Source: Acidithiobacillus caldus ATCC 51756 (GTDB taxonomy: Bacteria; Pseudomonadota; Gammaproteobacteria; Acidithiobacillales; Acidithiobacillaceae). Taken from it: DNA of 64,000 bases. The notes under the pieces were generated by a model that did no database searches, was not told the origin of the DNA, and was given only the letters and a program-made list of their open reading frames with translations. Shown in pieces: positions 1 to 64,000 of the stretch (position 1 is its first letter; every line of letters starts with the position of its first letter). The stretch is taken from NCBI RefSeq assembly GCF_000175575.2, contig NZ_CP005986.1, forward strand, positions 1,247,549-1,311,548, in the 5' to 3' direction. The position numbers and the translations under genes were made by a program.

Positions 1-2
1 CA

Positions 3-3000
3 CTCGTTGAAATTACGCAAGATTGGCCTTCGGCGAAGGTTATTTTGGTTCCCAATCGCGGGCGCGATATTGCTCCTCGCTTGCAACTGGCCAAACTGGC
101 ACAGGCGAGCGGTAGCGAATTATTACTGTTTATCCATGGTAAGCGATCGCCACACCTCAAGGACTTAAAGGAAGAGCATGTTAAAGGTACTTTCCTGGAG
201 CATAGAGACGGAGATCGTTGGCGCCGGGAGCTTATCGGTCCACTTTGCCATAATGCAGCAGAAATCCTAGAGAAGTTTCGGTGCGAGCCACAGCTCGGAA
301 TGGTTGGTCCGGCCGGTTTCTGGATAAATTTGATGCCCGACGCGAATTTTTTGCTACTCCAGCAACTGACACAGAAACTGGGCCTGAGCATTTGTTTCGG
401 ACAGGATGGATTTTTTGCGGGAAGCATGTTCTGGGCGCGCGTTTCGGCCCTAGCGCCTGTATGGTCTGAGGTTGACCTTTCCTCGCATTTTGAAGACGAA
501 ACCGGGAAGCTCGATAAAACCCTGGCCCACGCCTATGAGCGAGTTTTTGCAGCTCAAGTTAGCAGATCTGGTTTCAGAGTGGAGGACAGCGATGGCAAAC
601 TTATGCTTGAACCAAGCCCCGACCCCCGTCCTTGGTTGACCGTTCGGCGGTGTCTTGAAGCAGAGCGGGTGTGGTCGCGGGATTGGCATCCTAATAGACA
701 GATTAAGTTGGCTTATGTGTTATTGATTGGTGATAATCGAGGTCTGGAAAAGACGAAGCAAAGTATAGAACAGCAGTGGCTTGCGGTAGGCGATACTGCC
801 TTGGTTCGCGCCGATGAGAGCGGACTGTTGGCTACGTTAAATATGATAGCAGCCTCCGAGGTCTGGGACTGGATCGCGTTCATTGACGCCGGGGATACGC
901 TTTCGGCTGATGCCACGTTTCGTGTTGAACGAGCCATCGCTGATCACCCTGAATGGCAGGTCATCTACAGTGACGAGGACTCGCTCACAGCGGATGGGGA
1001 GCATGTAAATCCGCACTGTAAGCCTGACTTCAATATCGACTACTTGCGCAGTCTGCCCTATGTGGGTGGGCTTCTGGTCATTCGACGAGACCTTTTTCTG
1101 GAGCTCGGTGGTTTTGATCCGGCGGCGGATGGTGCGGAGGACTACGACCTGGTATTGCGGGCCTGGGAACGTGTTGGGGACGCTGGGATCGGTCATATTG
1201 CGGAGGTCTTATACCATCGACGTCAGGGAGGCGGGCATTGTCTGCTGTCCGTCCAGGAGATCCTTGCGGCGAGCAAGGCAGCGCTGGAACGGCATTTGCG
1301 GCGTTTGAACATCGCAGCGGAAGTTCTGCCTGGCCCCTTTCCGCCAGCCACCCGCGTGCGCTATCCGCTGACGTCGACGCCCGTGGTCTCCATCGTGATC
1401 CCTACACGCAATCAGTTGCCCATGCTGCAGCGTTGCGTAGAATCCGTGATCGAGAAAACGCGCTATCCCCACTACGAGATACTCATCGTCGACAACGATA
1501 GCGATGAACCCGAGGCGGTGAAGTATCTGGAGCTTTTGGCGGCCCAGGAAGAAAGTTTCGGTGGCAGGCTACGTGTTATTCGACATCCCGGAGCCTTCAA
1601 TTTCTCAGCCATGAATAATCGTGCTGTGGACCTCGCACGCGGCGAGTACATCCTTCTGCTCAATAACGACACGGCCGTTTTGCACGAGGATTGGCTGGAC
1701 GAGATGGTCAGTCAGGCACTGCGTCCGGAGGTGGGTATCGTTGGGGCAAAGCTGCTTTTCCCCGATGGTCGGATCCAGCATGCTGGGGTCATTTTGGGTT
1801 TGTGCGGTCCGGCGGAGCATCCCTTCATTGGTCAGCCCGCGGAATACCGCGGTTATTTTGGTCGTGCTATGCTCACCCAGAATCTATCGGCGGTGACTGG
1901 GGCATGTCTGCTGATTTCCAAAGCACTGTACCAGGCCGTTGGTGGACTGGACGAGCACGATTTTCGGGTGTCCTACAACGATGTGGATCTATGCCTCAAG
2001 GTTCGGGAGCAGGGCAAAAAGATCGTATTTACTCCGTGGGCGATCCTACTTCACGAAGGTTCGGCAAGCCAGCGTGGGGGGGTGGAAAATAAGCCGAATC
2101 CGGAGAAAGAGAAACGTTTTGCCGGCGAAAAGATGGCTTTTTACCGCAAATGGTTGCCGCAACTGGCTTTTGATCCGGCGTATAATCGGCACCTGAGTCT
2201 TGCGGGCAGTGGATTCCTTTTGGAGGATCAGGCGGCGCTCACCTGGGATCCCGCGTGGCGGCCGCGTCCGCGAATTTTAGTGCATCCGGCCGACCGGGAG
2301 GGCTGCGGCGAATACCGCATCATCGCACCCATGCGTGCCCTGCAACGCGCCGGACGGGTTCAGGGGTGGGAGACCATGCGCATTTTCGAGCCCGCAGAAA
2401 TGGAGCGCTTTTCGCCAGAGAGCATTGTCGTGCAGCGGCAGATGGAATGGCCCCAGATCGAGGCCTTGGAGCGACATAAGGCGCTGAGCAGGGTGTTTCG
2501 GGTCTTTGAGATCGACGATCTGATCACCAATCTGCCAGTGAAGAGCCTGCACAAGGCCCATATTCACAAGGATATCGCCAAGCGCTTTCGCAAGGCTGCG
2601 GGTCTCTGTAATCGCCTGGTTGTGGCAACGGAACCCCTGGCCGAAGCTTATCGGGGTTTCAGCGACGAGGTCCGAATCCAGCCCAACTGTATCGAGGACG
2701 CCATATGGGGTGGCTTGTCCCCCAGGCGGCGGGGTGACAGCAAGCCGCGCGTGGGCTGGGCCGGCGGGATCGGGCACACGGGCGATCTGGAGCTGGTGGC
2801 CGATGTGGTCCGGGATTTGTCGAGCGAGGTGCATTGGGTGTTTTTCGGTCTCTGTCCGGATGCCTTGAAGCCCTATGTCCAGGAATTCCACCCCGGTGTG
2901 CCCTTGGCCCAGTACCCGGCCAAACTGGCGAGCCTCGATCTGGATCTGGCCATTGCACCGCTGGAGGACAATCCCTTCAATGAGGCTAAGAGCCATCTGC

Positions 3001-3242
3001 GGCTTCTGGAATACGGGATTCTCGGTTATCCCGTGGTCTGTTCCGATATTTTTCCGTACCAGGGCGACTATCCCGTCTGGCGGGTTGCCAACCGGTATCG
3101 GGACTGGATCAAGACCATCCGTGAGGTTCTGGCGGATCGAGAGACTCTTGCATCTGCTGGGGATGTGCTGCGGGAGTATGTGCGCAAGCACTGGTTGCTG
3201 GAGTCCCGTCTGGACGATTGGCTCGGCGCCTGGCTGCCGTGA
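3..3242 (+). CDS. Multi-domain glycosyltransferase (RgpF-like, two GT2 modules, C-terminal GT-B-like part), 5' truncated
   Basis: The frame is open from the first complete codon at base 3, so the true start lies outside the window; 1079 residues are visible. The beginning carries the VPNRGRDIAP motif of rhamnan-synthesis RgpF-like proteins. A first GT2-like module follows (YSDEDSLT), then a second, complete GT2 module (PVVSIVIPTRNQ near residue 460, LLLNNDT, YNDVDLCLKVREQG). The last ~330 residues resemble a GT-B type glycosyltransferase (PRILVHPADREGCGEYR). It probably builds or transfers an oligosaccharide in the cytoplasm. It lies 105 bases upstream of flagellin, which suggests flagellin glycosylation, but a role in O-antigen or exopolysaccharide synthesis is equally possible. 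Substrate unknown. Confidence 0.85.
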   Translation, partial: LVEITQDWPSAKVILVPNRGRDIAPRLQLAKLAQASGSELLLFIHGKRSPHLKDLKEEHVKGTFLEHRDGDRWRRELIGPLCHNAAEILEKFRCEPQLGMVGPAGFWINLMPDANFLLLQQLTQKLGLSICFGQDGFFAGSMFWARVSALAPVWSEVDLSSHFEDETGKLDKTLAHAYERVFAAQVSRSGFRVEDSDGKLMLEPSPDPRPWLTVRRCLEAERVWSRDWHPNRQIKLAYVLLIGDNRGLEKTKQSIEQQWLAVGDTALVRADESGLLATLNMIAASEVWDWIAFIDAGDTLSADATFRVERAIADHPEWQVIYSDEDSLTADGEHVNPHCKPDFNIDYLRSLPYVGGLLVIRRDLFLELGGFDPAADGAEDYDLVLRAWERVGDAGIGHIAEVLYHRRQGGGHCLLSVQEILAASKAALERHLRRLNIAAEVLPGPFPPATRVRYPLTSTPVVSIVIPTRNQLPMLQRCVESVIEKTRYPHYEILIVDNDSDEPEAVKYLELLAAQEESFGGRLRVIRHPGAFNFSAMNNRAVDLARGEYILLLNNDTAVLHEDWLDEMVSQALRPEVGIVGAKLLFPDGRIQHAGVILGLCGPAEHPFIGQPAEYRGYFGRAMLTQNLSAVTGACLLISKALYQAVGGLDEHDFRVSYNDVDLCLKVREQGKKIVFTPWAILLHEGSASQRGGVENKPNPEKEKRFAGEKMAFYRKWLPQLAFDPAYNRHLSLAGSGFLLEDQAALTWDPAWRPRPRILVHPADREGCGEYRIIAPMRALQRAGRVQGWETMRIFEPAEMERFSPESIVVQRQMEWPQIEALERHKALSRVFRVFEIDDLITNLPVKSLHKAHIHKDIAKRFRKAAGLCNRLVVATEPLAEAYRGFSDEVRIQPNCIEDAIWGGLSPRRRGDSKPRVGWAGGIGHTGDLELVADVVRDLSSEVHWVFFGLCPDALKPYVQEFHPGVPLAQYPAKLASLDLDLAIAPLEDNPFNEAKSHLRLLEYGILGYPVVCSDIFPYQGDYPVWRVANRYRDWIKTIREVLADRETLASAGDVLREYVRKHWLLESRLDDWLGAWLP

Positions 3243-3249
3243 GGCCCGC

Positions 3250-3277
3250 TAAAGTTTCCGTGCGGTGGTGTCGTTAA
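3250..3277 (+). promoter_or_regulatory. Sigma28 (FliA) promoter of flagellin
   Basis: TAAAGTTT at 3250-3257 matches the FliA -35 consensus exactly. After a 12-base spacer, GTCGTTAA at 3270-3277 matches 6 of 8 positions of GCCGATAA; the usual spacer is 11. It lies about 70 bases before the flagellin ATG, and a fliA gene is present in the same cluster. Confidence 0.8.
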
Positions 3278-3347
3278 GGGGAGTGTAGGGAGGTTCCCTA
3301 CGGTTTCGGCAAGGATGCCGGCTTATCCCTAAGAAAGGAGCACGACC

Positions 3348-4922
3348 ATGTCTATTTCCGGTATCATCAACACCAACGTGTCGGCATTGAACACCCTCAA
3401 TGCCCTCAACGGCACTCAGGGCAGCCTCAATACCTACCTGCAGCAGCTGTCCACGGGCAAGAGCATCAACGGTCCCCAGGACAATCCGGCGGGCTATGCC
3501 ATTGCGCAACGCTTTCAGACCCAGATCAATGGTCTGAATCAAGCCATCTCCAACGGTAATCAGGGCGTTTCGCTGGTGCAGACGGCGACCGGGGCGATCC
3601 AGAATCAGACCAGCCTCTTGCAGCAGATTCGCACCACGGCGGTGCAGGCTGCCAACGCCTCCAACACCACTCAGGATCGCCAGGCCCTGCAAGGTGTCGT
3701 GAGCCAGTTGCTGGCCCAAGTACAGACCATTGCCACCCAGACCCAGTTCAACGGTCAGAACATCCTGGACGGTACCTTCGCCGGTGCTGCTTTCCAGGTG
3801 GGTGCGAACAGCAACCAGATCATCAATGTGTCCGTGGGGAATACCCAGAGCAATGCCATGGGGAATTACACCACGACCACATCCGGCACCATTTACGGCA
3901 GCAGCTCTGGTGCTTATGAAATGAATGGTTATGCGGCCGGTGGCGCTTTTACCGTCAGCTCCGGCGCGGTTGGTGCTGGTGGAGCGGGTAATTTCGTCAA
4001 AGGCACCACCCTGGGTGTCTCGGGATCGGTTGGATCTGCCGCAGTGACCGTCACCTCTGCCGATGAGTCGGCTTATAGCTTAGCCCAGAGCGTGAATCAG
4101 GTTTCGGCACAGACGGGTGTTTCCGCCTCCGCCTACACCAGCACGGCTTTTACTGTGACTACTACGGGCAGTATCAGCTTTACACTCAGTAACGGGAGCA
4201 GCGGCTCACCGACCAATGCCGTGAACATCTCCGCTACTGTCACCGACGGTCAGAGCGGCTTGAGCTCTCTGGTCACGGCCATCAACAACCAGGCGGCGAT
4301 AACCGGGGTTTCGGCCTCGACGCAGACCGTCAATGGCACGCAGGAACTCGTATTGACCCAGAGTCAGGGGCAAAACATCGTCATCCAGGCGAGTTCAGGA
4401 GCAGCAACCAGCGGCCTGTCTTCGGGCTCCACGGCCGTGTTGCAGGCCGTCAACGGAACGACTGGTGCATCCATCGGTGGCACCCTGAGTTCCGGTGTCG
4501 GCGGCATGCTGATACAGGGTGTCGTGCAGTTCCAGTCCAGCTCCTCCTATGCGATCGGTAATGCCTCCGGTATCGGTTTCAGCTCGCAGGCAGCGTCGCT
4601 CAGCGGTTCCGCCATCGCCAATATCAATGTTTCCACGGCAGCTGGTGCGCAGCAGGCCATCTCCATCCTGGATCAGGCCATCAACTACCTGAATCAGCAG
4701 AACGGTGCTCTCGGCGCCATTCAGAACCGGATTCAGGCGTCCGTGAGCAACGATCAGACGACGGCAACGAATCTGCAGTCGGCGCAGTCGGTGGTGCAGG
4801 ATGCCAACATCGCCCAGGCGACGTCGCAGTTGACCAAGTATCAGATCCTGCAGCAGGCCGGCATCTCGACCCTGGCTCAGGAAAATGCCTTGCAGCAGAG
4901 CTATCTGAAGCTTCTGCCCTAA
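3348..4922 (+). CDS. fliC: Flagellin
   Basis: This is the structural subunit of the flagellar filament, exported by the flagellar type III system; 524 residues. The N-terminal D0/D1 part (about residues 1-165) shows the typical NTNVSALNTLNALN start and STGKSING and NPAGYAIAQRF stretches. The C-terminal D1/D0 helices (about 440-524) end in QENALQQSYLKLLP. The middle is a Ser/Thr/Gly/Ala-rich variable region with no lysine-rich patch, a plausible O-glycosylation surface. The ATG is preceded by AAAGGAG with 7 bases spacing and by a sigma28 promoter, so it is a late gene. It is the only flagellin in the window. Confidence 0.97.
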   Translation: MSISGIINTNVSALNTLNALNGTQGSLNTYLQQLSTGKSINGPQDNPAGYAIAQRFQTQINGLNQAISNGNQGVSLVQTATGAIQNQTSLLQQIRTTAVQAANASNTTQDRQALQGVVSQLLAQVQTIATQTQFNGQNILDGTFAGAAFQVGANSNQIINVSVGNTQSNAMGNYTTTTSGTIYGSSSGAYEMNGYAAGGAFTVSSGAVGAGGAGNFVKGTTLGVSGSVGSAAVTVTSADESAYSLAQSVNQVSAQTGVSASAYTSTAFTVTTTGSISFTLSNGSSGSPTNAVNISATVTDGQSGLSSLVTAINNQAAITGVSASTQTVNGTQELVLTQSQGQNIVIQASSGAATSGLSSGSTAVLQAVNGTTGASIGGTLSSGVGGMLIQGVVQFQSSSSYAIGNASGIGFSSQAASLSGSAIANINVSTAAGAQQAISILDQAINYLNQQNGALGAIQNRIQASVSNDQTTATNLQSAQSVVQDANIAQATSQLTKYQILQQAGISTLAQENALQQSYLKLLP

Positions 4923-4942
4923 GGGTAGTCGGAGTGTCTTTT

Positions 4943-4965
4943 CCTCCCGACCCTTGGTCGGGAGG
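4943..4965 (+). other. Strong hairpin between fliC and flaG
   Basis: CCTCCCGACC and GGTCGGGAGG form a perfect 10-base-pair stem with a CTT loop. No U-run follows, so it is unlikely to be a complete intrinsic terminator. It more likely protects the abundant flagellin mRNA 3' end or limits read-through into flaG. Confidence 0.6.
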
Positions 4966-4988
4966 ATGCTGGCAAGAAGAGGTGTTTC

Positions 4989-5402
4989 ATGGAGCCTTTA
5001 TCGTTTACGGGGATAAAGACTAATCCGGATGCTGGATCGACCATATCGGCAATGGCGACGGTACGTCCCACACAAACGGCAGGATCTGTCTCTAACGCCG
5101 GCAGCGGCACATCGGCTGATGTCAACGGAGCGCAGGCAAGCGGTGATGGTGGACCGAAGTCCAGCGTTCAGCAGGCCATCTCGGCCCTACAGCATAAGCT
5201 AGCCCAGGAAAATCCCAGTGTGACTTTGGAAGCGGGTCTGGACCCGACAGGGAACCATCCCAATCAAGTACTTTTAAAATTGAGCGATTCCGTAACCAAA
5301 CAGGTATTTTACGAATATTACGTACCGGCACAGCAGGTGGTGAAAATGGCGCAGTCCGGAGAGAGCATCCTTCCGGGGACGCTGATGAGTGAGAAAGCCT
5401 AA
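4989..5402 (+). CDS. flaG: FlaG family protein
   Basis: A 137-residue protein whose C-terminal half (about residues 55-137) fits the FlaG family: an amphipathic helix, a beta segment ending QVLLKLSDS and a TKQVFYEYYVPAQQVVKM stretch equivalent to the usual 'vIRQIPpEe' end. The first 55 residues are low-complexity. FlaG is known to influence filament length in several polar flagellates. The position between flagellin and fliD is the canonical one. The ATG has an AGAAGAGGTG ribosome binding site. Confidence 0.8.
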   Translation: MEPLSFTGIKTNPDAGSTISAMATVRPTQTAGSVSNAGSGTSADVNGAQASGDGGPKSSVQQAISALQHKLAQENPSVTLEAGLDPTGNHPNQVLLKLSDSVTKQVFYEYYVPAQQVVKMAQSGESILPGTLMSEKA

Positions 5403-5414
5403 GGAGGTGTGGTC

Positions 5415-7349
5415 GTGTCTGTGTCCCTGTCGGGGCTGGTCAGTGGTATCGACGTCCAGAGTCTCATCAGCAATCTGAGTGCGGCCTATCAGCAGCCCAT
5501 TACCCTCCTGCAGAAACAGGAGCAATCGTACCAGACGAGCCTTAGCGCCTGGGGGACCCTGCAGAGCAGCCTGTCCAGTCTGCAATCGGCGCTTGGGGCA
5601 TTGCAGAATCTGGGTAGCAGCAATAATCGCAGCGTCAGCCTTTCCAACGCTGGAGTAGCCACGGCCTCCGTCACCAACGGGGCCCAGTTGGGCTCCTACA
5701 GCCTTAGCAATATCGTTCTTGCTCAGTCCCAGAGTATCTACTCTTCGAGTTTCGCCAGTGCCAGTAACACCGCCGTGGGTACGGGTACGCTGCAGATTCA
5801 GGTCGGCAGTGGTGCGGTCAGCAATATCGTCATCAACGGCGGTAACGATACCCTGAACGGGATCGCCAGCGCCATCAATCAGGCCAATCTCGGCGTGAAC
5901 GCGGCAGTCATCAACGACGGCAGCGGCTATCGCCTCACCCTGACTGGGACCGGGACCGGAGTGAACAACGCTTTCACGGTCGCGGTGAGCGGCGCCTCGG
6001 GCTCTCTCGCAGAGCTCAGCTACAGCCCTGGGGCATCGGGGGGGATGACCCTGAGCCAGGCTGCGCAGAATGCCAGTCTCAGCATCAACGGGCTGGCGGT
6101 GACCAGTTCCAGCAATACGGTCTCTGGGGCCATTCCCGGTGTGACCCTGAACCTGCAGACGAGCGGTAGCACTACCCTGCAGGTCTCTGCCAGCAATTCG
6201 GCCTTTGTCTCGGCGGTGCAGAGTTTTACCTCGGCCTTCAACAAGACCATGGGGACCATCAACCAACTGACCGCATATAATGCCCAGACGGGCTCCGGCG
6301 GGCCGCTGTTGGGCAGCGCTGCGGTGCAGGGATTGCGAACGCAGTTGTTGAACCTGATCTCTGGACCTGGCCTCGGCGTGAGTGCCGGCAGCGCGTACAA
6401 CTCCCTGGGCGCCGTTGGCCTGGGTCTGACCAGCAGCGGCACCATTACCCTCAATACGGGCACCTTGAGTACAGCGCTCAACAGCGACTACCAGACGGTG
6501 TTGGGGCTCTTCAGCCAGGCGGGCTCGACCAGTAGCAGCAATGTCCAGTTCGTCTCTGCGAGCGGCAGTGTGCAGGCTGGTACCTACGCCGTAGCGGTCA
6601 GTCAACTGGCAACCCAGGCCACCGTCATGGCCAGCAGCCCGGTACCCAGCGGCGGTATTGCGCAGTCCGAGAGCCTGACCATCGGCTCTGGATCCAGTTC
6701 CGTGGTGGTCTCGCTGGCCTCCGGCAGCTCTTTGAGTCAGATCGTCAATACCATCAACGCCACCCTGCAGCAGTCGGGTATGACGGGGCTGACGGCGTTG
6801 TCCAACAACGGTTATCTGGAGCTGCAATCCAGCGGGTACGGCAGTAGCCAGAGCTTTACCGTGGTCTCCAACGTGGCGGCGGGGGCCTCGGGCACGGGCA
6901 TTGGCACCAACACCCTGTCGGCTTCGGGCACGGACGTGGTGGGTACGGTCAATGGTCAGGCGGCTTCGGGGAACGGCCAGCAATTGACGGTAACGGGCCC
7001 CGGCCCTGCCCTTGGACTGCAACTTCAGATCAGCGGCACCCAAACTGGCAACCTCGGTACCGTCGTTGTGAGCCAGGGACTCTACCAACAGATGCACAGC
7101 CTGCTCAGCCAAGCCCTCGATAGCCAGACTGGCTTTGTTGCCGCAGCGCAGAACGGCCTCAATGGGACGATCAACGGGCTCAACGCGCAGATCACCACGC
7201 TGCAGCAATCGGCCAGCAACCAGACGGCACTGCTGACCCAACAGTTTGCCGCCATGCAGTCGCAGCTGTCGCAGCTGCAGTCCATTGGCCAGTACATCAA
7301 CGCATTTTACAACACGGGTTCTAGTTCCAGCAGCAGTTCAGGGGGCTGA
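5415..7349 (+). CDS. fliD: Flagellar filament cap protein (HAP2)
   Basis: FliD forms the cap at the filament tip and catalyses flagellin folding into the filament; 644 residues. The N-terminus (VSLSGLVSGIDVQSLI) is the conserved FliD_N start. The C-terminal ~70 residues are heptad-rich and Gln/Leu-rich (FliD_C coiled coil) and end in a run of serines. An upstream in-frame GTG at 5409 abuts the Shine-Dalgarno sequence AAGGAGGT (5401-5408), so GTG at 5415, 6 to 7 bases downstream of it, is the better start. It follows flaG by 12 bases and precedes its export partner fliS. Confidence 0.93.
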   Translation: MSVSLSGLVSGIDVQSLISNLSAAYQQPITLLQKQEQSYQTSLSAWGTLQSSLSSLQSALGALQNLGSSNNRSVSLSNAGVATASVTNGAQLGSYSLSNIVLAQSQSIYSSSFASASNTAVGTGTLQIQVGSGAVSNIVINGGNDTLNGIASAINQANLGVNAAVINDGSGYRLTLTGTGTGVNNAFTVAVSGASGSLAELSYSPGASGGMTLSQAAQNASLSINGLAVTSSSNTVSGAIPGVTLNLQTSGSTTLQVSASNSAFVSAVQSFTSAFNKTMGTINQLTAYNAQTGSGGPLLGSAAVQGLRTQLLNLISGPGLGVSAGSAYNSLGAVGLGLTSSGTITLNTGTLSTALNSDYQTVLGLFSQAGSTSSSNVQFVSASGSVQAGTYAVAVSQLATQATVMASSPVPSGGIAQSESLTIGSGSSSVVVSLASGSSLSQIVNTINATLQQSGMTGLTALSNNGYLELQSSGYGSSQSFTVVSNVAAGASGTGIGTNTLSASGTDVVGTVNGQAASGNGQQLTVTGPGPALGLQLQISGTQTGNLGTVVVSQGLYQQMHSLLSQALDSQTGFVAAAQNGLNGTINGLNAQITTLQQSASNQTALLTQQFAAMQSQLSQLQSIGQYINAFYNTGSSSSSSSGG

Positions 7350-7360
7350 GGAGAGATCGC

Positions 7361-7738
7361 ATGAGCGTCGCCGCATCGGCAGTACAGGCATATCGGCAGG
7401 TGGGACAGCAGGGTTTGAGCGTGGACAGACGCGTGCTGCTGGGATTGGAGGGTATCCTGGAATACATCCGTCGGGCACGTCTGGCCATGGAGCAAGATGA
7501 CCTTCTGGCAAAGGCCGAGGCCATGGATAAGGCCTACCAATTGACGGCGCATCTCCTTGCCAGCGTGGATCTGGAGCACGGAGGAGAGATCGCCGTCAAT
7601 CTCGAGCAGCTGTATCGCTTTCTGCTGGAGCGGCTGGCCCTGGCAAATATCTTTGACGAGGTGAACCATCTCGATGCCTGTACGCCGGTGGTGCAGGACC
7701 TGCGCGATGCCTGGCGTGGTTTGCTCGAAAGGGGATGA
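7361..7738 (+). CDS. fliS: Flagellin export chaperone
   Basis: FliS binds the C-terminus of flagellin in the cytoplasm and keeps it unfolded until export. The 125-residue, mostly helical protein shows the family pattern: an early AYRQV segment, ILEYIRRARLAMEQ helix and a C-terminal LLERLALANIF. Length is normal for the family. It lies 11 bases after fliD, with GAGGAGAG upstream of the ATG. No fliT follows. Confidence 0.9.
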   Translation: MSVAASAVQAYRQVGQQGLSVDRRVLLGLEGILEYIRRARLAMEQDDLLAKAEAMDKAYQLTAHLLASVDLEHGGEIAVNLEQLYRFLLERLALANIFDEVNHLDACTPVVQDLRDAWRGLLERG

Positions 7739-7746
7739 CGTTCTAT

Positions 7747-7761
7747 CCTCCCATCGGGAGG
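7747..7761 (+). promoter_or_regulatory. Hairpin masking the ribosome binding site of the PilZ-like gene
   Basis: CCTCCC (7747-7752) pairs perfectly with GGGAGG (7756-7761) across an ATC loop. GGGAGG is also the Shine-Dalgarno sequence for the ATG at 7766. If formed, the stem would lower initiation. Confidence 0.55.
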
Positions 7762-7765
7762 AGAC

Positions 7766-8299
7766 ATGGGTATTGCGGCGGTAGAACTCTGTGGGCGTTT
7801 CCCTCTGGCGTGGTACAGCGCTCCCGAAGACGATCCGGCCTGCGCCGCGATCATGGACGCTAATCTGGTCTTGCTCAAAGCGCTGCTGCTGGATGGGGAT
7901 GGCCCGACCAAGGAAGACGATGAGCACGGAGTGCTACCGGCGCTGCACACCAAGATCGATCTGCTGCTGCTCATGATGAGCAAAGGTTTGCGGGGCCTCG
8001 AGCCGCTCCCCGAGTCGGTGTACTGCTGCATGGACGCCCAGCAGTTGCGTTGGCGCGGGCAGCCTGCCGGAACGCCACCTTCCCCGGAAGGGCCCGGTGC
8101 CCTCGCCCTCTACCTTCGGCCGAACATGGCCATCCCTCTGATTCTGCCCGGTTCTCTCATGAAGGACCTGCCCGGGTCGGAGGGCGATTGGTCCGGGCGG
8201 TTTGCCCATCGCTTGAGCGAGACCGTGCAGGAATGCCTGGATCGTCTAATATTCCGGTATCATCGGCGCTCCGTTGCGCGCAGTCGGGAAAAACCCTAA
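7766..8299 (+). CDS. PilZ-like domain protein of the flagellar cluster
   Basis: A 177-residue soluble protein. The N-terminal ~80 residues are helical ([22 protein letters not shown]). The C-terminal part resembles atypical PilZ beta-barrel proteins of flagellar loci, with a final helix [10 protein letters not shown] and a basic tail SVARSR. I see no clear RxxxR plus D/NxSxxG pair, so c-di-GMP binding may be lost. It lies 8 bases upstream of the FleQ-like gene and is probably co-transcribed with it, which suggests a regulatory role. Family assignment is by overall pattern only. Confidence 0.55.
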
Positions 8300-8306
8300 A
8301 GATCGG

Positions 8307-9389
8307 ATGGACGGCCCTGGAAACCTCAGTGATTCGGTCGTGACGCAGGACGGCGGACACGATCGACGCAGCATCTCCCGTGAGCGTTGTGGTCTGATCG
8401 GGACGAGCACTGCCATGCGCGAGGTCACGCGCGTCCTCGGCAAGGTGGCACAGAGCGACAGTACGGTACTTCTTCTGGGTGAGTCGGGCACTGGGAAGGA
8501 GGTAGTCGCGCAGTGTCTGCACCAGCATTCGAGTCGCCGCAACGGTCCCTTTGTCGCCGTCAATTGCGGCGCCATCCCCGCTGAACTCATGGAGAGCGAG
8601 CTCTTCGGACACGAGAAGGGCGCCTTCACGGGGGCTCTGGTGGCGCGCAAGGGACGTTTCGAGCTTGCCGAGGGGGGCACGCTCTTTCTCGATGAAGTGG
8701 CGGAGATGAGCCCGCAGATGCAGGTAAAACTGCTGCGCGTGCTGCAGGAGCGGCGCTTTGAGCGCGTCGGTGGGTCGCGCAGCCTCCACGCCAACGTGCG
8801 CATCATCGCCGCAACCCACCGTAATTTGGAGGACCGGATACGAGAGAATCTTTTCCGGGAGGATTTGTACTACCGTCTGAATGTGTTCCCTGTGGATCTA
8901 CCGCCGCTGCGCTGTCGCGAAAACGACGTGCGTCTCTTGATGGAATTTTTCCTCAAGCGCCAGGCGGCCGAGACGGGGAACCTGGAGGTCCGTTTGACGG
9001 AGGCGGCCTGGCGTGTGTTGCGCGATTACCATTGGCCAGGCAACGTGCGCGAATTGCAGAATCTGGCGGAGCGTCTGAGCATTCTCCATGCTGGTGAAGA
9101 GATCGATGTGGAGCAGTTGCCAGAGCGTCTACGCCGCCATGGTGCGGCGAGCCAGGCAGAGCAGGAGCAGCAGAGTCTGAGGGCGATATGGTCCGAGGGA
9201 TTCTCCCCTCAGCCGGAACTCCCCTTCGATTTGAAGAAGCATATGGAAGCAGTGGAAAAGGAATTTTTGCTGCGCGCCCTGGATGAGTGCGACCAGGTGG
9301 TGGCGCGGGCTGCGGAGCGGCTGGGTCTGCGACGCACGACCATGGTGGAAAAGCTCAAGAAATATGCCCTATTGCCGGGGCGTTTCTGA
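8307..9389 (+). CDS. fleQ: FleQ/FlrA-type sigma54-dependent flagellar master activator, short form
   Basis: A 360-residue enhancer-binding protein. The AAA+ domain (about residues 30-270) has Walker A GESGTGKE, the sigma54 contact loop GAFTGA, Walker [10 protein letters not shown] and the R-finger region [14 protein letters not shown]. The C-terminal Fis-type helix-turn-helix ends [13 protein letters not shown], a FleQ signature. FleQ proteins normally have about 120 more N-terminal residues (receiver-like domain); these are missing. ATG 8307 is chosen because it begins just after the upstream stop; an in-frame TTG at 8274 would overlap it and add only 11 residues. Confidence 0.85.
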
Positions 9390-9391
9390 CC

Positions 9392-10597
9392 GTGGGGAAG
9401 TCTCCGGCAACGCAGTCGAAGCCCGACTCGGCGCAGCTTCTGGAAGCTTTTTCGCTCTTCAACGAGACCTCGCGCGAACTTACCGAGGCCTATGGTACCT
9501 TGCAAGCGGAAGTGGCCCGGCTTGGAGCCGAGTTGGCCTCGGCCAACGCGCGTCTGCGTGCAGAACTGCGTGCCAGGGAGGCCCTGAATCAACGGCTTTC
9601 CCTGCTCCTGGAATTGCTCCCAGGGGCTGTCCTCGTTGTCGACGATGCGGGGGCCATCCTGCAGATGAATCCTGAGGCGAGTCGCTTGCTCGGGTCGGAC
9701 AAGGTGGGGTCGGTTTGGCATGGTCTGGAGGATCTGAGACTGGGAGAGAGTGGTGAGGAATGGCTGCTCCAGCAGCCGGGAAAGCCCATCCGGCGCTTGG
9801 CTGTCGCCATCAATGCCTTGCCCGATGAAGGGGGGCAGATCGTGCTTCTCCAGGACGTGACCGCAACCCGGGCGCGGCAGGCGGCGGCACAGCAGCGCGA
9901 GCGACTTGCCGCCATGGGGGAGACAATGGCCGGGCTTGCCCATCAACTGCGTACGCCCCTGGCAACGGCGCTGCTCGCCCTCGAGCAGATGTCTTGGGAG
10001 CGGGGTCCCGAGCATATACACAAGCAACGACAGCGCGCCCTGCAGCGCTTGCGCGCACTGGAAACCACCATCGACAAGATGTTGCTTTTTCTGCGCAGCG
10101 GCGAGGTCGAGGGAGGGCGGATCGGGGTCGCGGATATCCTCGACGGTCTGCGCGAGAACTTCGCAGAGCTGTACCGTCAAAAAAATGTCGACCTGAGGCT
10201 ACCGACCCTGAGTGCCGACCTTTTCTTGACGGGAAGTCGCGAAGCCTGGATCAGCATACTGGGCAATCTGTTGGAAAATGCCTTGCAATTCAGTCCGGAG
10301 GGAGGCACGGTCCGGGTGGACGTGGCGGGTGTGGCAGGAATCCTGCATTGGACCGTTTGCGATGAGGGACCTGGGGTGCCCACGGCCGAGCGGGGGCGAA
10401 TCTTTGCTCCTTTCTACACTCGCCGTCGTGGCGGTACCGGTCTTGGCCTCAGTATCGTGCGCAATTTCGTGGAGAGCATGGGGGGGAGTATTCAGGTGAT
10501 GGATACCGCGCAAGGCGCTTGCTTTCGGATTCAGGTGCCCGTCTGGACGCAGCCGGAGCCCATTCTGCGTTCCTCGACTGCACAGGAGCCGCGCTGA
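9392..10597 (+). CDS. fleS: Soluble two-component sensor kinase FleS/FlrB
   Basis: A 401-residue cytoplasmic histidine kinase without membrane segments. An N-terminal coiled coil is followed by a PAS domain (about residues 75-145), a HisKA helix with the phospho-acceptor His near residue 184 in LAHQLRTPLA, and an HATPase domain with LLENALQFSPEGG, DEGPGVP and GTGLGLSIV boxes. The frame is open further upstream inside fleQ, but GTG 9392, two bases after the fleQ stop, removes a non-conserved 35-residue extension. It should phosphorylate the adjacent FleR. Confidence 0.9.
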   Translation: MGKSPATQSKPDSAQLLEAFSLFNETSRELTEAYGTLQAEVARLGAELASANARLRAELRAREALNQRLSLLLELLPGAVLVVDDAGAILQMNPEASRLLGSDKVGSVWHGLEDLRLGESGEEWLLQQPGKPIRRLAVAINALPDEGGQIVLLQDVTATRARQAAAQQRERLAAMGETMAGLAHQLRTPLATALLALEQMSWERGPEHIHKQRQRALQRLRALETTIDKMLLFLRSGEVEGGRIGVADILDGLRENFAELYRQKNVDLRLPTLSADLFLTGSREAWISILGNLLENALQFSPEGGTVRVDVAGVAGILHWTVCDEGPGVPTAERGRIFAPFYTRRRGGTGLGLSIVRNFVESMGGSIQVMDTAQGACFRIQVPVWTQPEPILRSSTAQEPR

Positions 10598-11940
10598 TGG
10601 GTGCGGCGGGGGCGCGGGTATTGCTGGTGGAGGACGACGTCGACTTCGCCGAGGTCTTGGCCGAGGGCCTGGAAGAGGCCGGCATGGAGGTGCAGCAGGC
10701 CGCAGACGGCAAAGAGGCGCTGAACCGTCTGCGCGATGGCCAGTTCGACCTGATCCTGAGCGATGCCCAGATGCAGCCCATGGATGGCTACGGGCTTCTG
10801 GCAGCCCTGCGTGCGCAGCCAGGTCATCCTCCCGTCGTCATGATGACGGCTTGGGGCACCATCGACGAGGCGGTGCGCGCACTGCAGAATGGCGCCGTCG
10901 ATTATCTCGTGAAACCCTTTGCCATGCAGGAACTCCTGACCAAATTGCAGCGACACGAGCGCCTGCAGCCGGGTGCGGAGTTGGAGCCCCTGGCCCACTC
11001 GCCGGTCATGCTGGAAACGCTGATCAAGGCGCGGCGGGTCGCGCAGACGGAGGCGAGCGTCCTGCTCACCGGTGAAAGCGGCGTGGGGAAAGAGGTGCTT
11101 GCGCGCTTCATCCATCGCGAAAGTAACCGGGCACGTGAGCCCTTTGTTGCGGTGAACTGTGCCGCCATTCCCGAAAGCCTTCTCGAAGCCACCCTCTTCG
11201 GTCATGAAAAAGGCGCCTTCACCGGGGCAAGCCAGAGCAGTCCGGGAAAGTTTGAGCAAGCCCAGGGCGGTACCCTGTTGCTGGACGAAGTTACGGAGAT
11301 GGCCCTGCCACTCCAGGCCAAGCTCCTGCGGGTCTTGCAGGAACGGGAGTTGGAGCGTGTCGGCGGTCGGCGCACCATTCGTCTGGATGTGCGGGTCATC
11401 GCAACCAGCAACCGCGATCTGCGCCAAGCAGTGAGCGAGGGTAAGTTTCGCGAAGATCTGTACTACCGCCTGCAGGTGATCCCCCTGTGCGTGCCGCCCC
11501 TGCGCCAGCGTCGAGAGGATATCCTGCCCTTGGCACAGCGACTGCTTGCCAAACACTGCGAACGCATGGCCATCGCGCCCAAGAGCCTGGATCCCGAGGC
11601 GCAGGCGGTTCTGCTCAGCTATCCCTGGCCTGGTAACGTGCGGGAGTTGGACAATGCCCTGCAGCGTGCAGCCATTTTTTCGGCGGATACGGTAATTCGC
11701 AGCGACGATCTGGGTCTTGAAATTCGGGGCACGCTGGATGACGCCCGCTCTGAGGGTTCCTCACGTCCCATTCTCGAGGATGTGCGCAGCCGTCAGGAGC
11801 AAGAGACCATCGTCAGCGTTCTGCGCGAGTGTCGCGGCTCGCGCAATGAGGCGGCAAGACGTTTGGGAATCAGCCCGAGAACCCTGCGGCACAAGCTGCA
11901 GCGGTATCGCGAGATGGGGCGGGATCTCGGCGATATTTAG
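10597..11940 (+). CDS. fleR: Sigma54-dependent response regulator FleR/FlrC
   Basis: 447 residues. Receiver domain (about 1-118) with phospho-acceptor Asp near 56 in LILSDAQMQP, Thr/Lys switch residues in MMTAWGT and YLVKPF. AAA+ domain (about 130-365) with GESGVGKE, GAFTGA and GGTLLLDEV. Fis-type helix-turn-helix at the end (ARRLGISPRTLRHKLQRY). It drives class III basal body/hook genes in polar flagellates. The ATG overlaps the fleS stop (TGATG). The stop codon overlaps the -24 element of the fliE promoter. Confidence 0.93.
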   Translation: MGAAGARVLLVEDDVDFAEVLAEGLEEAGMEVQQAADGKEALNRLRDGQFDLILSDAQMQPMDGYGLLAALRAQPGHPPVVMMTAWGTIDEAVRALQNGAVDYLVKPFAMQELLTKLQRHERLQPGAELEPLAHSPVMLETLIKARRVAQTEASVLLTGESGVGKEVLARFIHRESNRAREPFVAVNCAAIPESLLEATLFGHEKGAFTGASQSSPGKFEQAQGGTLLLDEVTEMALPLQAKLLRVLQERELERVGGRRTIRLDVRVIATSNRDLRQAVSEGKFREDLYYRLQVIPLCVPPLRQRREDILPLAQRLLAKHCERMAIAPKSLDPEAQAVLLSYPWPGNVRELDNALQRAAIFSADTVIRSDDLGLEIRGTLDDARSEGSSRPILEDVRSRQEQETIVSVLRECRGSRNEAARRLGISPRTLRHKLQRYREMGRDLGDI

Positions 11941-11953
11941 CACGAATTTTGCT
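11937..11953 (+). promoter_or_regulatory. Sigma54 promoter of the fliE operon
   Basis: TTAGCAC (11937-11943), five bases GAATT, then TTTGCT-type -12 element ending at 11953. The AG/GC dinucleotides of the -24 and -12 elements are separated by exactly 10 bases. The only departure from TGGCAC-N5-TTGC is G to A in the -24 element. It sits at the fleR stop codon, 36 bases before fliE. Confidence 0.75.
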
Positions 11954-11988
11954 AGCATTTTGCAGTCTATCTTTCTGGGGTATGGGTC

Positions 11989-12312
11989 ATGAGCAGCGTC
12001 GAATCTTTGGATGCACTCCTCAGCCAGTTGCGCAACCTGGCAGGTCAGGCACAGGGCCTGAAGGTACCGGCAGCCTCGTCCGCGGGGGCGACGGGTTTTG
12101 CCGAGACCCTGAAAGGCATGGTGGAGGGCGTCAATCAGGAGCAGGCGCAGGCGAATCAACTGCAGAATAGCTTCGCCAGCGGTGATCCGGCCGTGAGTCT
12201 CAGTCAGGTGATGGTGGCTTCGCAAAAGGCCGATCTTTCCTTCCAGACGATGCTGCAGGTGCGAAACAAGCTGGTCTCAGCCTATCAAGACATCATGAAC
12301 ATCCAGGCCTGA
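11989..12312 (+). CDS. fliE: Flagellar basal-body protein FliE
   Basis: FliE joins the MS ring to the proximal rod and is the first rod substrate exported. The 107-residue protein has the family C-terminal half: DPAVSLSQVMVASQKADLSF, then QVRNKLVSAYQDIMNIQA. It is first in a run fliE-F-G-H-I-J and follows a sigma54 promoter. Confidence 0.95.
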   Translation: MSSVESLDALLSQLRNLAGQAQGLKVPAASSAGATGFAETLKGMVEGVNQEQAQANQLQNSFASGDPAVSLSQVMVASQKADLSFQTMLQVRNKLVSAYQDIMNIQA

Positions 12313-12341
12313 GGCCGAGTCGACGAGGAGCGGATCACTGA

Positions 12342-14048
12342 GTGACGGCCATGGAAGCTACTCGCCCCGATACTCCGCCCCTATCTTTCCCCGCGCAATG
12401 GCAACGCCGTTGGCAGGAGCTGCCTGGCAATCGTCGCTTTGCCATTCTGGCCGTTCTGGCCGCGATCTTTGCCGGCATCGTCGTCACCCTGTTGTGGAGT
12501 CGGCCACAGGGCTACGGTGTACTCTACACCAACTTGTCCAACCGCGATGGCGGTGAGGTGATTGCCCAGCTGCAGAAGCTGAACGTTCCTTTTCGCATCA
12601 CCGACGGGGGCGCCGTCATTTCCGTACCGGCCAACGAGGTTTACGCCACCCGGATGAAACTCGCTGCGGTCGGCCTGCCGCGCGGAGAAGGGGTGGGCTT
12701 CGAGATCCTGGACCATGAGCCCATGGGTACCAGCGACTTCGTGGAGCACGTCAATTATCAGCGGGCTCTGGAGGGCTCGCTGGAGCGGACCATCGCCTCG
12801 TTATCGGCGGTGGAGCGGGCCAAGGTCCACCTGGCCATTCCCAAGCCTTCGGTCTTCCTCAGTCAGGAGGAGAAGCCAACGGCATCGGTGCTCGTGAGCC
12901 TCTATCCAGGGAGAGAGCTGAGCGCTGCCCAGGTGGCGGGTATCGTCCATCTGGTGGCTGCCAGTGTCCCTGGGCTTACCGATAAAAATGTGACGGTGGT
13001 GGACCAGCAGGGCAATCTGCTGAGCGCACAGGGCGGCAACGATCTCGGTCTGCAACCGGGCCAACTGGCCTATCAGCGGGCAGTGGATCGCGCTTACGAA
13101 CACCGTATCGAGCAAATTCTGGCACCCATCGTCGGTGCCGGTGGGGTACGGGTGGCGGTGTCTGCGGACATCGATTTTTCCCACAGTGAGAGCAGTTCCG
13201 TTACCTACGGCAATCACCAGATTCTGAGCCAGCAGCAAAACGTCCGGAGCAGCACGGGCGGGGGCGGCCCTTACGGTGTTCCGGGCGCACTCTCCAATCA
13301 ACCGCCGGGAGTGGCCATTGCACCGTTGACGGCGCCCACCGTTTCAACACTGTCGCCTGGCGATCTCATCGCCCTGGCACCGACCCTGAAGGCTCTGGCG
13401 CCCACGGAGAGCAGCAGCGACAGCACCACCAACTTCGATGTCGATCAGACCATTGTCCACACGGTGAATCCGGTGGGTTCCGTCAAGCGCCTGTCGGTGG
13501 CGGTTCTGGTGAACGATCGTCTCGAAGGCACTGGTCTGGGGGGTGCGAAGCAGGCAAAACCCTTGACGGCAGCGCAACTCCAGCAGATACAGCAGCTGGT
13601 GGAAGACGCCATTGGCTACGACGCCAAGCGCGGCGATACCGTGAAGGTCGTGAACATGCCCTTCAGCGGCACGGAGGCGGTGAGCAGCCATTTGCCCTGG
13701 TGGCAGCAGGAGTGGTTTCTGGCCCTGTTGCACGGCACGTTGCGTTACCTTGTACTGCTGTTGCTGGCGATATTGCTCTATTTTGGTTTGATACGTCCCT
13801 TATTGCGTATACGCGGTCGGCGTGAGCCCACATTGGCCGCCGATTCCGTCGCCCGGGACGGCGGTCAGGGCGAGGCAGGGGAGGTAGCCGCAGACCGGGG
13901 ACAACCGGGCCCGACGACGGCTCGGGAACCTGTCTCCATGCCCGCCAATCCCCTGGAGACGGACCTATACGTGGCCCGGCAACTGGTCATGCAGGATCCG
14001 GGTCGGGCGGCCCAGGTCGTCAAGGAATGGCTGAGCAGTGAGCGCTGA
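12342..14048 (+). CDS. fliF: Flagellar MS-ring protein FliF
   Basis: FliF forms the inner-membrane MS ring. 568 residues. A first membrane helix at about residues 30-50 is followed by the YscJ-like ring-building motifs (GYGVLYTNLSNRDGGEV, FVEHVNYQRALEGSLERTI), a variable periplasmic region, a second membrane helix near 465-485 (LVLLLLAILLYFGLI) and a short C-terminal FliG-binding tail ending AAQVVKEWLSSE. GTG 12342 has GACGAGGAG about 12 bases upstream; ATG 12351 is an alternative. Confidence 0.95.
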   Translation: MTAMEATRPDTPPLSFPAQWQRRWQELPGNRRFAILAVLAAIFAGIVVTLLWSRPQGYGVLYTNLSNRDGGEVIAQLQKLNVPFRITDGGAVISVPANEVYATRMKLAAVGLPRGEGVGFEILDHEPMGTSDFVEHVNYQRALEGSLERTIASLSAVERAKVHLAIPKPSVFLSQEEKPTASVLVSLYPGRELSAAQVAGIVHLVAASVPGLTDKNVTVVDQQGNLLSAQGGNDLGLQPGQLAYQRAVDRAYEHRIEQILAPIVGAGGVRVAVSADIDFSHSESSSVTYGNHQILSQQQNVRSSTGGGGPYGVPGALSNQPPGVAIAPLTAPTVSTLSPGDLIALAPTLKALAPTESSSDSTTNFDVDQTIVHTVNPVGSVKRLSVAVLVNDRLEGTGLGGAKQAKPLTAAQLQQIQQLVEDAIGYDAKRGDTVKVVNMPFSGTEAVSSHLPWWQQEWFLALLHGTLRYLVLLLLAILLYFGLIRPLLRIRGRREPTLAADSVARDGGQGEAGEVAADRGQPGPTTAREPVSMPANPLETDLYVARQLVMQDPGRAAQVVKEWLSSER

Positions 14049-15051
14049 AGCAGAGGAACTCAGCGGCATCGACCGCAGCGCCATCCTGCTCCTGAGCCTG
14101 GGCGAGGACGAGGCGGCCGAAGTCATGCGCCACCTGGGTCCCCGCGAAGTACAAAAGCTGGGCGCCGCCATGGCTCGCCTGTCGCACGTCAGCACCGAGC
14201 AGGCGCAGACCGTACTCGCCGACTTTCGATCGCGCCTCGAGCGGCAAACCTCCCTCGGGGTGGGCAGCGATCAATACATCCGCACCATGCTCACCAAAGC
14301 CCTGGGGGCAGACAAGGCTGGTACGGTCATCGACCGCATTCTGCACGGCGGTGAGGCTAGTGGTCTGGAGAATCTGAAGTGGATGGACGCTCGCTCCATC
14401 GCCGACCTCATCAAGCTCGAGCATCCCCAGGTGCTTGCCATGATCCTCGCCTACATGGAGCCTGAGCAGGCGGGTGAGGTCATCCATCATCTGCCCGAGC
14501 GGGTAGTGAGCGAGGCTATGATGCGTCTGGCGAGCCTCGAAACGGTGCAGCCCGCTGCCATCCGGGAACTCAACGAAATCCTGGAAGAGCAATTGTCGGG
14601 AGAGTCGCAGAGTCTGCAGGTCGCGAGCCTGGGCGGCGCCAAGAGTGCGGCGGACATCCTCAATCGTCTCGAAACCAGTCTGGCTACCAGTATTCTCGAC
14701 AAGATGCGGGAAAGCGATGCGGAGTTGGCGGAGAAGGTACAGGAAAAGATGTTTGTCTTCGACGATCTCATCAAACTGGACGATCGCAGCATGCAGATCC
14801 TCCTGCGAGAGGTGCCCGCTGATGGCCTGGTGACGGCACTCAAGGGTGCGGCGCCAGCCTTGAAGGAAAAGTTTTTTGCCAACATGTCCAAGCGCGCGGC
14901 GGAGATGTTGCGGGACGACCTAGAGGCCAAGGGACCAGTGCGCATCAGCGAGGTGGAGGCGGCACAGAAGGCCATCCTCCAGGTCGCCCAGCGCCTGGAT
15001 GCAGCCGGTCAGATCAGTCTTGGGGGTGGTAGCGGGGAGGCTATGCTGTGA
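14038..15051 (+). CDS. fliG: Flagellar motor switch protein FliG
   Basis: FliG connects the MS ring to the C ring and takes torque from the stator. 337 residues with the N-terminal FliF-binding domain (RSAILLLSLGEDEAAEV), the EHPQ-type middle motif (KLEHPQVLAMILAYMEPEQA) and the C-terminal torque helix (FDDLIKLDDRSMQILLREV) containing the charged residues needed for rotation. GTG start at 14038 overlaps fliF by 11 bases. Confidence 0.96.
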   Translation: MSAEAEELSGIDRSAILLLSLGEDEAAEVMRHLGPREVQKLGAAMARLSHVSTEQAQTVLADFRSRLERQTSLGVGSDQYIRTMLTKALGADKAGTVIDRILHGGEASGLENLKWMDARSIADLIKLEHPQVLAMILAYMEPEQAGEVIHHLPERVVSEAMMRLASLETVQPAAIRELNEILEEQLSGESQSLQVASLGGAKSAADILNRLETSLATSILDKMRESDAELAEKVQEKMFVFDDLIKLDDRSMQILLREVPADGLVTALKGAAPALKEKFFANMSKRAAEMLRDDLEAKGPVRISEVEAAQKAILQVAQRLDAAGQISLGGGSGEAML

Positions 15052-15797
15052 CGGTGAAATCGTTCGGATCGCCGCCGCAGATCATCCCCGCCGAGGGATC
15101 CGCATCCGCAAAACGCTGGGAAATGCCCGAATTCAGCGAATCGGCAGTCGCGACGGAGGCCCCTGGCCTGGGTGAGGCGGAACCGCCGGTGGAGGCGTCG
15201 GAATTGCGCTTGCCCACCACGGCCGAGATCGAGGCCGTGTACGCCAAAGCGGCGGAGGAGGGGCGAGCGGCAGGCTATGCCGAGGGTCAGCAGTTGGGCA
15301 GGCGTGAGGCACTGCAGGCAGCGGCCACGGATATCGAGCGCTTGCGGCAGATTTTGCGAGGCCTCGCGGCACCCGTAGATCGACTCGATGCCGCCGTGGA
15401 ACAGGCGCTTTTGAGCCTGGCACTGGAGATCGCCCGGCAGGTGATCCGGCACGAGCTGACCACCCAACCCGAATTGATCCTGCCGCTGTTGCGGGAAGCC
15501 CTGAAAGCGCTCCCGATTCGCAGTCGTCGGCCGCTGCTGCGCCTGCACCCAGAGGATGTGGCATTGCTGCGAGAGGCCCTGCCGGAGCTGGCCGATGAGG
15601 GCGTCGAGACCGTTGCCGACCCGGACCTGGAGCGTGGCGGACTGATCCTTGCGGTGCCTCTGGAGGGAGAACCCGTCGTGCCCGACCGCCGCTGGGGACA
15701 GCGCAGTGAGGCAGCCGTAGCCACGGAATTGGATCTGAGCCTTGCGACGCGCTGGCGCCAGGTGCTGGAACAGCTTTTTGGAGATCTGGCACGATGA
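15048..15797 (+). CDS. fliH: Flagellar export apparatus regulator FliH
   Basis: FliH is the peripheral stalk-like partner of the FliI ATPase. 249 residues. A variable N-terminus is followed by a helical region with [19 protein letters not shown], the Gly-spaced helix pattern typical of FliH/YscL, and a C-terminal domain similar to V-ATPase E subunit ([14 protein letters not shown]). GTG start overlaps the fliG stop by 4 bases. Confidence 0.9.
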
Positions 15798-17176
15798 CCC
15801 ACACGCTCCCGGAACGGCAGGCGTCGTGGGCAGAGTTTCTTGGACAGTGGCACGATCGTTTGCCAAGGACCTTGCCCCCTCCCTTGCCCAGCGGGCGGCT
15901 CGTGCGCATGGTGGGTCTCGTGCTGGAGGCGGAGGGGATGGAGGCCAGCGTCGGTAGCCGTTGCCGGGTCATTGCCGCCAATCAGCGGGGCATCGATGCC
16001 GAGGTGGTGGGTTTCCACGGCGAGCGCCTACAATTGATGGCGGCAGGGGATACCCATGGCGTGGCCTTAGGGGCGCGGGTTCAACTTTTGCCCGGGGAGG
16101 CCCAGGGTAGCGCCAGTCCGGCGCTCCTGGGACGGGTCATCGATGGTCTCGGGCAGCCATTGGACGGTGGCGATGCCGTTCCCAATCGGACTCCCATACC
16201 CCTCATGGGAACTCCCCTCAATCCCATGAACCGTATGCCCATACGCCATCCCTTGGACGTTGGGGTACGCAGTATCAACGCTCTGTTCACCGTGGGGCGT
16301 GGCGCGCGCATGGGTCTTTTCGCCGGTAGTGGCGTAGGCAAAAGTGTATTGTTGGGCATGATGGCGCGGAATACGGAGGCCGACGTCATCGTCGTCGGCC
16401 TGATCGGTGAACGCGGCCGGGAAGTCAAAGAGTTCATCGAGGATATCCTGGGCGAAGCGGGCCTGCGGCGTGCCGTGGTGGTTGCCGCCCCCGCCGATGC
16501 CCCGGCCCTTACCCGTATCCGTGGTGCCCATCTGGCCACGGCGTTGGCGGAATATTTTCGCGATCGCGGGCAGCATGTGCTGCTGCTCATGGACTCCCTG
16601 ACCCGTTATGCCATGGCGCAGCGCGAGATTGCTTTGGCCGTCGGCGAACCGCCTGCCGTGCGCGGCTACCCACCCTCGGTGTTTGCGCGCTTGCCCGCCC
16701 TAGTCGAACGCGCTGGCAATGGCGGTCGCGATGGGGGAAGCATCACCGCCTTCTATACGGTGTTGATGGAGGGGGACGATCAGCAGGATCCCATCGCCGA
16801 CAGCGCGCGCGCGATTCTGGACGGCCATCTGGTTCTGTCCCGCAGTCTTGCGGAGCAGGGCCATTATCCGGCCATCGACCTAGAAGCCTCCATCAGCCGG
16901 GTCATGCCGAATATCGTCCCCGCTGCCCAGCTGCAAGCGCTGCACCGGCTCAAGCGCCTTTATGGTCGCTATCGCGAACAGCGGGATCTCATCGCCGTTG
17001 GCGCATATTCGGCGGGACTCGATCCCGTGCTGGATCAGGCAGTGCAGGCCTATCCTGCCATTGAGGCATTTCTGCAACAGGATCAGCGGGAGTCCGTCGA
17101 TCTTGCGCAAGCGCAGGCAGCGCTGGCGGCACTCATGGCACCCTATCTCGGAGGCACCGATGGCACCACGTCCTGA
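15794..17176 (+). CDS. fliI: Flagellum-specific ATPase FliI
   Basis: ATPase of the flagellar type III export gate, related to F1-beta. 460 residues with Walker [16 protein letters not shown], Walker [18 protein letters not shown], and [18 protein letters not shown], the export-ATPase signature. The ATG overlaps the fliH stop by 4 bases. Confidence 0.97.
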
Positions 17177-17208
17177 CGGGATCCGGTATGGTTCGGTGGA
17201 CGGATCCC

Positions 17209-17652
17209 ATGAGCCGTGAAGAAACGCTGCTGTCCCTGAGTCGTGCCAGCCAGAATCACGAACAGATGCTGCGCCAGGAGCTCGCTCGCCAACAGCAGTT
17301 TCTGGCGGACCTCGGGGCAAAAATGCAGCTTTTGCAGAATTTTCTTGCCCAGTATCGTGCCGAGTGTGCGCGCTTGGAGGGGCAGGGCGTGGAAGTGACG
17401 CGTGCTCTGGATATGCGGCGGTTCATCGCTCAACTGGAGCAGGCGATGCAATTTCACGAGTCCTCGCTGCAGGGACACCGGCGGCGGACGGCAGCTCTGC
17501 TGGAAGAGTGGAAACGGGCCCGTGGCAAGGAAAAAGCCTTGGCAAAGATCCTCCAGCATCTGCGCGACCTGCAGCAGCATCAGGAGCGTAAGCAAATGCA
17601 GAAGGAGATCGAACAATGGGTTGCCCGCAGTGCCGGGCGCGTACACGGATGA
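17209..17652 (+). CDS. fliJ: Flagellar export chaperone FliJ
   Basis: FliJ is the coiled-coil stalk of the export ATPase. 147 residues, almost entirely helical and rich in Gln, Leu and charged residues, without Pro-rich or hydrophobic segments. ATG 17209 has GGTGGA 8 bases upstream and removes a tryptophan-containing 7-residue extension starting at ATG 17188. Sequence conservation in FliJ is low; the call rests on position after fliI, length and coiled-coil pattern. Confidence 0.85.
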   Translation: MSREETLLSLSRASQNHEQMLRQELARQQQFLADLGAKMQLLQNFLAQYRAECARLEGQGVEVTRALDMRRFIAQLEQAMQFHESSLQGHRRRTAALLEEWKRARGKEKALAKILQHLRDLQQHQERKQMQKEIEQWVARSAGRVHG

Positions 17653-17667
17653 GCGCGCGGCGCAGCG

Positions 17668-17683
17668 GGGTACGGTAATTGCT
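17668..17683 (+). promoter_or_regulatory. Sigma54-like promoter upstream of fliK
   Basis: GGGTACGGTAATTGCT matches TGGCACG-N4-TTGCT at 10 of 12 positions. GG (17669-17670) and GC (17681-17682) are separated by exactly 10 bases. It lies in the only 78-base gap of this part of the cluster, about 50 bases before the fliK ATG. Confidence 0.65.
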
Positions 17684-17730
17684 TAGGAGAGCCTGTCCAA
17701 GGTGGTTTTTTCCTGGAGCCAGCTAAACCC

Positions 17731-19110
17731 ATGGAACTGTCTAATATACCGGTTTTGCCGCTGAGTACTTCAGGTTCCTCGACCTCGTCCGTGTTGCCAA
17801 AGGCGGGTACCGCGTCCCCGGCTGCTCCGACCTTTGACAGCGTGATGCAGGCGCAGCGCGCTTCTGTGAGCCCAAACTCCGAGGCACCCGCGCGCCCGGA
17901 ACCTGGAGGCGGAGGGACGGTGCGGGAGGAACCCACGGCCCAGGGTGCGGATCCGCAGGAGAAAAAACCAGAGAACCGCGGGGAGCGCGGCCCGTCCTCC
18001 GTCGCTGCAGCGCCACCCAGCGTGGCCGCCGCGGCGTACGCCGCCGGCGCTGAAGGCAAGGACTCGGTGAGGGGGGTAGGGGCAGAGGGAGTGTCCGTTG
18101 ACCAGAAAGCCGAAAAGACGCCGACAGCCAAGTCGTCGCCGAGTGGAGAGGGTGACGGCAAGGATTTGCCGCCGGCGTCTGCCGCTTTTCCGTTCCCGGC
18201 ACTGCTCACCCTCGCAGCTTCGCTCTCGGGCGTGAATTACCCGGGCGAGGACCCATCCACGACGACCAGTGCTGGGGATGGTCCCAAGTTTACCGGAGTT
18301 TCCACAGGGCAGGTCCTGGGCGGTAACGACGAGCACGCCCAGGAGACCCAGCAGGTTTTGCATACGGCCGTGGGGCAGACCGGATCTCTGAGCAATATGC
18401 GGCGGGAGGTGGCCAAAGGCTTGGCCAAGGAGGCGGTGACTCCCGGGAAAGATCCGCAGCAACAACCATTCGAGGCGGGGAGTACTACACGGGTAGCTTC
18501 TTTATCCGCAACGAAGGCACTGGCTTCTGCCTCAGGCCCCGCGATCAGGGCCTCGCTGGCCGCGTCATCGCCGATACCGAGCGCTGCTTCCGGGCAGGCG
18601 GCGGCTACCACGACCGGCGGTATCGCTGCGACCATGGCTTTGCCGGTGCCCATGGCTCCGGTGTCCGCGGCACCCTCTGCCCCACCGGCCATTCCGATCC
18701 CGGTATCGGCACAGGCACCCTGGGGCGCGGCCCTGGGGCAGCAAGTTCAATGGATGCTGGGACAGAATGTGCAGCAGGTGACCTTACAGTTGAATCCTGC
18801 GCATCTTGGCCCGCTGGAGGTGCACCTGGATCTGCGCAGCGGTGGCCAGGCCAATGCGCTCTTCATTTCCGCCCACCCGGAAGTGCGTGCGGCCATCGAG
18901 GCCGCCGTGCCGCAGCTGCAGCAGAGTTTCGCGGCCATGGGTTTGCAGCTTGGCCAAGCCAGTGTGGATTCCGGCGCCGCATCGAGTCGCCGGTTCAACG
19001 ATGGTGGAAGATCGTCCCGTGCGGCGGCGATTCGCCTCGATCCCACCGGGGAGCCGGGGACAACGGCCCCAGTGGTGGCGCTCCAGGGGCTGGTAAACAC
19101 CTTTGTCTGA
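17731..19110 (+). CDS. fliK: Flagellar hook-length control protein FliK
   Basis: FliK is the molecular ruler that switches export specificity. 459 residues. The long N-terminal part is disordered, Ser/Ala/Pro/Gly-rich. The C-terminal domain (about 330-425) has the Flg_hook pattern VQQVTLQLNPAHLGPLEVHL followed by AAIEAAVPQLQQSFAAMGL. The start has CTGGAG upstream. The gene opens the second half of the cluster. fliL, which usually follows, is missing. Confidence 0.9.
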   Translation: MELSNIPVLPLSTSGSSTSSVLPKAGTASPAAPTFDSVMQAQRASVSPNSEAPARPEPGGGGTVREEPTAQGADPQEKKPENRGERGPSSVAAAPPSVAAAAYAAGAEGKDSVRGVGAEGVSVDQKAEKTPTAKSSPSGEGDGKDLPPASAAFPFPALLTLAASLSGVNYPGEDPSTTTSAGDGPKFTGVSTGQVLGGNDEHAQETQQVLHTAVGQTGSLSNMRREVAKGLAKEAVTPGKDPQQQPFEAGSTTRVASLSATKALASASGPAIRASLAASSPIPSAASGQAAATTTGGIAATMALPVPMAPVSAAPSAPPAIPIPVSAQAPWGAALGQQVQWMLGQNVQQVTLQLNPAHLGPLEVHLDLRSGGQANALFISAHPEVRAAIEAAVPQLQQSFAAMGLQLGQASVDSGAASSRRFNDGGRSSRAAAIRLDPTGEPGTTAPVVALQGLVNTFV

Positions 19111-19141
19111 GCAATGTCGATAATGCCTGGGGTATCGCATC

Positions 19142-20155
19142 ATGGCTGAAGAGATCCTCTCGCAAGACGAGGTGGATGCGCTTTTTCAGGGCATGGCCGG
19201 CGGCGAGGTGGAAGTGGAGGCGGAGCCTGCGGCGCCTGTGGGTTCCGTGCAGCCCTACGATCTTGCCAATCAGGACCGGATCGTACGTGGACGTATGCCC
19301 ACCCTGGAAGTGGTCAATGAGCGCCTTGCACGTCTTTGGCGGGTCAGCCTGTTCAATTTTCTGCGACGCAGTGCGGAGATCTCTGTGGGCCCAGTGCGCC
19401 TTGTCAAATACAGTGAATTCATTCGTAGCCTGATGGTGCCCAGCAACATCAATATCGTCCAGGTGAAACCCCTGCGCGGTTCGGCGCTGTTCGTCTTCGA
19501 TGCGAGGCTCATCTTTGCGGTGGTGGACAACTATTTTGGTGGCGACGGCCGCTTTCATGCACGGATCGAGGGGCGCGAGTTTACGCCTCTGGAACAACGT
19601 ATCATCAAACGGTTGCTGGATCTCGTCTTCAAGGATTTCAAAAGTGCGTGGTCACCGGTGATCGATCTGCAGCCGGAGCTTTCCCGCTCGGAGGTCAACC
19701 CGCAGTTCGTCAGCATCGCCACGCCGACGGAGGTGGTCATCGTGAGCACCTTCAATATCGAGCTCGAGTCCGGTACCGGCAGTTTCCAGATCTGTCTGCC
19801 CTACGGCATGGTAGAGCCGGTTCGGGATCAGCTCACGGCCGGAACGACGGCAGACCGTTCCGAGATCGACAAGCGCTGGGTACAGTCGCTCCACGATGAA
19901 TTGCGGGAGGCCACCCTCGAGCTACGCGTCGAGTTTGCCCGCCTGCCCATCAGTGTCCGCCAATTGCTGGCACTGCGTGTGGGCGACGTCATTCCGCTGG
20001 AGAGGCCCGAAACCCTCGTCGCCCGCGTCGATGGGATCCCGGTGTTCCGCGGTCCCTACGGCGTACACGGGGGCAAATACGCCATTCAGTTCCACGAAGC
20101 ACTGCCGCCCGAGACCGAATCCGGACAAGCCGCGTTGGCGGCCTGGGAGAAATGA
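19142..20155 (+). CDS. fliM: Flagellar motor switch protein FliM
   Basis: C-ring component that binds CheY-P and FliG. 337 residues. The N-terminus EILSQDEVDALFQGM is the CheY-binding peptide region. The CheC-like middle domain and a C-terminal SpoA domain (IPLERPETLVARVDGIPVF) are present. Conservation of the CheY-binding peptide implies that a chemotaxis system exists, although none is in the window. Confidence 0.96.
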   Translation: MAEEILSQDEVDALFQGMAGGEVEVEAEPAAPVGSVQPYDLANQDRIVRGRMPTLEVVNERLARLWRVSLFNFLRRSAEISVGPVRLVKYSEFIRSLMVPSNINIVQVKPLRGSALFVFDARLIFAVVDNYFGGDGRFHARIEGREFTPLEQRIIKRLLDLVFKDFKSAWSPVIDLQPELSRSEVNPQFVSIATPTEVVIVSTFNIELESGTGSFQICLPYGMVEPVRDQLTAGTTADRSEIDKRWVQSLHDELREATLELRVEFARLPISVRQLLALRVGDVIPLERPETLVARVDGIPVFRGPYGVHGGKYAIQFHEALPPETESGQAALAAWEK

Positions 20156-20158
20156 GCA

Positions 20159-20611
20159 ATGGCTGACGACGACAACCAGGATGCAGGAACCATGGACGAC
20201 TGGGCAGCCGCCATGGCTGAGCAGGCGGCGGTCACCGCTGCCGGCAAAACGGACAAGGACACGCCGCCCTCGGCGGAGCCAGTGGCTGCCGCACCGATGC
20301 CCGACCTGGAGGAGACCAGCCCGGCGGGGGGCGCGCCGGCGGGGGGCGCGCATGCCAATCTCGACATGATTCTGGACATCCCCGTGAACCTGTCGGTGGA
20401 GTTGGGGCGTACCAAGATCCAGATCCGCAACCTTTTGCAGCTGGCCCAAGGATCGGTGGTCGAACTGGAGCGTTTGGCGGGAGAGCCCATGGATGTGCTG
20501 GTAAACGGCTATCTCATCGCTCAAGGCGAGGTGGTTCTGGTCAACGATAAATTCGGGATTCGCTTGACGGACATCATCAGTCCGGCAGAACGGGCCAGGA
20601 AACTGCGCTGA
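20159..20611 (+). CDS. fliN: Flagellar motor switch protein FliN
   Basis: C-ring subunit, 150 residues. The SpoA domain is at about 72-148 ([35 protein letters not shown]). The N-terminal ~70 residues are acidic/Ala/Pro-rich and contain a short tandem duplication, PAGGA twice, from a 15-base repeat near 20320-20350. It begins 3 bases after fliM. Confidence 0.95.
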
Positions 20612-21186
20612 TGGGACGTTCTACCAGCGCCGGCATCGCGCGCCTCCGGTCGTTCCCGTCATCGAGCGTCAAGCTTTCGCTGCGCGATCCGTCAAAAAAT
20701 CGACTGCGCGGGTTGGTGTCGTCGCCATTGCTGCTGGTGTCGGTTGCCGCCCAGGGAGCGACGATGCCAGAGGTCTTCTCCTGGCGGTCCGGTTTGCAGC
20801 TCGTCCTGGCCCTTTTGTTGGTTCTGGCTGTCTTTCTGGTTCTGGTCTGGTTGCTGAAACGCTTCCAGCCGGGACTGACCGGCGGTTCAGGATCGGTCAT
20901 AAAGGTGGTTGCATCCCTGCCTCTGGGAGCGCGGGAACGCCTCTTGCTAGTGGACCTCCAAGGTCAGCAGTTGCTCTTGGGCGTAAGCCCGGCAGGGATC
21001 TCCCTGCTGCAGGTGCTCGAGCAGCCCTTGACCCTTCCGCAACGCAACCTGCCGACGGATTTTTCCGGCTGGTTGCGCCAGTCGATGGAGAGGCGCAAGA
21101 CAGGCACATGGCGACAAACACCGGCTTCCGAATCCGCAGCAGCAAAGCAGCGCAGCGAATCCTCACCTCCGCCATCGGCGGAATAG
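20611..21186 (+). CDS. fliO: Flagellar biosynthesis protein FliO
   Basis: FliO helps assemble the FliPQR export gate. 191 residues with one strong membrane helix at about residues 66-86 ([19 protein letters not shown]) and a short cytoplasmic domain ([20 protein letters not shown]) that fits the family. The ATG overlaps the fliN stop (TGATG). An ATG at 20764 would give a shorter form without the basic N-terminus. The 3' end overlaps fliP by 79 bases. Confidence 0.85.
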
Positions 21187-21896
21187 CCACCTTTTCCCTT
21201 GCTGGACCGACCTGGGCGGCCGGTTTGCCCGCATTGACGGCAAGTCCCGCGCCGGGTGGCGGTACCGAGTACAGTCTCAGCATTCAGACGCTGCTCTTCA
21301 TGACGGTGCTGGTCTTCCTGCCGGCACTGCTGCTGATGATGACGGCGTTTACGCGCATCATCATCGTCCTGTCGCTGCTCAAACAGGCCTTGGGATCGAC
21401 CCAGATGCCCCCGAGCCAGGTCATGGTGGGACTGGCCCTTTTCCTGACATTCTTTGTGATGGCTCCGGTGTTCCAGCAGATCAATACGGAGGCCTTGCAA
21501 CCCCTCAACGATAATAAAATCGACCTGGTACAGGCGATGGCCAAGGCAGAGGGACCCTTGCGCAACTTTATGCTCTCGCAGACCCGTCCCGATGATCTCG
21601 CCCTCTTCGTGAAACTCTCCGGCCACAAGGCTCTGGAAAAACCCAGCGATACCCCTCTGAGTCTGTTGGTGCCAGCGTTTATTACTTCCGAGCTGAAAAC
21701 CGGATTTCAGATAGGTTTCCTGATATTCATTCCCTTCGTCATCATCGATCTCGTGGTAGCAGCGGTGCTCATGTCCCTGGGCATGATGATGCTGTCTCCG
21801 GTGACCGTATCCTTCCCGTTGAAACTCATGCTGTTTGTATTGGTGGACGGCTGGGATCTGGTCATCGGTTCCCTGGTTCAGAGCTTTGTCCACTGA
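21108..21896 (+). CDS. fliP: Flagellar export gate protein FliP
   Basis: Core of the export gate. 262 residues. It begins with a signal peptide (basic start, hydrophobic stretch, cleavage likely after GPTWA), as known for FliP, which supports the start inside fliO. Family motifs include [38 protein letters not shown] and the C-terminal LPFKLMLFV-type helix. Four membrane segments. Confidence 0.96.
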
Positions 21897-21905
21897 GGTA
21901 GACAG

Positions 21906-22178
21906 ATGAGCCCTGAGAGTATCGCCAGTATTTCCCAACACGCCCTGTGGACGGCCCTGCTGTTGTCGGCACCACTCCTGGGCGTCGCGCTCGTGGTGGG
22001 TGTTCTGGTCAGTGTGTTTCAGGCGGCCACCCAAATCAACGAGATGACTTTGAGTTTCGTGCCCAAGGTGCTGGCCATGGCCCTGGTCCTGATCATTGGC
22101 GGACCGTGGATGCTGGGCCTGATCATGCACTTTACCATCCAGCTCTTTCACAATATTCCACACCTCATCAATTCATGA
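21906..22178 (+). CDS. fliQ: Flagellar export gate protein FliQ
   Basis: 90-residue inner-membrane protein with two helices and the family motif SVFQAATQINEMTLSFVPK between them. GAGGTAGAC precedes the ATG. The last four bases overlap fliR. Confidence 0.96.
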   Translation: MSPESIASISQHALWTALLLSAPLLGVALVVGVLVSVFQAATQINEMTLSFVPKVLAMALVLIIGGPWMLGLIMHFTIQLFHNIPHLINS

Positions 22179-22963
22179 TCAGCCTGACCAGCGGACAATT
22201 GGAACACTGGATTGGGGCCTTCTTCTGGCCCTTTGTCCGGATTCTGGCGCTGTTGTCCACGGCACCGGTATTCAGCGCCAGTGCCGTACCCATTCAGGTA
22301 CGGGTGGGCCTAGCTGCAATCATCAGCGTCGCCATTGCTCCGGCTTTGCCGACTCTACCCGCCGTGCACTTTTTGTCTGGGGCAGGGCTCGTGCTGCTGG
22401 TGGAACAGATCGTCATTGGCACCGCCCTGGGCTTTGCGGTCACGCTGATTTTCAGTGCCGTGCAATTTGCGGGGTCCGTCATCAGCCTGCAGATGGGTCT
22501 TGGATTTAGCAGCTTTTTTGATCCGACCACGGGTGTACAGGTGCCGACCCTGTCCAATTTCCTCAACCTTGCCGTGCTGCTTTTTTTTATGGCACTCAAT
22601 GGACAGCTCCTGGTTTTGGTCGTGCTGATGCGTAGTTTTACGGTATTGCCGGTAGACCCGAACCTGGTGGTACACGCAACCGCCTGGCACGTTTTAGCGG
22701 CGGCTGGAGCCGCGGTGTTTTCTCTGGGAATGGCCATCGCGGCACCAGTCCTGGGGGCGCTGTTTCTGGTGAACATCGCTTTGGGTGTGCTCAGCAAGCT
22801 CGCACCGCAGCTCAATCTTTTTGTCGTCGGTTTTCCCTTGCTGATCGGCGTCGGGCTCATCGGCCTTTACCTTCTGGCGCCAGCTCTGGAACTCGTCGTG
22901 CGTCAACTCCTCGATCTCGCCCTGAATCTCAGTGGCCGCTTTATGATCTCGGCAGGGGGCTGA
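22175..22963 (+). CDS. fliR: Flagellar export gate protein FliR
   Basis: 262-residue polytopic membrane protein completing the FliPQR gate. It has about six helices; FSSFFDPTTGVQVPTLSNF and LGVLSKLAPQLNLFVVGFPL are family motifs. The frame is open upstream through fliQ, but ATG 22175, which overlaps the fliQ stop as ATGA, is the expected start. Confidence 0.95.
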   Translation: MISLTSGQLEHWIGAFFWPFVRILALLSTAPVFSASAVPIQVRVGLAAIISVAIAPALPTLPAVHFLSGAGLVLLVEQIVIGTALGFAVTLIFSAVQFAGSVISLQMGLGFSSFFDPTTGVQVPTLSNFLNLAVLLFFMALNGQLLVLVVLMRSFTVLPVDPNLVVHATAWHVLAAAGAAVFSLGMAIAAPVLGALFLVNIALGVLSKLAPQLNLFVVGFPLLIGVGLIGLYLLAPALELVVRQLLDLALNLSGRFMISAGG

Positions 22964-22966
22964 GGA

Positions 22967-24094
22967 ATGGCCGAAGAGCAGTCCCAGGAACGCACCGAAG
23001 CGGCGACGCCCAAAAAAAGGGAAGACGCGCGAAAAAAGGGGCAGGTTCCCCGCTCCCGAGAGTTGTCCACGAGTGCCTTGCTCTTGCTCAGTGCAAGCCT
23101 GCTCTATGGTCTCGGCAGTGAGATCCAGACGATGGCAACGGATTTCCTGCGCGCTGGATTACGGCTGACACCCGCGGTCATGTCGAACCACCAAGACCTT
23201 TTGCGTCACCTTGTGCAGATGGCTGGGCTTGCGCTGAGCGATGTGCTGCCTCTATGGCTCGCGCTGATGCTGGTCGTAGTATTGGCCAGTATCGCCCTGG
23301 GGGGCTGGAATTTCAGCACAAAGACCCTGATTCCAAACTTCAGTCACCTGGACCCCATAGAGGGAATACAACGCCTCTTTTCTCGACGCGGGTTTCTGGA
23401 GCTTGTCAAGGCGGCACTCAAAACCTTGGTGGTGGGTGGCATCGGTGTGACGGTGATCTGGGCACAGCGCGGGGAATTGCTTGGGCTCATCCAGATCAGC
23501 CCCAAAAGTGCCATGGTTTCGCTTCTCTCCATGAGCGGTCTGGTTTTTTTGATCATGGCCGTCGGCACCCTGCTTATCGTCCTGTTCGACGTACCTTTTC
23601 AGCTCTGGAGCTTCAACGAAAAGCTCAAGATGTCGCGCCAGGACATCAAGGACGAGATGAAGGAGATGGATGGCAATCCCCAGATAAAGACGAAGGTGCG
23701 CTCCATGCAGAGGGAAATGGCGCGTCGGCGCATGATGGCGGCCATACCCAGTGCGAGCGTCGTGGTAACCAATCCAACGCACTATGCCGTGGCTCTGCGT
23801 TATGTCGAAAGTGAAAACCGTGCGCCCGTCGTTCTCGCCAAAGGTGCTGGTAATGTGGCCCTGCGTATTCGCGAGCTGGCTCAGGAGCACGGTGTGCCGC
23901 TGGTAGAGGCGCCACCCCTGGCGCGCGCCTTGTATCACCACGTGGAACTGGAGCAGGAGATCCCGGCACTGCTGTACCGGGCCGTTGCCGAAGTCCTGGC
24001 CTATCTCCATCAGCTGCGTCTGGCCCCGCCTGGGCAGGCACTGGAATTGCCTGAGCAGTGGTCGGTACCGCCGGAACTGGATCGAGGGGGTTGA
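22967..24094 (+). CDS. flhB: Flagellar export switch protein FlhB
   Basis: Controls substrate specificity switching together with FliK. 375 residues. Basic N-terminus (ERTEAATPKKREDARKKGQV), four membrane helices and the autocleavage motif NPTH at about residues 269-272, the same position as in enteric FlhB. The C-terminal cytoplasmic domain is complete. Confidence 0.97.
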   Translation: MAEEQSQERTEAATPKKREDARKKGQVPRSRELSTSALLLLSASLLYGLGSEIQTMATDFLRAGLRLTPAVMSNHQDLLRHLVQMAGLALSDVLPLWLALMLVVVLASIALGGWNFSTKTLIPNFSHLDPIEGIQRLFSRRGFLELVKAALKTLVVGGIGVTVIWAQRGELLGLIQISPKSAMVSLLSMSGLVFLIMAVGTLLIVLFDVPFQLWSFNEKLKMSRQDIKDEMKEMDGNPQIKTKVRSMQREMARRRMMAAIPSASVVVTNPTHYAVALRYVESENRAPVVLAKGAGNVALRIRELAQEHGVPLVEAPPLARALYHHVELEQEIPALLYRAVAEVLAYLHQLRLAPPGQALELPEQWSVPPELDRGG

Positions 24095-24096
24095 TC

Positions 24097-26157
24097 GTGG
24101 ATGCCTTCATACGGCTCTTGCAGAAACTGAATTGGCATACGCTGGCAGCACCCGTTCTGGTAATCCTGATTCTGGCGATGCTCATCATCCCGTTGCCCAC
24201 GTTTTTGCTGGATCTCCTCTTTACCTTCAACATCACGCTGGGACTGATCATTCTCCTCGTCAGCCTGTATATGACCAGGCCACTGGAATTTGCCGCTTTT
24301 CCCACGGCACTGCTGTTGACTACCTTGCTGCGCCTATCCCTCAATGTCGCTGCTGCCCGGGTGATTCTGTTGCACGGGCAAAATGGGCCCGGTGCCGCAG
24401 GAGTCGTGATCGAGTCGTTCGGTGAGTTTGTGGTGGGTGGCGACTATGCCGTGGGTATCATCGTCTTCGCCATTCTCGTCATCATCAATTTTGTGGTTAT
24501 TACCAAGGGCGCTGGACGAATTGCCGAAGTAAGCGCCCGCTTCACCCTGGATGCCATGCCCGGCAAACAGATGGCCATCGATGCCGATCTCAATGCGGGA
24601 ATCATCGATCAGGAAGAAGCACACCGGCGCCGCGTGGAAATCGCCCAGGAGGCCGATTTCTTCGGTTCCATGGATGGTGCCAGTAAATTCGTGCGCGGAG
24701 ATGCCATTGCCGCCATTCTCATCCTTTTCATAAATCTTATCGGCGGTCTGGTCATCGGCATCTGGCAGCACGGTCTGAGCCTTGGAACGGCGGCACACGA
24801 CTATACCCTGCTCAGCATCGGCGATGCCTTGGTGGCGCAGATACCGGCGCTGGTCATATCCATTGCCGCCGGCATCGTGGTGAGTTCCGTCAACACCGGG
24901 CAGGATCTGGGCCGCCAACTCATCGGTCAGATCTTTCAGCATCGCGATGTACTGGTCATCGTCGCTGCCATTTTGGGTTTGCTTGGCCTCATTCCGGGGA
25001 TGCCGCATCTCCCGTTTCTGACGGCGGCGGGCGTTTTGGCTGGTGTGGTCTGGTACCAGCGGCGCCGGGCTCAGCAGCAAGCCACGGAAACTCCCGTGGT
25101 GGAGACCACTGCCGAGCCCGAGGAAATCGGCTGGAACAGCGTGGAGCCACTGGACCCTCTGGGATTGGAGGTTGGCTATCGTCTCATTCCCCTAGTCGAC
25201 AAAAATCAGGGGGGTGAACTACTTGCCCGAATCCGGGGGGTCCGCAAGAAATTTGCCCAGGATATCGGTTTCCTGGTTCCGGCAGTGCATGTGCGGGACA
25301 ATCTCGAGCTCCGCCCTACCGCCTACCGAATCACCATCCGCGGGGTAGACATGGGGGGTGGGGAGGTCTTTCCCGATCTCTTGCTGGCCATCGACCCCGG
25401 GAATGTCCTCGGCAAGCTGGAAGGAACGGCAACCCGTGACCCGAGTTTCGGGCTGCCGGCCGTCTGGATCGAGCCGCTCCAGCGCGACAAAGCCTTGGCA
25501 CTGAACTACACCGTGGTCGATCCTGCCACCGTCATTGCGACCCAGTTGCACCAGATTCTGCAGCAACATGGCGCCGAACTCCTGGGACGGGAGGAGGTGG
25601 AGGGCTTGATTTCACACCTCGCAAGTCGCTCGCCCAAGCTGGTGGAGGATGTCATTCCCAAGCTCATCAGTCCAGATCGCCTCAAACGCGTCCTGCAAAA
25701 CCTGTTGCGTGAGGGCGTATCCATCCGCGATATGCGAACCATCGTCGAAGTTTTGGCGGAGGAGGCGCCCCAGAGTCAGGATGTCGACGAACTGACGGCG
25801 ACGGTGCGCCGCGCCCTCGGGCCATTCATCGTGCAGGGGTTGTTCCCCGGGCAGAGTGAATTGCCGGTGGCGGTGATCGATGGGCAGCTGGAACACTTGT
25901 TGCAAGAAAGTCTGCGTAACGGCAAGGGAGAGAGTCTCGAACCCGGACTCGCCCAGCGTATCCTGGAAAAGGCGAAGGAGCTCATGCAGCAGATGGAGGC
26001 AGGTGGATTACCACCGGTACTTTTGGCTATGGCACCCATGCGGGCTTTCCTGGCCCACTTCCTGGCGCGTAGTGCCCCGCGACTGCGGGTTCTGTCCTAT
26101 GCGGAAATACCAGAAAATAAGAAAATTCGAGTGGTGGCCACCCTTGGCGCCGGATGA
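24097..26157 (+). CDS. flhA: Flagellar export gate protein FlhA
   Basis: 686 residues. N-terminal half with about eight membrane helices and the FHIPEP signature region (LRLSLNVAAARVILLHG, GRIAEVSARFTLDAMPGKQM), C-terminal cytoplasmic ring domain. GTG 24097 is preferred: GAGGGG lies about 7 bases upstream and it starts two bases after flhB. A longer in-frame version beginning inside flhB adds unconserved residues. Confidence 0.96.
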   Translation: MDAFIRLLQKLNWHTLAAPVLVILILAMLIIPLPTFLLDLLFTFNITLGLIILLVSLYMTRPLEFAAFPTALLLTTLLRLSLNVAAARVILLHGQNGPGAAGVVIESFGEFVVGGDYAVGIIVFAILVIINFVVITKGAGRIAEVSARFTLDAMPGKQMAIDADLNAGIIDQEEAHRRRVEIAQEADFFGSMDGASKFVRGDAIAAILILFINLIGGLVIGIWQHGLSLGTAAHDYTLLSIGDALVAQIPALVISIAAGIVVSSVNTGQDLGRQLIGQIFQHRDVLVIVAAILGLLGLIPGMPHLPFLTAAGVLAGVVWYQRRRAQQQATETPVVETTAEPEEIGWNSVEPLDPLGLEVGYRLIPLVDKNQGGELLARIRGVRKKFAQDIGFLVPAVHVRDNLELRPTAYRITIRGVDMGGGEVFPDLLLAIDPGNVLGKLEGTATRDPSFGLPAVWIEPLQRDKALALNYTVVDPATVIATQLHQILQQHGAELLGREEVEGLISHLASRSPKLVEDVIPKLISPDRLKRVLQNLLREGVSIRDMRTIVEVLAEEAPQSQDVDELTATVRRALGPFIVQGLFPGQSELPVAVIDGQLEHLLQESLRNGKGESLEPGLAQRILEKAKELMQQMEAGGLPPVLLAMAPMRAFLAHFLARSAPRLRVLSYAEIPENKKIRVVATLGAG

Positions 26158-26184
26158 CTCGCGACCAATAGAGGAAACTGAGAT

Positions 26185-27339
26185 ATGAAAATCCGGAGAT
26201 TCCACGGCGCGACCACGCGCGAGGTACTGGCCCAGATCCGTAGCGCCCTGGGCGCCGAAGCGGTGATTTTGTCCAATCGGGATGTGGCCGGTGGGGTAGA
26301 AATCGTTGCCGCCGTGGATTTTGATGACCGCGAGCTACAAGCGGCTGCAGCCACGGCTCCGGAGTCTCGTCAGACACCAGTGCCCGAGAACAAGGCCCAG
26401 CAGCGCCAGGATGCGCCAGTGCCGGCAGGGGAGCGGATGTCCACGCAGATGCCCCAGGCCTCGACTCTGGGAGAAGATCTGCACAATCTCCGACAACTCG
26501 TGGAAAAACGCTGGGGTCAGCGGCGAAAAGCAACCCCCACGTCCCTCCTGAGTGAGAGTAAAAACCTGGGTCAGTGGGGTTTTTCACCAGACTGGCTGGA
26601 AAAGCACGGTCTGCAGAACGCTCTGGACGCGGCCAACACATCTGTGCTCCAGCAGCGCCTGGACCAACTCATTCCCTGCCGACCCATGGGCGATGGCGAG
26701 GGCGGTCTGCTCGCCTTGCTCGGACCAACGGGTGCCGGCAAGACCACCACCATCGCCAAGTTGGCCGCCCGCAAGGTATTGCGGCACGGTCCCCATGCGG
26801 TAGCGCTTTTCACCACCGATACCTATCGTATTGCTGGGGTGGAGCAACTGGGGATTTATGCACGTATCCTGGGCGTACCCTTGGAAGTGGTACACGATGC
26901 CCAGGATCTCCTGCGCGGCTTGCAGAAGTATGAGGATCGCCCGTGGATCTTCATCGATACCATGGGCTTGAGCCCAAGAGACCCACGCCTGCGCCAGCAA
27001 CTGGAATGGCTCGAAGCGGTTGGTCCGGATCTGCACCGCTACTTGCTGCTGCCGGCAGGACTCGACAGGCGTGGCCTGGGCAGCATGCTCGCCCCGTACG
27101 AGCAGCTGTCTTTGAGCGCGGCCATTCTGTCCAAGGTCGATGAAGCCCCGGCCTGCGGCGCGGCCCTGGAATGGCTCGAGCAGCATCACTTGCCGTTGGC
27201 GTATTTCAGCGATGGGCAAAAGGTTCCGGAGGATCTGCACGAGGCACGCTGGAGTTATCTCCTCGCGAGCATGGGCGTGGATCCCGACGGCGCCCTGGAC
27301 TTCACGCCAGCGAGCGCGAGCCGATATCATGATGTCTGA
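26185..27339 (+). CDS. flhF: Flagellar placement SRP-like GTPase FlhF
   Basis: FlhF places polar flagella. 384 residues. N-terminal MKIRRFHGATTREVLAQIR start, a variable linker, then the NG domain with G1 GPTGAGKTTTIAKLAA, DTYRIAGVEQL, and SKVDEAPACGAALEW. The G3 position reads DTMGLSPRD rather than the usual DTAGR-type. It is followed by its regulator flhG. Confidence 0.94.
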   Translation: MKIRRFHGATTREVLAQIRSALGAEAVILSNRDVAGGVEIVAAVDFDDRELQAAAATAPESRQTPVPENKAQQRQDAPVPAGERMSTQMPQASTLGEDLHNLRQLVEKRWGQRRKATPTSLLSESKNLGQWGFSPDWLEKHGLQNALDAANTSVLQQRLDQLIPCRPMGDGEGGLLALLGPTGAGKTTTIAKLAARKVLRHGPHAVALFTTDTYRIAGVEQLGIYARILGVPLEVVHDAQDLLRGLQKYEDRPWIFIDTMGLSPRDPRLRQQLEWLEAVGPDLHRYLLLPAGLDRRGLGSMLAPYEQLSLSAAILSKVDEAPACGAALEWLEQHHLPLAYFSDGQKVPEDLHEARWSYLLASMGVDPDGALDFTPASASRYHDV

Positions 27340-27358
27340 GGGGCGCGAGGGAACTGCC

Positions 27359-28237
27359 ATGGATGGGGTCCAAAGAGCGGATCAAGCGGAGGGCTTGCGA
27401 AAAATGCGGAAGGACAACACGGTGCGTGCAATCGCCATTGCCAGCGGCAAGGGCGGTGTGGGAAAGACCAACGTCGCCGTCAATCTAGCCGTCGCGCTGG
27501 CGGATCTTGGCTCCCGGCCGCTGCTGCTGGATGCGGATCTCGGGCTGGGGAACGTGGACATACTTCTGGGCTTGAGCCCCCGATTCAATCTGTCGCACGT
27601 GCTCTCCGGTGAAAAAACCATGGCGGATATCCTCATCAAGGGGCCCCACGACATCCATATTCTGCCGGCTGCCAGCGGCGTTGCGGGCATGGCCGACCTG
27701 GATCTGGGGCAACGCGCGGGGCTCATTGAAGCAGTCAGTAGTTTGGATGCCGATGTGGATCATTTGCTCATCGATCTTGCCGCCGGCATCGCCACCGATG
27801 TGCTCACCTTCAGCAGGGCGGCGCAGGAGGTCCTGGTGGTCGTCTCCAACGAGCCGGCCTCCATTACCGACGCGTACGCCCTGATCAAGGTGCTGAGTCG
27901 TGACCACGGTCTGCGGCGCTTTCACGTTTTGCCCAACATGGTGGCCGATGCCCGTGAAGGCCAAATCCTCTTTCAGCGCCTGTCGGCGGTGGCGGAACGT
28001 TACCTTGAAGTACAACTGGACCTCGCCGGCATCATTCCCTTGGATCCGGCCATGCGCAGCGCCGTGCGGGCACAGCAATGCATCTTCGATCGCTACCCAG
28101 GGAGTGCTGCGGCACAGGCGTTCCGGACACTGGCGCACACGGTCCGTGCTTGGCCTCGACGTACCGAGGGCCGGGGGGAGATGCGCTTTTTTCTGGAACG
28201 TCTTTTTGCCGATATGGCGCCGGCGCTGCGTGCATGA
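27359..28237 (+). CDS. flhG: MinD-like ATPase FlhG/FleN controlling flagellar number
   Basis: 292 residues. Deviant Walker A SGKGGVGKTNVAVNLA, DADLGLGNVDILLGL and a C-terminal amphipathic membrane-targeting region. It limits flagellar number together with FlhF and antagonises FleQ in Pseudomonas and Vibrio. ATG 27359 has GAGGGA 6 bases upstream; ATGs at 27329/27332 overlap flhF and are alternatives. The long frame upstream of these is a shadow of flhF. Confidence 0.92.
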   Translation: MDGVQRADQAEGLRKMRKDNTVRAIAIASGKGGVGKTNVAVNLAVALADLGSRPLLLDADLGLGNVDILLGLSPRFNLSHVLSGEKTMADILIKGPHDIHILPAASGVAGMADLDLGQRAGLIEAVSSLDADVDHLLIDLAAGIATDVLTFSRAAQEVLVVVSNEPASITDAYALIKVLSRDHGLRRFHVLPNMVADAREGQILFQRLSAVAERYLEVQLDLAGIIPLDPAMRSAVRAQQCIFDRYPGSAAAQAFRTLAHTVRAWPRRTEGRGEMRFFLERLFADMAPALRA

Positions 28238-28959
28238 TAGCGCAGCGTGCCTGGGATCAGGATCCGCAGCGCAGCGCCCTGGTCGCGCGCTACGTGCCGC
28301 TGGTTCAACGTATAGCGCAGCGATTGCGAGCACGATTGCCAGCCAATGTGGACTTGGGAGATCTTATCCAGGCAGGACTCATCGGTCTTCTGGATGTTCT
28401 CGAGCAATACCCTGAGCCCGATGACTCCGACGCCTTTTTGCGCTATGCCACACTGCGTATACGCGGCAGCATGATTGATGAACTGCGCGAGCAGGACTGG
28501 TTGCCGCGGCGGGCCCGTGCCAAGGAGCAGCAGGTCAGCCGAGCCATGGCGCAACTGGAGCAGCAGTTGGGGAGACCGCCCAGCGATCAGGAGGTGGCAA
28601 AGCACCTGGGCTGGGATCTGGACGATTACCAGAAAGCCATCGCCGACAGTGGTGGTCAGCTGGTTTACCTGGAAGATCTCGCCGCCGACAACGATTCCTT
28701 CGTCGGACAGTACCTGCGCGATCGTCACGCAGATATCAGCGAGGTCTTGGGTTCGCTGGAGTTCGATCGGCATCTGCAGGAGGCTATCACGCGACTGCCC
28801 GAGCGCGAGCGCCTGGTCCTGTCGCTCTACTATCGCGAGGAGCTGACCTTGCGGGAAATCGGCGAGGTGCTGGAGGTCACGGAGTCGCGCGTCAGTCAGA
28901 TCGTGCGTCAAGCCGTCCTGCGATTGCGCGCTAGCCTGCAGTTAGGGTCGCTGGGGTAA
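28234..28959 (+). CDS. fliA: Flagellar sigma factor 28
   Basis: 241-residue sigma70-family factor. Region 2 (VDLGDLIQAGLIGLLDVLEQY, DELREQDWLPRRAR), region 3, and region 4 with LPERERLVLSLYY and a helix-turn-helix LREIGEVLEVTESRVSQI. It should read the TAAAGTTT promoter of flagellin in this window. The ATG overlaps the flhG stop by 4 bases; upstream codons in the same frame belong to flhG sequence. Confidence 0.96.
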   Translation: MIAQRAWDQDPQRSALVARYVPLVQRIAQRLRARLPANVDLGDLIQAGLIGLLDVLEQYPEPDDSDAFLRYATLRIRGSMIDELREQDWLPRRARAKEQQVSRAMAQLEQQLGRPPSDQEVAKHLGWDLDDYQKAIADSGGQLVYLEDLAADNDSFVGQYLRDRHADISEVLGSLEFDRHLQEAITRLPERERLVLSLYYREELTLREIGEVLEVTESRVSQIVRQAVLRLRASLQLGSLG

Positions 28960-29702
28960 TGGATATCCTGACCCTGTTGGGCTTGCTGGTTGCCTTGGGC
29001 GGCATCCTGCTTGGCCAGTTTCTCGAGGGTGGGAAGATTGCTTCCGTCTTGCAGCTTACTGCCTTCGTCATCGTCATCGGTGGCACCACCGGCGCGGTCA
29101 TGGTGCAATACACGCTGCCGGTTTTTTTACGTTCCGTCAAAATGTTGCCGTGGATCATCAAGCCGCCGCGCAGTGACCCGCAACCCATCATCGCCGAGAT
29201 CATCGAGTGGAGCACTCTGGCGCGCAAGAACGGGCTTTTGGCCCTGGAAGGGCTAATCGACGGCATCACCGATCCCTTTCTGCAAAAAGGCCTGCAGATG
29301 CTCGTGGATGGCACAGAGCCCCACAAGATTCGGGATACCCTGGAGGTGGATCTGGAGGCCCGCGACAGTATGGAAAGGCAAGCTGCCAAAGTCTTCGAAT
29401 CCGCTGGAGGTTACGCGCCCACCATCGGTATCCTGGGTGCTGTGCTCGGCCTGATTCATGTCATGGAAAACCTGGCCGATCCGGCAAAGCTTGGGGCGGG
29501 CATTGCCACGGCGTTCGTTGCCACCATCTACGGTGTCGGGTCCGCCAATCTCTTCTTTCTGCCCGTCTCCAATAAAATCAAGGGAATCGTGCACCAGCAA
29601 TCGCACCTGCGCGAGATGATCATCGAGGGCCTGGTCGCCATCGCTGAGGGCGAAAATCCCAAGATCATCGAAGGGCGACTTCAGAGTTTTTTCGTACGCT
29701 GA
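28959..29702 (+). CDS. motA: Flagellar stator A subunit (MotA/MotC/PomA type)
   Basis: 247 residues, four membrane helices. Conserved stretch GGYAPTIGILGAVLGLIHVM and later ATAFVATIYGVGSANLFFLP are MotA helices 3 and 4; the cytoplasmic loop has charged residues for FliG contact. Sequence style is nearer to the MotC/PomA branch. The ATG overlaps the fliA stop by one base (TAATG). Neither the usual che genes upstream nor a motB-type partner downstream is present. Confidence 0.93.
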   Translation: MDILTLLGLLVALGGILLGQFLEGGKIASVLQLTAFVIVIGGTTGAVMVQYTLPVFLRSVKMLPWIIKPPRSDPQPIIAEIIEWSTLARKNGLLALEGLIDGITDPFLQKGLQMLVDGTEPHKIRDTLEVDLEARDSMERQAAKVFESAGGYAPTIGILGAVLGLIHVMENLADPAKLGAGIATAFVATIYGVGSANLFFLPVSNKIKGIVHQQSHLREMIIEGLVAIAEGENPKIIEGRLQSFFVR

Positions 29703-29710
29703 GATGTCCC

Positions 29711-29917
29711 ATGGCCGATGATCCACTGACGCCTGCGCCCGGAGTGACGGGACCGGTACAACCGTCCATGCCGCCGGGGCGGCGACGAGAGGAATCTCAG
29801 TCTCCCCGACCGTCGCCAAAGCCGAAACGGAAAGATCCGCCGGGCAAGGCGCCGGGACATGGGATCGATGAATACGCCTGTTCAGACTCGATGCCCGACC
29901 TTCTCTGCCGCGAGTAG
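29711..29917 (+). CDS. Small proline-rich hypothetical protein after motA
   Basis: A 68-residue ORF 8 bases after motA. The middle is rich in Pro, Arg and Lys, followed by GIDEYA and a short tail. No membrane helix, signal peptide or peptidoglycan-binding domain, so it is not a MotB. Spacing suggests it is translated with motA. I do not recognise a family; it may not be real. Confidence 0.45.
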   Translation: MADDPLTPAPGVTGPVQPSMPPGRRREESQSPRPSPKPKRKDPPGKAPGHGIDEYACSDSMPDLLCRE

Positions 29918-29998
29918 GTCGCGCGTGGGGGCAGGATGTGTCCGCCATCGATCGGCCGAGTGCGGGTGTCCGGCCGTCGCTACGGGTCTTGGGGAAAC

Positions 29999-32560
29999 TC
30001 AGTCCTGCTGGGCCAATGCCTGCAATTGGTAAAGCAGTTCCAGCGCTGCCCGCGGACTCAGTGCATCGGGATCCAGATCACGCAGGCGCTGTAGTGCTGG
30101 GTGAGGGCTCTCGGCAAAAAGGGATAGCTGGCTTTTGGCGTTGGCGTCTGCGGCCGGTGAGGGTCGGGCGGGATCCTCGAGTTCCGCGAGGTGGCGTCTG
30201 GCGTTTTCCAGCACCGTTTCCGGTAATCCCGCCAGCCGGGCCACGGCAATGCCAAAGCTCTGGGTAGCAGGGCCAGGCTCCACCCGGTGCAAAAAAACGA
30301 TGTCCTTGTCACGGGTCATGGCCGTCAGGTGGGCATTGTGGACGCCCGGGTATTGCAGTTCCGTCAGTTCAAAGTAGTGCGTGGCGAAGAGCGTGTAGGC
30401 GCGTTTCTCCGCCAGGCTTTCAAGACAGGCCCAGGCGATGGCAAGACCGTCGTAGGTAGAGGTTCCACGACCGATTTCGTCCAGGAGGACCAGACTGTGG
30501 TCCGTGGCCAGATTCAGGATCCGGGCGGTCTCCTGCATCTCCACGAGGAAGGTGGAGCGTCCGCCGGCCAGATCGTCGCTGGCGCCGATGCGGGTAAAGA
30601 TCCGGTCGATGGGGCCGAGCCGTGCCCGCCGTGCAGGAACCCAGCTGCCGATATGGGCCAAGAGGACGATGATGGCCGTCTGCCGCATATAGGTCGACTT
30701 GCCTCCCATGTTGGGACCGGTGAGGAGCAGCAGCCGATGCTCGTCATCAAAGCGCAGGTCGTTGGGCACGAATCCAGCACCCAGCTGCATCTCCACCACA
30801 GGGTGTCTGCCCTCATCGATTTCCAGCACCGGCGCATCGCAAAAGCTGGGTGCAGACCAGCGCAAAGCCAGGGCGCGCTCGGCCAGGTTGGCGCAGACGT
30901 CCCACTGCGCCACCCGCTGACAGAGCCACTGGAGTTCCCCGATACGCTCGGCAAGTTGCCTCAGGATATCGCCAAAACAGGCGCGCTCCAGGGTCTTGGC
31001 GCGACTCTCGGCAGCAAGGCTCTGGGTCTCCAGCTCTTTCAGTCGGGGGTTGCTGAAGCGTTCGGCATGTCTGGTGCTTTGCCGACGCTGGTAATCCGCG
31101 GGCAGGGGGCCTGTGTAGCTGCGCGGGATCTCGATGAAGAGCCCCTGCACGCGATTGTACTGTAACCGCAGCTGCGGGATACCGCTGCGCTCGCGCTCGG
31201 ACTGTTCCAGCTCCACCAGAACCTGTTGCAGGTTTTCGCTCAACTGACGATGGTGATCCAGATCGGCGTTGAAACCGGTACGAATGTAGCCGCCATCGCG
31301 CAGCGTCGCCGGCAAATCCTCCTCGAGGGCCTGCTCCAGGAGGCGGCACTGCGCCGACAGATCGGGCCAGGGGAACTCGCCCAGCTCGGACTCCCCTCCC
31401 AGCGCCGTCGCCAGCGCCGTTTGCAGTGTCGGCAGTGTCTGCAAGAATTGACGAAGTTGCCCAAGGTCGCGTGGACTGGCGCTGCCCAGAGCAACCCGGG
31501 TGACGATGCGTTCGGCGTCGGGCAGGTGGCGTAGCTGCTCCTGTAAACGCAGATGGCCGCGCTGGGCAATCAGGGCAGCGAGGGCGCGGTGGCGTCGATC
31601 CAGTATGGGTCCGGGTCGCAAAGGCCGCGCCAATTGTGCGCGCAAGAGCCTGGCTCCCATGGCCGTACGGCAGTGCTGCAATATCTGGTAGAGCGAAGGA
31701 CCGCCCTCGCGTCCCCCCAGCACTTCCAGGGCGCTGAGACTCTCGCCGTCGAGACCGAGTTCCTCCTCGTCGTTCTCGGGCAGAATCTGCCGCACCTGGT
31801 GGAGGGGGCTTTTCAGTCGATTCTCGGCATAGTCCAGTAGGACGGCGGCGGCTTGCAGGCCGATGGGATGCCGCTCGCCGTCGACGATCTGCCCCGGCTG
31901 CGAAAAATAGCGCTGCAGGATGGGCTGGGTCTGGCGACGTTCAAACCGCTCCGCCTTCAGAAACGTGGGGGAGGGCAGGCTCCGCGGCAGATCCCGAGGC
32001 AGGGAACAGCCCTCGGGCGCCAGGATCTCCGCTACCGGACGCCGTACCAGCACCTCCAGTAAGCGATCCGCACGGACATCCCGGATACCCAGGCGCCCGC
32101 CGGCCACGTCCAGGGTGGCAAGGCCCCAACGATCTTTCTCGGGCAGCAGGGCAAGGAGTAGGGCCTCGCGGTCGGCACTGAGGAGAGACGCGTCCACCAG
32201 GGTTCCCGGGGTGATGACCCGCCGAATTTCCCGCTCCACCGGTCCCTTGCTAAGGCCCGGGTCCCCAACCTGTTCGGCAATGGCGACGCGCTCGCCGGCC
32301 TGGATGAGGCGGGCGAGATAATTGTCGACGCTATGCACCGGTACCCCAGCCATGGGCACCGGCGCACCGGCGCTCTGGCCGCGACTGGTCAGGGCAATGC
32401 CCAGGATGGCCGCAGCGCGCTGCGCATCTTCGTAAAAGAGTTCGTAGAAGTCGCCCATGCGAAAAAAGAGCAGGGCGTCGGGGTGCTGCGCCTTGAGATC
32501 GTGGAACTGCCGCATCACTGGGGTGTGGGCAGTGCTGGCATCGCCTTTGGCTGTGGACAT
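29999..32560 (-). CDS. mutS: DNA mismatch repair protein MutS
   Basis: 853 residues. The mismatch-recognition domain has [11 protein letters not shown] (Phe-X-Glu wedge region). The C-terminal ABC ATPase has [16 protein letters not shown] and [21 protein letters not shown] 32560 is chosen over the upstream GTG-like extension because it matches the usual start before the Pro-Val-Met-Arg-Gln-Phe segment. It converges with the motility cluster and follows the YccA-like gene after a terminator. Confidence 0.96.
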
Positions 32561-32574
32561 GGATAGAGTCTTGT

Positions 32575-32613
32575 CACAAAAAAGACGAAGGGGCAAGGAA
32601 AGCCCTTGCCCCC
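32575..32613 (-). terminator. Intrinsic terminator of the YccA-like gene
   Basis: GGGGCAAGG (32590-32598) pairs with CCTTGCCCC (32604-32612) across a 5-base loop. Read on the minus strand it is followed by a T-rich run (complement of ACAAAAAAGACGAA). It separates the YccA-like gene from mutS. Confidence 0.85.
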
Positions 32614-32632
32614 TGACCGGGTCTGTGCAGCA

Positions 32633-33325
32633 CTATTGGCGATTGCCGCCAAAGATCTCCAATAGCGCCATGAATAGGTTGATGATGTCCAGGTAGAGAC
32701 CAACCACCAGGAGCACCGGCTCCTGAATACCACCGTGAATCATCCGCTGGGTATCGAAGATGATCAATCCACTGAAGACCAGCACCAGCACGCCGGCAAT
32801 GGCCATTTGCAGGGCTGGGATATGCAACAGGAAGATGTTCAGCAAGGAGACCACTATGGCGACGATCAGACCTGTCAGCAAAAAGCCACCGATATTGCTG
32901 AAATCCCGTCGCGTGCGCATGGCGTAGATGGACAGCCCGACGAACATGGCTGCCGTCGTCCCCAGAGCCTCTGCGATGACCGTGGGGCCACCGGGCATCT
33001 TGAGATAGACGGCAATGGCAGGACCCATCATCATGCCCATGCCAGCGGCGAAAAGGAAAACCAGGGGCACGGCAAAGGGACTGCGGTGGGCACCGGTATA
33101 CTGCACCGCAAAGAGTAGGGCAAAGGAGCCGATCATGAGAAGAATCGGGTGCTCGTAGGCAAAGGGAGAGGTCATGCCCACGAGGGAACCGATGGTGGAT
33201 ACCACCAGGGTCGCAGCCAGCAGGGCGTAGGTCTTGCCCATCACCGCACCGATGGGATTGACAGCACTCTGTCCGGCAGGGTTCATGCCATCGGGAAACT
33301 GGTAGGGATTCTGATTGAAGTCCAT
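32633..33325 (-). CDS. Bax inhibitor-1/YccA family membrane protein
   Basis: 230 residues with seven predicted membrane helices and family stretches (GKTYALLAATLVVSTIGSLV, FSGLIIFDTQRMIHGG). The Asp residues in the last helices, linked to pH-sensitive ion leak in family members, are present. In E. coli YccA modulates FtsH. Role here is unknown. Confidence 0.9.
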   Translation of the reverse strand: MDFNQNPYQFPDGMNPAGQSAVNPIGAVMGKTYALLAATLVVSTIGSLVGMTSPFAYEHPILLMIGSFALLFAVQYTGAHRSPFAVPLVFLFAAGMGMMMGPAIAVYLKMPGGPTVIAEALGTTAAMFVGLSIYAMRTRRDFSNIGGFLLTGLIVAIVVSLLNIFLLHIPALQMAIAGVLVLVFSGLIIFDTQRMIHGGIQEPVLLVVGLYLDIINLFMALLEIFGGNRQ

Positions 33326-33635
33326 GAAACGTTCCCACAGTTGAAAAACCTATGGATACTATGGGGACTAACACCCCGTTTTGCAAGGTCAGTCTTCACC
33401 TGGCAAAGGAAGGCGACCGCTTGTGGCGGGCTGGTGGCATGGCAGGGACGCCGGCAGGTCGCTTTTGCTGGCGATCTTACCCGCCTGGTGACCAAGGCCG
33501 AAGGCATCTGCACACCGGAAAGCACACGCTCCGGCGGTGGAGTTCGGTCAGGTACGGCAGTCGTGGAGGATGGTTGCCCCGGAACTGCCGAAGCATTACC
33601 CTTCAGGCCTTGATCTGGGCGGGGGTTGGGCGTTT
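33326..33635. other. Divergent intergenic region, no gene seen
   Basis: 310 bases between the YccA-like gene and the exonuclease. Short frames here lack family features. On the minus strand TTGCAA and TAGTAT (around 33350-33382) are a weak promoter candidate with a 19-base spacer. The exonuclease frame stays open back to 33537. Confidence 0.4.
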
Positions 33636-34298
33636 ATGGCGGCACTGATTTTTGATACGGAAACCACCGGACGGATCGCTCCGGAACTCATCGAAGCTGC
33701 CTGGTTGCGCGTGGGCGAGTTGCGCACGCTCGCGGTAGAAGAGGAATTCGTGCGCCGCTACCGCCCGAGCAAACCCATCGAGATGGGTGCCATGGCGGTG
33801 CACCATATCCTCGATGAGGATCTGGAGGACTGTCCGCCGGCATCGGAGTTTTCCCTGCCGGCCGATACCGAATACCTCATCGGCCACAGCATCGATTACG
33901 ACTGGGAGGTCATCGGTAAACCGGAGGTAAAGCGCATCTGCACCTTCGCCATGAGCCGCAAGCTCTGGCCTGAGGTAGACAGCCACTCGCAGTCGGCCTT
34001 GCTGTTTTATTTCAGTAAAGACCGGCGCAAGACCCGGGACAATCTCAAGAATGCGCACTCAGCCCTGGCCGACGTCAAATTCTGTCGCATCATTCTCAAT
34101 CGCATCCTACTGGCCGTACGGCCTGCCAGCTGGGAGGCACTCTGGGAGTTCAGTGAACGGGCGCGAATCCCCGAAACCATGCCTTTCGGCAAGCACCGCG
34201 GGGTACGCATCGTCGATCTGCCCGACGATTATCGCCGTTGGGCCCTGAGCAATCTGACCGAGATCGATCCTTACCTGCGCAAGGCCCTGGAAGGCTGA
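33636..34298 (+). CDS. DnaQ-like 3'-5' exonuclease with C-terminal DUF3820
   Basis: 220 residues. DEDD-type exonuclease fold: Exo I FDTETTGR, Exo II GHSIDYDWEV, Exo III NAHSALADVKF, with the second acidic residue set intact. The C-terminal ~50 residues, MPFGKHRGVRIVDLPDDYRRW, are a DUF3820 module. ATG 33636 is preferred because it sits directly before the first beta strand and has a G-rich upstream site. The 3' end overlaps the convergent aldolase gene by 28 bases. Confidence 0.85.
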   Translation: MAALIFDTETTGRIAPELIEAAWLRVGELRTLAVEEEFVRRYRPSKPIEMGAMAVHHILDEDLEDCPPASEFSLPADTEYLIGHSIDYDWEVIGKPEVKRICTFAMSRKLWPEVDSHSQSALLFYFSKDRRKTRDNLKNAHSALADVKFCRIILNRILLAVRPASWEALWEFSERARIPETMPFGKHRGVRIVDLPDDYRRWALSNLTEIDPYLRKALEG

Positions 34299-34915
34299 GG
34301 GGGTATCTCGGCGGCGGCCTCGGCCATGGCGCGCAGCAGGGCACGACCGGTGCTCTCGGCGTTGGAGCCAATGGCGAGCATGCCATCTTCGTGACCACGC
34401 ATCTGCAGGATACACGGTAGTGCGGCAACGGCGACGAGTTCGGCAACGGCTTCCGCCATGGCCGGGGTTCCGTAGGCAATGTCTGCGGCCGTAGCGGGCA
34501 AACCCAGACGTGGCGCCGCTCGCCAGAGCTCTGGTGCATGCACGTGGAAGACCCAGGACGCCTCCGGGCGCCGGTCGTAGGCAGCGGCGTGGCTCATGGC
34601 TTCCGAGGATGGCCGTGCCGGACCCGTGGCCCAGACCGCATTGGCAGCCAAATCCCAGGATTCCACCCGGCTGTACCCACCAGGTCCCAACTCAGGCAAT
34701 GCGCCGCTCTGAGTGGCGGTGATCCAGAAGCCCGCGCCATTGCGCCGGCTGAGATTGCCAAAGCCAACCCCGCCATAGCGATCCGGCTCCTGCCCAAGCA
34801 CTCCCAGCGCCCGAAAACGCCGCCGCCAAGCCTCGAGTTCGGCTATCTCCAAGGCGCTCGCGGCGGAACCTGGACGCCAATACAGCTGAAATTTGGTGAC
34901 CCCTTCCGCTTCCAT
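34271..34915 (-). CDS. Class II aldolase/adducin-like protein
   Basis: 214 residues. GFGNLSRRNGAG and HVHAPELW with a later MRGHEDGM place it in the class II aldolase/adducin fold with a three-His metal site. Substrate is not predictable; members act on sugar phosphates or in methionine salvage. Its ATG overlaps the stop of the Smr gene (TGATG), so it is the last gene of the long minus-strand run. Confidence 0.8.
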   Translation of the reverse strand: MEAEGVTKFQLYWRPGSAASALEIAELEAWRRRFRALGVLGQEPDRYGGVGFGNLSRRNGAGFWITATQSGALPELGPGGYSRVESWDLAANAVWATGPARPSSEAMSHAAAYDRRPEASWVFHVHAPELWRAAPRLGLPATAADIAYGTPAMAEAVAELVAVAALPCILQMRGHEDGMLAIGSNAESTGRALLRAMAEAAAEIPPQPSRALRR

Positions 34916-35304
34916 CACCTTCGCTTCCCCAGAAACAGGCGCTGCAAGAGACGATACCACCAGGGCGGCGGCCCACCTTCGTCGTCGGCCCGAGCCGGCG
35001 CCGTGCGGGTCGGTGGATTGACCTCGGGCGGATAGAGATCCACCAGCGTCGCCCCCCAGGAACTGCGATCCGAGGCCAGGCGAAAATCCTTGACGATGGC
35101 CTCTTGCATCAAAATGGTGTGGACGGTGCGCCGCAGTACCCCTTTCCCCTTGCCGTGAACGATACGTAAGTGCAGCACATGTTGCGCGCGGCAGACACGC
35201 AGATATTCGCGCACCAGATCCGGCACCTCGCGTGGAGCAAAGGCATGGAGGTCGAGGATGCCATCGATGTTCAGCGGATGCGGCAGGTCGTGGTGCGTGC
35301 CCAT
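34915..35304 (-). CDS. Smr domain protein
   Basis: 129 residues. The Smr domain (about 15-95) has DLHAF at the start and the motif HGKGKGVLRRTVHTIL. Smr domains nick or bind branched nucleic acids. A Pro-rich linker and basic C-terminus follow. It lies 4 bases after the FAD oxidoreductase gene and is translationally coupled to the aldolase gene. Confidence 0.88.
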   Translation of the reverse strand: MGTHHDLPHPLNIDGILDLHAFAPREVPDLVREYLRVCRAQHVLHLRIVHGKGKGVLRRTVHTILMQEAIVKDFRLASDRSSWGATLVDLYPPEVNPPTRTAPARADDEGGPPPWWYRLLQRLFLGKRR

Positions 35305-35308
35305 GGTC

Positions 35309-38300
35309 TCACAACAGGACGCGTTCGATGCCGCCCTTGCGCGCCGCCGCCAGGAAGCGCTCCTGCCAGTCCTCGCCTACGCGATGGCGGGCTATTTCCA
35401 CGACGATGTAGTCGGTATCGAGTCCCGTATCCAGGCGATAGCGCTCCAGGCCCTGCTGGCAGGCGGGGCAACTGGTGAGGAGTTTGACGTTGCCGTCCTT
35501 GGCCTTGTCGGCGCCGGTGAGGGCGCGAATCCCCTCGTGGAGCACTTCTTCCTTGCGATAGCGAAGTTGGGTGGCGATATCGGGGCGGCTGGTAGCCAGG
35601 GTACCCGCCTCACCACAGCATCGATCCGAGGCGCGCACGTCCTGCCCCAGAAGCTGTCCAGCCACTTCCAGCGGTTTGTAGGTCTTCATGGGAGTGTGGC
35701 AAGGGTCGTGGTACAGATACTGGACGCCTTCGACACCGTCCAGGGCAACGCCTTTCTCCATCAGGAACTCGTGGATATCGAGCAGACGACAACCCGGAAA
35801 GATCTGCTGAAACTGATACTTGAGCAGTTGATCCATACAGGTGCCGCAGGACACGATGACGGTTTTGATGTCCAGATAGTTGAGGGTATTGGCAACGCGG
35901 TGAAAAAGCACCTGATTGCGGACGGAAATCTCCTGACCCTTGTCGTCCTGTCCAGCGGCGGACTGAGGATAGCCGCAGCACAGGTATCCGGGCGGCAGGA
36001 CGGTCTGTACCCCGACCTCGTACAGCATCGCCAGGGTTGCCAGACCAATCTTGCTGAAAAGGCGCTCGCTGCCACAACCCGGGAAATAGAATACGGCCTC
36101 GCTGTCCTCCGATGTCTTTGCCGGGTCGCGAAGGATGGGCACCATGCCGGGATCGACCAGGCCCAGCAACTGCCGCATGGTCTGCGCACCCATGTCGGTG
36201 GGCAAGGGTTTGCGCAGAAAGTGGATGATCTCGGCGCGTAGGCTCGATTTCCCCGTGGTGGCCGGGGGCGGCGTCTTGGGGATGAGGGGCTGGGCCAGTT
36301 CGCTGGCCAGTGCCTGCGCCTTGTAGGCCGTCTGCAGCACACCGCGCCGCAGGAAGTGCACGGTCCGGGCGTCGGAACTGTTGAGATAGGCCATGGCCAG
36401 CCGAGTGCCGGCGCTGCTGTGCTTGTCGCCGCGGGCGCGAAGAATGTTACGCATGTGCACCGACACCTCGCCGAAGTCGATGTCGACGGGGCAGGGCGTC
36501 AGACACTTGTGGCAGGTGGTGCAATGTTCGGCTACATCCTCCAGAGCGGCAAAGTGCTGCTGGGAAACGCCGCGACGGGTCTGCTCTTCGTAGAGAAAGG
36601 CCTCGATGAGCAGGCCGGTGGCCAGAATCTTGTTGCGCGGCGAGTAGAGGAGATTGGCCCGAGGAATGTGGGTCATGCATACCGGTTTGCACTTGCCGCA
36701 GCGCAGACAGTCCTTGATCTCACGGTTGAGGGCGCCGAGTTCGCTTGCCTCCAGCAGCAGCGCCTCCTGCTCGACCAGTTGCAGGGAGGGCGTGTAGGCC
36801 TGCTCCAGACCGGAACCCGCCTGCAACTTGCCGGGGTTGAAAAAGTCCGTGGGATCGACGCGCTCCTTGTAGGCCGCAAAAGCGGCGACCTTCTCGGGTT
36901 CCAGCCAGCGCATCTTGGTGATGCCGATGCCATGCTCCCCGGAGATGACGCCGCCAAGATCCTTGGCAATGCCCATGATCCGATCCACCACCAGATCGGC
37001 CTCGTTGAGCATGGCGCGGTCGGAAGACAAGACCGGTATATTGGTGTGCACGTTACCGTCGCCAGCGTGCATGTGCAGCGCGACGAAGATACGACGACGG
37101 CGGATCTCGGCGTGGCGCCGGCGGATTTCGCCCAGCACCCCGGTGAAGCGTTCACCGGCAAAAAGCTCTTCCAGGGGTTTGCCCACGGATTCCCGGTAGC
37201 TGATGCGCAGATCCCGCTGGAGCAAGAGCTTGAGCAGGCTGTCGTCCAGGTCCACCTGGGCAGCCTCGGCATCGGACAAATGCTCTCGCAGGGCGCGTGC
37301 CGGCGCGTCCAGCAGGTCCAGGCAGGCCTGCCAGCGCGCGCGAACGGTATCCAGCAGAGCGAGGGCGGCCGCCCGCTTGGAGGCGACGATGGCCTGTTCT
37401 TCCGTGCTGTCCTCGTAGTCCTTGACGCGTTTCAGCTCGGGCAGGTCCCCCTGAAGGTAGTCCACCAGGACGTCGACGATGGCGATCTTGTTGGCAATGG
37501 ACTGCTCGATGTTGATGCGCTCGATGGCGCGGCTGTATTCCCCCAGGCGGTCCAGGGGAATCACCACGTCCTCATTGATCTTGAAGGCATTGGTGTGGGC
37601 AGCGATGGCCGCCGTGCGGCTGCGGTCGGCCCAGAAGCGCCGGCGCGATTCCGGGGTGGTGGCAATGAATCCCTCGGCACCGCGAGCATTGGCCAGGCGA
37701 ACGATGGCCGAGGCCATGGCGCCCACGGCGTCGCTGTCGTCGCTGGCAATATCCGCCATCAACAGCATCTTTGGACGCTCGCGCCGTGGGGCCTTGTTAC
37801 TGTACTGAATGGCCTTGAGATAGCGCTCGTCCAGGTGTTCCAGGCCCGTCAGCAGGACATTGGGGTGGGCTTCCACCTGCTCCTTTACCTCGACAATGGC
37901 GGCGACGGCCTGATCCAGATCCTTGCCGTAAAACTCCAGACATACCGTGCGCAGGTGCGTGGGCAGACGATGCAGGAGAAAGCGGGCAGAGGTGATGATA
38001 CCGTCGCTGCCCTCTTTCTGGATGCCGGGCAGCCCACCCAGGAACTTATCGGTGACGTCCTTGCCCAGTCCCGGGTGGCGCAGGCTCCGACCGGGCATCT
38101 CGAGAAACTCCGGAGCGCCCAGCGGGGTGTGGCCATCCTCCGCGAAATAGCTCAGGCGGAAGCGGACCGTTTCCTGCTCGTGAATCTTGCCGAGATTGTG
38201 GTCGATACGCTCCACCTCCAGCCACTGGCCAGCGGCCGTAAACATCCGCCAGGAAAGCAGATTGTCCAGGGCCGTGCCCCAGAGCACGGCCTTCTTGCCA

Positions 38301-39142
38301 CCGGCATTCATGGCAACATTGCCGCCGATGGTGGAAGCGTCCATGGAGGTGGGATCCACGGCGAAGACGAGACCGGCCGCCTCGGCCCGCTCGGCCACGG
38401 CTTTGGTGACCACCCCGGCGCCCGCCACCACACTGGGTACCGAGTGATCGAGACCGGCGGGGGTATACTCCTCGATGGCCGACAGGTACTCCAGCTTTTC
38501 CGTATTGATCACCGCGCAACGTGGTCGCAGTGGCACCGCGCCGCCGGTATAGCCCGTGCCACCACCTCGGGGAATGACCGAGAGCCCGAGCTCCCGGCAG
38601 GCCTGGACCATGGCGGCAAGCTCATCTTCCGAGGCTGGGTAGAGGACGACGAAAGGCAACTCCACCCGCCAGTCGGAGGCGTCCGTCACATGGGCAACCC
38701 GGGCATAGGGACTGAAGTCCACATTGTCCTTGGGACAGACCTTGAGCAGTCGCTTTTCGGCACGCTGGCGTAGTGCTCGTCGCGCGTCGAAATCGGCAAT
38801 GAAGTCGTGGACGGCGCGCCGTGCCCGTTCCATGAGGCGCTCCACCAGCCGGTTCCCTTGGGCGCGGCTGGCGATATCGTTCAGACGGTGCTCCAGAGCC
38901 TCCCACAGGGCTTGGCGGCGCTTGGGGTGGCGGGCCAGATCCTCCTGAATGTAGGGATTGCGGGAGACGACCCAGAGATCACCGAGCACCTCGAACAGCA
39001 TGCGGGCCGACCTGCCCGTCACCCGCTGCTCACGGAGATCTTCCAGGATGCGCCAGGCCTCTCGTCCCAGGAGCCGCTGGACGATCTCGCCATCGGAGAA
39101 AGAGGTGTAGTTGTAGGGAATTTCCCGTACCGTGTCCGCCAT
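35309..39142 (-). CDS. Giant FAD-linked oxidase/Fe-S oxidoreductase (DUF3683, D-2-hydroxyacid dehydrogenase type)
   Basis: 1277 residues. DUF3683 N-terminal region, a PCMH-type FAD domain with VIPRGGGTGYTGGAVPL, an FAD-oxidase C domain with HMHAGDGNVHTNIPV, two 4Fe-4S motifs (CLRCGKCKPVC, CTTCHKCLTPCP) and two CCG domains (FPGCGSERLF, CCGYPQS; HDPCHTP, CCGEAG). The architecture fuses GlcD-like and GlcF/GlpC-like parts, so it likely oxidises a D-2-hydroxyacid such as D-lactate into the quinone pool. ATG 39142 follows panC by 2 bases; GTG 39148 overlaps it. Confidence 0.9.
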   Translation of the reverse strand: MADTVREIPYNYTSFSDGEIVQRLLGREAWRILEDLREQRVTGRSARMLFEVLGDLWVVSRNPYIQEDLARHPKRRQALWEALEHRLNDIASRAQGNRLVERLMERARRAVHDFIADFDARRALRQRAEKRLLKVCPKDNVDFSPYARVAHVTDASDWRVELPFVVLYPASEDELAAMVQACRELGLSVIPRGGGTGYTGGAVPLRPRCAVINTEKLEYLSAIEEYTPAGLDHSVPSVVAGAGVVTKAVAERAEAAGLVFAVDPTSMDASTIGGNVAMNAGGKKAVLWGTALDNLLSWRMFTAAGQWLEVERIDHNLGKIHEQETVRFRLSYFAEDGHTPLGAPEFLEMPGRSLRHPGLGKDVTDKFLGGLPGIQKEGSDGIITSARFLLHRLPTHLRTVCLEFYGKDLDQAVAAIVEVKEQVEAHPNVLLTGLEHLDERYLKAIQYSNKAPRRERPKMLLMADIASDDSDAVGAMASAIVRLANARGAEGFIATTPESRRRFWADRSRTAAIAAHTNAFKINEDVVIPLDRLGEYSRAIERINIEQSIANKIAIVDVLVDYLQGDLPELKRVKDYEDSTEEQAIVASKRAAALALLDTVRARWQACLDLLDAPARALREHLSDAEAAQVDLDDSLLKLLLQRDLRISYRESVGKPLEELFAGERFTGVLGEIRRRHAEIRRRRIFVALHMHAGDGNVHTNIPVLSSDRAMLNEADLVVDRIMGIAKDLGGVISGEHGIGITKMRWLEPEKVAAFAAYKERVDPTDFFNPGKLQAGSGLEQAYTPSLQLVEQEALLLEASELGALNREIKDCLRCGKCKPVCMTHIPRANLLYSPRNKILATGLLIEAFLYEEQTRRGVSQQHFAALEDVAEHCTTCHKCLTPCPVDIDFGEVSVHMRNILRARGDKHSSAGTRLAMAYLNSSDARTVHFLRRGVLQTAYKAQALASELAQPLIPKTPPPATTGKSSLRAEIIHFLRKPLPTDMGAQTMRQLLGLVDPGMVPILRDPAKTSEDSEAVFYFPGCGSERLFSKIGLATLAMLYEVGVQTVLPPGYLCCGYPQSAAGQDDKGQEISVRNQVLFHRVANTLNYLDIKTVIVSCGTCMDQLLKYQFQQIFPGCRLLDIHEFLMEKGVALDGVEGVQYLYHDPCHTPMKTYKPLEVAGQLLGQDVRASDRCCGEAGTLATSRPDIATQLRYRKEEVLHEGIRALTGADKAKDGNVKLLTSCPACQQGLERYRLDTGLDTDYIVVEIARHRVGEDWQERFLAAARKGGIERVLL

Positions 39143-39144
39143 GA

Positions 39145-39972
39145 TCACACCCCGACGTTGTCGATGAGGCGGGTACCGCCGAGACGCGCTGCAATGAACC
39201 AGCGGCCACCCGCCTCCACTCGGGACAGCGCACGCAGGTCGTCCTCTGCCCGAAATTCCAGGTATTCCACGGCAATACCTGCCTGCACGAGACTCGCCGC
39301 AGCGCTTGCTGCCAGATCCGCCGCCATCGCCCCGTGGCTTTGGGCGAGTTCACGCAGGGCCGCAAAGATTCGCGGCGCCAGACTGCGTTCATCGGGTCTG
39401 AGGTAGCGGTTACGGGAGCTCAGGGCCAGACCATCCGCGGCCCGCTGGGTAGGGCCCGCCACCACCTGTACGGGCAGGTCCAGATCCGTCGCCATGCGCT
39501 GCAACACCCGGTACTGCTGATAATCCTTTTCACCAAGCACCAGTAATTGCGGTTGGCTCATATGCAGGAGCTTGGCAACGACGGTGCAGACCCCCGCAAA
39601 ATGACCGGGCCGATGGGCACCGCAGAGAACCTTGCTCAGGCTTCTGGCTGGCATGACTAGGCTCAAATCGCGCTTGCCACGGGGGTACATGACCGAATCG
39701 TCAGGAGTAAAGATGGCGTTGCAGCCAGCCTCCTGGAGCTTGGCCAGATCCTGATCCAAGGTGCGCGGATACGCTGCGAAATCCTCGCCGCGCCCAAACT
39801 GCAGGGGGTTGACGTAGATACTGACCAGAACGTGATCGGCGCGGGTCTGCGCCAGACGAACCAAGGAAAGGTGCCCCTCGTGCAAATTGCCCATGGTCGG
39901 CACCAGGGCCAGGGAACCCCGAAGTCCCTGCCGCCAGTGGCGCAGCGCGGCGAGATCGCGGAAAACGGCCAT
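39145..39972 (-). CDS. panC: Pantothenate synthetase
   Basis: Condenses pantoate and beta-alanine using ATP. 275 residues with [14 protein letters not shown] (HxGH ATP site), [19 protein letters not shown] and ALSSRNRYL, all diagnostic. Its ATG overlaps the panB stop (TGATG). Confidence 0.97.
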
Positions 39973-40763
39973 CAGTCCGATGCTCCGGTGGCGGGTGGGA
40001 AATGCCCCTGGCGCACGGCATCGGCATAATTGCGCAGTGCGTCGGTGACGATCTCAGCACCCTCCATGAAGGCGCGGGCAAAGCCCGGCGTGTGCTCCGA
40101 AAGGCCGAGCACATCGTGCAGGACGAGAACCTGCGCATCGGTATCGGGACCAGCACCAATGCCGATCACCGGCACCGGGCTGTTGCGGGTGATGCGCGCT
40201 GCCACCTCCTGCGGTACGGCCTCCAGGAGCAGGAAGGCCGCACCGGCCTCGGCCAGGAGGGCGGCATCCGCCTCCAGACGGGCGGCCTCGTCCGCGGTCT
40301 TGCCGGCCCGCCGAAAAGTCCCCCACCGCCGCACGCGTTGCGGAGTGAGACCCAGGTGCGCACAGACATTGATGCCCCGCTGTGCACAAAAAGCCACGGT
40401 ATCGGCCATTTCCGCGCCGCCTTCCAGTTTGACCACGTCTGCTCCGGCCTTGAGCAGCGCCACCGATGCGTCCCATGCCTGGGCGAGACTGCCCTCGTAG
40501 CTGCCCAGGGGAAGATCGGCAAAAACCAGGCAGTTGCCGGCGCCGCGGGCCACCATGGCGGTGTGGTAGCACATGGTGTGCAAATCGACGCCAAGGGTAT
40601 CGCTCTGTCCCTGCACTACCATGGCGAGGGAATCGCCCACCAGCACCCCATCCAGGCCCGCACGCGCGGCAAGACGCGCAAAGGCGTGATCGTAGGCCGT
40701 CACCAGGGAAAGCTTTTTCCCTTCGGCTTTACCTCGCCGCCACACTTCCAGTTTCTTGCTCAC
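39972..40763 (-). CDS. panB: 3-methyl-2-oxobutanoate hydroxymethyltransferase
   Basis: First step of pantothenate synthesis. 263 residues with [33 protein letters not shown] and [18 protein letters not shown] motifs. GTG start overlaps the upstream kinase gene by 4 bases. Forms the conserved pcnB-folK-(kinase)-panB-panC block. Confidence 0.97.
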
Positions 40764-41368
40764 CAGTCCTCGCCCAGTTCCGTGATTTTATTCTTGACCA
40801 TTTCAGTCAGGATTTTAGCATGTTCACTGTCGGCCACAAAATCGCCAGCCACTGTCGACAGATCCAGTACCTGCCCCGGATAGTGCCGCAACCATTGCCG
40901 GTAGGCGTCCTGGACGCGAAGCACATAGGCGCGTTGCATGGACGCTTCCCAGGGATCCTGGCGGGCACGGATGCGCTCCAGAAGCACATCCACCGGACTA
41001 TCCAGATAGATCAGAAGCGGCACACGGGGGGCATTATACGATAATGCGGCACGAATCTCTCGAAATAGGCGCAGAGTCTCTGCCTCGAGGGTCAGCGGCG
41101 TGAAGATCCGATCCTTTTCCGGACCGTGGTCAGCAACGTAGAGTCGATCACCTTCCAGACCGTCCCAGGTCTTTCGCCGCTGCATCAGGAAGTACAATTC
41201 CGTAGCCAGGACGTGCTGCTGGTGCCGGTAAAAGTCGCCGAGAAAGGGATTGTCCGCCGGTCGCTCGAGAACGGCAGGGATGGCCATGGCCGCGGCGAGA
41301 AGGCGCGTGAGACTGGTCTTGCCCGCTCCCATGGGGCCTTCCACCACGATCAGTCGCGCCGCCTTCAT
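40760..41368 (-). CDS. Deoxynucleoside kinase family protein
   Basis: About 202 residues. P-loop VEGPMGAGKTSLTRLLA, then ERPADNPFLGDFY and a C-terminal YLDSPVDVLLERIRAR motif as in deoxyguanosine/deoxyadenosine kinases. The frame is open further upstream inside folK. ATG 41368 sits only one or two bases after GGAGG, so the exact start is uncertain. A kinase of this type between folK and panB is common in proteobacteria. Confidence 0.85.
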   Translation of the reverse strand: MKAARLIVVEGPMGAGKTSLTRLLAAAMAIPAVLERPADNPFLGDFYRHQQHVLATELYFLMQRRKTWDGLEGDRLYVADHGPEKDRIFTPLTLEAETLRLFREIRAALSYNAPRVPLLIYLDSPVDVLLERIRARQDPWEASMQRAYVLRVQDAYRQWLRHYPGQVLDLSTVAGDFVADSEHAKILTEMVKNKITELGEDW

Positions 41369-41922
41369 TCCTCCTTCCCCCAAAAGGAGGAATACTGCAG
41401 GCTCTGCAGGTTCCGGTTTTTGCCCGGGGCAAGGCGCTGGATCGGCTGATCCGCCACTGCCGCAAGAAACTGGGATAGGGGCCCCTGGCCGGGGATATGC
41501 CATTCCGGGTCGAATTCGCTGAGGGGCAAGAGCACGAAAGCGCGCTCGTGCAGACGCGGGTGGGGGAGAACGAGATCGGCGCGGGTCACCCGACAACTAC
41601 CGTGGCTCAGGAGATCGAGGTCGAGAATGCGCGGACCCCAGTAACGTTCCTCGGCACGCTGGCGTCCTGCACGTTGCTCCAGTTCGTGGAGACTGGCCAG
41701 CAATTCCGCCGCACCGAGCCGGGTCCACAGAGCAGCCACGGCATTGATGAAAGGTGGCTGCACCACCCCACCGACGGGCGCACTGAGGTACAGCGACGAT
41801 TGCCAGATCAAGCGACTGCCCGGAAGCTGGGCCAGGGCGCCCAGCGCACGCTCCACCTGACCCATGGGATCCTCGAGGTTGCTGCCCAGAGCGACAAAGG
41901 CAAGCACTGCCCGGCGACTCAC
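41365..41922 (-). CDS. folK: 6-hydroxymethyl-7,8-dihydropterin pyrophosphokinase
   Basis: Folate pathway enzyme. From GTG 41922, 185 residues, with ALGSNLEDPMGQVERAL, the catalytic RYWGPRILDLDLL (Asp pair binding Mg) and LPHPRLHERAFVL. The frame is open to a TTG at 42063 right after the pcnB stop; that would add 47 residues not seen in the family. No start has a good ribosome binding site, so the N-terminus is uncertain. Confidence 0.85.
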   Translation of the reverse strand: MSRRAVLAFVALGSNLEDPMGQVERALGALAQLPGSRLIWQSSLYLSAPVGGVVQPPFINAVAALWTRLGAAELLASLHELEQRAGRQRAEERYWGPRILDLDLLSHGSCRVTRADLVLPHPRLHERAFVLLPLSEFDPEWHIPGQGPLSQFLAAVADQPIQRLAPGKNRNLQSLQYSSFWGKEE

Positions 41923-42063
41923 CGATGGGATGGCTGCGTTTTCTGGCGGCCGATGGCGGCCCAGGCTCTGGCCGGCACCGGTTTCCAAGCGCCGGAAGTT
42001 TGTGGACAGCTCAGTGGACGTGACGGGCATGAGCGAAGGGGCGGCTGCGTTATTGCCCAGCAA

Positions 42064-43485
42064 CTAGCCCGTGGTCCCGTTTCCGGAGGCGTCGTCTGCG
42101 GCACTGGGGACGCGTGCCAGTCGCGACGGCTTGCGCCGCCGCCGCCGGGGACGGCGGCGTAGGCCGTTGCTGGGCAGGGGGCCGAGGGGCGCTTCGGGAG
42201 CCGCATCCTCACGACGCGCCTGTTCCATGAGGGCCTTGCGTCCCTCGCTGTCGGCCTCCTGAAACTCCGTCCACCAGGTCCCCAGTCCGGCAAGCTCTGG
42301 GTGGTCGACGAACTCTCCGGATTGCTGGCGTAGCAGAAGGAAATCAAAGGCGGCGCGAAAGCGCGGATGCGCCAGAAGGGCGTAGGGCCGACGTCCACCG
42401 CGGCGGGTGAAACGGGGCTGGAGATCCCAGATTTCCCGCATGGGTAAGGCAAAGCGCCGCGGAATCGCCACACGCCCGCGGCTCTCTTCGAGAAGCTCCG
42501 CAGCCGCCTGTTGCAGGGCCACGTTGGCGGGTTTGTCCTGGGCCTCCAAGTGCTGCCGCTGTGCCTGCAGCGCCGACCACAGGAGTGCCGCAAAAAGGAA
42601 CGCTGGGGTAACGGATTTGCCGAGCAGGACGCGCTGATCCGTCCCCTCCAAGGCGAGGCGCAGGAGCTCACGGGCGCTCTCGGCATCCGCTGCATCGAGC
42701 ACTCGGTCCAGTTGCGGGAAGAGCGCCGCAAACAAGCCCGTGCGTCGCAACAGATCAAAGCTGGACTGGGCATGACCCGTGAGGAAGAGCTTGATGGTTT
42801 CCTCAAAGAGGCGCGCGGAGGGTACCTCCAGCAGCAAATCGCGGCAGGGCGCAATGGCGGCCTCGACCGCCGCATCCATCTGAAAACCGAGCTTGGCAGC
42901 AAACCGCACGGCACGCAACATGCGCACCGGATCCTCACGGTAGCGCTGTTCGGGGTCACCGATCATGCGCAATCGCCCGGCCTGCAGATCCGTCAGGCCA
43001 TCGGCAAAATCGAGGATACTGCGGTCGGCAATATTGTAGTAGAGGGCATTGGCCGTAAAATCGCGGCGCCCGGCGTCCTCCTCGAGGCTACCGTAGACGT
43101 TGTCGGCCAGTATGCGACCGCTGGCGCTGCGTTCACTGGTCTCTTCGGCGGATTCGCCCTGCCCGCGGAAGGTCGCCACCTCGACGATCTCTGGACCGAA
43201 CTGCACGTGTACCAGGATGAAGCGCCGACCGATGAGACGGGCATTGCGGCGAAAGAGCTTGCGCACCTGCTCGGGACGGGCATCGGTGGCTACATCGTAG
43301 TCTTTGGGCTCACGTCCCAGCAGAAGATCACGGACGCTGCCCCCTACGAGGTAGGCCTGATGTCCGGCCTGGTGCAGGGTATTGAGCACCTGCAAGGCGC
43401 CGCTGCTGATCTGCCGGCGCGACAGACAGTGTTCCTCCCGAGGAATGCGCCGTGCCCCCACAGGCACCGCTGGGGCAACTACCAT
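42064..43485 (-). CDS. pcnB: Poly(A) polymerase I
   Basis: Adds poly(A) tails to RNA. 473 residues from ATG 43485, which has GAGGGA about 4 bases upstream; TTG 43563 would add 26 residues. RRIPREEHCLSRRQIS matches the conserved PcnB start. The nucleotidyltransferase core has VGGSVRDLLLGREPKDYDVA, and RRDFTANALYYN. The C-terminus is basic (RRRPRRRRRKPSR), typical of PcnB rather than CCA-adding enzyme. Confidence 0.93.
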   Translation of the reverse strand: MVVAPAVPVGARRIPREEHCLSRRQISSGALQVLNTLHQAGHQAYLVGGSVRDLLLGREPKDYDVATDARPEQVRKLFRRNARLIGRRFILVHVQFGPEIVEVATFRGQGESAEETSERSASGRILADNVYGSLEEDAGRRDFTANALYYNIADRSILDFADGLTDLQAGRLRMIGDPEQRYREDPVRMLRAVRFAAKLGFQMDAAVEAAIAPCRDLLLEVPSARLFEETIKLFLTGHAQSSFDLLRRTGLFAALFPQLDRVLDAADAESARELLRLALEGTDQRVLLGKSVTPAFLFAALLWSALQAQRQHLEAQDKPANVALQQAAAELLEESRGRVAIPRRFALPMREIWDLQPRFTRRGGRRPYALLAHPRFRAAFDFLLLRQQSGEFVDHPELAGLGTWWTEFQEADSEGRKALMEQARREDAAPEAPLGPLPSNGLRRRPRRRRRKPSRLARVPSAADDASGNGTTG

Positions 43486-43722
43486 TGTTCCCTCGGGATC
43501 GGGTTGCGGTGTCTCGATCGCCGATTGCAGGACCTCGTCCGTGAAGCGTTTCAAGGAAACCAAGGATCTTCTCGTTTGGATGCGGAGCGAATGGGCGCTA
43601 GTCTAACCGAAAAACTGGCTACAGTGCAGCCAAAATTGCGGACGATGGCCAACGGCCTCGGGTTCACGGGTGACTGGTCAGGAACGCGCACTTGCGGTTA
43701 TCATTGGCTCTGCCTTCATGAA
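43486..43722. other. pcnB/guaB divergent region
   Basis: No gene seen. A -10-like TATCAT lies at 43699-43704 on the + strand without a convincing -35 at 16 to 18 bases. The guaB promoter is therefore not identified with confidence. Confidence 0.35.
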
Positions 43723-43724
43723 AT

Positions 43725-43754
43725 GGGGCTGGGCGGTTTTCCCGGCCCCTTTTT
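43725..43754 (+). terminator. Intrinsic terminator-like hairpin in the guaB leader
   Basis: GGGGCTGGG (43725-43733) pairs with CCCGGCCCC (43741-43749), nine pairs including one G-U, loop CGGTTTT, followed by TTTTT. It points toward guaB and ends 19 bases before its ATG. No + strand gene lies upstream, so it may be an attenuator. Confidence 0.65.
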
Positions 43755-43761
43755 GCTTTGA

Positions 43762-45240
<1,479 letters not shown>

Positions 45241-45249
45241 ATCCCCTAC

Positions 45250-46791
45250 ATGTCTGAACGCATCCTGATCCTGGATTTCGGCTCGCAGTTCACCCAACTC
45301 ATCGCTCGGCGTATTCGCGAAGCGCAGGTGTACTGCGAGATCCACCCCTACAACCTGAGTCTGGCAGCCATCCGCGCCTGGCAGCCCAGTGGCATCGTTC
45401 TCTCGGGTGGCCCCAGTTCCGTGGCCGATGCCGATGCGCCGCTGGTGGATGCCGAACTCTTCGCCCTGGGCGTCCCGGTGCTGGGCATCTGCTATGGTTT
45501 ACAACTCATGACCCACCTGCTGGGTGGGCGAGTGGCCAAGTCGGATCATCGTGAGTACGGACGCGCGCGCCTGGAGATCCTGGAGGCGGAGGGTCCCTTC
45601 CAATCCCTGGTTGCGGGAGGTACGGAAGAGGTATGGATGAGTCACGGTGACCGCATCGAGACCCTGCCCGAGGGATTCGTCGCCATCGGCCGCAGTCCCG
45701 GGTCGCCCCTCGCCGCCATCGCCCACCGGCAGCGTCGGCTCTTTGGCGTGCAGTTTCACCTGGAGGTTGCCCATACGCCCGCCGGTGCGCAAATGTTGAC
45801 GGATTTCGTCCGCGGTGTCTGCGGCTGCAACGGCCAGTGGACCATGCACTCCTACTCCGAGTCCGCCATCGCCGCCGTTCGCGCTCAGGTGGGGCAGGGC
45901 CGGGTGATATCCGCCCTCTCCGGGGGAGTCGACTCCGCCGTCGCTTCGATACTGGTGCATCGTGCCGTGGGGGAACAGCTGCACTGCATCTTTGTGGACA
46001 ATGGCCTGTTGCGCTTTGGTGAGGTGGAGCAGGTCAGTCAGGTCTTTCGCCAATACTTCCACATCCCCCTGCACGTCGTGGATGCCCGCGCGCGTTTTCT
46101 CGACGCCTTGGCGGGGGTAACGGATCCCGAGCGCAAGCGCAAGATCATCGGTAATCTTTTCATCGAGGTCTTCGATGAGGAGGCCAAGGCCCTGGGCGGT
46201 GCCGACTTCCTGGTTCAGGGCACGCTCTATCCCGATGTCATCGAATCCGTCTCCTTCAAGGGACCAAGCGCCACCATCAAGTCCCACCACAATGTTGGGG
46301 GACTCCCGGAACGCATGCGTCTGCAGTTGGTAGAGCCCTTGCGCGAGCTCTTCAAGGACGAGGTTCGTGAGTTGGGACGAGAGCTGGGGATGCCCGAGGA
46401 AATCGTCCGGCGCCAGCCCTTCCCGGGCCCCGGGCTTGCCATTCGCTGCCTGGGCGAGGTCACCGGGCCGCGCCTGGACGTCCTGCGGCGCGCCGATCGT
46501 ATCGTTCAGGAAGAAATCCGGGAGGCTGGCTACTACGACCGCGTCTGGCAGGCCTTTGCCGTACTCCTTCCCGTCCGCAGCGTTGGGGTGATGGGCGATG
46601 GCCGCACTTATGAAGAGACTCTGGCCATCCGCGCCGTCGAGTCCAGCGACGGCATGACCGCCGACTGGGCACACCTGCCCCACGAACTTTTGGCCCGAAT
46701 GTCCACGCGTATCATCAACGAAGTCGCGGGCGTCAATCGCGTTGTCTACGATATCTCCAGCAAACCGCCGGCGACCATCGAGTGGGAGTGA
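45250..46791 (+). CDS. guaA: GMP synthase (glutamine-hydrolysing)
   Basis: 513 residues. Class I glutamine amidotransferase domain with catalytic Cys in [10 protein letters not shown] and His in [12 protein letters not shown] pyrophosphatase domain with [11 protein letters not shown]-terminal dimerisation domain ending PPATIEWE. Forms the guaBA operon. Confidence 0.98.
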
Positions 46792-46857
46792 TCTCCGCGC
46801 AGTCGATAGGGTAAATCCCCACGGGTGATCCTGCTCCAGATGCGGGCTACGTCCATG

Positions 46858-47541
46858 TCAACCACAAGCACGTTGTTTCAGAATATCCATATCCAGAATG
46901 CGTAGGTGTCGGCCTTCAATGGCAATGATCCCCGCCTCCCGTAGTCGTCGCAGTACCCGGGACAGGGTTTCGGGCGTGATCCCGATGCGTCCGGCAATGG
47001 TTGCCTTCTTGGCCGGCAAGGTGACCCACCCCGGTCTGGCCTCCGCAGTCTGCCCCAACTCCAGCAAATAATTGGCCACCCGGGCGTCTGCGGACTGGAC
47101 ACTGAACTGGCGCAACTCCTTTACCAAAAAGTGTAAACGCATGCTGAGCTGGGCAAGGATGCGGCGCATGAGTTGGGGATTGGCGTCCAGGGTGGCCACC
47201 ACCGGCGCAAAAGGGATCCGCAATACCCGTACTGCCCCGCTGCAGCGCGCGCTGACTGGGTAGCGACCGCCCATGAAGGCCACCCCTTCGGCAAAGAGAT
47301 CCCCAGCCTGCATGATTTCGACGACTTTTTCCTTGCCCTCGGCACTGCTGCTGACGAGTTCCACCACGCCCGATTCGAGCCAGAAAAAGTCCGCCGCAGG
47401 GCTCTGCTCCACAAAAAGCAGCGCTCCATCCTCCCAATTCTCCATGTGGGTAGATGGCAAAAGCGCATTGAGTAACGCGGGCGGCCAGGCACTGAAAATC
47501 GGCTGTTGACGCAACCGTGCGGCCAAGTCGGAAAGTTCCAC
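46858..47541 (-). CDS. Crp/Fnr family transcriptional regulator (Dnr-like)
   Basis: 227 residues. N-terminal cyclic-nucleotide-type beta barrel (about 15-125), dimer helix, C-terminal winged helix with ATIAGRIGITPETLSRVLRR as recognition helix; the Glu and Arg that read the TTGA half-site in Fnr/Dnr proteins are present. The four Fe-S cysteines of true Fnr are absent, so it is closer to the Dnr/NnrR NO-sensing type. GTG 47541 has GGAG about 6 bases upstream; the frame is open to 47670. Divergent from the globin gene. Confidence 0.85.
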   Translation of the reverse strand: MELSDLAARLRQQPIFSAWPPALLNALLPSTHMENWEDGALLFVEQSPAADFFWLESGVVELVSSSAEGKEKVVEIMQAGDLFAEGVAFMGGRYPVSARCSGAVRVLRIPFAPVVATLDANPQLMRRILAQLSMRLHFLVKELRQFSVQSADARVANYLLELGQTAEARPGWVTLPAKKATIAGRIGITPETLSRVLRRLREAGIIAIEGRHLRILDMDILKQRACG

Positions 47542-47607
47542 GCGGGCTCCGGAAGGTTTGCTGGATTCCGGGCCGCATTCTACACGCGCAAGGGCTGCCC
47601 CAAAAAC

Positions 47608-47621
47608 TTGACACAGATCAA
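47608..47621. promoter_or_regulatory. Fnr/Dnr-type binding site between regulator and globin
   Basis: TTGACACAGATCAA is a perfect TTGA-N6-TCAA box. It is centred 83.5 bases before the globin ATG. A weak -10 (CAGACT, 47644-47649) lies 32 bases from the centre, the class II geometry. Confidence 0.8.
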
Positions 47622-47697
47622 GGACGCCACCATGCCAGCGGCGCAGACTCGTTCCTGCCGTTTGCGGCAAGGCTAGGCAGCATTACAGGAGCGAACT

Positions 47698-48162
47698 ATG
47701 ACCATCGACATCGATTTGATCAAAAGCAGCGGTAAGGCCGTACAGGATCTGGGGGTGCAGGTCGCCCAGCACTTTTACGACACCATGTTCAGCCACTACC
47801 CGGAAGTCCGCAAGATGTTCCCCGGCGACATGAGCGAACAACGGGTTCGTTTGTTCCATTCCGTCATTCTCATCGCCAGCAACATCGACAATACCGATAT
47901 GCTGGTTCCCTACCTCAAGGAGTTGGGGGTGGGACACATCCGCTACGATACCCGTCCTGAGCACTATCCCATCGTCGGCAAAAGTCTGCTGCTGACCCTC
48001 AAGCACTTCTTGGGACCGGCTTGGACGACGGCCATGGCGGAATCCTGGATCGAAGCCTATAACCTTGCCTCGACCATCTGCATCCAGGCGGCCGCCGAGG
48101 CCATGGCCCCGGAGCGTTACGTGCCCCTGGTCCTGGACGATGTTCCCCCGGTCACGCAGTGA
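47698..48162 (+). CDS. Single-domain bacterial haemoglobin (Vitreoscilla/flavohaemoglobin type)
   Basis: 154 residues. Globin fold with FYDTMFSHYPEVRKMF and proximal His near residue 89 in RPEHYPIVGKSLL, the flavohaemoglobin/VHb signature. It lacks the reductase half of Hmp; the next gene encodes a flavin reductase. Likely roles: NO dioxygenation or O2 handling. An ACAGGAG site precedes the ATG, and the upstream Fnr-type box suggests control by the divergent regulator. Confidence 0.93.
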   Translation: MTIDIDLIKSSGKAVQDLGVQVAQHFYDTMFSHYPEVRKMFPGDMSEQRVRLFHSVILIASNIDNTDMLVPYLKELGVGHIRYDTRPEHYPIVGKSLLLTLKHFLGPAWTTAMAESWIEAYNLASTICIQAAAEAMAPERYVPLVLDDVPPVTQ

Positions 48163-48185
48163 GCCCTCCCGCGTAAATCGGATGC

Positions 48186-48209
48186 GCTGGGTCCAGCCAC
48201 GGGCCCAGC
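48186..48209 (+). other. Hairpin between globin and reductase genes
   Basis: GCTGGGTCC and GGGCCCAGC form nine pairs with one wobble and a 6-base loop. No U-run follows, so it could tune relative expression rather than end transcription. Confidence 0.5.
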
Positions 48210-48231
48210 CCTAAAAACCCAGGAGTTTTTC

Positions 48232-49218
48232 ATGGAACATGAGGTCATTCTGGAGCCGTCCGGGCACCGTCTGCAGGTGCGGGAAGATCAATGCATCGTC
48301 GAGGCCGCCCTGGAGCAGGGCGTGGCCATCCACCACGGCTGCGGCAACGGCTCCTGCGGCGACTGCAAAGGACGGATCCTCAGCGGCGAGGGTGTGCAAC
48401 TCCCGTTCATGCCGCTTCTGCTCACGCCGGAAGAGCGCGTCCATAAGCAGGCCATCCTTTGTAAACTCCAACCCCGCAGCGCCATGCGCATCGAAGCACA
48501 GGTGGATGGTGCTACCGAGCTGTGGACCGGGACGGTGATTTCCCTCCAGCGTCTGGCCAACACGGTAATGGAACTACGTTTGCGCTGCGATCGCCCCTAT
48601 CCCTTTCGCGCCGGCCAATACGCACGGATCGCGGTCCCTGGTCAGGCAGGGCAATGGCGCTCCTACTCCATGGCCAGCCTCCCCGACGAAGGCGAATTGG
48701 TCTTCCACATCCGTGCCGTGCCCAATGGGGCTTTCTCCGGATGGCTTTTCGAGCAGGCGCGGGTGGGGGATAGTCTCCAACTGGGTCCTGCTCAAGGGGA
48801 ATTCATGCTCCAGAGGGATACGGAGCGGCCCTTGCTGTTGGTGGCCGCAGGCACGGGCCTGGCCCCCATCGAGGCTATCCTCAGGGAACGACGGCAACGG
48901 TCGTGGACGGCTCCCGTCTTCCTCTATTTCGGTACCCGACGCGTGGAAGATCTTTATCACCTGGACTATCTTCAGGAGCTGGCCATTTCCTGGCCCGATC
49001 TCCATCTGGAGGTCTGCTGCTCCGATCCCGCTTTTTCTGGTTTCGCCGGACCCCGGCGTCTTTTGCCCAGCGTAGCTGAGCGTGGTCCATGGTCCGAACA
49101 CGAGGTCTATCTCTGCGGCAGCCCCGGCATGATCGAAGCCGCGGTGGACCTTCTACTCTCCCACGGCGTTTCCCATGAGCACATCCATTTTGACAGTTTT
49201 GCCCCCAGTGCCGGCTGA
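48232..49218 (+). CDS. [2Fe-2S]/FAD/NAD(P)H oxidoreductase
   Basis: 328 residues. N-terminal plant-type ferredoxin domain with HHGCGNGSCGDCKGRI and a fourth Cys in ILCKLQP; FAD domain with RSYSMAS; NAD(P)H domain with LVAAGTGLAPIEAIL and CGSPGMIEA. The family includes phenol hydroxylase, CDP-glucoseen and NO-related reductases. It starts 69 bases after the globin gene, with AGGAG 6 bases before the ATG. Together they could act as a two-polypeptide flavohaemoglobin; this is inference. Confidence 0.88.
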   Translation: MEHEVILEPSGHRLQVREDQCIVEAALEQGVAIHHGCGNGSCGDCKGRILSGEGVQLPFMPLLLTPEERVHKQAILCKLQPRSAMRIEAQVDGATELWTGTVISLQRLANTVMELRLRCDRPYPFRAGQYARIAVPGQAGQWRSYSMASLPDEGELVFHIRAVPNGAFSGWLFEQARVGDSLQLGPAQGEFMLQRDTERPLLLVAAGTGLAPIEAILRERRQRSWTAPVFLYFGTRRVEDLYHLDYLQELAISWPDLHLEVCCSDPAFSGFAGPRRLLPSVAERGPWSEHEVYLCGSPGMIEAAVDLLLSHGVSHEHIHFDSFAPSAG

Positions 49219-49279
49219 AATCTCAGGCGATATATGTCAAAGTGCCTGACCTTCAGTGTATGTGCGGTTCCGACTCGTC

Positions 49280-50218
49280 ATGGGTTATTTCGCTCTTCGT
49301 CCCCATCCACCCTTCCGCCTGGACCTCACGGTTTGGGGATTGCGCCGTCAGGCCCACAATGCGATGGACGTCTGGGAGCAGGACGCCTACCTACGTACCT
49401 GGAACTATGGAGAGACACGGCTGGCCCTGCGCTTGTGGCAAACCCGAGGTGTGGAGGAGCCCATGCTCGAGGGAGAAATTTACGCAGGCCCCGATGACGA
49501 CCGTGCCATCGCCTGGGTGTGCGAACGCCTGCAGTGGATTCTCGGCCTCGATCGTGACCTGACCCCCTGGTATGTCTTCGCGGCCGAGGACCCGCGCCTG
49601 GCGAGCCTCCGCGAGCGTTACCGAGGATTTCGCCCGCCGCGCTTTGACTCCCTCTATGAGGGACTCATCAATGCCGTCGCCTGCCAACAGGTGAGCCTGC
49701 AGGTAGGCATCCTCTTGCTCAATCGCTTGTGTCGGGTCTGCGAAGGGGATAGTGGGGGCCTAAATCAAACCCTTCTTTTTCCAACCCCCCAGCAACTTTT
49801 GGAGCAAGAGCCGGAGTTATTGCGAAGCCTGGGCTTCAGCCGGCAAAAAGTGCGGGGCTTACGCGCCGTGGCGGAGGCCGCCCGCGCTGGCGATTTGGAC
49901 GAAAGGGCGTGGCAAGGAATGCCCACAGAAGCGATCCGGGACCGATTGACGCAGATTCCCGGAATTGGACGCTGGTCGGCGGAATATGTGCTTCTACGGG
50001 CCTTGGGCCGCCTCGATGTATTTCCCGGCGACGATGTAGGCGGACGCAAGGGTCTCCTACGCTGGCTCGGCGAAGACCCTGAAGGTGCAGGCTATGAGGA
50101 AACACTCAGATACTTAGCGCCTTGGTCGCCCTTCGCTGGTATGATCTACTTGCTCATGCTCCTGCGCCGACTCGAGGCCGGCAACCACATCCAGCCTAAG
50201 GAGTCCTTCACCCGCTAA
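49280..50218 (+). CDS. alkA: DNA-3-methyladenine glycosylase II (AlkA type)
   Basis: 312 residues. HhH-GPD fold: LTQIPGIGRWSAEYVLLRA and catalytic Asp near residue 252 in FPGDDVG. The N-terminal domain begins FALRPHPPFRLD and aligns with AlkA's. Upstream GTGs at 49256/49262 are possible; none has a good ribosome site. It removes alkylated bases. It may share transcription with the globin-reductase pair. Confidence 0.85.
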   Translation: MGYFALRPHPPFRLDLTVWGLRRQAHNAMDVWEQDAYLRTWNYGETRLALRLWQTRGVEEPMLEGEIYAGPDDDRAIAWVCERLQWILGLDRDLTPWYVFAAEDPRLASLRERYRGFRPPRFDSLYEGLINAVACQQVSLQVGILLLNRLCRVCEGDSGGLNQTLLFPTPQQLLEQEPELLRSLGFSRQKVRGLRAVAEAARAGDLDERAWQGMPTEAIRDRLTQIPGIGRWSAEYVLLRALGRLDVFPGDDVGGRKGLLRWLGEDPEGAGYEETLRYLAPWSPFAGMIYLLMLLRRLEAGNHIQPKESFTR

Positions 50219-50751
50219 ACCCCACCGGGTGAGGAGCTCGCCATGCGACGCCGCTGCATGGCGGTGCCCAATTCCCTGGCCGTCTCTGGGTCGAGCAAGG
50301 CCTCGGCCAACGGAAAAATCTCCGTGTTCTCGCAAAGCAGGTGCGCCCGATTGCTGGACAGAAAAGGCTCCAGGCGTAGGGGACAAACTACACCCTTAGT
50401 CAGTACATGGCGCAAATCGCAGGCAAGGTCGTACCAGTTTTGCTCTAGCTCCGTATGTTGATGGCGCAAACGCTGCAGCGTGCTGCGCAAAGCAGCCGAC
50501 AAACCGGGGTGAGCGAGCAACCAGGGAAAGAGCGTGGCCTCTTCGTCCATGTGGTGGGCCGGAGCGGCCTCGTCGAAGTAGCGCAGCACACGCATGGCTG
50601 CCTGCGCAAAATCCGCATCTGCGCCATGCTGCTCCAGGTGGGTGGGGAGACGTTCCAGCGTAAGCGCATGCCGCAGCATTTTTTCGTGGCAGGCACGCAG
50701 GAGCCCAATGGGGTCATGGAAGGATGGCGCTGGTGCAGGAAAAAAATCCAT
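50215..50751 (-). CDS. Hemerythrin-like (HHE) domain protein
   Basis: 178 residues, all-helical. Candidate di-iron ligands: His in ACHEKM, HHMDEE, RHQHTELE and ENTEIFPLAEALL. Such proteins bind O2 or repair Fe-S centres (YtfE/ScdA-like) under NO stress, though the N-terminal ScdA domain is missing. It converges with alkA, overlapping 4 bases. AGGAAC precedes the ATG. An Fnr-type box lies 61 bases upstream. Confidence 0.85.
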   Translation of the reverse strand: MDFFPAPAPSFHDPIGLLRACHEKMLRHALTLERLPTHLEQHGADADFAQAAMRVLRYFDEAAPAHHMDEEATLFPWLLAHPGLSAALRSTLQRLRHQHTELEQNWYDLACDLRHVLTKGVVCPLRLEPFLSSNRAHLLCENTEIFPLAEALLDPETARELGTAMQRRRMASSSPGGV

Positions 50752-50811
50752 GATGACAAGTTCCTATGGTACAGGGACGGTGCAGGATTGCAGACGACGA
50801 CAGGACCGTCC

Positions 50812-50825
50812 TTGACCCGCGTCAA
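50812..50825. promoter_or_regulatory. Second Fnr/Dnr-type binding site, upstream of the hemerythrin gene
   Basis: TTGACCCGCGTCAA is again a perfect TTGA-N6-TCAA. It is centred 67 bases before the hemerythrin ATG. On the minus strand AATCCT (50789-50784) lies 32 bases from the centre, fitting a class II promoter. Confidence 0.75.
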
Positions 50826-50873
50826 GACCGTGGCGCGATCGCGAAGCCACTGCGTAACCGGGCGCAGTGTGGC

Positions 50874-51236
50874 TCACGGCGCCGGCAAACTGCGCAGGAA
50901 ATCCGCCAGAACCAGTGCCCCATTGTGCGCCGTATCGTGGGCGGCGTAGAGCAGGAGCAGGGTATCCCCTTTGAACTGAGAGGTGAGGGCCGATACTGCC
51001 TCGGGGTGCGCCTGCAGTTCCGCTAGATACCGTTCGCGAAACTCGACCCAGCGTTCCGGATCGTGGTGAAACCACTGTCGTAACTTCGTTGATGGTGCGA
51101 GATCCTTGGTCCAATAATCCAGCGCCAGATCGGTTTTGCGCAGACCCCGGGGCCACAAGCGCTCGACCAAAACCCGATAGCCTTCGGGAAAAGGACGATC
51201 GTAGACTCGCCAAGGACGAATTTCCCGGCCACCCAT
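50874..51236 (-). CDS. DUF488 family protein
   Basis: 120 residues. Family features: RVLVERLWPRGL near residue 20, DLAPSTKLRQWFHHDP, and LLLLYAAHDTAHN near the end. GGGAGAGA lies 8 bases upstream of ATG 51236; the frame is open farther. Function unknown; E. coli YeaO is a relative. It precedes the hemerythrin gene on the same strand. Confidence 0.8.
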   Translation of the reverse strand: MGGREIRPWRVYDRPFPEGYRVLVERLWPRGLRKTDLALDYWTKDLAPSTKLRQWFHHDPERWVEFRERYLAELQAHPEAVSALTSQFKGDTLLLLYAAHDTAHNGALVLADFLRSLPAP

Positions 51237-51460
51237 GCGTTCTCTCCCGCCCCTATCCGGGGCCTGTCCCATGCGGATCAGCCCAGTGGCCCGCGCGTTT
51301 TTGACCAAGCCCGGCGTCCCCGCAACACGGCAATGAGGCCGGCGATGGCACACCGCGCCAGCTTCCGATCATGAAATTTTTCTTGCATCTTCCGCCTGGA
51401 TGCAAATCGTCGATGTCCTTCTCCGAGCAGCGGGTAGTATCGTCGAGGCTGTACACATCG

Positions 51461-53020
51461 TCATGGCTCCACCAGTTCCGCAATGGCCGTTTGCTCCGCG
51501 ACACTCTCCGTGCTCCTTTCCCTGGGCACTCGAGCAAGGATACTCCAGAGCGCAAGGACCAGAAAAATCCAGGCGGCAAGATAAAAAATCTCATTGAAAG
51601 CAAGCATGGCTGCGTGTTGGCGTATGGACTCCGCGAGGATACCGGGCAAATGCGCAAAGTGGCGCTGGGCAGTATTCCAGAAACTCAGATTACTGCCCCG
51701 AACCTCCACCAGAAAATGGCGGTGGAGGTCCAAGCGGCGTTCCCACAGAGCCGCCACCAACGGAATTCCCATGGCCTGACCGGTGCTGCGCAGAAGATTC
51801 AGCGTTAGGGCTGCGCGTTGTTCTGCGGGTCCGGAAAGTCCCCACAGACCAATGCGTGCCCAGGAGCCAAAGGCCCCGCCAAGACCCAAACCCACCAGCA
51901 TGGGTGGCTCGGCGATACTGCTTGGTGAAACCGGCAGGTCGTAACTGCAGAGCCAGAAGGCACCTGCGGCCAGAAGGAGCAGAGACGCCACGGCCAGGGG
52001 GCGCGGGTCGAATCGCCCAAGGTACCAGTGGGTGAAGGTGGCGCCGACAGGCGCAAAAATGGCCAGGCTCAGAAGTATCTCACCGATAGCGCGGGCACTG
52101 TAGCCAAAGCTCAACTGATACTGAACAATGAGCAAGGCCAAGGTACCCTGGAACACCAAGGCGGTCACAAAAATCCCGATGGCCGCCACCCGAAAATTGG
52201 CGTAGCGAAAACTTCCCAGATCCACTGCAGGCAAGCGCTGTCGGCGTAGCCACCAAATTGCTGTCAGGCCCAAGACCAGCGTGAGGGCGGCAAGCAGGCG
52301 AATCTCCGATGCACGCCACCAGTCGTCCTTGCTGCCAAGGTTGCAGAGCATTTCCAGACTCAGCAGGCTCGCTACCAAGAGGGCGTAGCCCAGCCAATCC
52401 ATGGACGCCGGCTCCCCTTTGGCCGCGGGCGGTTCCCACAGCCAGATCCCGAGAAAGCTCAGGAGCAGTACCGGTAAATTGAGTGTGAACAGCCAGCGCC
52501 AGCCCCAGCTATCCACGATCCAGCCACCCAAAAATGGCCCGAGGGCAAAGGGCGTAATGGCGGCCAAGCCCCACAGGAACAAGCCGAAGCTACGGGCATC
52601 GCTGTGGTAGTGGCGGAGGAGGATGTTGAGGGAAAGGGGGATGCTCAGGCCGCCCGCAAGACCGGCGACGATTCGAGCGGCCAGAAACGGCAGGTAATCT
52701 CGGGTGGTGGCACTTACGAATGAGGCGAGGAAGATGGTTGCCAGGCAAAAAAGCAGCCCGTTGCGGTCACCATGACGTTGGCTGACCCAGCGTCCAAGGG
52801 GCAGACCCAAACCCAGAGCCAAAAAGTAGAGATCTTGGCTCCAATCGCCATAAAGGGGATTGCGTCCCAACGAACCAATGATACGTGGGATCATGGGTAG
52901 ATAGGCGCCGCCATTGAACAGTACCAGAAAATGTTCGAGGCCAATGGCCACGTTCAGGGCCAAAAAGCGATCTGGAGCAGAGTGTATGCCGGCTAGCCGC
53001 CGACGATAGAGGAAACGCAC
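51461..53020 (-). CDS. MFS multidrug efflux-type permease (DHA2-like)
   Basis: About 519 residues with 12 to 14 membrane helices. Motif A-like LGRWVSQRHGDRNGLLF, and motif C-like FALGPFLGGWIVDSWGWRWLF between helices 5 and 6, mark a drug/H+ antiporter. No membrane-fusion partner is adjacent. GTG 53020 or TTG 53080 could be the start; neither has a strong ribosome binding site. Confidence 0.8.
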   Translation of the reverse strand: MRFLYRRRLAGIHSAPDRFLALNVAIGLEHFLVLFNGGAYLPMIPRIIGSLGRNPLYGDWSQDLYFLALGLGLPLGRWVSQRHGDRNGLLFCLATIFLASFVSATTRDYLPFLAARIVAGLAGGLSIPLSLNILLRHYHSDARSFGLFLWGLAAITPFALGPFLGGWIVDSWGWRWLFTLNLPVLLLSFLGIWLWEPPAAKGEPASMDWLGYALLVASLLSLEMLCNLGSKDDWWRASEIRLLAALTLVLGLTAIWWLRRQRLPAVDLGSFRYANFRVAAIGIFVTALVFQGTLALLIVQYQLSFGYSARAIGEILLSLAIFAPVGATFTHWYLGRFDPRPLAVASLLLLAAGAFWLCSYDLPVSPSSIAEPPMLVGLGLGGAFGSWARIGLWGLSGPAEQRAALTLNLLRSTGQAMGIPLVAALWERRLDLHRHFLVEVRGSNLSFWNTAQRHFAHLPGILAESIRQHAAMLAFNEIFYLAAWIFLVLALWSILARVPRERSTESVAEQTAIAELVEP

Positions 53021-53065
53021 GTTTTGCCGCCGGGAGAAAAACAATGCTCGAAGCCTAGCAAAGGG

Positions 53066-53108
53066 GTGCCTTAGGCACAATAAACGGAGTGAACGAGATG
53101 CTCGTTCA
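53066..53108. promoter_or_regulatory. Two palindromes upstream of the MFS gene
   Basis: GTGCC-TTA-GGCAC (53066-53078) and TGAACGAG-ATG-CTCGTTCA (53090-53108). The second is a perfect 19-base palindrome of TetR/MarR operator type. A weak minus-strand promoter (TTGTGC, 17 bases, TAGGCT) overlaps the first. Confidence 0.55.
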
Positions 53109-53277
53109 TAGGTCCGCGGTGACTCATAATCCGTCGGCCGTCGCAGTGTATATCCAAAAGATAGATGCTATCCGCGATCCGCTGCCGAAGTTCGAAGTGG
53201 TTTTCAACCTCTTTACTTTGGCGCAAGCATTGAAGCCAATGCCCATCGACCGGGAGTGGTTGTCCGTCTCCAGATAG
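53098..53277 (+). CDS. Short unrecognised ORF in an AT-rich gap
   Basis: 59 residues from ATG 53098 with ACGGAG 8 bases upstream. No recognisable domain. A minus-strand frame (53124-53411) overlaps it and is not convincing either. The surrounding 270 bases are clearly AT-richer than the flanks and hold no other gene; it may be the remnant of a degraded gene. Confidence 0.25.
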   Translation: MLVHRSAVTHNPSAVAVYIQKIDAIRDPLPKFEVVFNLFTLAQALKPMPIDREWLSVSR

Positions 53278-53382
53278 CGGAGTGCTTGTATGACTGGTTG
53301 GAGTATTATGTTGAACAAAGAGTCTGCTGCATCGTCAGAAATAATGGATGGGGAATGAAAGCAGCGCCAAATTAAGCGTATA

Positions 53383-54786
53383 TTATCTCCCATCATTGTT
53401 CTCCAAAACATAATGATTTTCCTGTATTTTTACCCCGCGTCTGCGTAGAGGTAGCGTATAGATGCTGTCTTTCATGAACATGCGACGTACAGCGAAAGCG
53501 CTTACAGCAGTGAGTATTGCCGGGAGCAGCGCAGCATAATTTCCAGTCAATTCTATGACCATTATCGGCGCACTCAGGAGAGCGCCAGTGCTGGCAGCAA
53601 TCATACCTGCCATTCCACATAGGCCTATCGTACCCATTAAGTGCGGTGATAGTACATGCCATTGTGTTAGGCAATATCCGTAAAGCATAGCAATGGCAGC
53701 ACCAATGAATAACGAGGGTGAGAAGATACCCCCCGATCCACCCGAGCCGATGGTAAGGCTGGTAGCTATGAGCTTCAAAACGAGGAGTATAAGCAAAACG
53801 TTGGTATCGGTGAGTGTGCCACGGAGGATATCGCCGGTACCGACATAGCTACCGCCAATCAAATAATAATGTCCGGTAACTGCAAGGCTCAGCAAAAGCA
53901 GTAGGCCTACCAGGAACATCCCCAATGCATGACGCACGTACGCATTGGGAAGCAATCGCTCACTAATGTGGGTAGTCGTACTTAAGGTAACAATAAAAAT
54001 GATGCTCCCGAGGGCTTCTACCAAACCCAAGCCGGCAAAGATGAGTAACGGCATCGTCTGATTCACCGGCGTACTTATGACCGTAGGCAAGAGGTGAAAA
54101 TTACCAAATACCATTACGGTGACTTGGCTGGCGACGATGGTAGCGACCAAGGTGGAAAGAATAGTCCAGGGCCGCCAGTCCGGCAAAATGACTTCCATGG
54201 CGAGAAACCATCCTCCCAGAGGCGCGTTGAACACAGCCGCAATACCAGCACCGATACCACAGCCGAGCAGATGAACGCGGCGATGGGTAGGCAAAACCAT
54301 GATCGTATCCAGCCAGGAGGTAATGGCTGCTCCAAACTGCATGGCGGGTCCCTCTCTTCCCGCCGATCCACCTGTACCAATGGTTATGGCGGTGGCAAGC
54401 GGACGCAGTAAGGCTATGGAGCGTCGCATACGACCCTCACGCGTATGAATTGCCTCCAAGACTTGGCTCACCCCAGCCCCTTGTATTTCAGGGGCATAGT
54501 GACGAGCCAGGTAGATCACGATGAGTCCCCCAAGGGCGGGTAGGATGGGTAATGCCCAGCCCCAAATCGAGGGCTCGGTATGCACATTGAGATTCTGGTC
54601 AAATTGCAATTTGCCGGTTATCGCGACATTGTGGATAATCGCAACGAGAAAATGGAAGGCGATGGCCCCCAGGCCAGTTAATAGACCGACAAGTGCTCCC
54701 AAGAGAACGAGGAACACACCCTCCCTCGCTTGCGGGTAAAGAATACTACCCACGCGCCGTGGGCGGGGCTGTGGCTCTATGGACAC
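53383..54786 (-). CDS. ClC family chloride/proton transporter (no CBS domains)
   Basis: 467 residues from GTG 54786, with AGGAA about 5 bases upstream; a TTG at 54819 is the alternative. Family motifs: GREGPAMQFG with the gating Glu, PLGGWFLAMEV, GGSGGIFSPSLFIGA, and a Tyr in SIYTLPL near the C-terminus. The Ser-centre motif reads GAGVS instead of GSGIP, and the inner-gate Glu position is Val. Codon use is AT-richer than the rest of the window. It follows the CBS-containing ClC gene with 39 bases between. Confidence 0.88.
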   Translation of the reverse strand: MSIEPQPRPRRVGSILYPQAREGVFLVLLGALVGLLTGLGAIAFHFLVAIIHNVAITGKLQFDQNLNVHTEPSIWGWALPILPALGGLIVIYLARHYAPEIQGAGVSQVLEAIHTREGRMRRSIALLRPLATAITIGTGGSAGREGPAMQFGAAITSWLDTIMVLPTHRRVHLLGCGIGAGIAAVFNAPLGGWFLAMEVILPDWRPWTILSTLVATIVASQVTVMVFGNFHLLPTVISTPVNQTMPLLIFAGLGLVEALGSIIFIVTLSTTTHISERLLPNAYVRHALGMFLVGLLLLLSLAVTGHYYLIGGSYVGTGDILRGTLTDTNVLLILLVLKLIATSLTIGSGGSGGIFSPSLFIGAAIAMLYGYCLTQWHVLSPHLMGTIGLCGMAGMIAASTGALLSAPIMVIELTGNYAALLPAILTAVSAFAVRRMFMKDSIYTLPLRRRGVKIQENHYVLENNDGR

Positions 54787-54825
54787 GTCTTTCCTGGGTG
54801 CATCTTCCGAGGCCGGCAAAAATTT

Positions 54826-56685
54826 TCATTCATTTTGCCCCCGTAACAGACGGTCTGGCAAACCGGTGTCTGCGAGCACGTCTTCGACGGAGACAATCGC
54901 CAGCACATCCTCCGCGCGCGTGAGTCCCTTCCCGTCTCGGCAGAGTAAGGCGATTTCGGTTGCACTGCGGCGAAACTCTCCCACTAATTCATAGAGTTGC
55001 ACATCACCGCCAACGACGATCCAGTCGGTGCTCGCGAGCTCCAACAAGGGCGTACTGCCGGGGATGTCTCGCCGATGCAGTAGCTCGTTCAGTCTGTGGG
55101 CGGCGAGTACCGCTATGGGCTTGCCCTCCCGCACGAGCAGAGCGTGGGGCACACGCGGATAGCGGCTCATTAGTTTTTTCAGATCACTGAGGCGGCGATG
55201 GTCGTGCAGGCGCAGAAAGGGTGCTTCGCTGAGGCTGGCTACGCTGCGCATCAGGTAGAGATTGCTGTGGCGCGCTTCCGGGATGTAATGGCCGCGACGC
55301 AGTAGCTTGAGAGTATAGATGCTCTCGCGAGTGATCATCCGGCGTATGCCAAAGGCCAGAGAAGCTACCAGAATCAGTGGTACGATGATGTGGTAATCGT
55401 TGGTCATCTCAAAAATCATCACCGCTCCGGTGACCGCGGCGCCAGTCGATGCCCCCACCATACCCGCCATGCCCAAGGCAGCACCGGTAGCCAAATGTAG
55501 GTGTAGGGAGGGAAACAACAGATCCACGAGCAGAACGAAGGCGCCTCCCACCAAGGCCCCAACATACAGCGAGGGGGAAAAAACGCCGCCGGAGCCACCA
55601 GCACCCAGGGTGGTGCTGAAACTGAGAATCTTCAAAAGTGCCAAAAGGAGAAGGAATGCGGGGTTGAGTAGTGTGGAATGGAGCACATCCTGCACCGTAG
55701 CGTAACCCACGCCTTCCACGTAGTAATGCCCGGTAGTGATGGCCAGGATGTAGATGGTTGCTCCCACCGCCGCCATGCCCAATATCGCCCGGAGGTAAGG
55801 GTGCGGCAGCCACTTTTCCATAAAGTCCTCGGTCCAGTAGAGCATCCGCGTAAAAAAGAGACCGACCGCACCAACGAGGATACCGAGGATGGCAAAGAGC
55901 AGATAATTGATGGTATTCATGTGCGCGGTATGCGCGATGATGTTGGGTGGAATGATGAAGGAGGGATAGTTGCCGAGCAGCAACCGGGAGATCAGGGTTG
56001 CGGTACCGGTAGCGATCATGACCGGTACCAGGGTACGCGCGCTGATTTCCACCAGCATAAGCTCGACGGCAAAAAGCACGCCACCCACGGGGGTGTTGAA
56101 GGTCGCGGCAATTCCTGCACCGGCCCCGGCGGCGATGAGCCCCAAACGCTGCCATTCGGGAAGGCGAATCCACTGCGCCAAAGCGGAGCCAAAGGCGGCG
56201 CCGATCTGGATGATGGGACCCTCGCGCCCCACCGAGCCGCCGCTGCCGATGGTGATTGCCGACGCCAGCGCCTTGACCAGTACCACCACCGGACGAATGA
56301 TCCCGGCGCGATAGTAGATGGCATCCATGACTTCGGGAACGCCATGGCCTTTCGCCTCTGGTGCAAAGTTGCGGACCAACCAGACGACAATGACGCCGCC
56401 CAGTACGGGTGCCAGGATAATGCCTGCTCCCCACGGACTGAGGGCACTGTGGTGCAGATCGTTGAAATTGATGTCGAGACGGCCGTAAAAAAAGAAATTG
56501 TGCATGAGGCCAATGAGGCGGCGAAAAACGACCGCACCCAAGCCGGCAATAATACCGACGAATATTGCCAATAGAAAATGAAAAAATGGATTTTTCCGCA
56601 CCCGTTGCCAAAGTATGCGGCGCTCTTCTAAGTCGACCGAGTCGCCACGCTCGGCACGTGACTGCGTAGGAACTATGGTAGACAA
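54826..56685 (-). CDS. ClC family chloride transporter with C-terminal CBS pair
   Basis: 619 residues. ClC core (about 1-440): GREGPIIQIG, TPVGGVLFAVELML, GSGGVFSPSLYVG-type loop and SIYTLKLLRRG. The Ser-centre motif is GHGVP. Two CBS-like units (about 470-610) follow, a nucleotide-responsive regulator in other ClCs. TTG 56685 is the apparent start, 3 bases after the YajR-like gene, with weak AGGCG. In acidophiles ClC proteins help acid and chloride stress; inference here. Confidence 0.88.
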   Translation of the reverse strand: MSTIVPTQSRAERGDSVDLEERRILWQRVRKNPFFHFLLAIFVGIIAGLGAVVFRRLIGLMHNFFFYGRLDINFNDLHHSALSPWGAGIILAPVLGGVIVVWLVRNFAPEAKGHGVPEVMDAIYYRAGIIRPVVVLVKALASAITIGSGGSVGREGPIIQIGAAFGSALAQWIRLPEWQRLGLIAAGAGAGIAATFNTPVGGVLFAVELMLVEISARTLVPVMIATGTATLISRLLLGNYPSFIIPPNIIAHTAHMNTINYLLFAILGILVGAVGLFFTRMLYWTEDFMEKWLPHPYLRAILGMAAVGATIYILAITTGHYYVEGVGYATVQDVLHSTLLNPAFLLLLALLKILSFSTTLGAGGSGGVFSPSLYVGALVGGAFVLLVDLLFPSLHLHLATGAALGMAGMVGASTGAAVTGAVMIFEMTNDYHIIVPLILVASLAFGIRRMITRESIYTLKLLRRGHYIPEARHSNLYLMRSVASLSEAPFLRLHDHRRLSDLKKLMSRYPRVPHALLVREGKPIAVLAAHRLNELLHRRDIPGSTPLLELASTDWIVVGGDVQLYELVGEFRRSATEIALLCRDGKGLTRAEDVLAIVSVEDVLADTGLPDRLLRGQNE

Positions 56686-56688
56686 TGG

Positions 56689-58077
56689 CTACGCCTGCGT
56701 AAGCACGGCATGTGCGCTGGCCTCGTCGAAGATTTTGCTGTCCACTTTGCAATATATGGCCTTTTCATCTACAAAGATGGCAATCTCGGCGACGCCGGGC
56801 AGGGCCAACAAGCGTTCTCGAAGCGTGTCGGTAGCGTCGTCGGGCAGAGGAAAAATGCGCGTCAATAAATACGGCGGCCGCTGCATGCCCAGGCTCACCA
56901 CAAACCAAACGACAAAGATGGCGGTTACCACCCAAAATATGGTGCTGTAATTGCGCGTTTCCGGAATATACAATAAACCGCCCAGGAGGCCACCGCAGAA
57001 GGCGCCCAAAAATTCCGAAGAGGTATACACCCCGGTTGCCGTACCTTTGGCGCCGGGGTGACTGAATTTGGCAACCAGAGAGGGCAGACTCGCCTCAAGG
57101 ACATTAAAGCCCACAAAAAACAGAAAAAGGGCGATAGCGATGATGGCGAGACTTTGTGCTGAACTCGCGAGCAACACCGCCGCGATGATCAGCAAAACAA
57201 TGGCCAAGAGAAAAACTTCCTTGAGCTTACGTTTTGCCTCACCAACGGCGATGAGCGGAATCATGAACAGAAACGAGAGCAACATGATAGGGAGATAGAG
57301 CTCCCATTGGGCAGAAAGCGGCAGAATCGGATGCGCCGGATCGACCAATACCAATGGCAGAACCACAAAAATCGAGGTCAACCCCGTATGCAGTGCAAAG
57401 ATACCAAAATCGAGGCGACGCAGATTGGGATCCTTCAACACCTGGGAGAGCATTGCCGGATTGAGTTCGGCATCGCGATGAAACTTGGCAGGAACGCTGG
57501 GAATGATGAGGTACAGCACCGCAATGGCTAGCAGGGACAATACGGCCGTCGCCCAGAATATTCCAGATACGCCAATGAGGTGCGCGAGGGGCGCTGAGAG
57601 CACCAAGGAGATGCTGAAACTGACACCAATCGTGATACCGATAATGGCCATGGCTTTGGTCCAGCGTTCTTCCCGCACGAGGTCGGCAGTCAAGGCAATG
57701 ATGGCTGCGGCGACGGCGCCAGCGCCCTGGATGATACGACCGATGAGCAGTCCGTCGACACTGGTGGCCACCGCCGCGACAACGCTTCCCGCGGCAAAAA
57801 TCAGGAGGCCAAGGGCGATGACTGGCTTTCTGCCAATGCGGTCCGAGAGCTTGCCAAAGGGAATCTGAAAGATGGCTTGGGTCAACCCGTAGGCCCCCAA
57901 GGCGATGCCAATGAGCGCGGGATGATCCGCCGCCCCCTTGAGGCTGTGGGCGTATACCGAAAATACCGGTAGCACCAGAAACAATCCCAGAAGGCGCAGA
58001 CCAAAAATACCCGCGAGCGAGAACACTGCGCGACGTTCTCGCTGATCCAGGACAGAGGAGGTGGGAGTTTTCGGCAT
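56689..58077 (-). CDS. YajR-like MFS transporter with C-terminal ferredoxin-fold domain
   Basis: 462 residues. Twelve membrane helices with motif A GKLSDRIGRKPVIA and a C-terminal ~65-residue soluble domain (LLALPGVAEIAIFVDEKAIYCKV) of YAM type as in E. coli YajR. Substrate unknown. AGGAAA precedes the ATG. First gene of a three-gene run with two ClC genes, divergent from a LysR gene. Confidence 0.85.
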   Translation of the reverse strand: MPKTPTSSVLDQRERRAVFSLAGIFGLRLLGLFLVLPVFSVYAHSLKGAADHPALIGIALGAYGLTQAIFQIPFGKLSDRIGRKPVIALGLLIFAAGSVVAAVATSVDGLLIGRIIQGAGAVAAAIIALTADLVREERWTKAMAIIGITIGVSFSISLVLSAPLAHLIGVSGIFWATAVLSLLAIAVLYLIIPSVPAKFHRDAELNPAMLSQVLKDPNLRRLDFGIFALHTGLTSIFVVLPLVLVDPAHPILPLSAQWELYLPIMLLSFLFMIPLIAVGEAKRKLKEVFLLAIVLLIIAAVLLASSAQSLAIIAIALFLFFVGFNVLEASLPSLVAKFSHPGAKGTATGVYTSSEFLGAFCGGLLGGLLYIPETRNYSTIFWVVTAIFVVWFVVSLGMQRPPYLLTRIFPLPDDATDTLRERLLALPGVAEIAIFVDEKAIYCKVDSKIFDEASAHAVLTQA

Positions 58078-58149
58078 GGATTTTTCCTGTTTTGCTGAGG
58101 ACGCGCGGCGTACAGCAGCATCCGTAGAGTCGGCTATTGATTTAGTTGA

Positions 58150-58178
58150 ACTATACCTTCGAGTGTGGCATCATTCAA
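58150..58178 (-). promoter_or_regulatory. Sigma70 promoter of the YajR-ClC-ClC operon
   Basis: On the minus strand TTGAAT (58178-58173), a 17-base spacer and TATAGT (58155-58150). The repeats at 58182-58219 lie just upstream of the -35, where LysR proteins usually bind. Confidence 0.6.
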
Positions 58179-58181
58179 ATC

Positions 58182-58219
58182 GATATAAATGATATATATA
58201 TTGATATAGATGATATATG
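58182..58219. repeat. Direct repeats, likely LysR-regulator sites
   Basis: GATATAAATGATATATA (58182-58198) and GATATAGATGATATATG (58203-58219) agree at 15 of 17 bases and are spaced 21 bases, two helical turns. The first lies in an ATC-N9-GAT motif (58179-58193), a LysR-type box. The second contains the lysR start codon. Confidence 0.65.
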
Positions 58220-59104
58220 AAGCTGGACGCGGATCAATTGCTTACGCTGCTGACCATTGCTGAGACAGGCAGTATTTCCGAGGCCGCTACTCGCCTGGAA
58301 CGAGGGCAGCCGGCTGTCTCTGAGCGCATGCGACGTTTGACCAAGGTGGTTGGCGAACCGCTGTACCGACGCGAGTTTGGGAGAATCGTGCTGACTCCAC
58401 TTGGGCAAATGCTGTTACCCGAGATACAGCAGTTGAGATCGCAATTGGGCAATATCGAAAAAATTCTTGAGCGTCACCGCTCGCTCACTTCGGGTGATTT
58501 GCGGATTGCAACCACCAGTCTGATCGCAAAGTATTTCTTGCCTACCTACTTGAAAAGATTTCAGGAGGCGCACCCAAATATAAATATCTACATTAAGAGT
58601 GGGGTGACATTCTGGGAGCGTATCAGTCTTTCGGATCTTGACGCGTTCTTTTTTGAGGGTGGTATGGAAATACCCACTATTCCTCAAAGTTTTGAGATCA
58701 TTCCCTGGATCCGGGATGAGATCGTTGCCATTCTGCATCCTGAGCATCCGCTGGCAAACCAGAGCTCGTTTTGTCTGACCGATCTGGAGAATTTTCCGCT
58801 CATTTGGAGGGAGCCATCCTCCGGTGTGCGAAAGATTCTAGAGGCGGCGCTTTTGGAGAAACGAGTGCAACCCATGCACTTGGTAGAGGTCGATGATGTT
58901 GATTCGGTGGGCGCGATGACAAAAGCGGGAATGGGTATCGGTTTTATAGATAAATCCGTTTATCTGCAACGGCCTGATTGGGGTCTCTATCACCACCGAG
59001 TGTCGGATGCGACTCTTGTTTGGGAGAGTTTTTTGGCAATACCCAGAAAAAGTCTTCGATCTATTGTTCTTGAGAAATTCCTTGAGGCGGTATCGCTTCC
59101 TTGA
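58217..59104 (+). CDS. LysR family transcriptional regulator
   Basis: 295 residues. N-terminal winged helix-turn-helix (SISEAATRLERGQPAVSERM) and C-terminal periplasmic-binding-like effector domain. Base composition is AT-richer than the flanks. There is no Shine-Dalgarno sequence before the ATG, which is inside a repeat, so translation may be leaderless or weak and linked to operator occupancy. It probably regulates the divergent transport operon. Confidence 0.9.
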   Translation: MKLDADQLLTLLTIAETGSISEAATRLERGQPAVSERMRRLTKVVGEPLYRREFGRIVLTPLGQMLLPEIQQLRSQLGNIEKILERHRSLTSGDLRIATTSLIAKYFLPTYLKRFQEAHPNINIYIKSGVTFWERISLSDLDAFFFEGGMEIPTIPQSFEIIPWIRDEIVAILHPEHPLANQSSFCLTDLENFPLIWREPSSGVRKILEAALLEKRVQPMHLVEVDDVDSVGAMTKAGMGIGFIDKSVYLQRPDWGLYHHRVSDATLVWESFLAIPRKSLRSIVLEKFLEAVSLP

Positions 59105-59292
59105 TATGCACGAGTTAGGAGTCTTGAAAAGTTCGGTAGTCGTGGTTTCATGTATCCATCCGTCCTTCAATCTCACCGAAATTTCTCCTGCGGGCTCCAA
59201 GGCTGTCCGCGATCTTCCAGAGAAACCAAACAAGCCCGTGTGCTGGAAGGCTGGCTATCCACACTTTACTCGATAGGCTCGAGCCACCCGAC

Positions 59293-61260
59293 CTACTTGC
59301 CCGGGCGCAACTGGTCGATTCCGCTCTCATCTTCCAGCGTACTGATATCCTGGGTAATTTCCTCGCCGCGGGCGATGGCGCGCAGGATACGACGCATGAT
59401 CTTGCCGGAGCGGGTCTTGGGTAGGGTGTCGACAAAGTGAATATCGTCCGGACGGGCAATGGGGCCGATGAGTTCCGTGACCTGGGCGCGCAGGGCGGCA
59501 CCCAGCTCGTCACGGTCATCGCCGACGTGCTCATGCTTGAGGATGACAAAGGCGCAGATGGCCTCGCCTTTGATCTCGTGCGGGATGCCGACCACCGCCG
59601 CCTCGGCAACGGCGGGGTGAGCGACCAGCGCCGACTCGATCTCGGCCGTACCCAGACGGTGACCGGAGACATTGAGTACATCGTCGATACGCCCCATGAC
59701 CCAAAAATAGCCATCGGCGTCCCGCCGAGCGCTATCGCCGGCGATGTAGTAGCGGTCATCGAACTTTTGCCAGTAGGCGCTGCGATAGCGCTCGGGATTG
59801 CCCCACACACCGCGGAGCATACCGGGCCAAGGTTCTTGGATGACCAGGTATCCACCTTGGTCCGGACTGTGGATCTCCACTCCCTGCTCGTCCACGATAT
59901 GCGCAGAGATACCGGGCAGGGGTAGGGCACAGGAGCCCGGCTTGTTTGCCGTGACACCCGGGAGGGGAGCGATCATATGTCCACCCGTTTCCGTTTGCCA
60001 CCAGGTGTCGACGATGGGACAGCGACCAGCGCCGATCTTCTCTCGATACCAGACCCAAGCTTCCGGATTCAACGGCTCACCGACGCTACCCAGCAGGCGC
60101 AGGCTGGACAGGTCGTGGCGCGCCGGCCACTCATCTCCTGCTTTCATGAAAGCGCGGATGGCCGTGGGCGCGGTGTAGAGGACGGTGACCCCGTGACGCG
60201 CGATCATTTCCCAGAAGCGGTCGGGACGGGGGTACATGGGCGCGCCTTCGTATAGAAAAACGGTGGCGCCGCAGGCAAGCGGCCCATAGACGACGTAGCT
60301 GTGGCCGGTGATCCAACCAACATCGGCAGTGCACCAGTAGACGTCCTCGGCCTTGAGGTCAAAGCTCCACAGGCTCGTCAGCTTTGCCCAGAGCAGGTAG
60401 CCGGCGCTGGAATGAACGATTCCCTTGGGCTTGCCGGTGCTGCCCGAGGTGTAGAGGATGAAAAGCGGCTGCTCGGCCTCGAAGCCTTCGGCGGGACAGT
60501 CGGCGGGTTGGCCGGCCACTGCGTCCTCCCAGCGGATATCGCGCCCTTCGACGATATCCACGTCCTGGCCCGTGCGCGTCAGGACCACGACGTGCCGGAC
60601 CTTGTGCTCGTGTTCCCGCAACAATGCCTGATCCACATGACGCTTGAGAGGCACGAGCTTGCCGCCGCGCCATGCGCCGTCGGCCGTGATGAGCAGGGTC
60701 GCACCGGTATCCTCCAGACGATCCTTGAGTGCCTCCGCCGAAAAACCACCGAAGACGACGCTGTGAATGGCACCGATGCGGGCACAGGCGAGCATGGCGA
60801 TGACGGCTTCGGGCACCATGGGCATGTAGATAGCCACGCGGTCGCCGGGACCTATGCCCTGCCGCTTCAGGGCGTTGGCAAAAATGCAGACCTCGCGGTG
60901 GAGCTGGGCATAGGTGAGGGTACGGACCTCTCCCTTTTCGCCCTCAAAGATCAAAGCCGCCTTGTGCCGCTGCGCACCGTGCAGATGCACGTCCAGGCAA
61001 TTGGCACTGACGTTGAGCCTGCCATCGGCAAACCAGCGATAGAAGGGGGCCGCTGAAGCATCCAAACCCTGCTGAAAAGGAGTGATCCAGTGCAAGTGCT
61101 CCCGCGCGAGGCGCTTCCAGAAACCCTCCCGATCCTGCTCCGCCTCGGCCTTAAGGGCGTTGAACCGTGCCTCGTCGATGTTGGCCTGGGCAGCAAACTC
61201 CGCTGGCACAGGAAAGACGCGGTTTTCGAGGAGGTGCGAGTCGATGGAAGAGGCAGACAT
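59293..61260 (-). CDS. acs: Acetyl-CoA synthetase
   Basis: Activates acetate to acetyl-CoA. 655 residues. [16 protein letters not shown]-loop, [10 protein letters not shown], and [20 protein letters not shown] with the regulatory Lys near residue 620 are all present. GGGAG precedes the ATG. It lies 69 bases downstream of the phosphorylase gene on the same strand. Confidence 0.97.
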
Positions 61261-61329
61261 GGAAGCTCCCTGGCGATGATGATCAATAGGCTAGGCGCCA
61301 TCTTACAAAAAGCCACCCGGACGCGCACC

Positions 61330-63855
61330 TCATCGGTACCAGAGTATCCGCGAATTCTCCAGGGGCACCCGAACCAGGGGGTGCTTTGGGACGATTCTGG
61401 GCGTGTAGTCCTCGGCTGGACGCTGCGTCGTCACGTCGCAAAAATAGGTAAAACTGTTGATGGCGCCCGTCAGGGCCTCACCGCGCTCCATGGCGTGTAT
61501 TTCCGGTTCCGCGGTCCCTTCGCCATTGGCAAAGAGCTGTACCTCGATGGCGTCGGCCTCGAGATCGTCCAGATAGATGTGTACCTGGAAGTGGAGGACC
61601 CCATCCCGGGACTGGGCATGTAATTCACCGAAGCGTAAACCCTGCCAGTGGGCAGCCAGTTGGTCGTGCCAGCGACAGATACTTTCGGTCTGGGTACGCT
61701 GCTGACGCGCCCTGAGGTACTGCGCCGCCGGCAGGTAGAGCTTCTCGACGTATTCCTGCAGCATACGGTTCGTGCTGAAGCGGGGCGAAAGCTGAGCCAT
61801 ACTCTGCCGCATGCGCGCCACCCAACCGCAGGGGCAACCGCTGTCGTCACGGCCATGGTAGAAAAGCGGCACGATCTCCTCTTCCAGCAAGCGATACAGT
61901 TCCTCGGCCTCGCGCCTGTCCCACTCGGGGTCGTGGTCGTGCTCACCACGGTCACCCAGGGCCCAGCCCACCTCCGGGGTGTAGGCTTCGGCCCACCAGC
62001 CATCCAGTTCCGAGAGATTGAGCCCGCCGTTGACCAATACCTTCATGCCACTGGTACCACTCGCCTCCCAGGGGCGTCGTGGCGTGTTGATCCAGAGATC
62101 CACGCCCTGAACGAGGTGGCCGGCCACCAGCATGTCGTAGTCGGCAATGAACACGACTCGGCCAAAAAGATCCGGATGCTGGCGCAGGAAACGGGTCCAT
62201 TCCTGAATCATGGCCTTGCCCGCACCATCGCGCGGGTGCGCCTTGCCGGCGATGAGCAACTGCACGGGATAGCGGGGATTACGCAGAATGCGATACAGAC
62301 GGTCCGGATCCGTAAGCAACAGATTGGGACGCTTGTAGGCAGTGAAACGGCGGGCGAAGCCCAGGGTCAGGGTATTGGGATCCAGAGCCGTGCGCGCTGC
62401 CTGGCACTCCTCGGCGGGACGGTGGGCAGCGGCCAGTTGCCGCTGTAGGGCCTCGCGCGCGAAGTGGATCACGCGCTGACGCGCCACACTGCGCAACTGC
62501 CAGAGCTCGGCATCGGAGGCCTGCTGGAAGCGCTCGGGCAGGTCGCCGAGGTCGCCGCGCCAGCGATTCTTGCCACAGCGGCGCGTCCATAGGGCATCGG
62601 CCTCCGCCGAATCCCAGGACGGCACGTGGACGCCGTTGGTGATGTGCGTGACAGGCACCTCCGCCTCCGGCCAACGCGGAAAGAGGGGCTGGAAAAGGCG
62701 CCGGCTCACGGCCCCGTGAAGGGCGCTGACACCGTTGATGAGGATACTGCCGCGAATGGCAAGCCAGGCCATGTTGAAAGGTTCGTGGGGATCGTCCGGA
62801 TGTTCCCTACCCAAGGCAAGGATGGTCTGGACATCGATGCCGAAGGCCTCCGGCGCACCCTCCACATAGCGCGCCAAGAGCTCCGGGGCAAAGCGGTCGA
62901 ATCCCGCGGATACCGGTGTGTGCGTGGTAAAGACATTCCCAGCGCGGGTGGCGTTCAGTGCGCAGGGGAAGTCGGTACCGTGATCGCGCATGTGGCTGTA
63001 GGCCCGGGCGAGGATGGCAAAGGCGGCGTGGCCTTCATTCAAATGGCAGATTTCCGGTTGAATGCCCAGGCGACGCAAGAGAAACCAACCGCCAACACCC
63101 AGACAGATTTCCTGCTCGAGGCGCATTTCCGCGCCGCCCCCGTATAGTTCGGCCGTGATTCCTCGGTCCGCCGGGCTATTGAGGGGGTCGTTGCTGTCCA
63201 GCAGATAGAGGGTTACGCGGCCTACCTGCGCTTGCCAGGCGCGCAGGATCACCTCTCGACCAGGAAAGGGGAGGCTTAAACGCAACCATTCGCCATCGGC
63301 ATCGCGTACGGGGGTGACGGGCAATTGCGTCGGATCGTTGTAGGGATACAACTCCAGTTGGCGACCACAGTCGTCCAGGCTCTGGCGAAAATAGCCCTGC
63401 TGCCAAAGCATGCCGATGCCGAGCATGGGAACGCCCAGATCGCTCGCGGTTTTGAGGCAATCGCCGGCGAGAATACCGAGACCGCCGGAATAGATGGGCA
63501 GGGCCTCCGAGAGCCCGAATTCCATACTGAAGTAAGCAATCTTCTGAAAAGGCGCTTTGGGATATTTCTGCTCAAACCAGCCCGGATCGGTCAATTCGTT
63601 GCGGTGGCGCTGCAGGTGGCCCTCCAGCAGCGCCAGAAAGGCGGCATCCTGCGCCAGTGCTTGCAGCGTTTCACCAGAGATATTCTGCAGGATCAGCCAA
63701 GGATTGCGCGTGCGCGCCCAAAGCTCCGGTGCCACCTTTTGCCAGACGGCATCGGCGGCGTAGCTCCAGGACCAGCGCAGGTCCAGTGCCAACTCGGCCA
63801 GTCCGGCCAAGGATTCCGGCAATTGCGGCAAGAGATAGCAGGGGGCGATGCTCAT
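61330..63855 (-). CDS. glgP: Alpha-glucan (glycogen/maltodextrin) phosphorylase, short form
   Basis: 841 residues. N-terminal DUF3417 segment (LDLRWSWSYAADAVW), then the phosphorylase fold; the PLP Lys is near residue 605 in GTSGMKVLVNGGLNLSELDG. This form belongs to the DUF3417 branch rather than the E. coli GlgP branch. ATG 63855 is preferred over GTG 63861 because GAGG lies a few bases upstream of it. The remaining 145 bases of the window show nothing. Confidence 0.94.
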   Translation of the reverse strand: MSIAPCYLLPQLPESLAGLAELALDLRWSWSYAADAVWQKVAPELWARTRNPWLILQNISGETLQALAQDAAFLALLEGHLQRHRNELTDPGWFEQKYPKAPFQKIAYFSMEFGLSEALPIYSGGLGILAGDCLKTASDLGVPMLGIGMLWQQGYFRQSLDDCGRQLELYPYNDPTQLPVTPVRDADGEWLRLSLPFPGREVILRAWQAQVGRVTLYLLDSNDPLNSPADRGITAELYGGGAEMRLEQEICLGVGGWFLLRRLGIQPEICHLNEGHAAFAILARAYSHMRDHGTDFPCALNATRAGNVFTTHTPVSAGFDRFAPELLARYVEGAPEAFGIDVQTILALGREHPDDPHEPFNMAWLAIRGSILINGVSALHGAVSRRLFQPLFPRWPEAEVPVTHITNGVHVPSWDSAEADALWTRRCGKNRWRGDLGDLPERFQQASDAELWQLRSVARQRVIHFAREALQRQLAAAHRPAEECQAARTALDPNTLTLGFARRFTAYKRPNLLLTDPDRLYRILRNPRYPVQLLIAGKAHPRDGAGKAMIQEWTRFLRQHPDLFGRVVFIADYDMLVAGHLVQGVDLWINTPRRPWEASGTSGMKVLVNGGLNLSELDGWWAEAYTPEVGWALGDRGEHDHDPEWDRREAEELYRLLEEEIVPLFYHGRDDSGCPCGWVARMRQSMAQLSPRFSTNRMLQEYVEKLYLPAAQYLRARQQRTQTESICRWHDQLAAHWQGLRFGELHAQSRDGVLHFQVHIYLDDLEADAIEVQLFANGEGTAEPEIHAMERGEALTGAINSFTYFCDVTTQRPAEDYTPRIVPKHPLVRVPLENSRILWYR

Positions 63856-64000
63856 GAACACCTCGGATCGTTGCGGGCCAGGGAAATTCAGTAACTCCGG
63901 CTGGAAATACGGTGGTGTCGCGTCCTTCTATCGAGCGCGACAGCAAGGGGTTTGCTCGAAGGAACGCTGGCGCGGACGGGCATAACCTCCCCGAGATAAA

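Follow-up and report, generated by a model that had tools for sequence, protein, structure and literature searches.

Acidithiobacillus caldus carries a locus in which a gene for a DNR-like regulator lies beside genes for a single-domain globin and a [2Fe-2S]-FAD-NAD reductase. We consider it fairly probable that a DNR-type activator, itself probably NO responsive, switches on a two-protein NO dioxygenase here by class II activation. In the proposed mechanism, the Fe-S-free activator would bind a TTGAC-N5-TCAAGGA box centered about 41.5 bases upstream of the transcription start, giving class II activation of the globin-reductase pair and, in A. caldus, of two hemerythrin genes as well. Electrons would pass from NADH through FAD and 2Fe-2S to heme, and the two proteins together would replace the fused flavohemoglobin. 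Hemerythrin-type diiron proteins and AlkA may handle damage or residual nitrogen oxides, a task that a thioredoxin-like protein and a lipoyl protein would share where a fuller cassette is present. The parts, their promoter architecture, conservation, and co-occurrence are established at the level of sequence.

Gene content of the locus

The window is the entire 64,000-nucleotide stretch of the A. caldus ATCC 51756 chromosome that was analyzed. Every gene that a preliminary description had assigned to positions 46858 to 51236 was found in its place, as were two perfect TTGA-N6-TCAA boxes. The DNR-like Crp/Fnr regulator (46858 to 47541, minus strand; 227 amino acids from a GTG at 47541) contains HTH_Crp_2 and cNMP_binding domains. 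On the plus strand, a perfect FNR/DNR-type box, TTGACACAGATCAA (47608 to 47621), and the −10-like hexamer CAGACT (47644 to 47649) precede the gene for a globin of the VHb/Hmp type (47698 to 48162; Pfam Globin, NF009805 positions 7 to 139). The genes for a putative globin reductase (48232 to 49218; Fer2, FAD_binding_6, and NAD_binding_1, aligning to Hmp positions 184 to 395) and an AlkA-type DNA glycosylase (49280 to 50218; HhH-GPD, with a match to NF007641 below its cutoff and a frame open from a GTG at 49256) follow on the same strand. The remaining features are on the minus strand: a hemerythrin (HHE)-domain gene (50215 to 50751; PF01814), its −10-like hexamer AATCCT (50784 to 50789), a second perfect box, TTGACGCGGGTCAA (50812 to 50825), and a DUF488 gene (taken as 50874 to 51236 in a frame open to 51353; PF22752/PF04343). 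Pfam places the DUF488 protein in the inactive DUF488-N3 subclade, and the only solved relative found for the hemerythrin-domain protein was NMB1532 (2p0n). Among 36 globin loci, an AlkA-type gene lies beside the globin gene in 11, and a DUF488 gene is present in 19. The component types were already known; their arrangement is unusual.

Globin and reductase as a putative split flavohemoglobin

The preliminary description had interpreted the pair as a flavohemoglobin (Hmp) divided between two proteins. This interpretation was supported: the globin aligns to one half of the Hmp model and the reductase to the other, and their genes are adjacent in 35 of 36 copies. Both genes are present in 26 of 29 genomes of the Acidithiobacillus-type family and both are absent from the other 3; two weak globins in G007 and G002 (34 to 35% identity) were not counted. 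In the remaining copy, L115, no reductase was found within 1.1 kb downstream, a point against our preferred explanation. The nearest solved relative of the globin is VHb (1vhb), and the protein aligns with both VHb and Hmp through the heme pocket, with matching Tyr, Gln, and His columns that we take to be B10, E7, and F8. Conserved pocket residues and the absence of a reductase domain from the globin place it in the VHb-type single-domain class; the one-chain organization of Hmp is not seen, the globin and FAD/NAD domains being on separate proteins. No match in the A. caldus genome reached the cutoff for fused Hmp (NF009805), a strict threshold passed by only two of nine control genomes in which the model gave a signal. 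The A. caldus globin and reductase share one frame, divided by a single TGA. A read-through fusion across this TGA was rejected because the frame offset varies among relatives.

The linked reductase is a candidate native electron donor for NO dioxygenation. A two-protein NO dioxygenase under a local switch would explain how NO defense is achieved with no match above the fused-flavohemoglobin cutoff. Nitrite converts chemically to NO at pH 1 to 3, and bacteria of acid mines and bioleaching operations should therefore need strong NO defenses.

Architecture of the globin promoter

An Fnr-type promoter had been proposed ahead of the globin gene, and its box is perfect in 35 of 35 family copies for which upstream DNA was in hand (L117, whose globin start lies off the contig, was left out of the counts). 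All 35 promoters also have the motif nAnnnT at position +36 relative to the start of the box. These copies are not all independent: the L066 and L067 promoters are duplicates, and G021 and G022 share near-identical copies. In a nonredundant set of 18 promoters chosen for <75% identity outside the box, there is no variation at the box ends, at the GA two bases beyond, or at two positions of the hexamer (A, +37; T, +41; 18 of 18, and 35 of 35 in total). This footprint resembles the DNR consensus CTTGATnnnnATCAAG given in PMC1274295.

Taken alone, CAGACT and AATCCT each match TATAAT poorly. An equal offset of 32 bases had been claimed for the two window promoters and is correct as the distance from box center to hexamer center; measured from the box start, both offsets are 36 bases. 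Class II activators have the box center about 32 bases upstream of the center of the −10 hexamer, and the globin promoter spacing, as read from the DNA, agrees with this rule for FNR and CRP.

Three perfect sites occur in the window, compared with 0.72 expected, and at least three were reached by 3 of 100 shuffles; the window box count alone is therefore weak evidence. The third site (3387) has neither GG nor hexamer. The strong evidence is conservation of the box. Sites with box plus GG were found in all 29 family genomes and outnumber those of a reversed control in 28. Such sites are present even in G013, G027, and G028, where both globin and regulator are missing, and thus other regulators may use similar sites there. 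These sites in globin-less genomes are a further point against the preferred explanation. We claim a regulon for the A. caldus genome alone.

Hemerythrin and thioredoxin promoters

Of 60 site-orientations in the A. caldus genome, 4 show the full pattern of box, GG, and hexamer; they lie ahead of two globin genes (a duplicate pair) and two hemerythrin genes. Because the globin promoters, together with those of relatives, served to define the pattern, only the two hemerythrin promoters are independent. The box ahead of the hemerythrin gene is present in 4 of the 12 copies; it was looked for in the sister species G001 and was absent (hemerythrin fragments in L159 and L161 were left out of the counts). 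Hence, when family conservation was checked, the globin box and the globin-reductase order stood, and the claimed hemerythrin box proved only partly conserved; its absence from 8 of 12 copies counts against the preferred explanation. The same architecture also occurs ahead of thioredoxin-like genes in four relatives. Two of the thioredoxin promoters compared (L099 and L113) are nearly identical and are not independent, and the L094 row was dropped as a slicing artifact at a locus end.

The regulator and the signal

Among solved structures, DNR (3dkw; E = 2.4e−32) is the nearest relative of the regulator, ahead of CRP (2.2e−14) and FNR (9.8e−10). The regulator lacks the FNR-type cysteine cluster: in 22 sequences, a set that excludes the broken regulator pieces of L093, just one column has Cys in half or more of the sequences (12 of 22), and in-frame N-terminal extensions of up to 16 residues in nine sequences contain no Cys. 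The description of a Dnr-like regulator without Fe-S cysteines was thus upheld. The open frame in the window extends across the box to a TTG at 47670; GTG 47541 was taken as the start, and the shortness of N-terminal extensions in relatives supports this choice. Cysteines do occur in this frame beyond GTG 47541.

The regulator is encoded in 25 of 29 family genomes and is missing from the 3 globin-less genomes and from one that is 61% complete. The boxes are conserved and the regulator gene is linked or co-present. We infer that the regulator binds the box and that NO is the signal; a regulator other than the linked one may act there. A general FNR or cAMP-CRP regulon was rejected, given a linked regulator that lacks conserved cysteines and has DNR as its nearest solved relative.

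A less probable but serious alternative is that the genes instead form a low-O2 or oxidative-stress regulon, in which the globin and hemerythrins would bind, store, or deliver O2 in the manner of VHb and the reductase would keep the globin ferrous. VHb is the nearest solved globin. At one G018 locus, the thioredoxin-hemerythrin-lipoyl unit (described below) comes after cytochrome bd genes, a neighborhood that would suit low O2 just as it would NO and so counts against the preferred explanation. PMC6450195 reports that the A. ferrooxidans globin is strongly raised in pyrite-biofilm cells alongside cytochrome bd and oxidative-stress proteins, and its authors stress O2 homeostasis. However, the regulator is nearest to DNR and has no conserved FNR-type cluster cysteines, and the linked reductase, AlkA, and hemerythrins suit nitrosative chemistry at least equally well.

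A duplicated block and a fuller cassette

A. caldus has two copies of the regulator-globin-reductase block, with 99.87% identity over 2,372 bases. A CPxC thioredoxin, another hemerythrin, and an LbpA-like lipoyl protein are additionally encoded in a fuller cassette, and all three are missing from the window copy. Neither the duplication nor the fuller cassette was noticed in the preliminary description.

Across 31 distinct sequences, the lipoyl protein has an ESGKW lipoyl site, LbpA-type N- and C-terminal cysteines, and an invariant C-terminal CMRC. A lipoyl lysine and cysteines at both termini are features of LbpA as described in PMC6067878; we call the protein LbpA-like rather than LbpA. It was rejected as a true GcvH because it scores below both GcvH cutoffs and has the LbpA cysteines; a separate gcvT-H-P set in the A. 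caldus genome (labeled by eye) also counters that assignment. It is unlikely, but conceivable, that electrons flow from the CPxC thioredoxin through the CxxC of the LbpA-like protein to a hemerythrin acting as an NO, nitrosothiol, or peroxide reductase. No such three-part chain is known to have been described. If it were real, a lipoyl cofactor of sulfur oxidation would gain a second role in the nitrosative defense of extreme acidophiles, and the unit would make this new use of lipoate directly testable.

There is only a slim chance that the cassette mainly serves sulfur redox, with the LbpA-like protein, thioredoxin, and diiron protein carrying out sulfur transfer and the globin protecting the pathway or supplying O2. 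Besides its LbpA hallmark cysteines, the lipoyl protein shares 44% and 39% identity with two GcvH-fold proteins of one A. caldus cluster that also holds CCG-domain, ferredoxin-type, DsrE, and lipoate-ligase proteins. Moreover, the unit occurs away from globin genes, as in G004 and G008, with a DsrE-like gene about 4.5 kb off in G008 (L154). Yet no CCG/Hdr-type protein was found among the 10 proteins scanned near the unlinked units L154 and L157 (other loci were judged by eye for an hdr-like neighborhood), the unit is absent from the window copy, and none of the synteny-table loci has a perfect box within 320 bases of the unit's hemerythrin gene.

Chance or functionless inheritance of box and gene order is extremely improbable: some shuffles do reach the window count and close relatives have flanks in common, but the invariant footprint in the 18 divergent promoters and the like promoters ahead of hemerythrin and thioredoxin genes led us to reject chance boxes.

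Relatives beyond the family

Of the 398 genomes in a phylum sample, 15 (A. caldus among them) gave a globin match at E ≤ 1e−20. Within about 1.5 kb on each side of the 14 other loci, the only hit to the reductase query was a fused Hmp (L146), there was no hit to the regulator, and a single perfect box was seen, about 0.9 kb from the globin gene (L148). A GcvH-like match lies 2 to 3 kb downstream of the globin gene in six of six loci from Nitrospirae metagenome-assembled genomes (L060 to L065). The L060 match sits in an ordinary gcvT-gcvH-gcvP order, judged by eye; a cross-phylum globin-lipoyl link was therefore rejected, and these matches were counted as no evidence.

Comparison with known systems

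An NO dioxygenase role has already been suggested (PMC6450195) for an A. ferrooxidans globin whose gene order fits the regulator-globin-reductase locus. A two-protein NO dioxygenase would offer a reason for the increase of that globin in pyrite biofilms, where it rose more strongly than any other protein (PMC6450195). The A. caldus globin and FAD/NAD halves align with Hmp (NF009805) and presumably share its NO dioxygenase chemistry; they differ in being two proteins and in that the N terminus of the reductase bears a plant-type 2Fe-2S domain. VHb is the nearest solved single-domain globin, but the A. caldus globin has linked reductase and regulator genes.

In Legionella, according to PMC1274295 and PMC3820574, glbN forms an operon with a ferredoxin reductase gene under the NO-type regulator NsrR. 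The resemblance lies in a separate globin and reductase, an NO-type regulator, and a proposed NO dioxygenase. Legionella, however, has a truncated globin and a repressor, whereas A. caldus pairs a VHb/Hmp-type globin with a DNR-like protein presumed to be a class II activator, and hemerythrin, AlkA, and DUF488 genes lie nearby. The A. caldus regulator and box likewise resemble those of the DNR regulon, which according to PMC1274295 controls denitrification genes; the full A. caldus pattern marks only globin and hemerythrin genes. Finally, the LbpA-like protein shares ESGKW and the terminal cysteines with LbpA of Hdr-like sulfur oxidation, as described in PMC6067878, but it is encoded outside the window with hemerythrin and thioredoxin-like genes, often near a globin gene, and is distinguished by its C-terminal CMRC.

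A conserved promoter precedes the globin gene

The arrangement of promoter and genes is real and family-wide; it comprises a split flavohaemoglobin and a regulator linked to it. All six genes named in the preliminary description (Dnr-like regulator, globin, reductase, AlkA-type, hemerythrin-domain, and DUF488 proteins) and both perfect TTGA-N6-TCAA boxes are present in the window (G000:C1:1247549-1311548), part of a genome of 2,987,045 bases in 4 contigs. A family search of 29 genomes gave 36 globin copies with at least 74% identity, plus two weak ones, in 26 genomes. Globin loci in named genomes (n = 30) comprised 21 from Acidithiobacillus, 3 from Proteobacteria, and 6 from Nitrospirae MAGs. 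The Nitrospirae globins (loci L060 to L065; 55 to 58% identity) have a TGAT-N4-ATCA palindrome about 115 to 135 bases before the start, and no reductase match was found in these loci.

The perfect box was found in all 35 globin promoters with DNA 5′ of the start; locus L117, where the contig end cuts the promoter, was left out. A set of 18 promoters was picked so that identity outside the box stayed below 75%; in these, TTGA and TCAA were invariant, the three bases 3′ of the box were G-G-A (frequencies of 0.94, 1.00, and 1.00), and a hexamer 36 to 41 bases from the box start had an invariant A in second place, an invariant T in sixth place, and C in fifth place at 0.83. Certain inner box columns and a few bases directly upstream were also fairly conserved, while most other flanking columns of these promoters held little information. 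The 32-base offset proposed for the window was confirmed: the box centre and hexamer centre lie 32 bases apart, and nAnnnT at +36 occurs in 35/35 promoters. This distance is the spacing of class-II FNR/CRP promoters.

The box and hexamer before hemerythrin and thioredoxin-like genes

The window has three perfect sites versus 0.72 expected, a count that says little because 3 of 100 shuffles also reached at least three. The whole genome holds 30 perfect sites, compared with 10 for the backwards control, and the sites remaining are mostly within open frames, judged by position against mechanical ORFs. To characterize specificity, both orientations of each perfect site were read, 58 in retrieved loci and 2 for the third site of the window. 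GG after the box together with nAnnnT at +36 was found in exactly four of these 60 orientations: the window globin promoter, the duplicate globin promoter, the window hemerythrin gene, and the hemerythrin gene near the duplicate, where the hexamer is weak (CATCGT). The two globin matches arise by construction, since the pattern was derived from globin promoters; the two hemerythrin matches do not.

The proposed hemerythrin box (50812-50825) held for the own genome, where it is perfect and accompanied by a hexamer, but not as a general feature. Among 12 copies of the window type in the synteny table, including that of the window, a perfect box precedes 4 (L066, L067, L088, and L086, the last seen through flank L150); L086 and L088 derive from near-identical loci. 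None was found within 320 bases of the other 8 (L087, L089, L091, L093, L106, L107, L110, and L119), among them that of sister species G001 (L091). At two further loci, L163 and L164, a box lies about 400 bases upstream of hemerythrin. The sole relative of the hemerythrin-domain protein found among solved structures was NMB1532. A fusion of an FdxA-type ferredoxin with a DUF1971 cupin domain (L066:15928-16548) is encoded near a boxed hemerythrin gene.

The same box and hexamer architecture, at the same offset, also precedes a small CPxC thioredoxin-like gene at four loci (L099:4821-5164, L113:10582-10925, L110:13000-13342, and L117:5848-6157); the L099 and L113 promoters are nearly identical.

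Globin and reductase as a proposed split Hmp

The globin and reductase had been proposed to be the parts of Hmp divided between two proteins, and each does align to Hmp. The nearest solved relatives of the globin are VHb and then Hmp, with matching haem-pocket columns. The reductase (Fer2-FAD-NAD) is nearest to P450-, carbazole-, methane-monooxygenase-, and benzoate-type reductases and aligns to Hmp positions 184-395. No own-genome match passed the Hmp cut-off; of the 9 control genomes in which the model gave a match, 2 had one above it.

The reductase adjoins the globin in 35/36 copies (in L118 as two pieces); in L115, none was found in the 1.1 kb downstream. Globin (E <= 1e-10) and reductase (E <= 1e-60) occur in the same 26/29 genomes, and both are absent from G013, G027, and G028 (81, 69, and 98% complete). 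In the own genome the two share one frame, split by a single TGA (window 48160-48231); relatives differ in the frame offset. DUF488 accompanies 19/36 globin loci and AlkA 11/36. An MFS gene, EmrB-like in the window (51461-53080) and elsewhere often only 38 to 50% alike, is also a frequent neighbour (19/36), and in some globin loci genes labelled by eye as HlyD-like and outer-membrane-factor-like stand beside it.

The linked regulator is Dnr-like

The regulator has cNMP-binding and Crp HTH domains, and DNR is its nearest solved relative. Consistent with the description of a Dnr-like protein without Fe-S cysteines, one column alone has Cys in at least half of the sequences (12/22); TpETxSR was kept in the 22 compared. 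The window frame extends to TTG 47670, a start that would place the box (47608-47621) inside the gene. GTG 47541, 66 bases from the box, was preferred because relatives have usable starts near the aligned part; 9/22 sequences have an in-frame N-terminal extension of up to 16 residues containing no Cys. The regulator (E <= 1e-20) was found in 25/29 genomes and is missing from G013, G027, G028, and G024 (61% complete). The regulator gene frequently diverges from the globin in g1/g4 genomes, and in g2 it is often convergent, beyond DUF488. A second copy in G026 (L093:8385-9013) is in two frames and looks broken.

A duplicated block and a linked lipoyl protein unit

Window positions 46848-49219 are repeated near 1.774 Mb of G000:C1 (L066:9205-11576) with 99.87% identity over 2,372 bases; alkA of the duplicate is 97.6% identical over 825 bases. 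Downstream of the window copy is the hemerythrin-DUF488-MFS context seen also in G001, and downstream of the second copy is a context common to G021 and G022. Corresponding segments of two loci within one genome are 98.2% identical in G026 (2,540 bases) and 97.3% in G022 (2,506 bases), and in G018 two loci are alike over about 10 kb. We read the short near-identical segments, from sequence comparison, as probable homogenisation of the block by gene conversion, although they could alternatively stem from recent duplication.

In the second own copy, a thioredoxin-like gene (opposite strand), a second type of hemerythrin, and an LbpA-like lipoyl protein (L066:11612-12839) sit between reductase and alkA; the window copy lacks this entire unit. 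It could be the part that is new in kind. The GcvH-fold protein has 33 copies with at least 75% identity (23/29 genomes). Of these, all examined, 32 have the second-type hemerythrin beside them, and 30 have the CPxC thioredoxin-like gene (Thioredoxin_3) in the same locus. ESGKW is kept in the lipoyl protein, and a C-terminal CMRC and an N-terminal Cys are present in 31/31 distinct sequences; two such cysteines distinguish LbpA from GcvH (PMC6067878). Two GcvH-fold proteins of the own genome share 44% and 39% identity with this protein; the cluster in which they lie also encodes CCG-domain, ferredoxin-type, DsrE, and lipoate-ligase proteins. Identity with gcv-operon GcvH is 37%.

The unit lies away from the globin locus in G004, G008, and G009 (a draft in many contigs), with no perfect box near it in the stretch read. 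No CCG/Hdr-type protein was found among the neighbours scanned in L154 and L157; those of L154 included a DsrE-like protein, and those of L157 the two subunits of cytochrome bd. In L157:2067-6401 (G018), the unit comes after these subunit genes, with a scrap of reductase sequence in between.

Comparison with known systems

The portions of the open-licence PMC literature consulted yielded no description of this regulon. The A. ferrooxidans globin is raised in pyrite-biofilm cells (log2 6.9), together with AFE_0859 (pyridine nucleotide-disulfide oxidoreductase) and cytochrome bd, and has been tied to O2 homeostasis and suggested as an NO dioxygenase (PMC6450195). Locus L098 (G008) has the order globin, reductase, pyridine nucleotide-disulfide oxidoreductase, DUF488, regulator, which we infer to fit AFE_0861 to AFE_0857. 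NO is likely to be the signal of the globin regulon. A DNR consensus and a Legionella operon of globin and ferredoxin reductase have been reported (PMC1274295), and globin/reductase pairs have been discussed as NO dioxygenases (PMC3820574).
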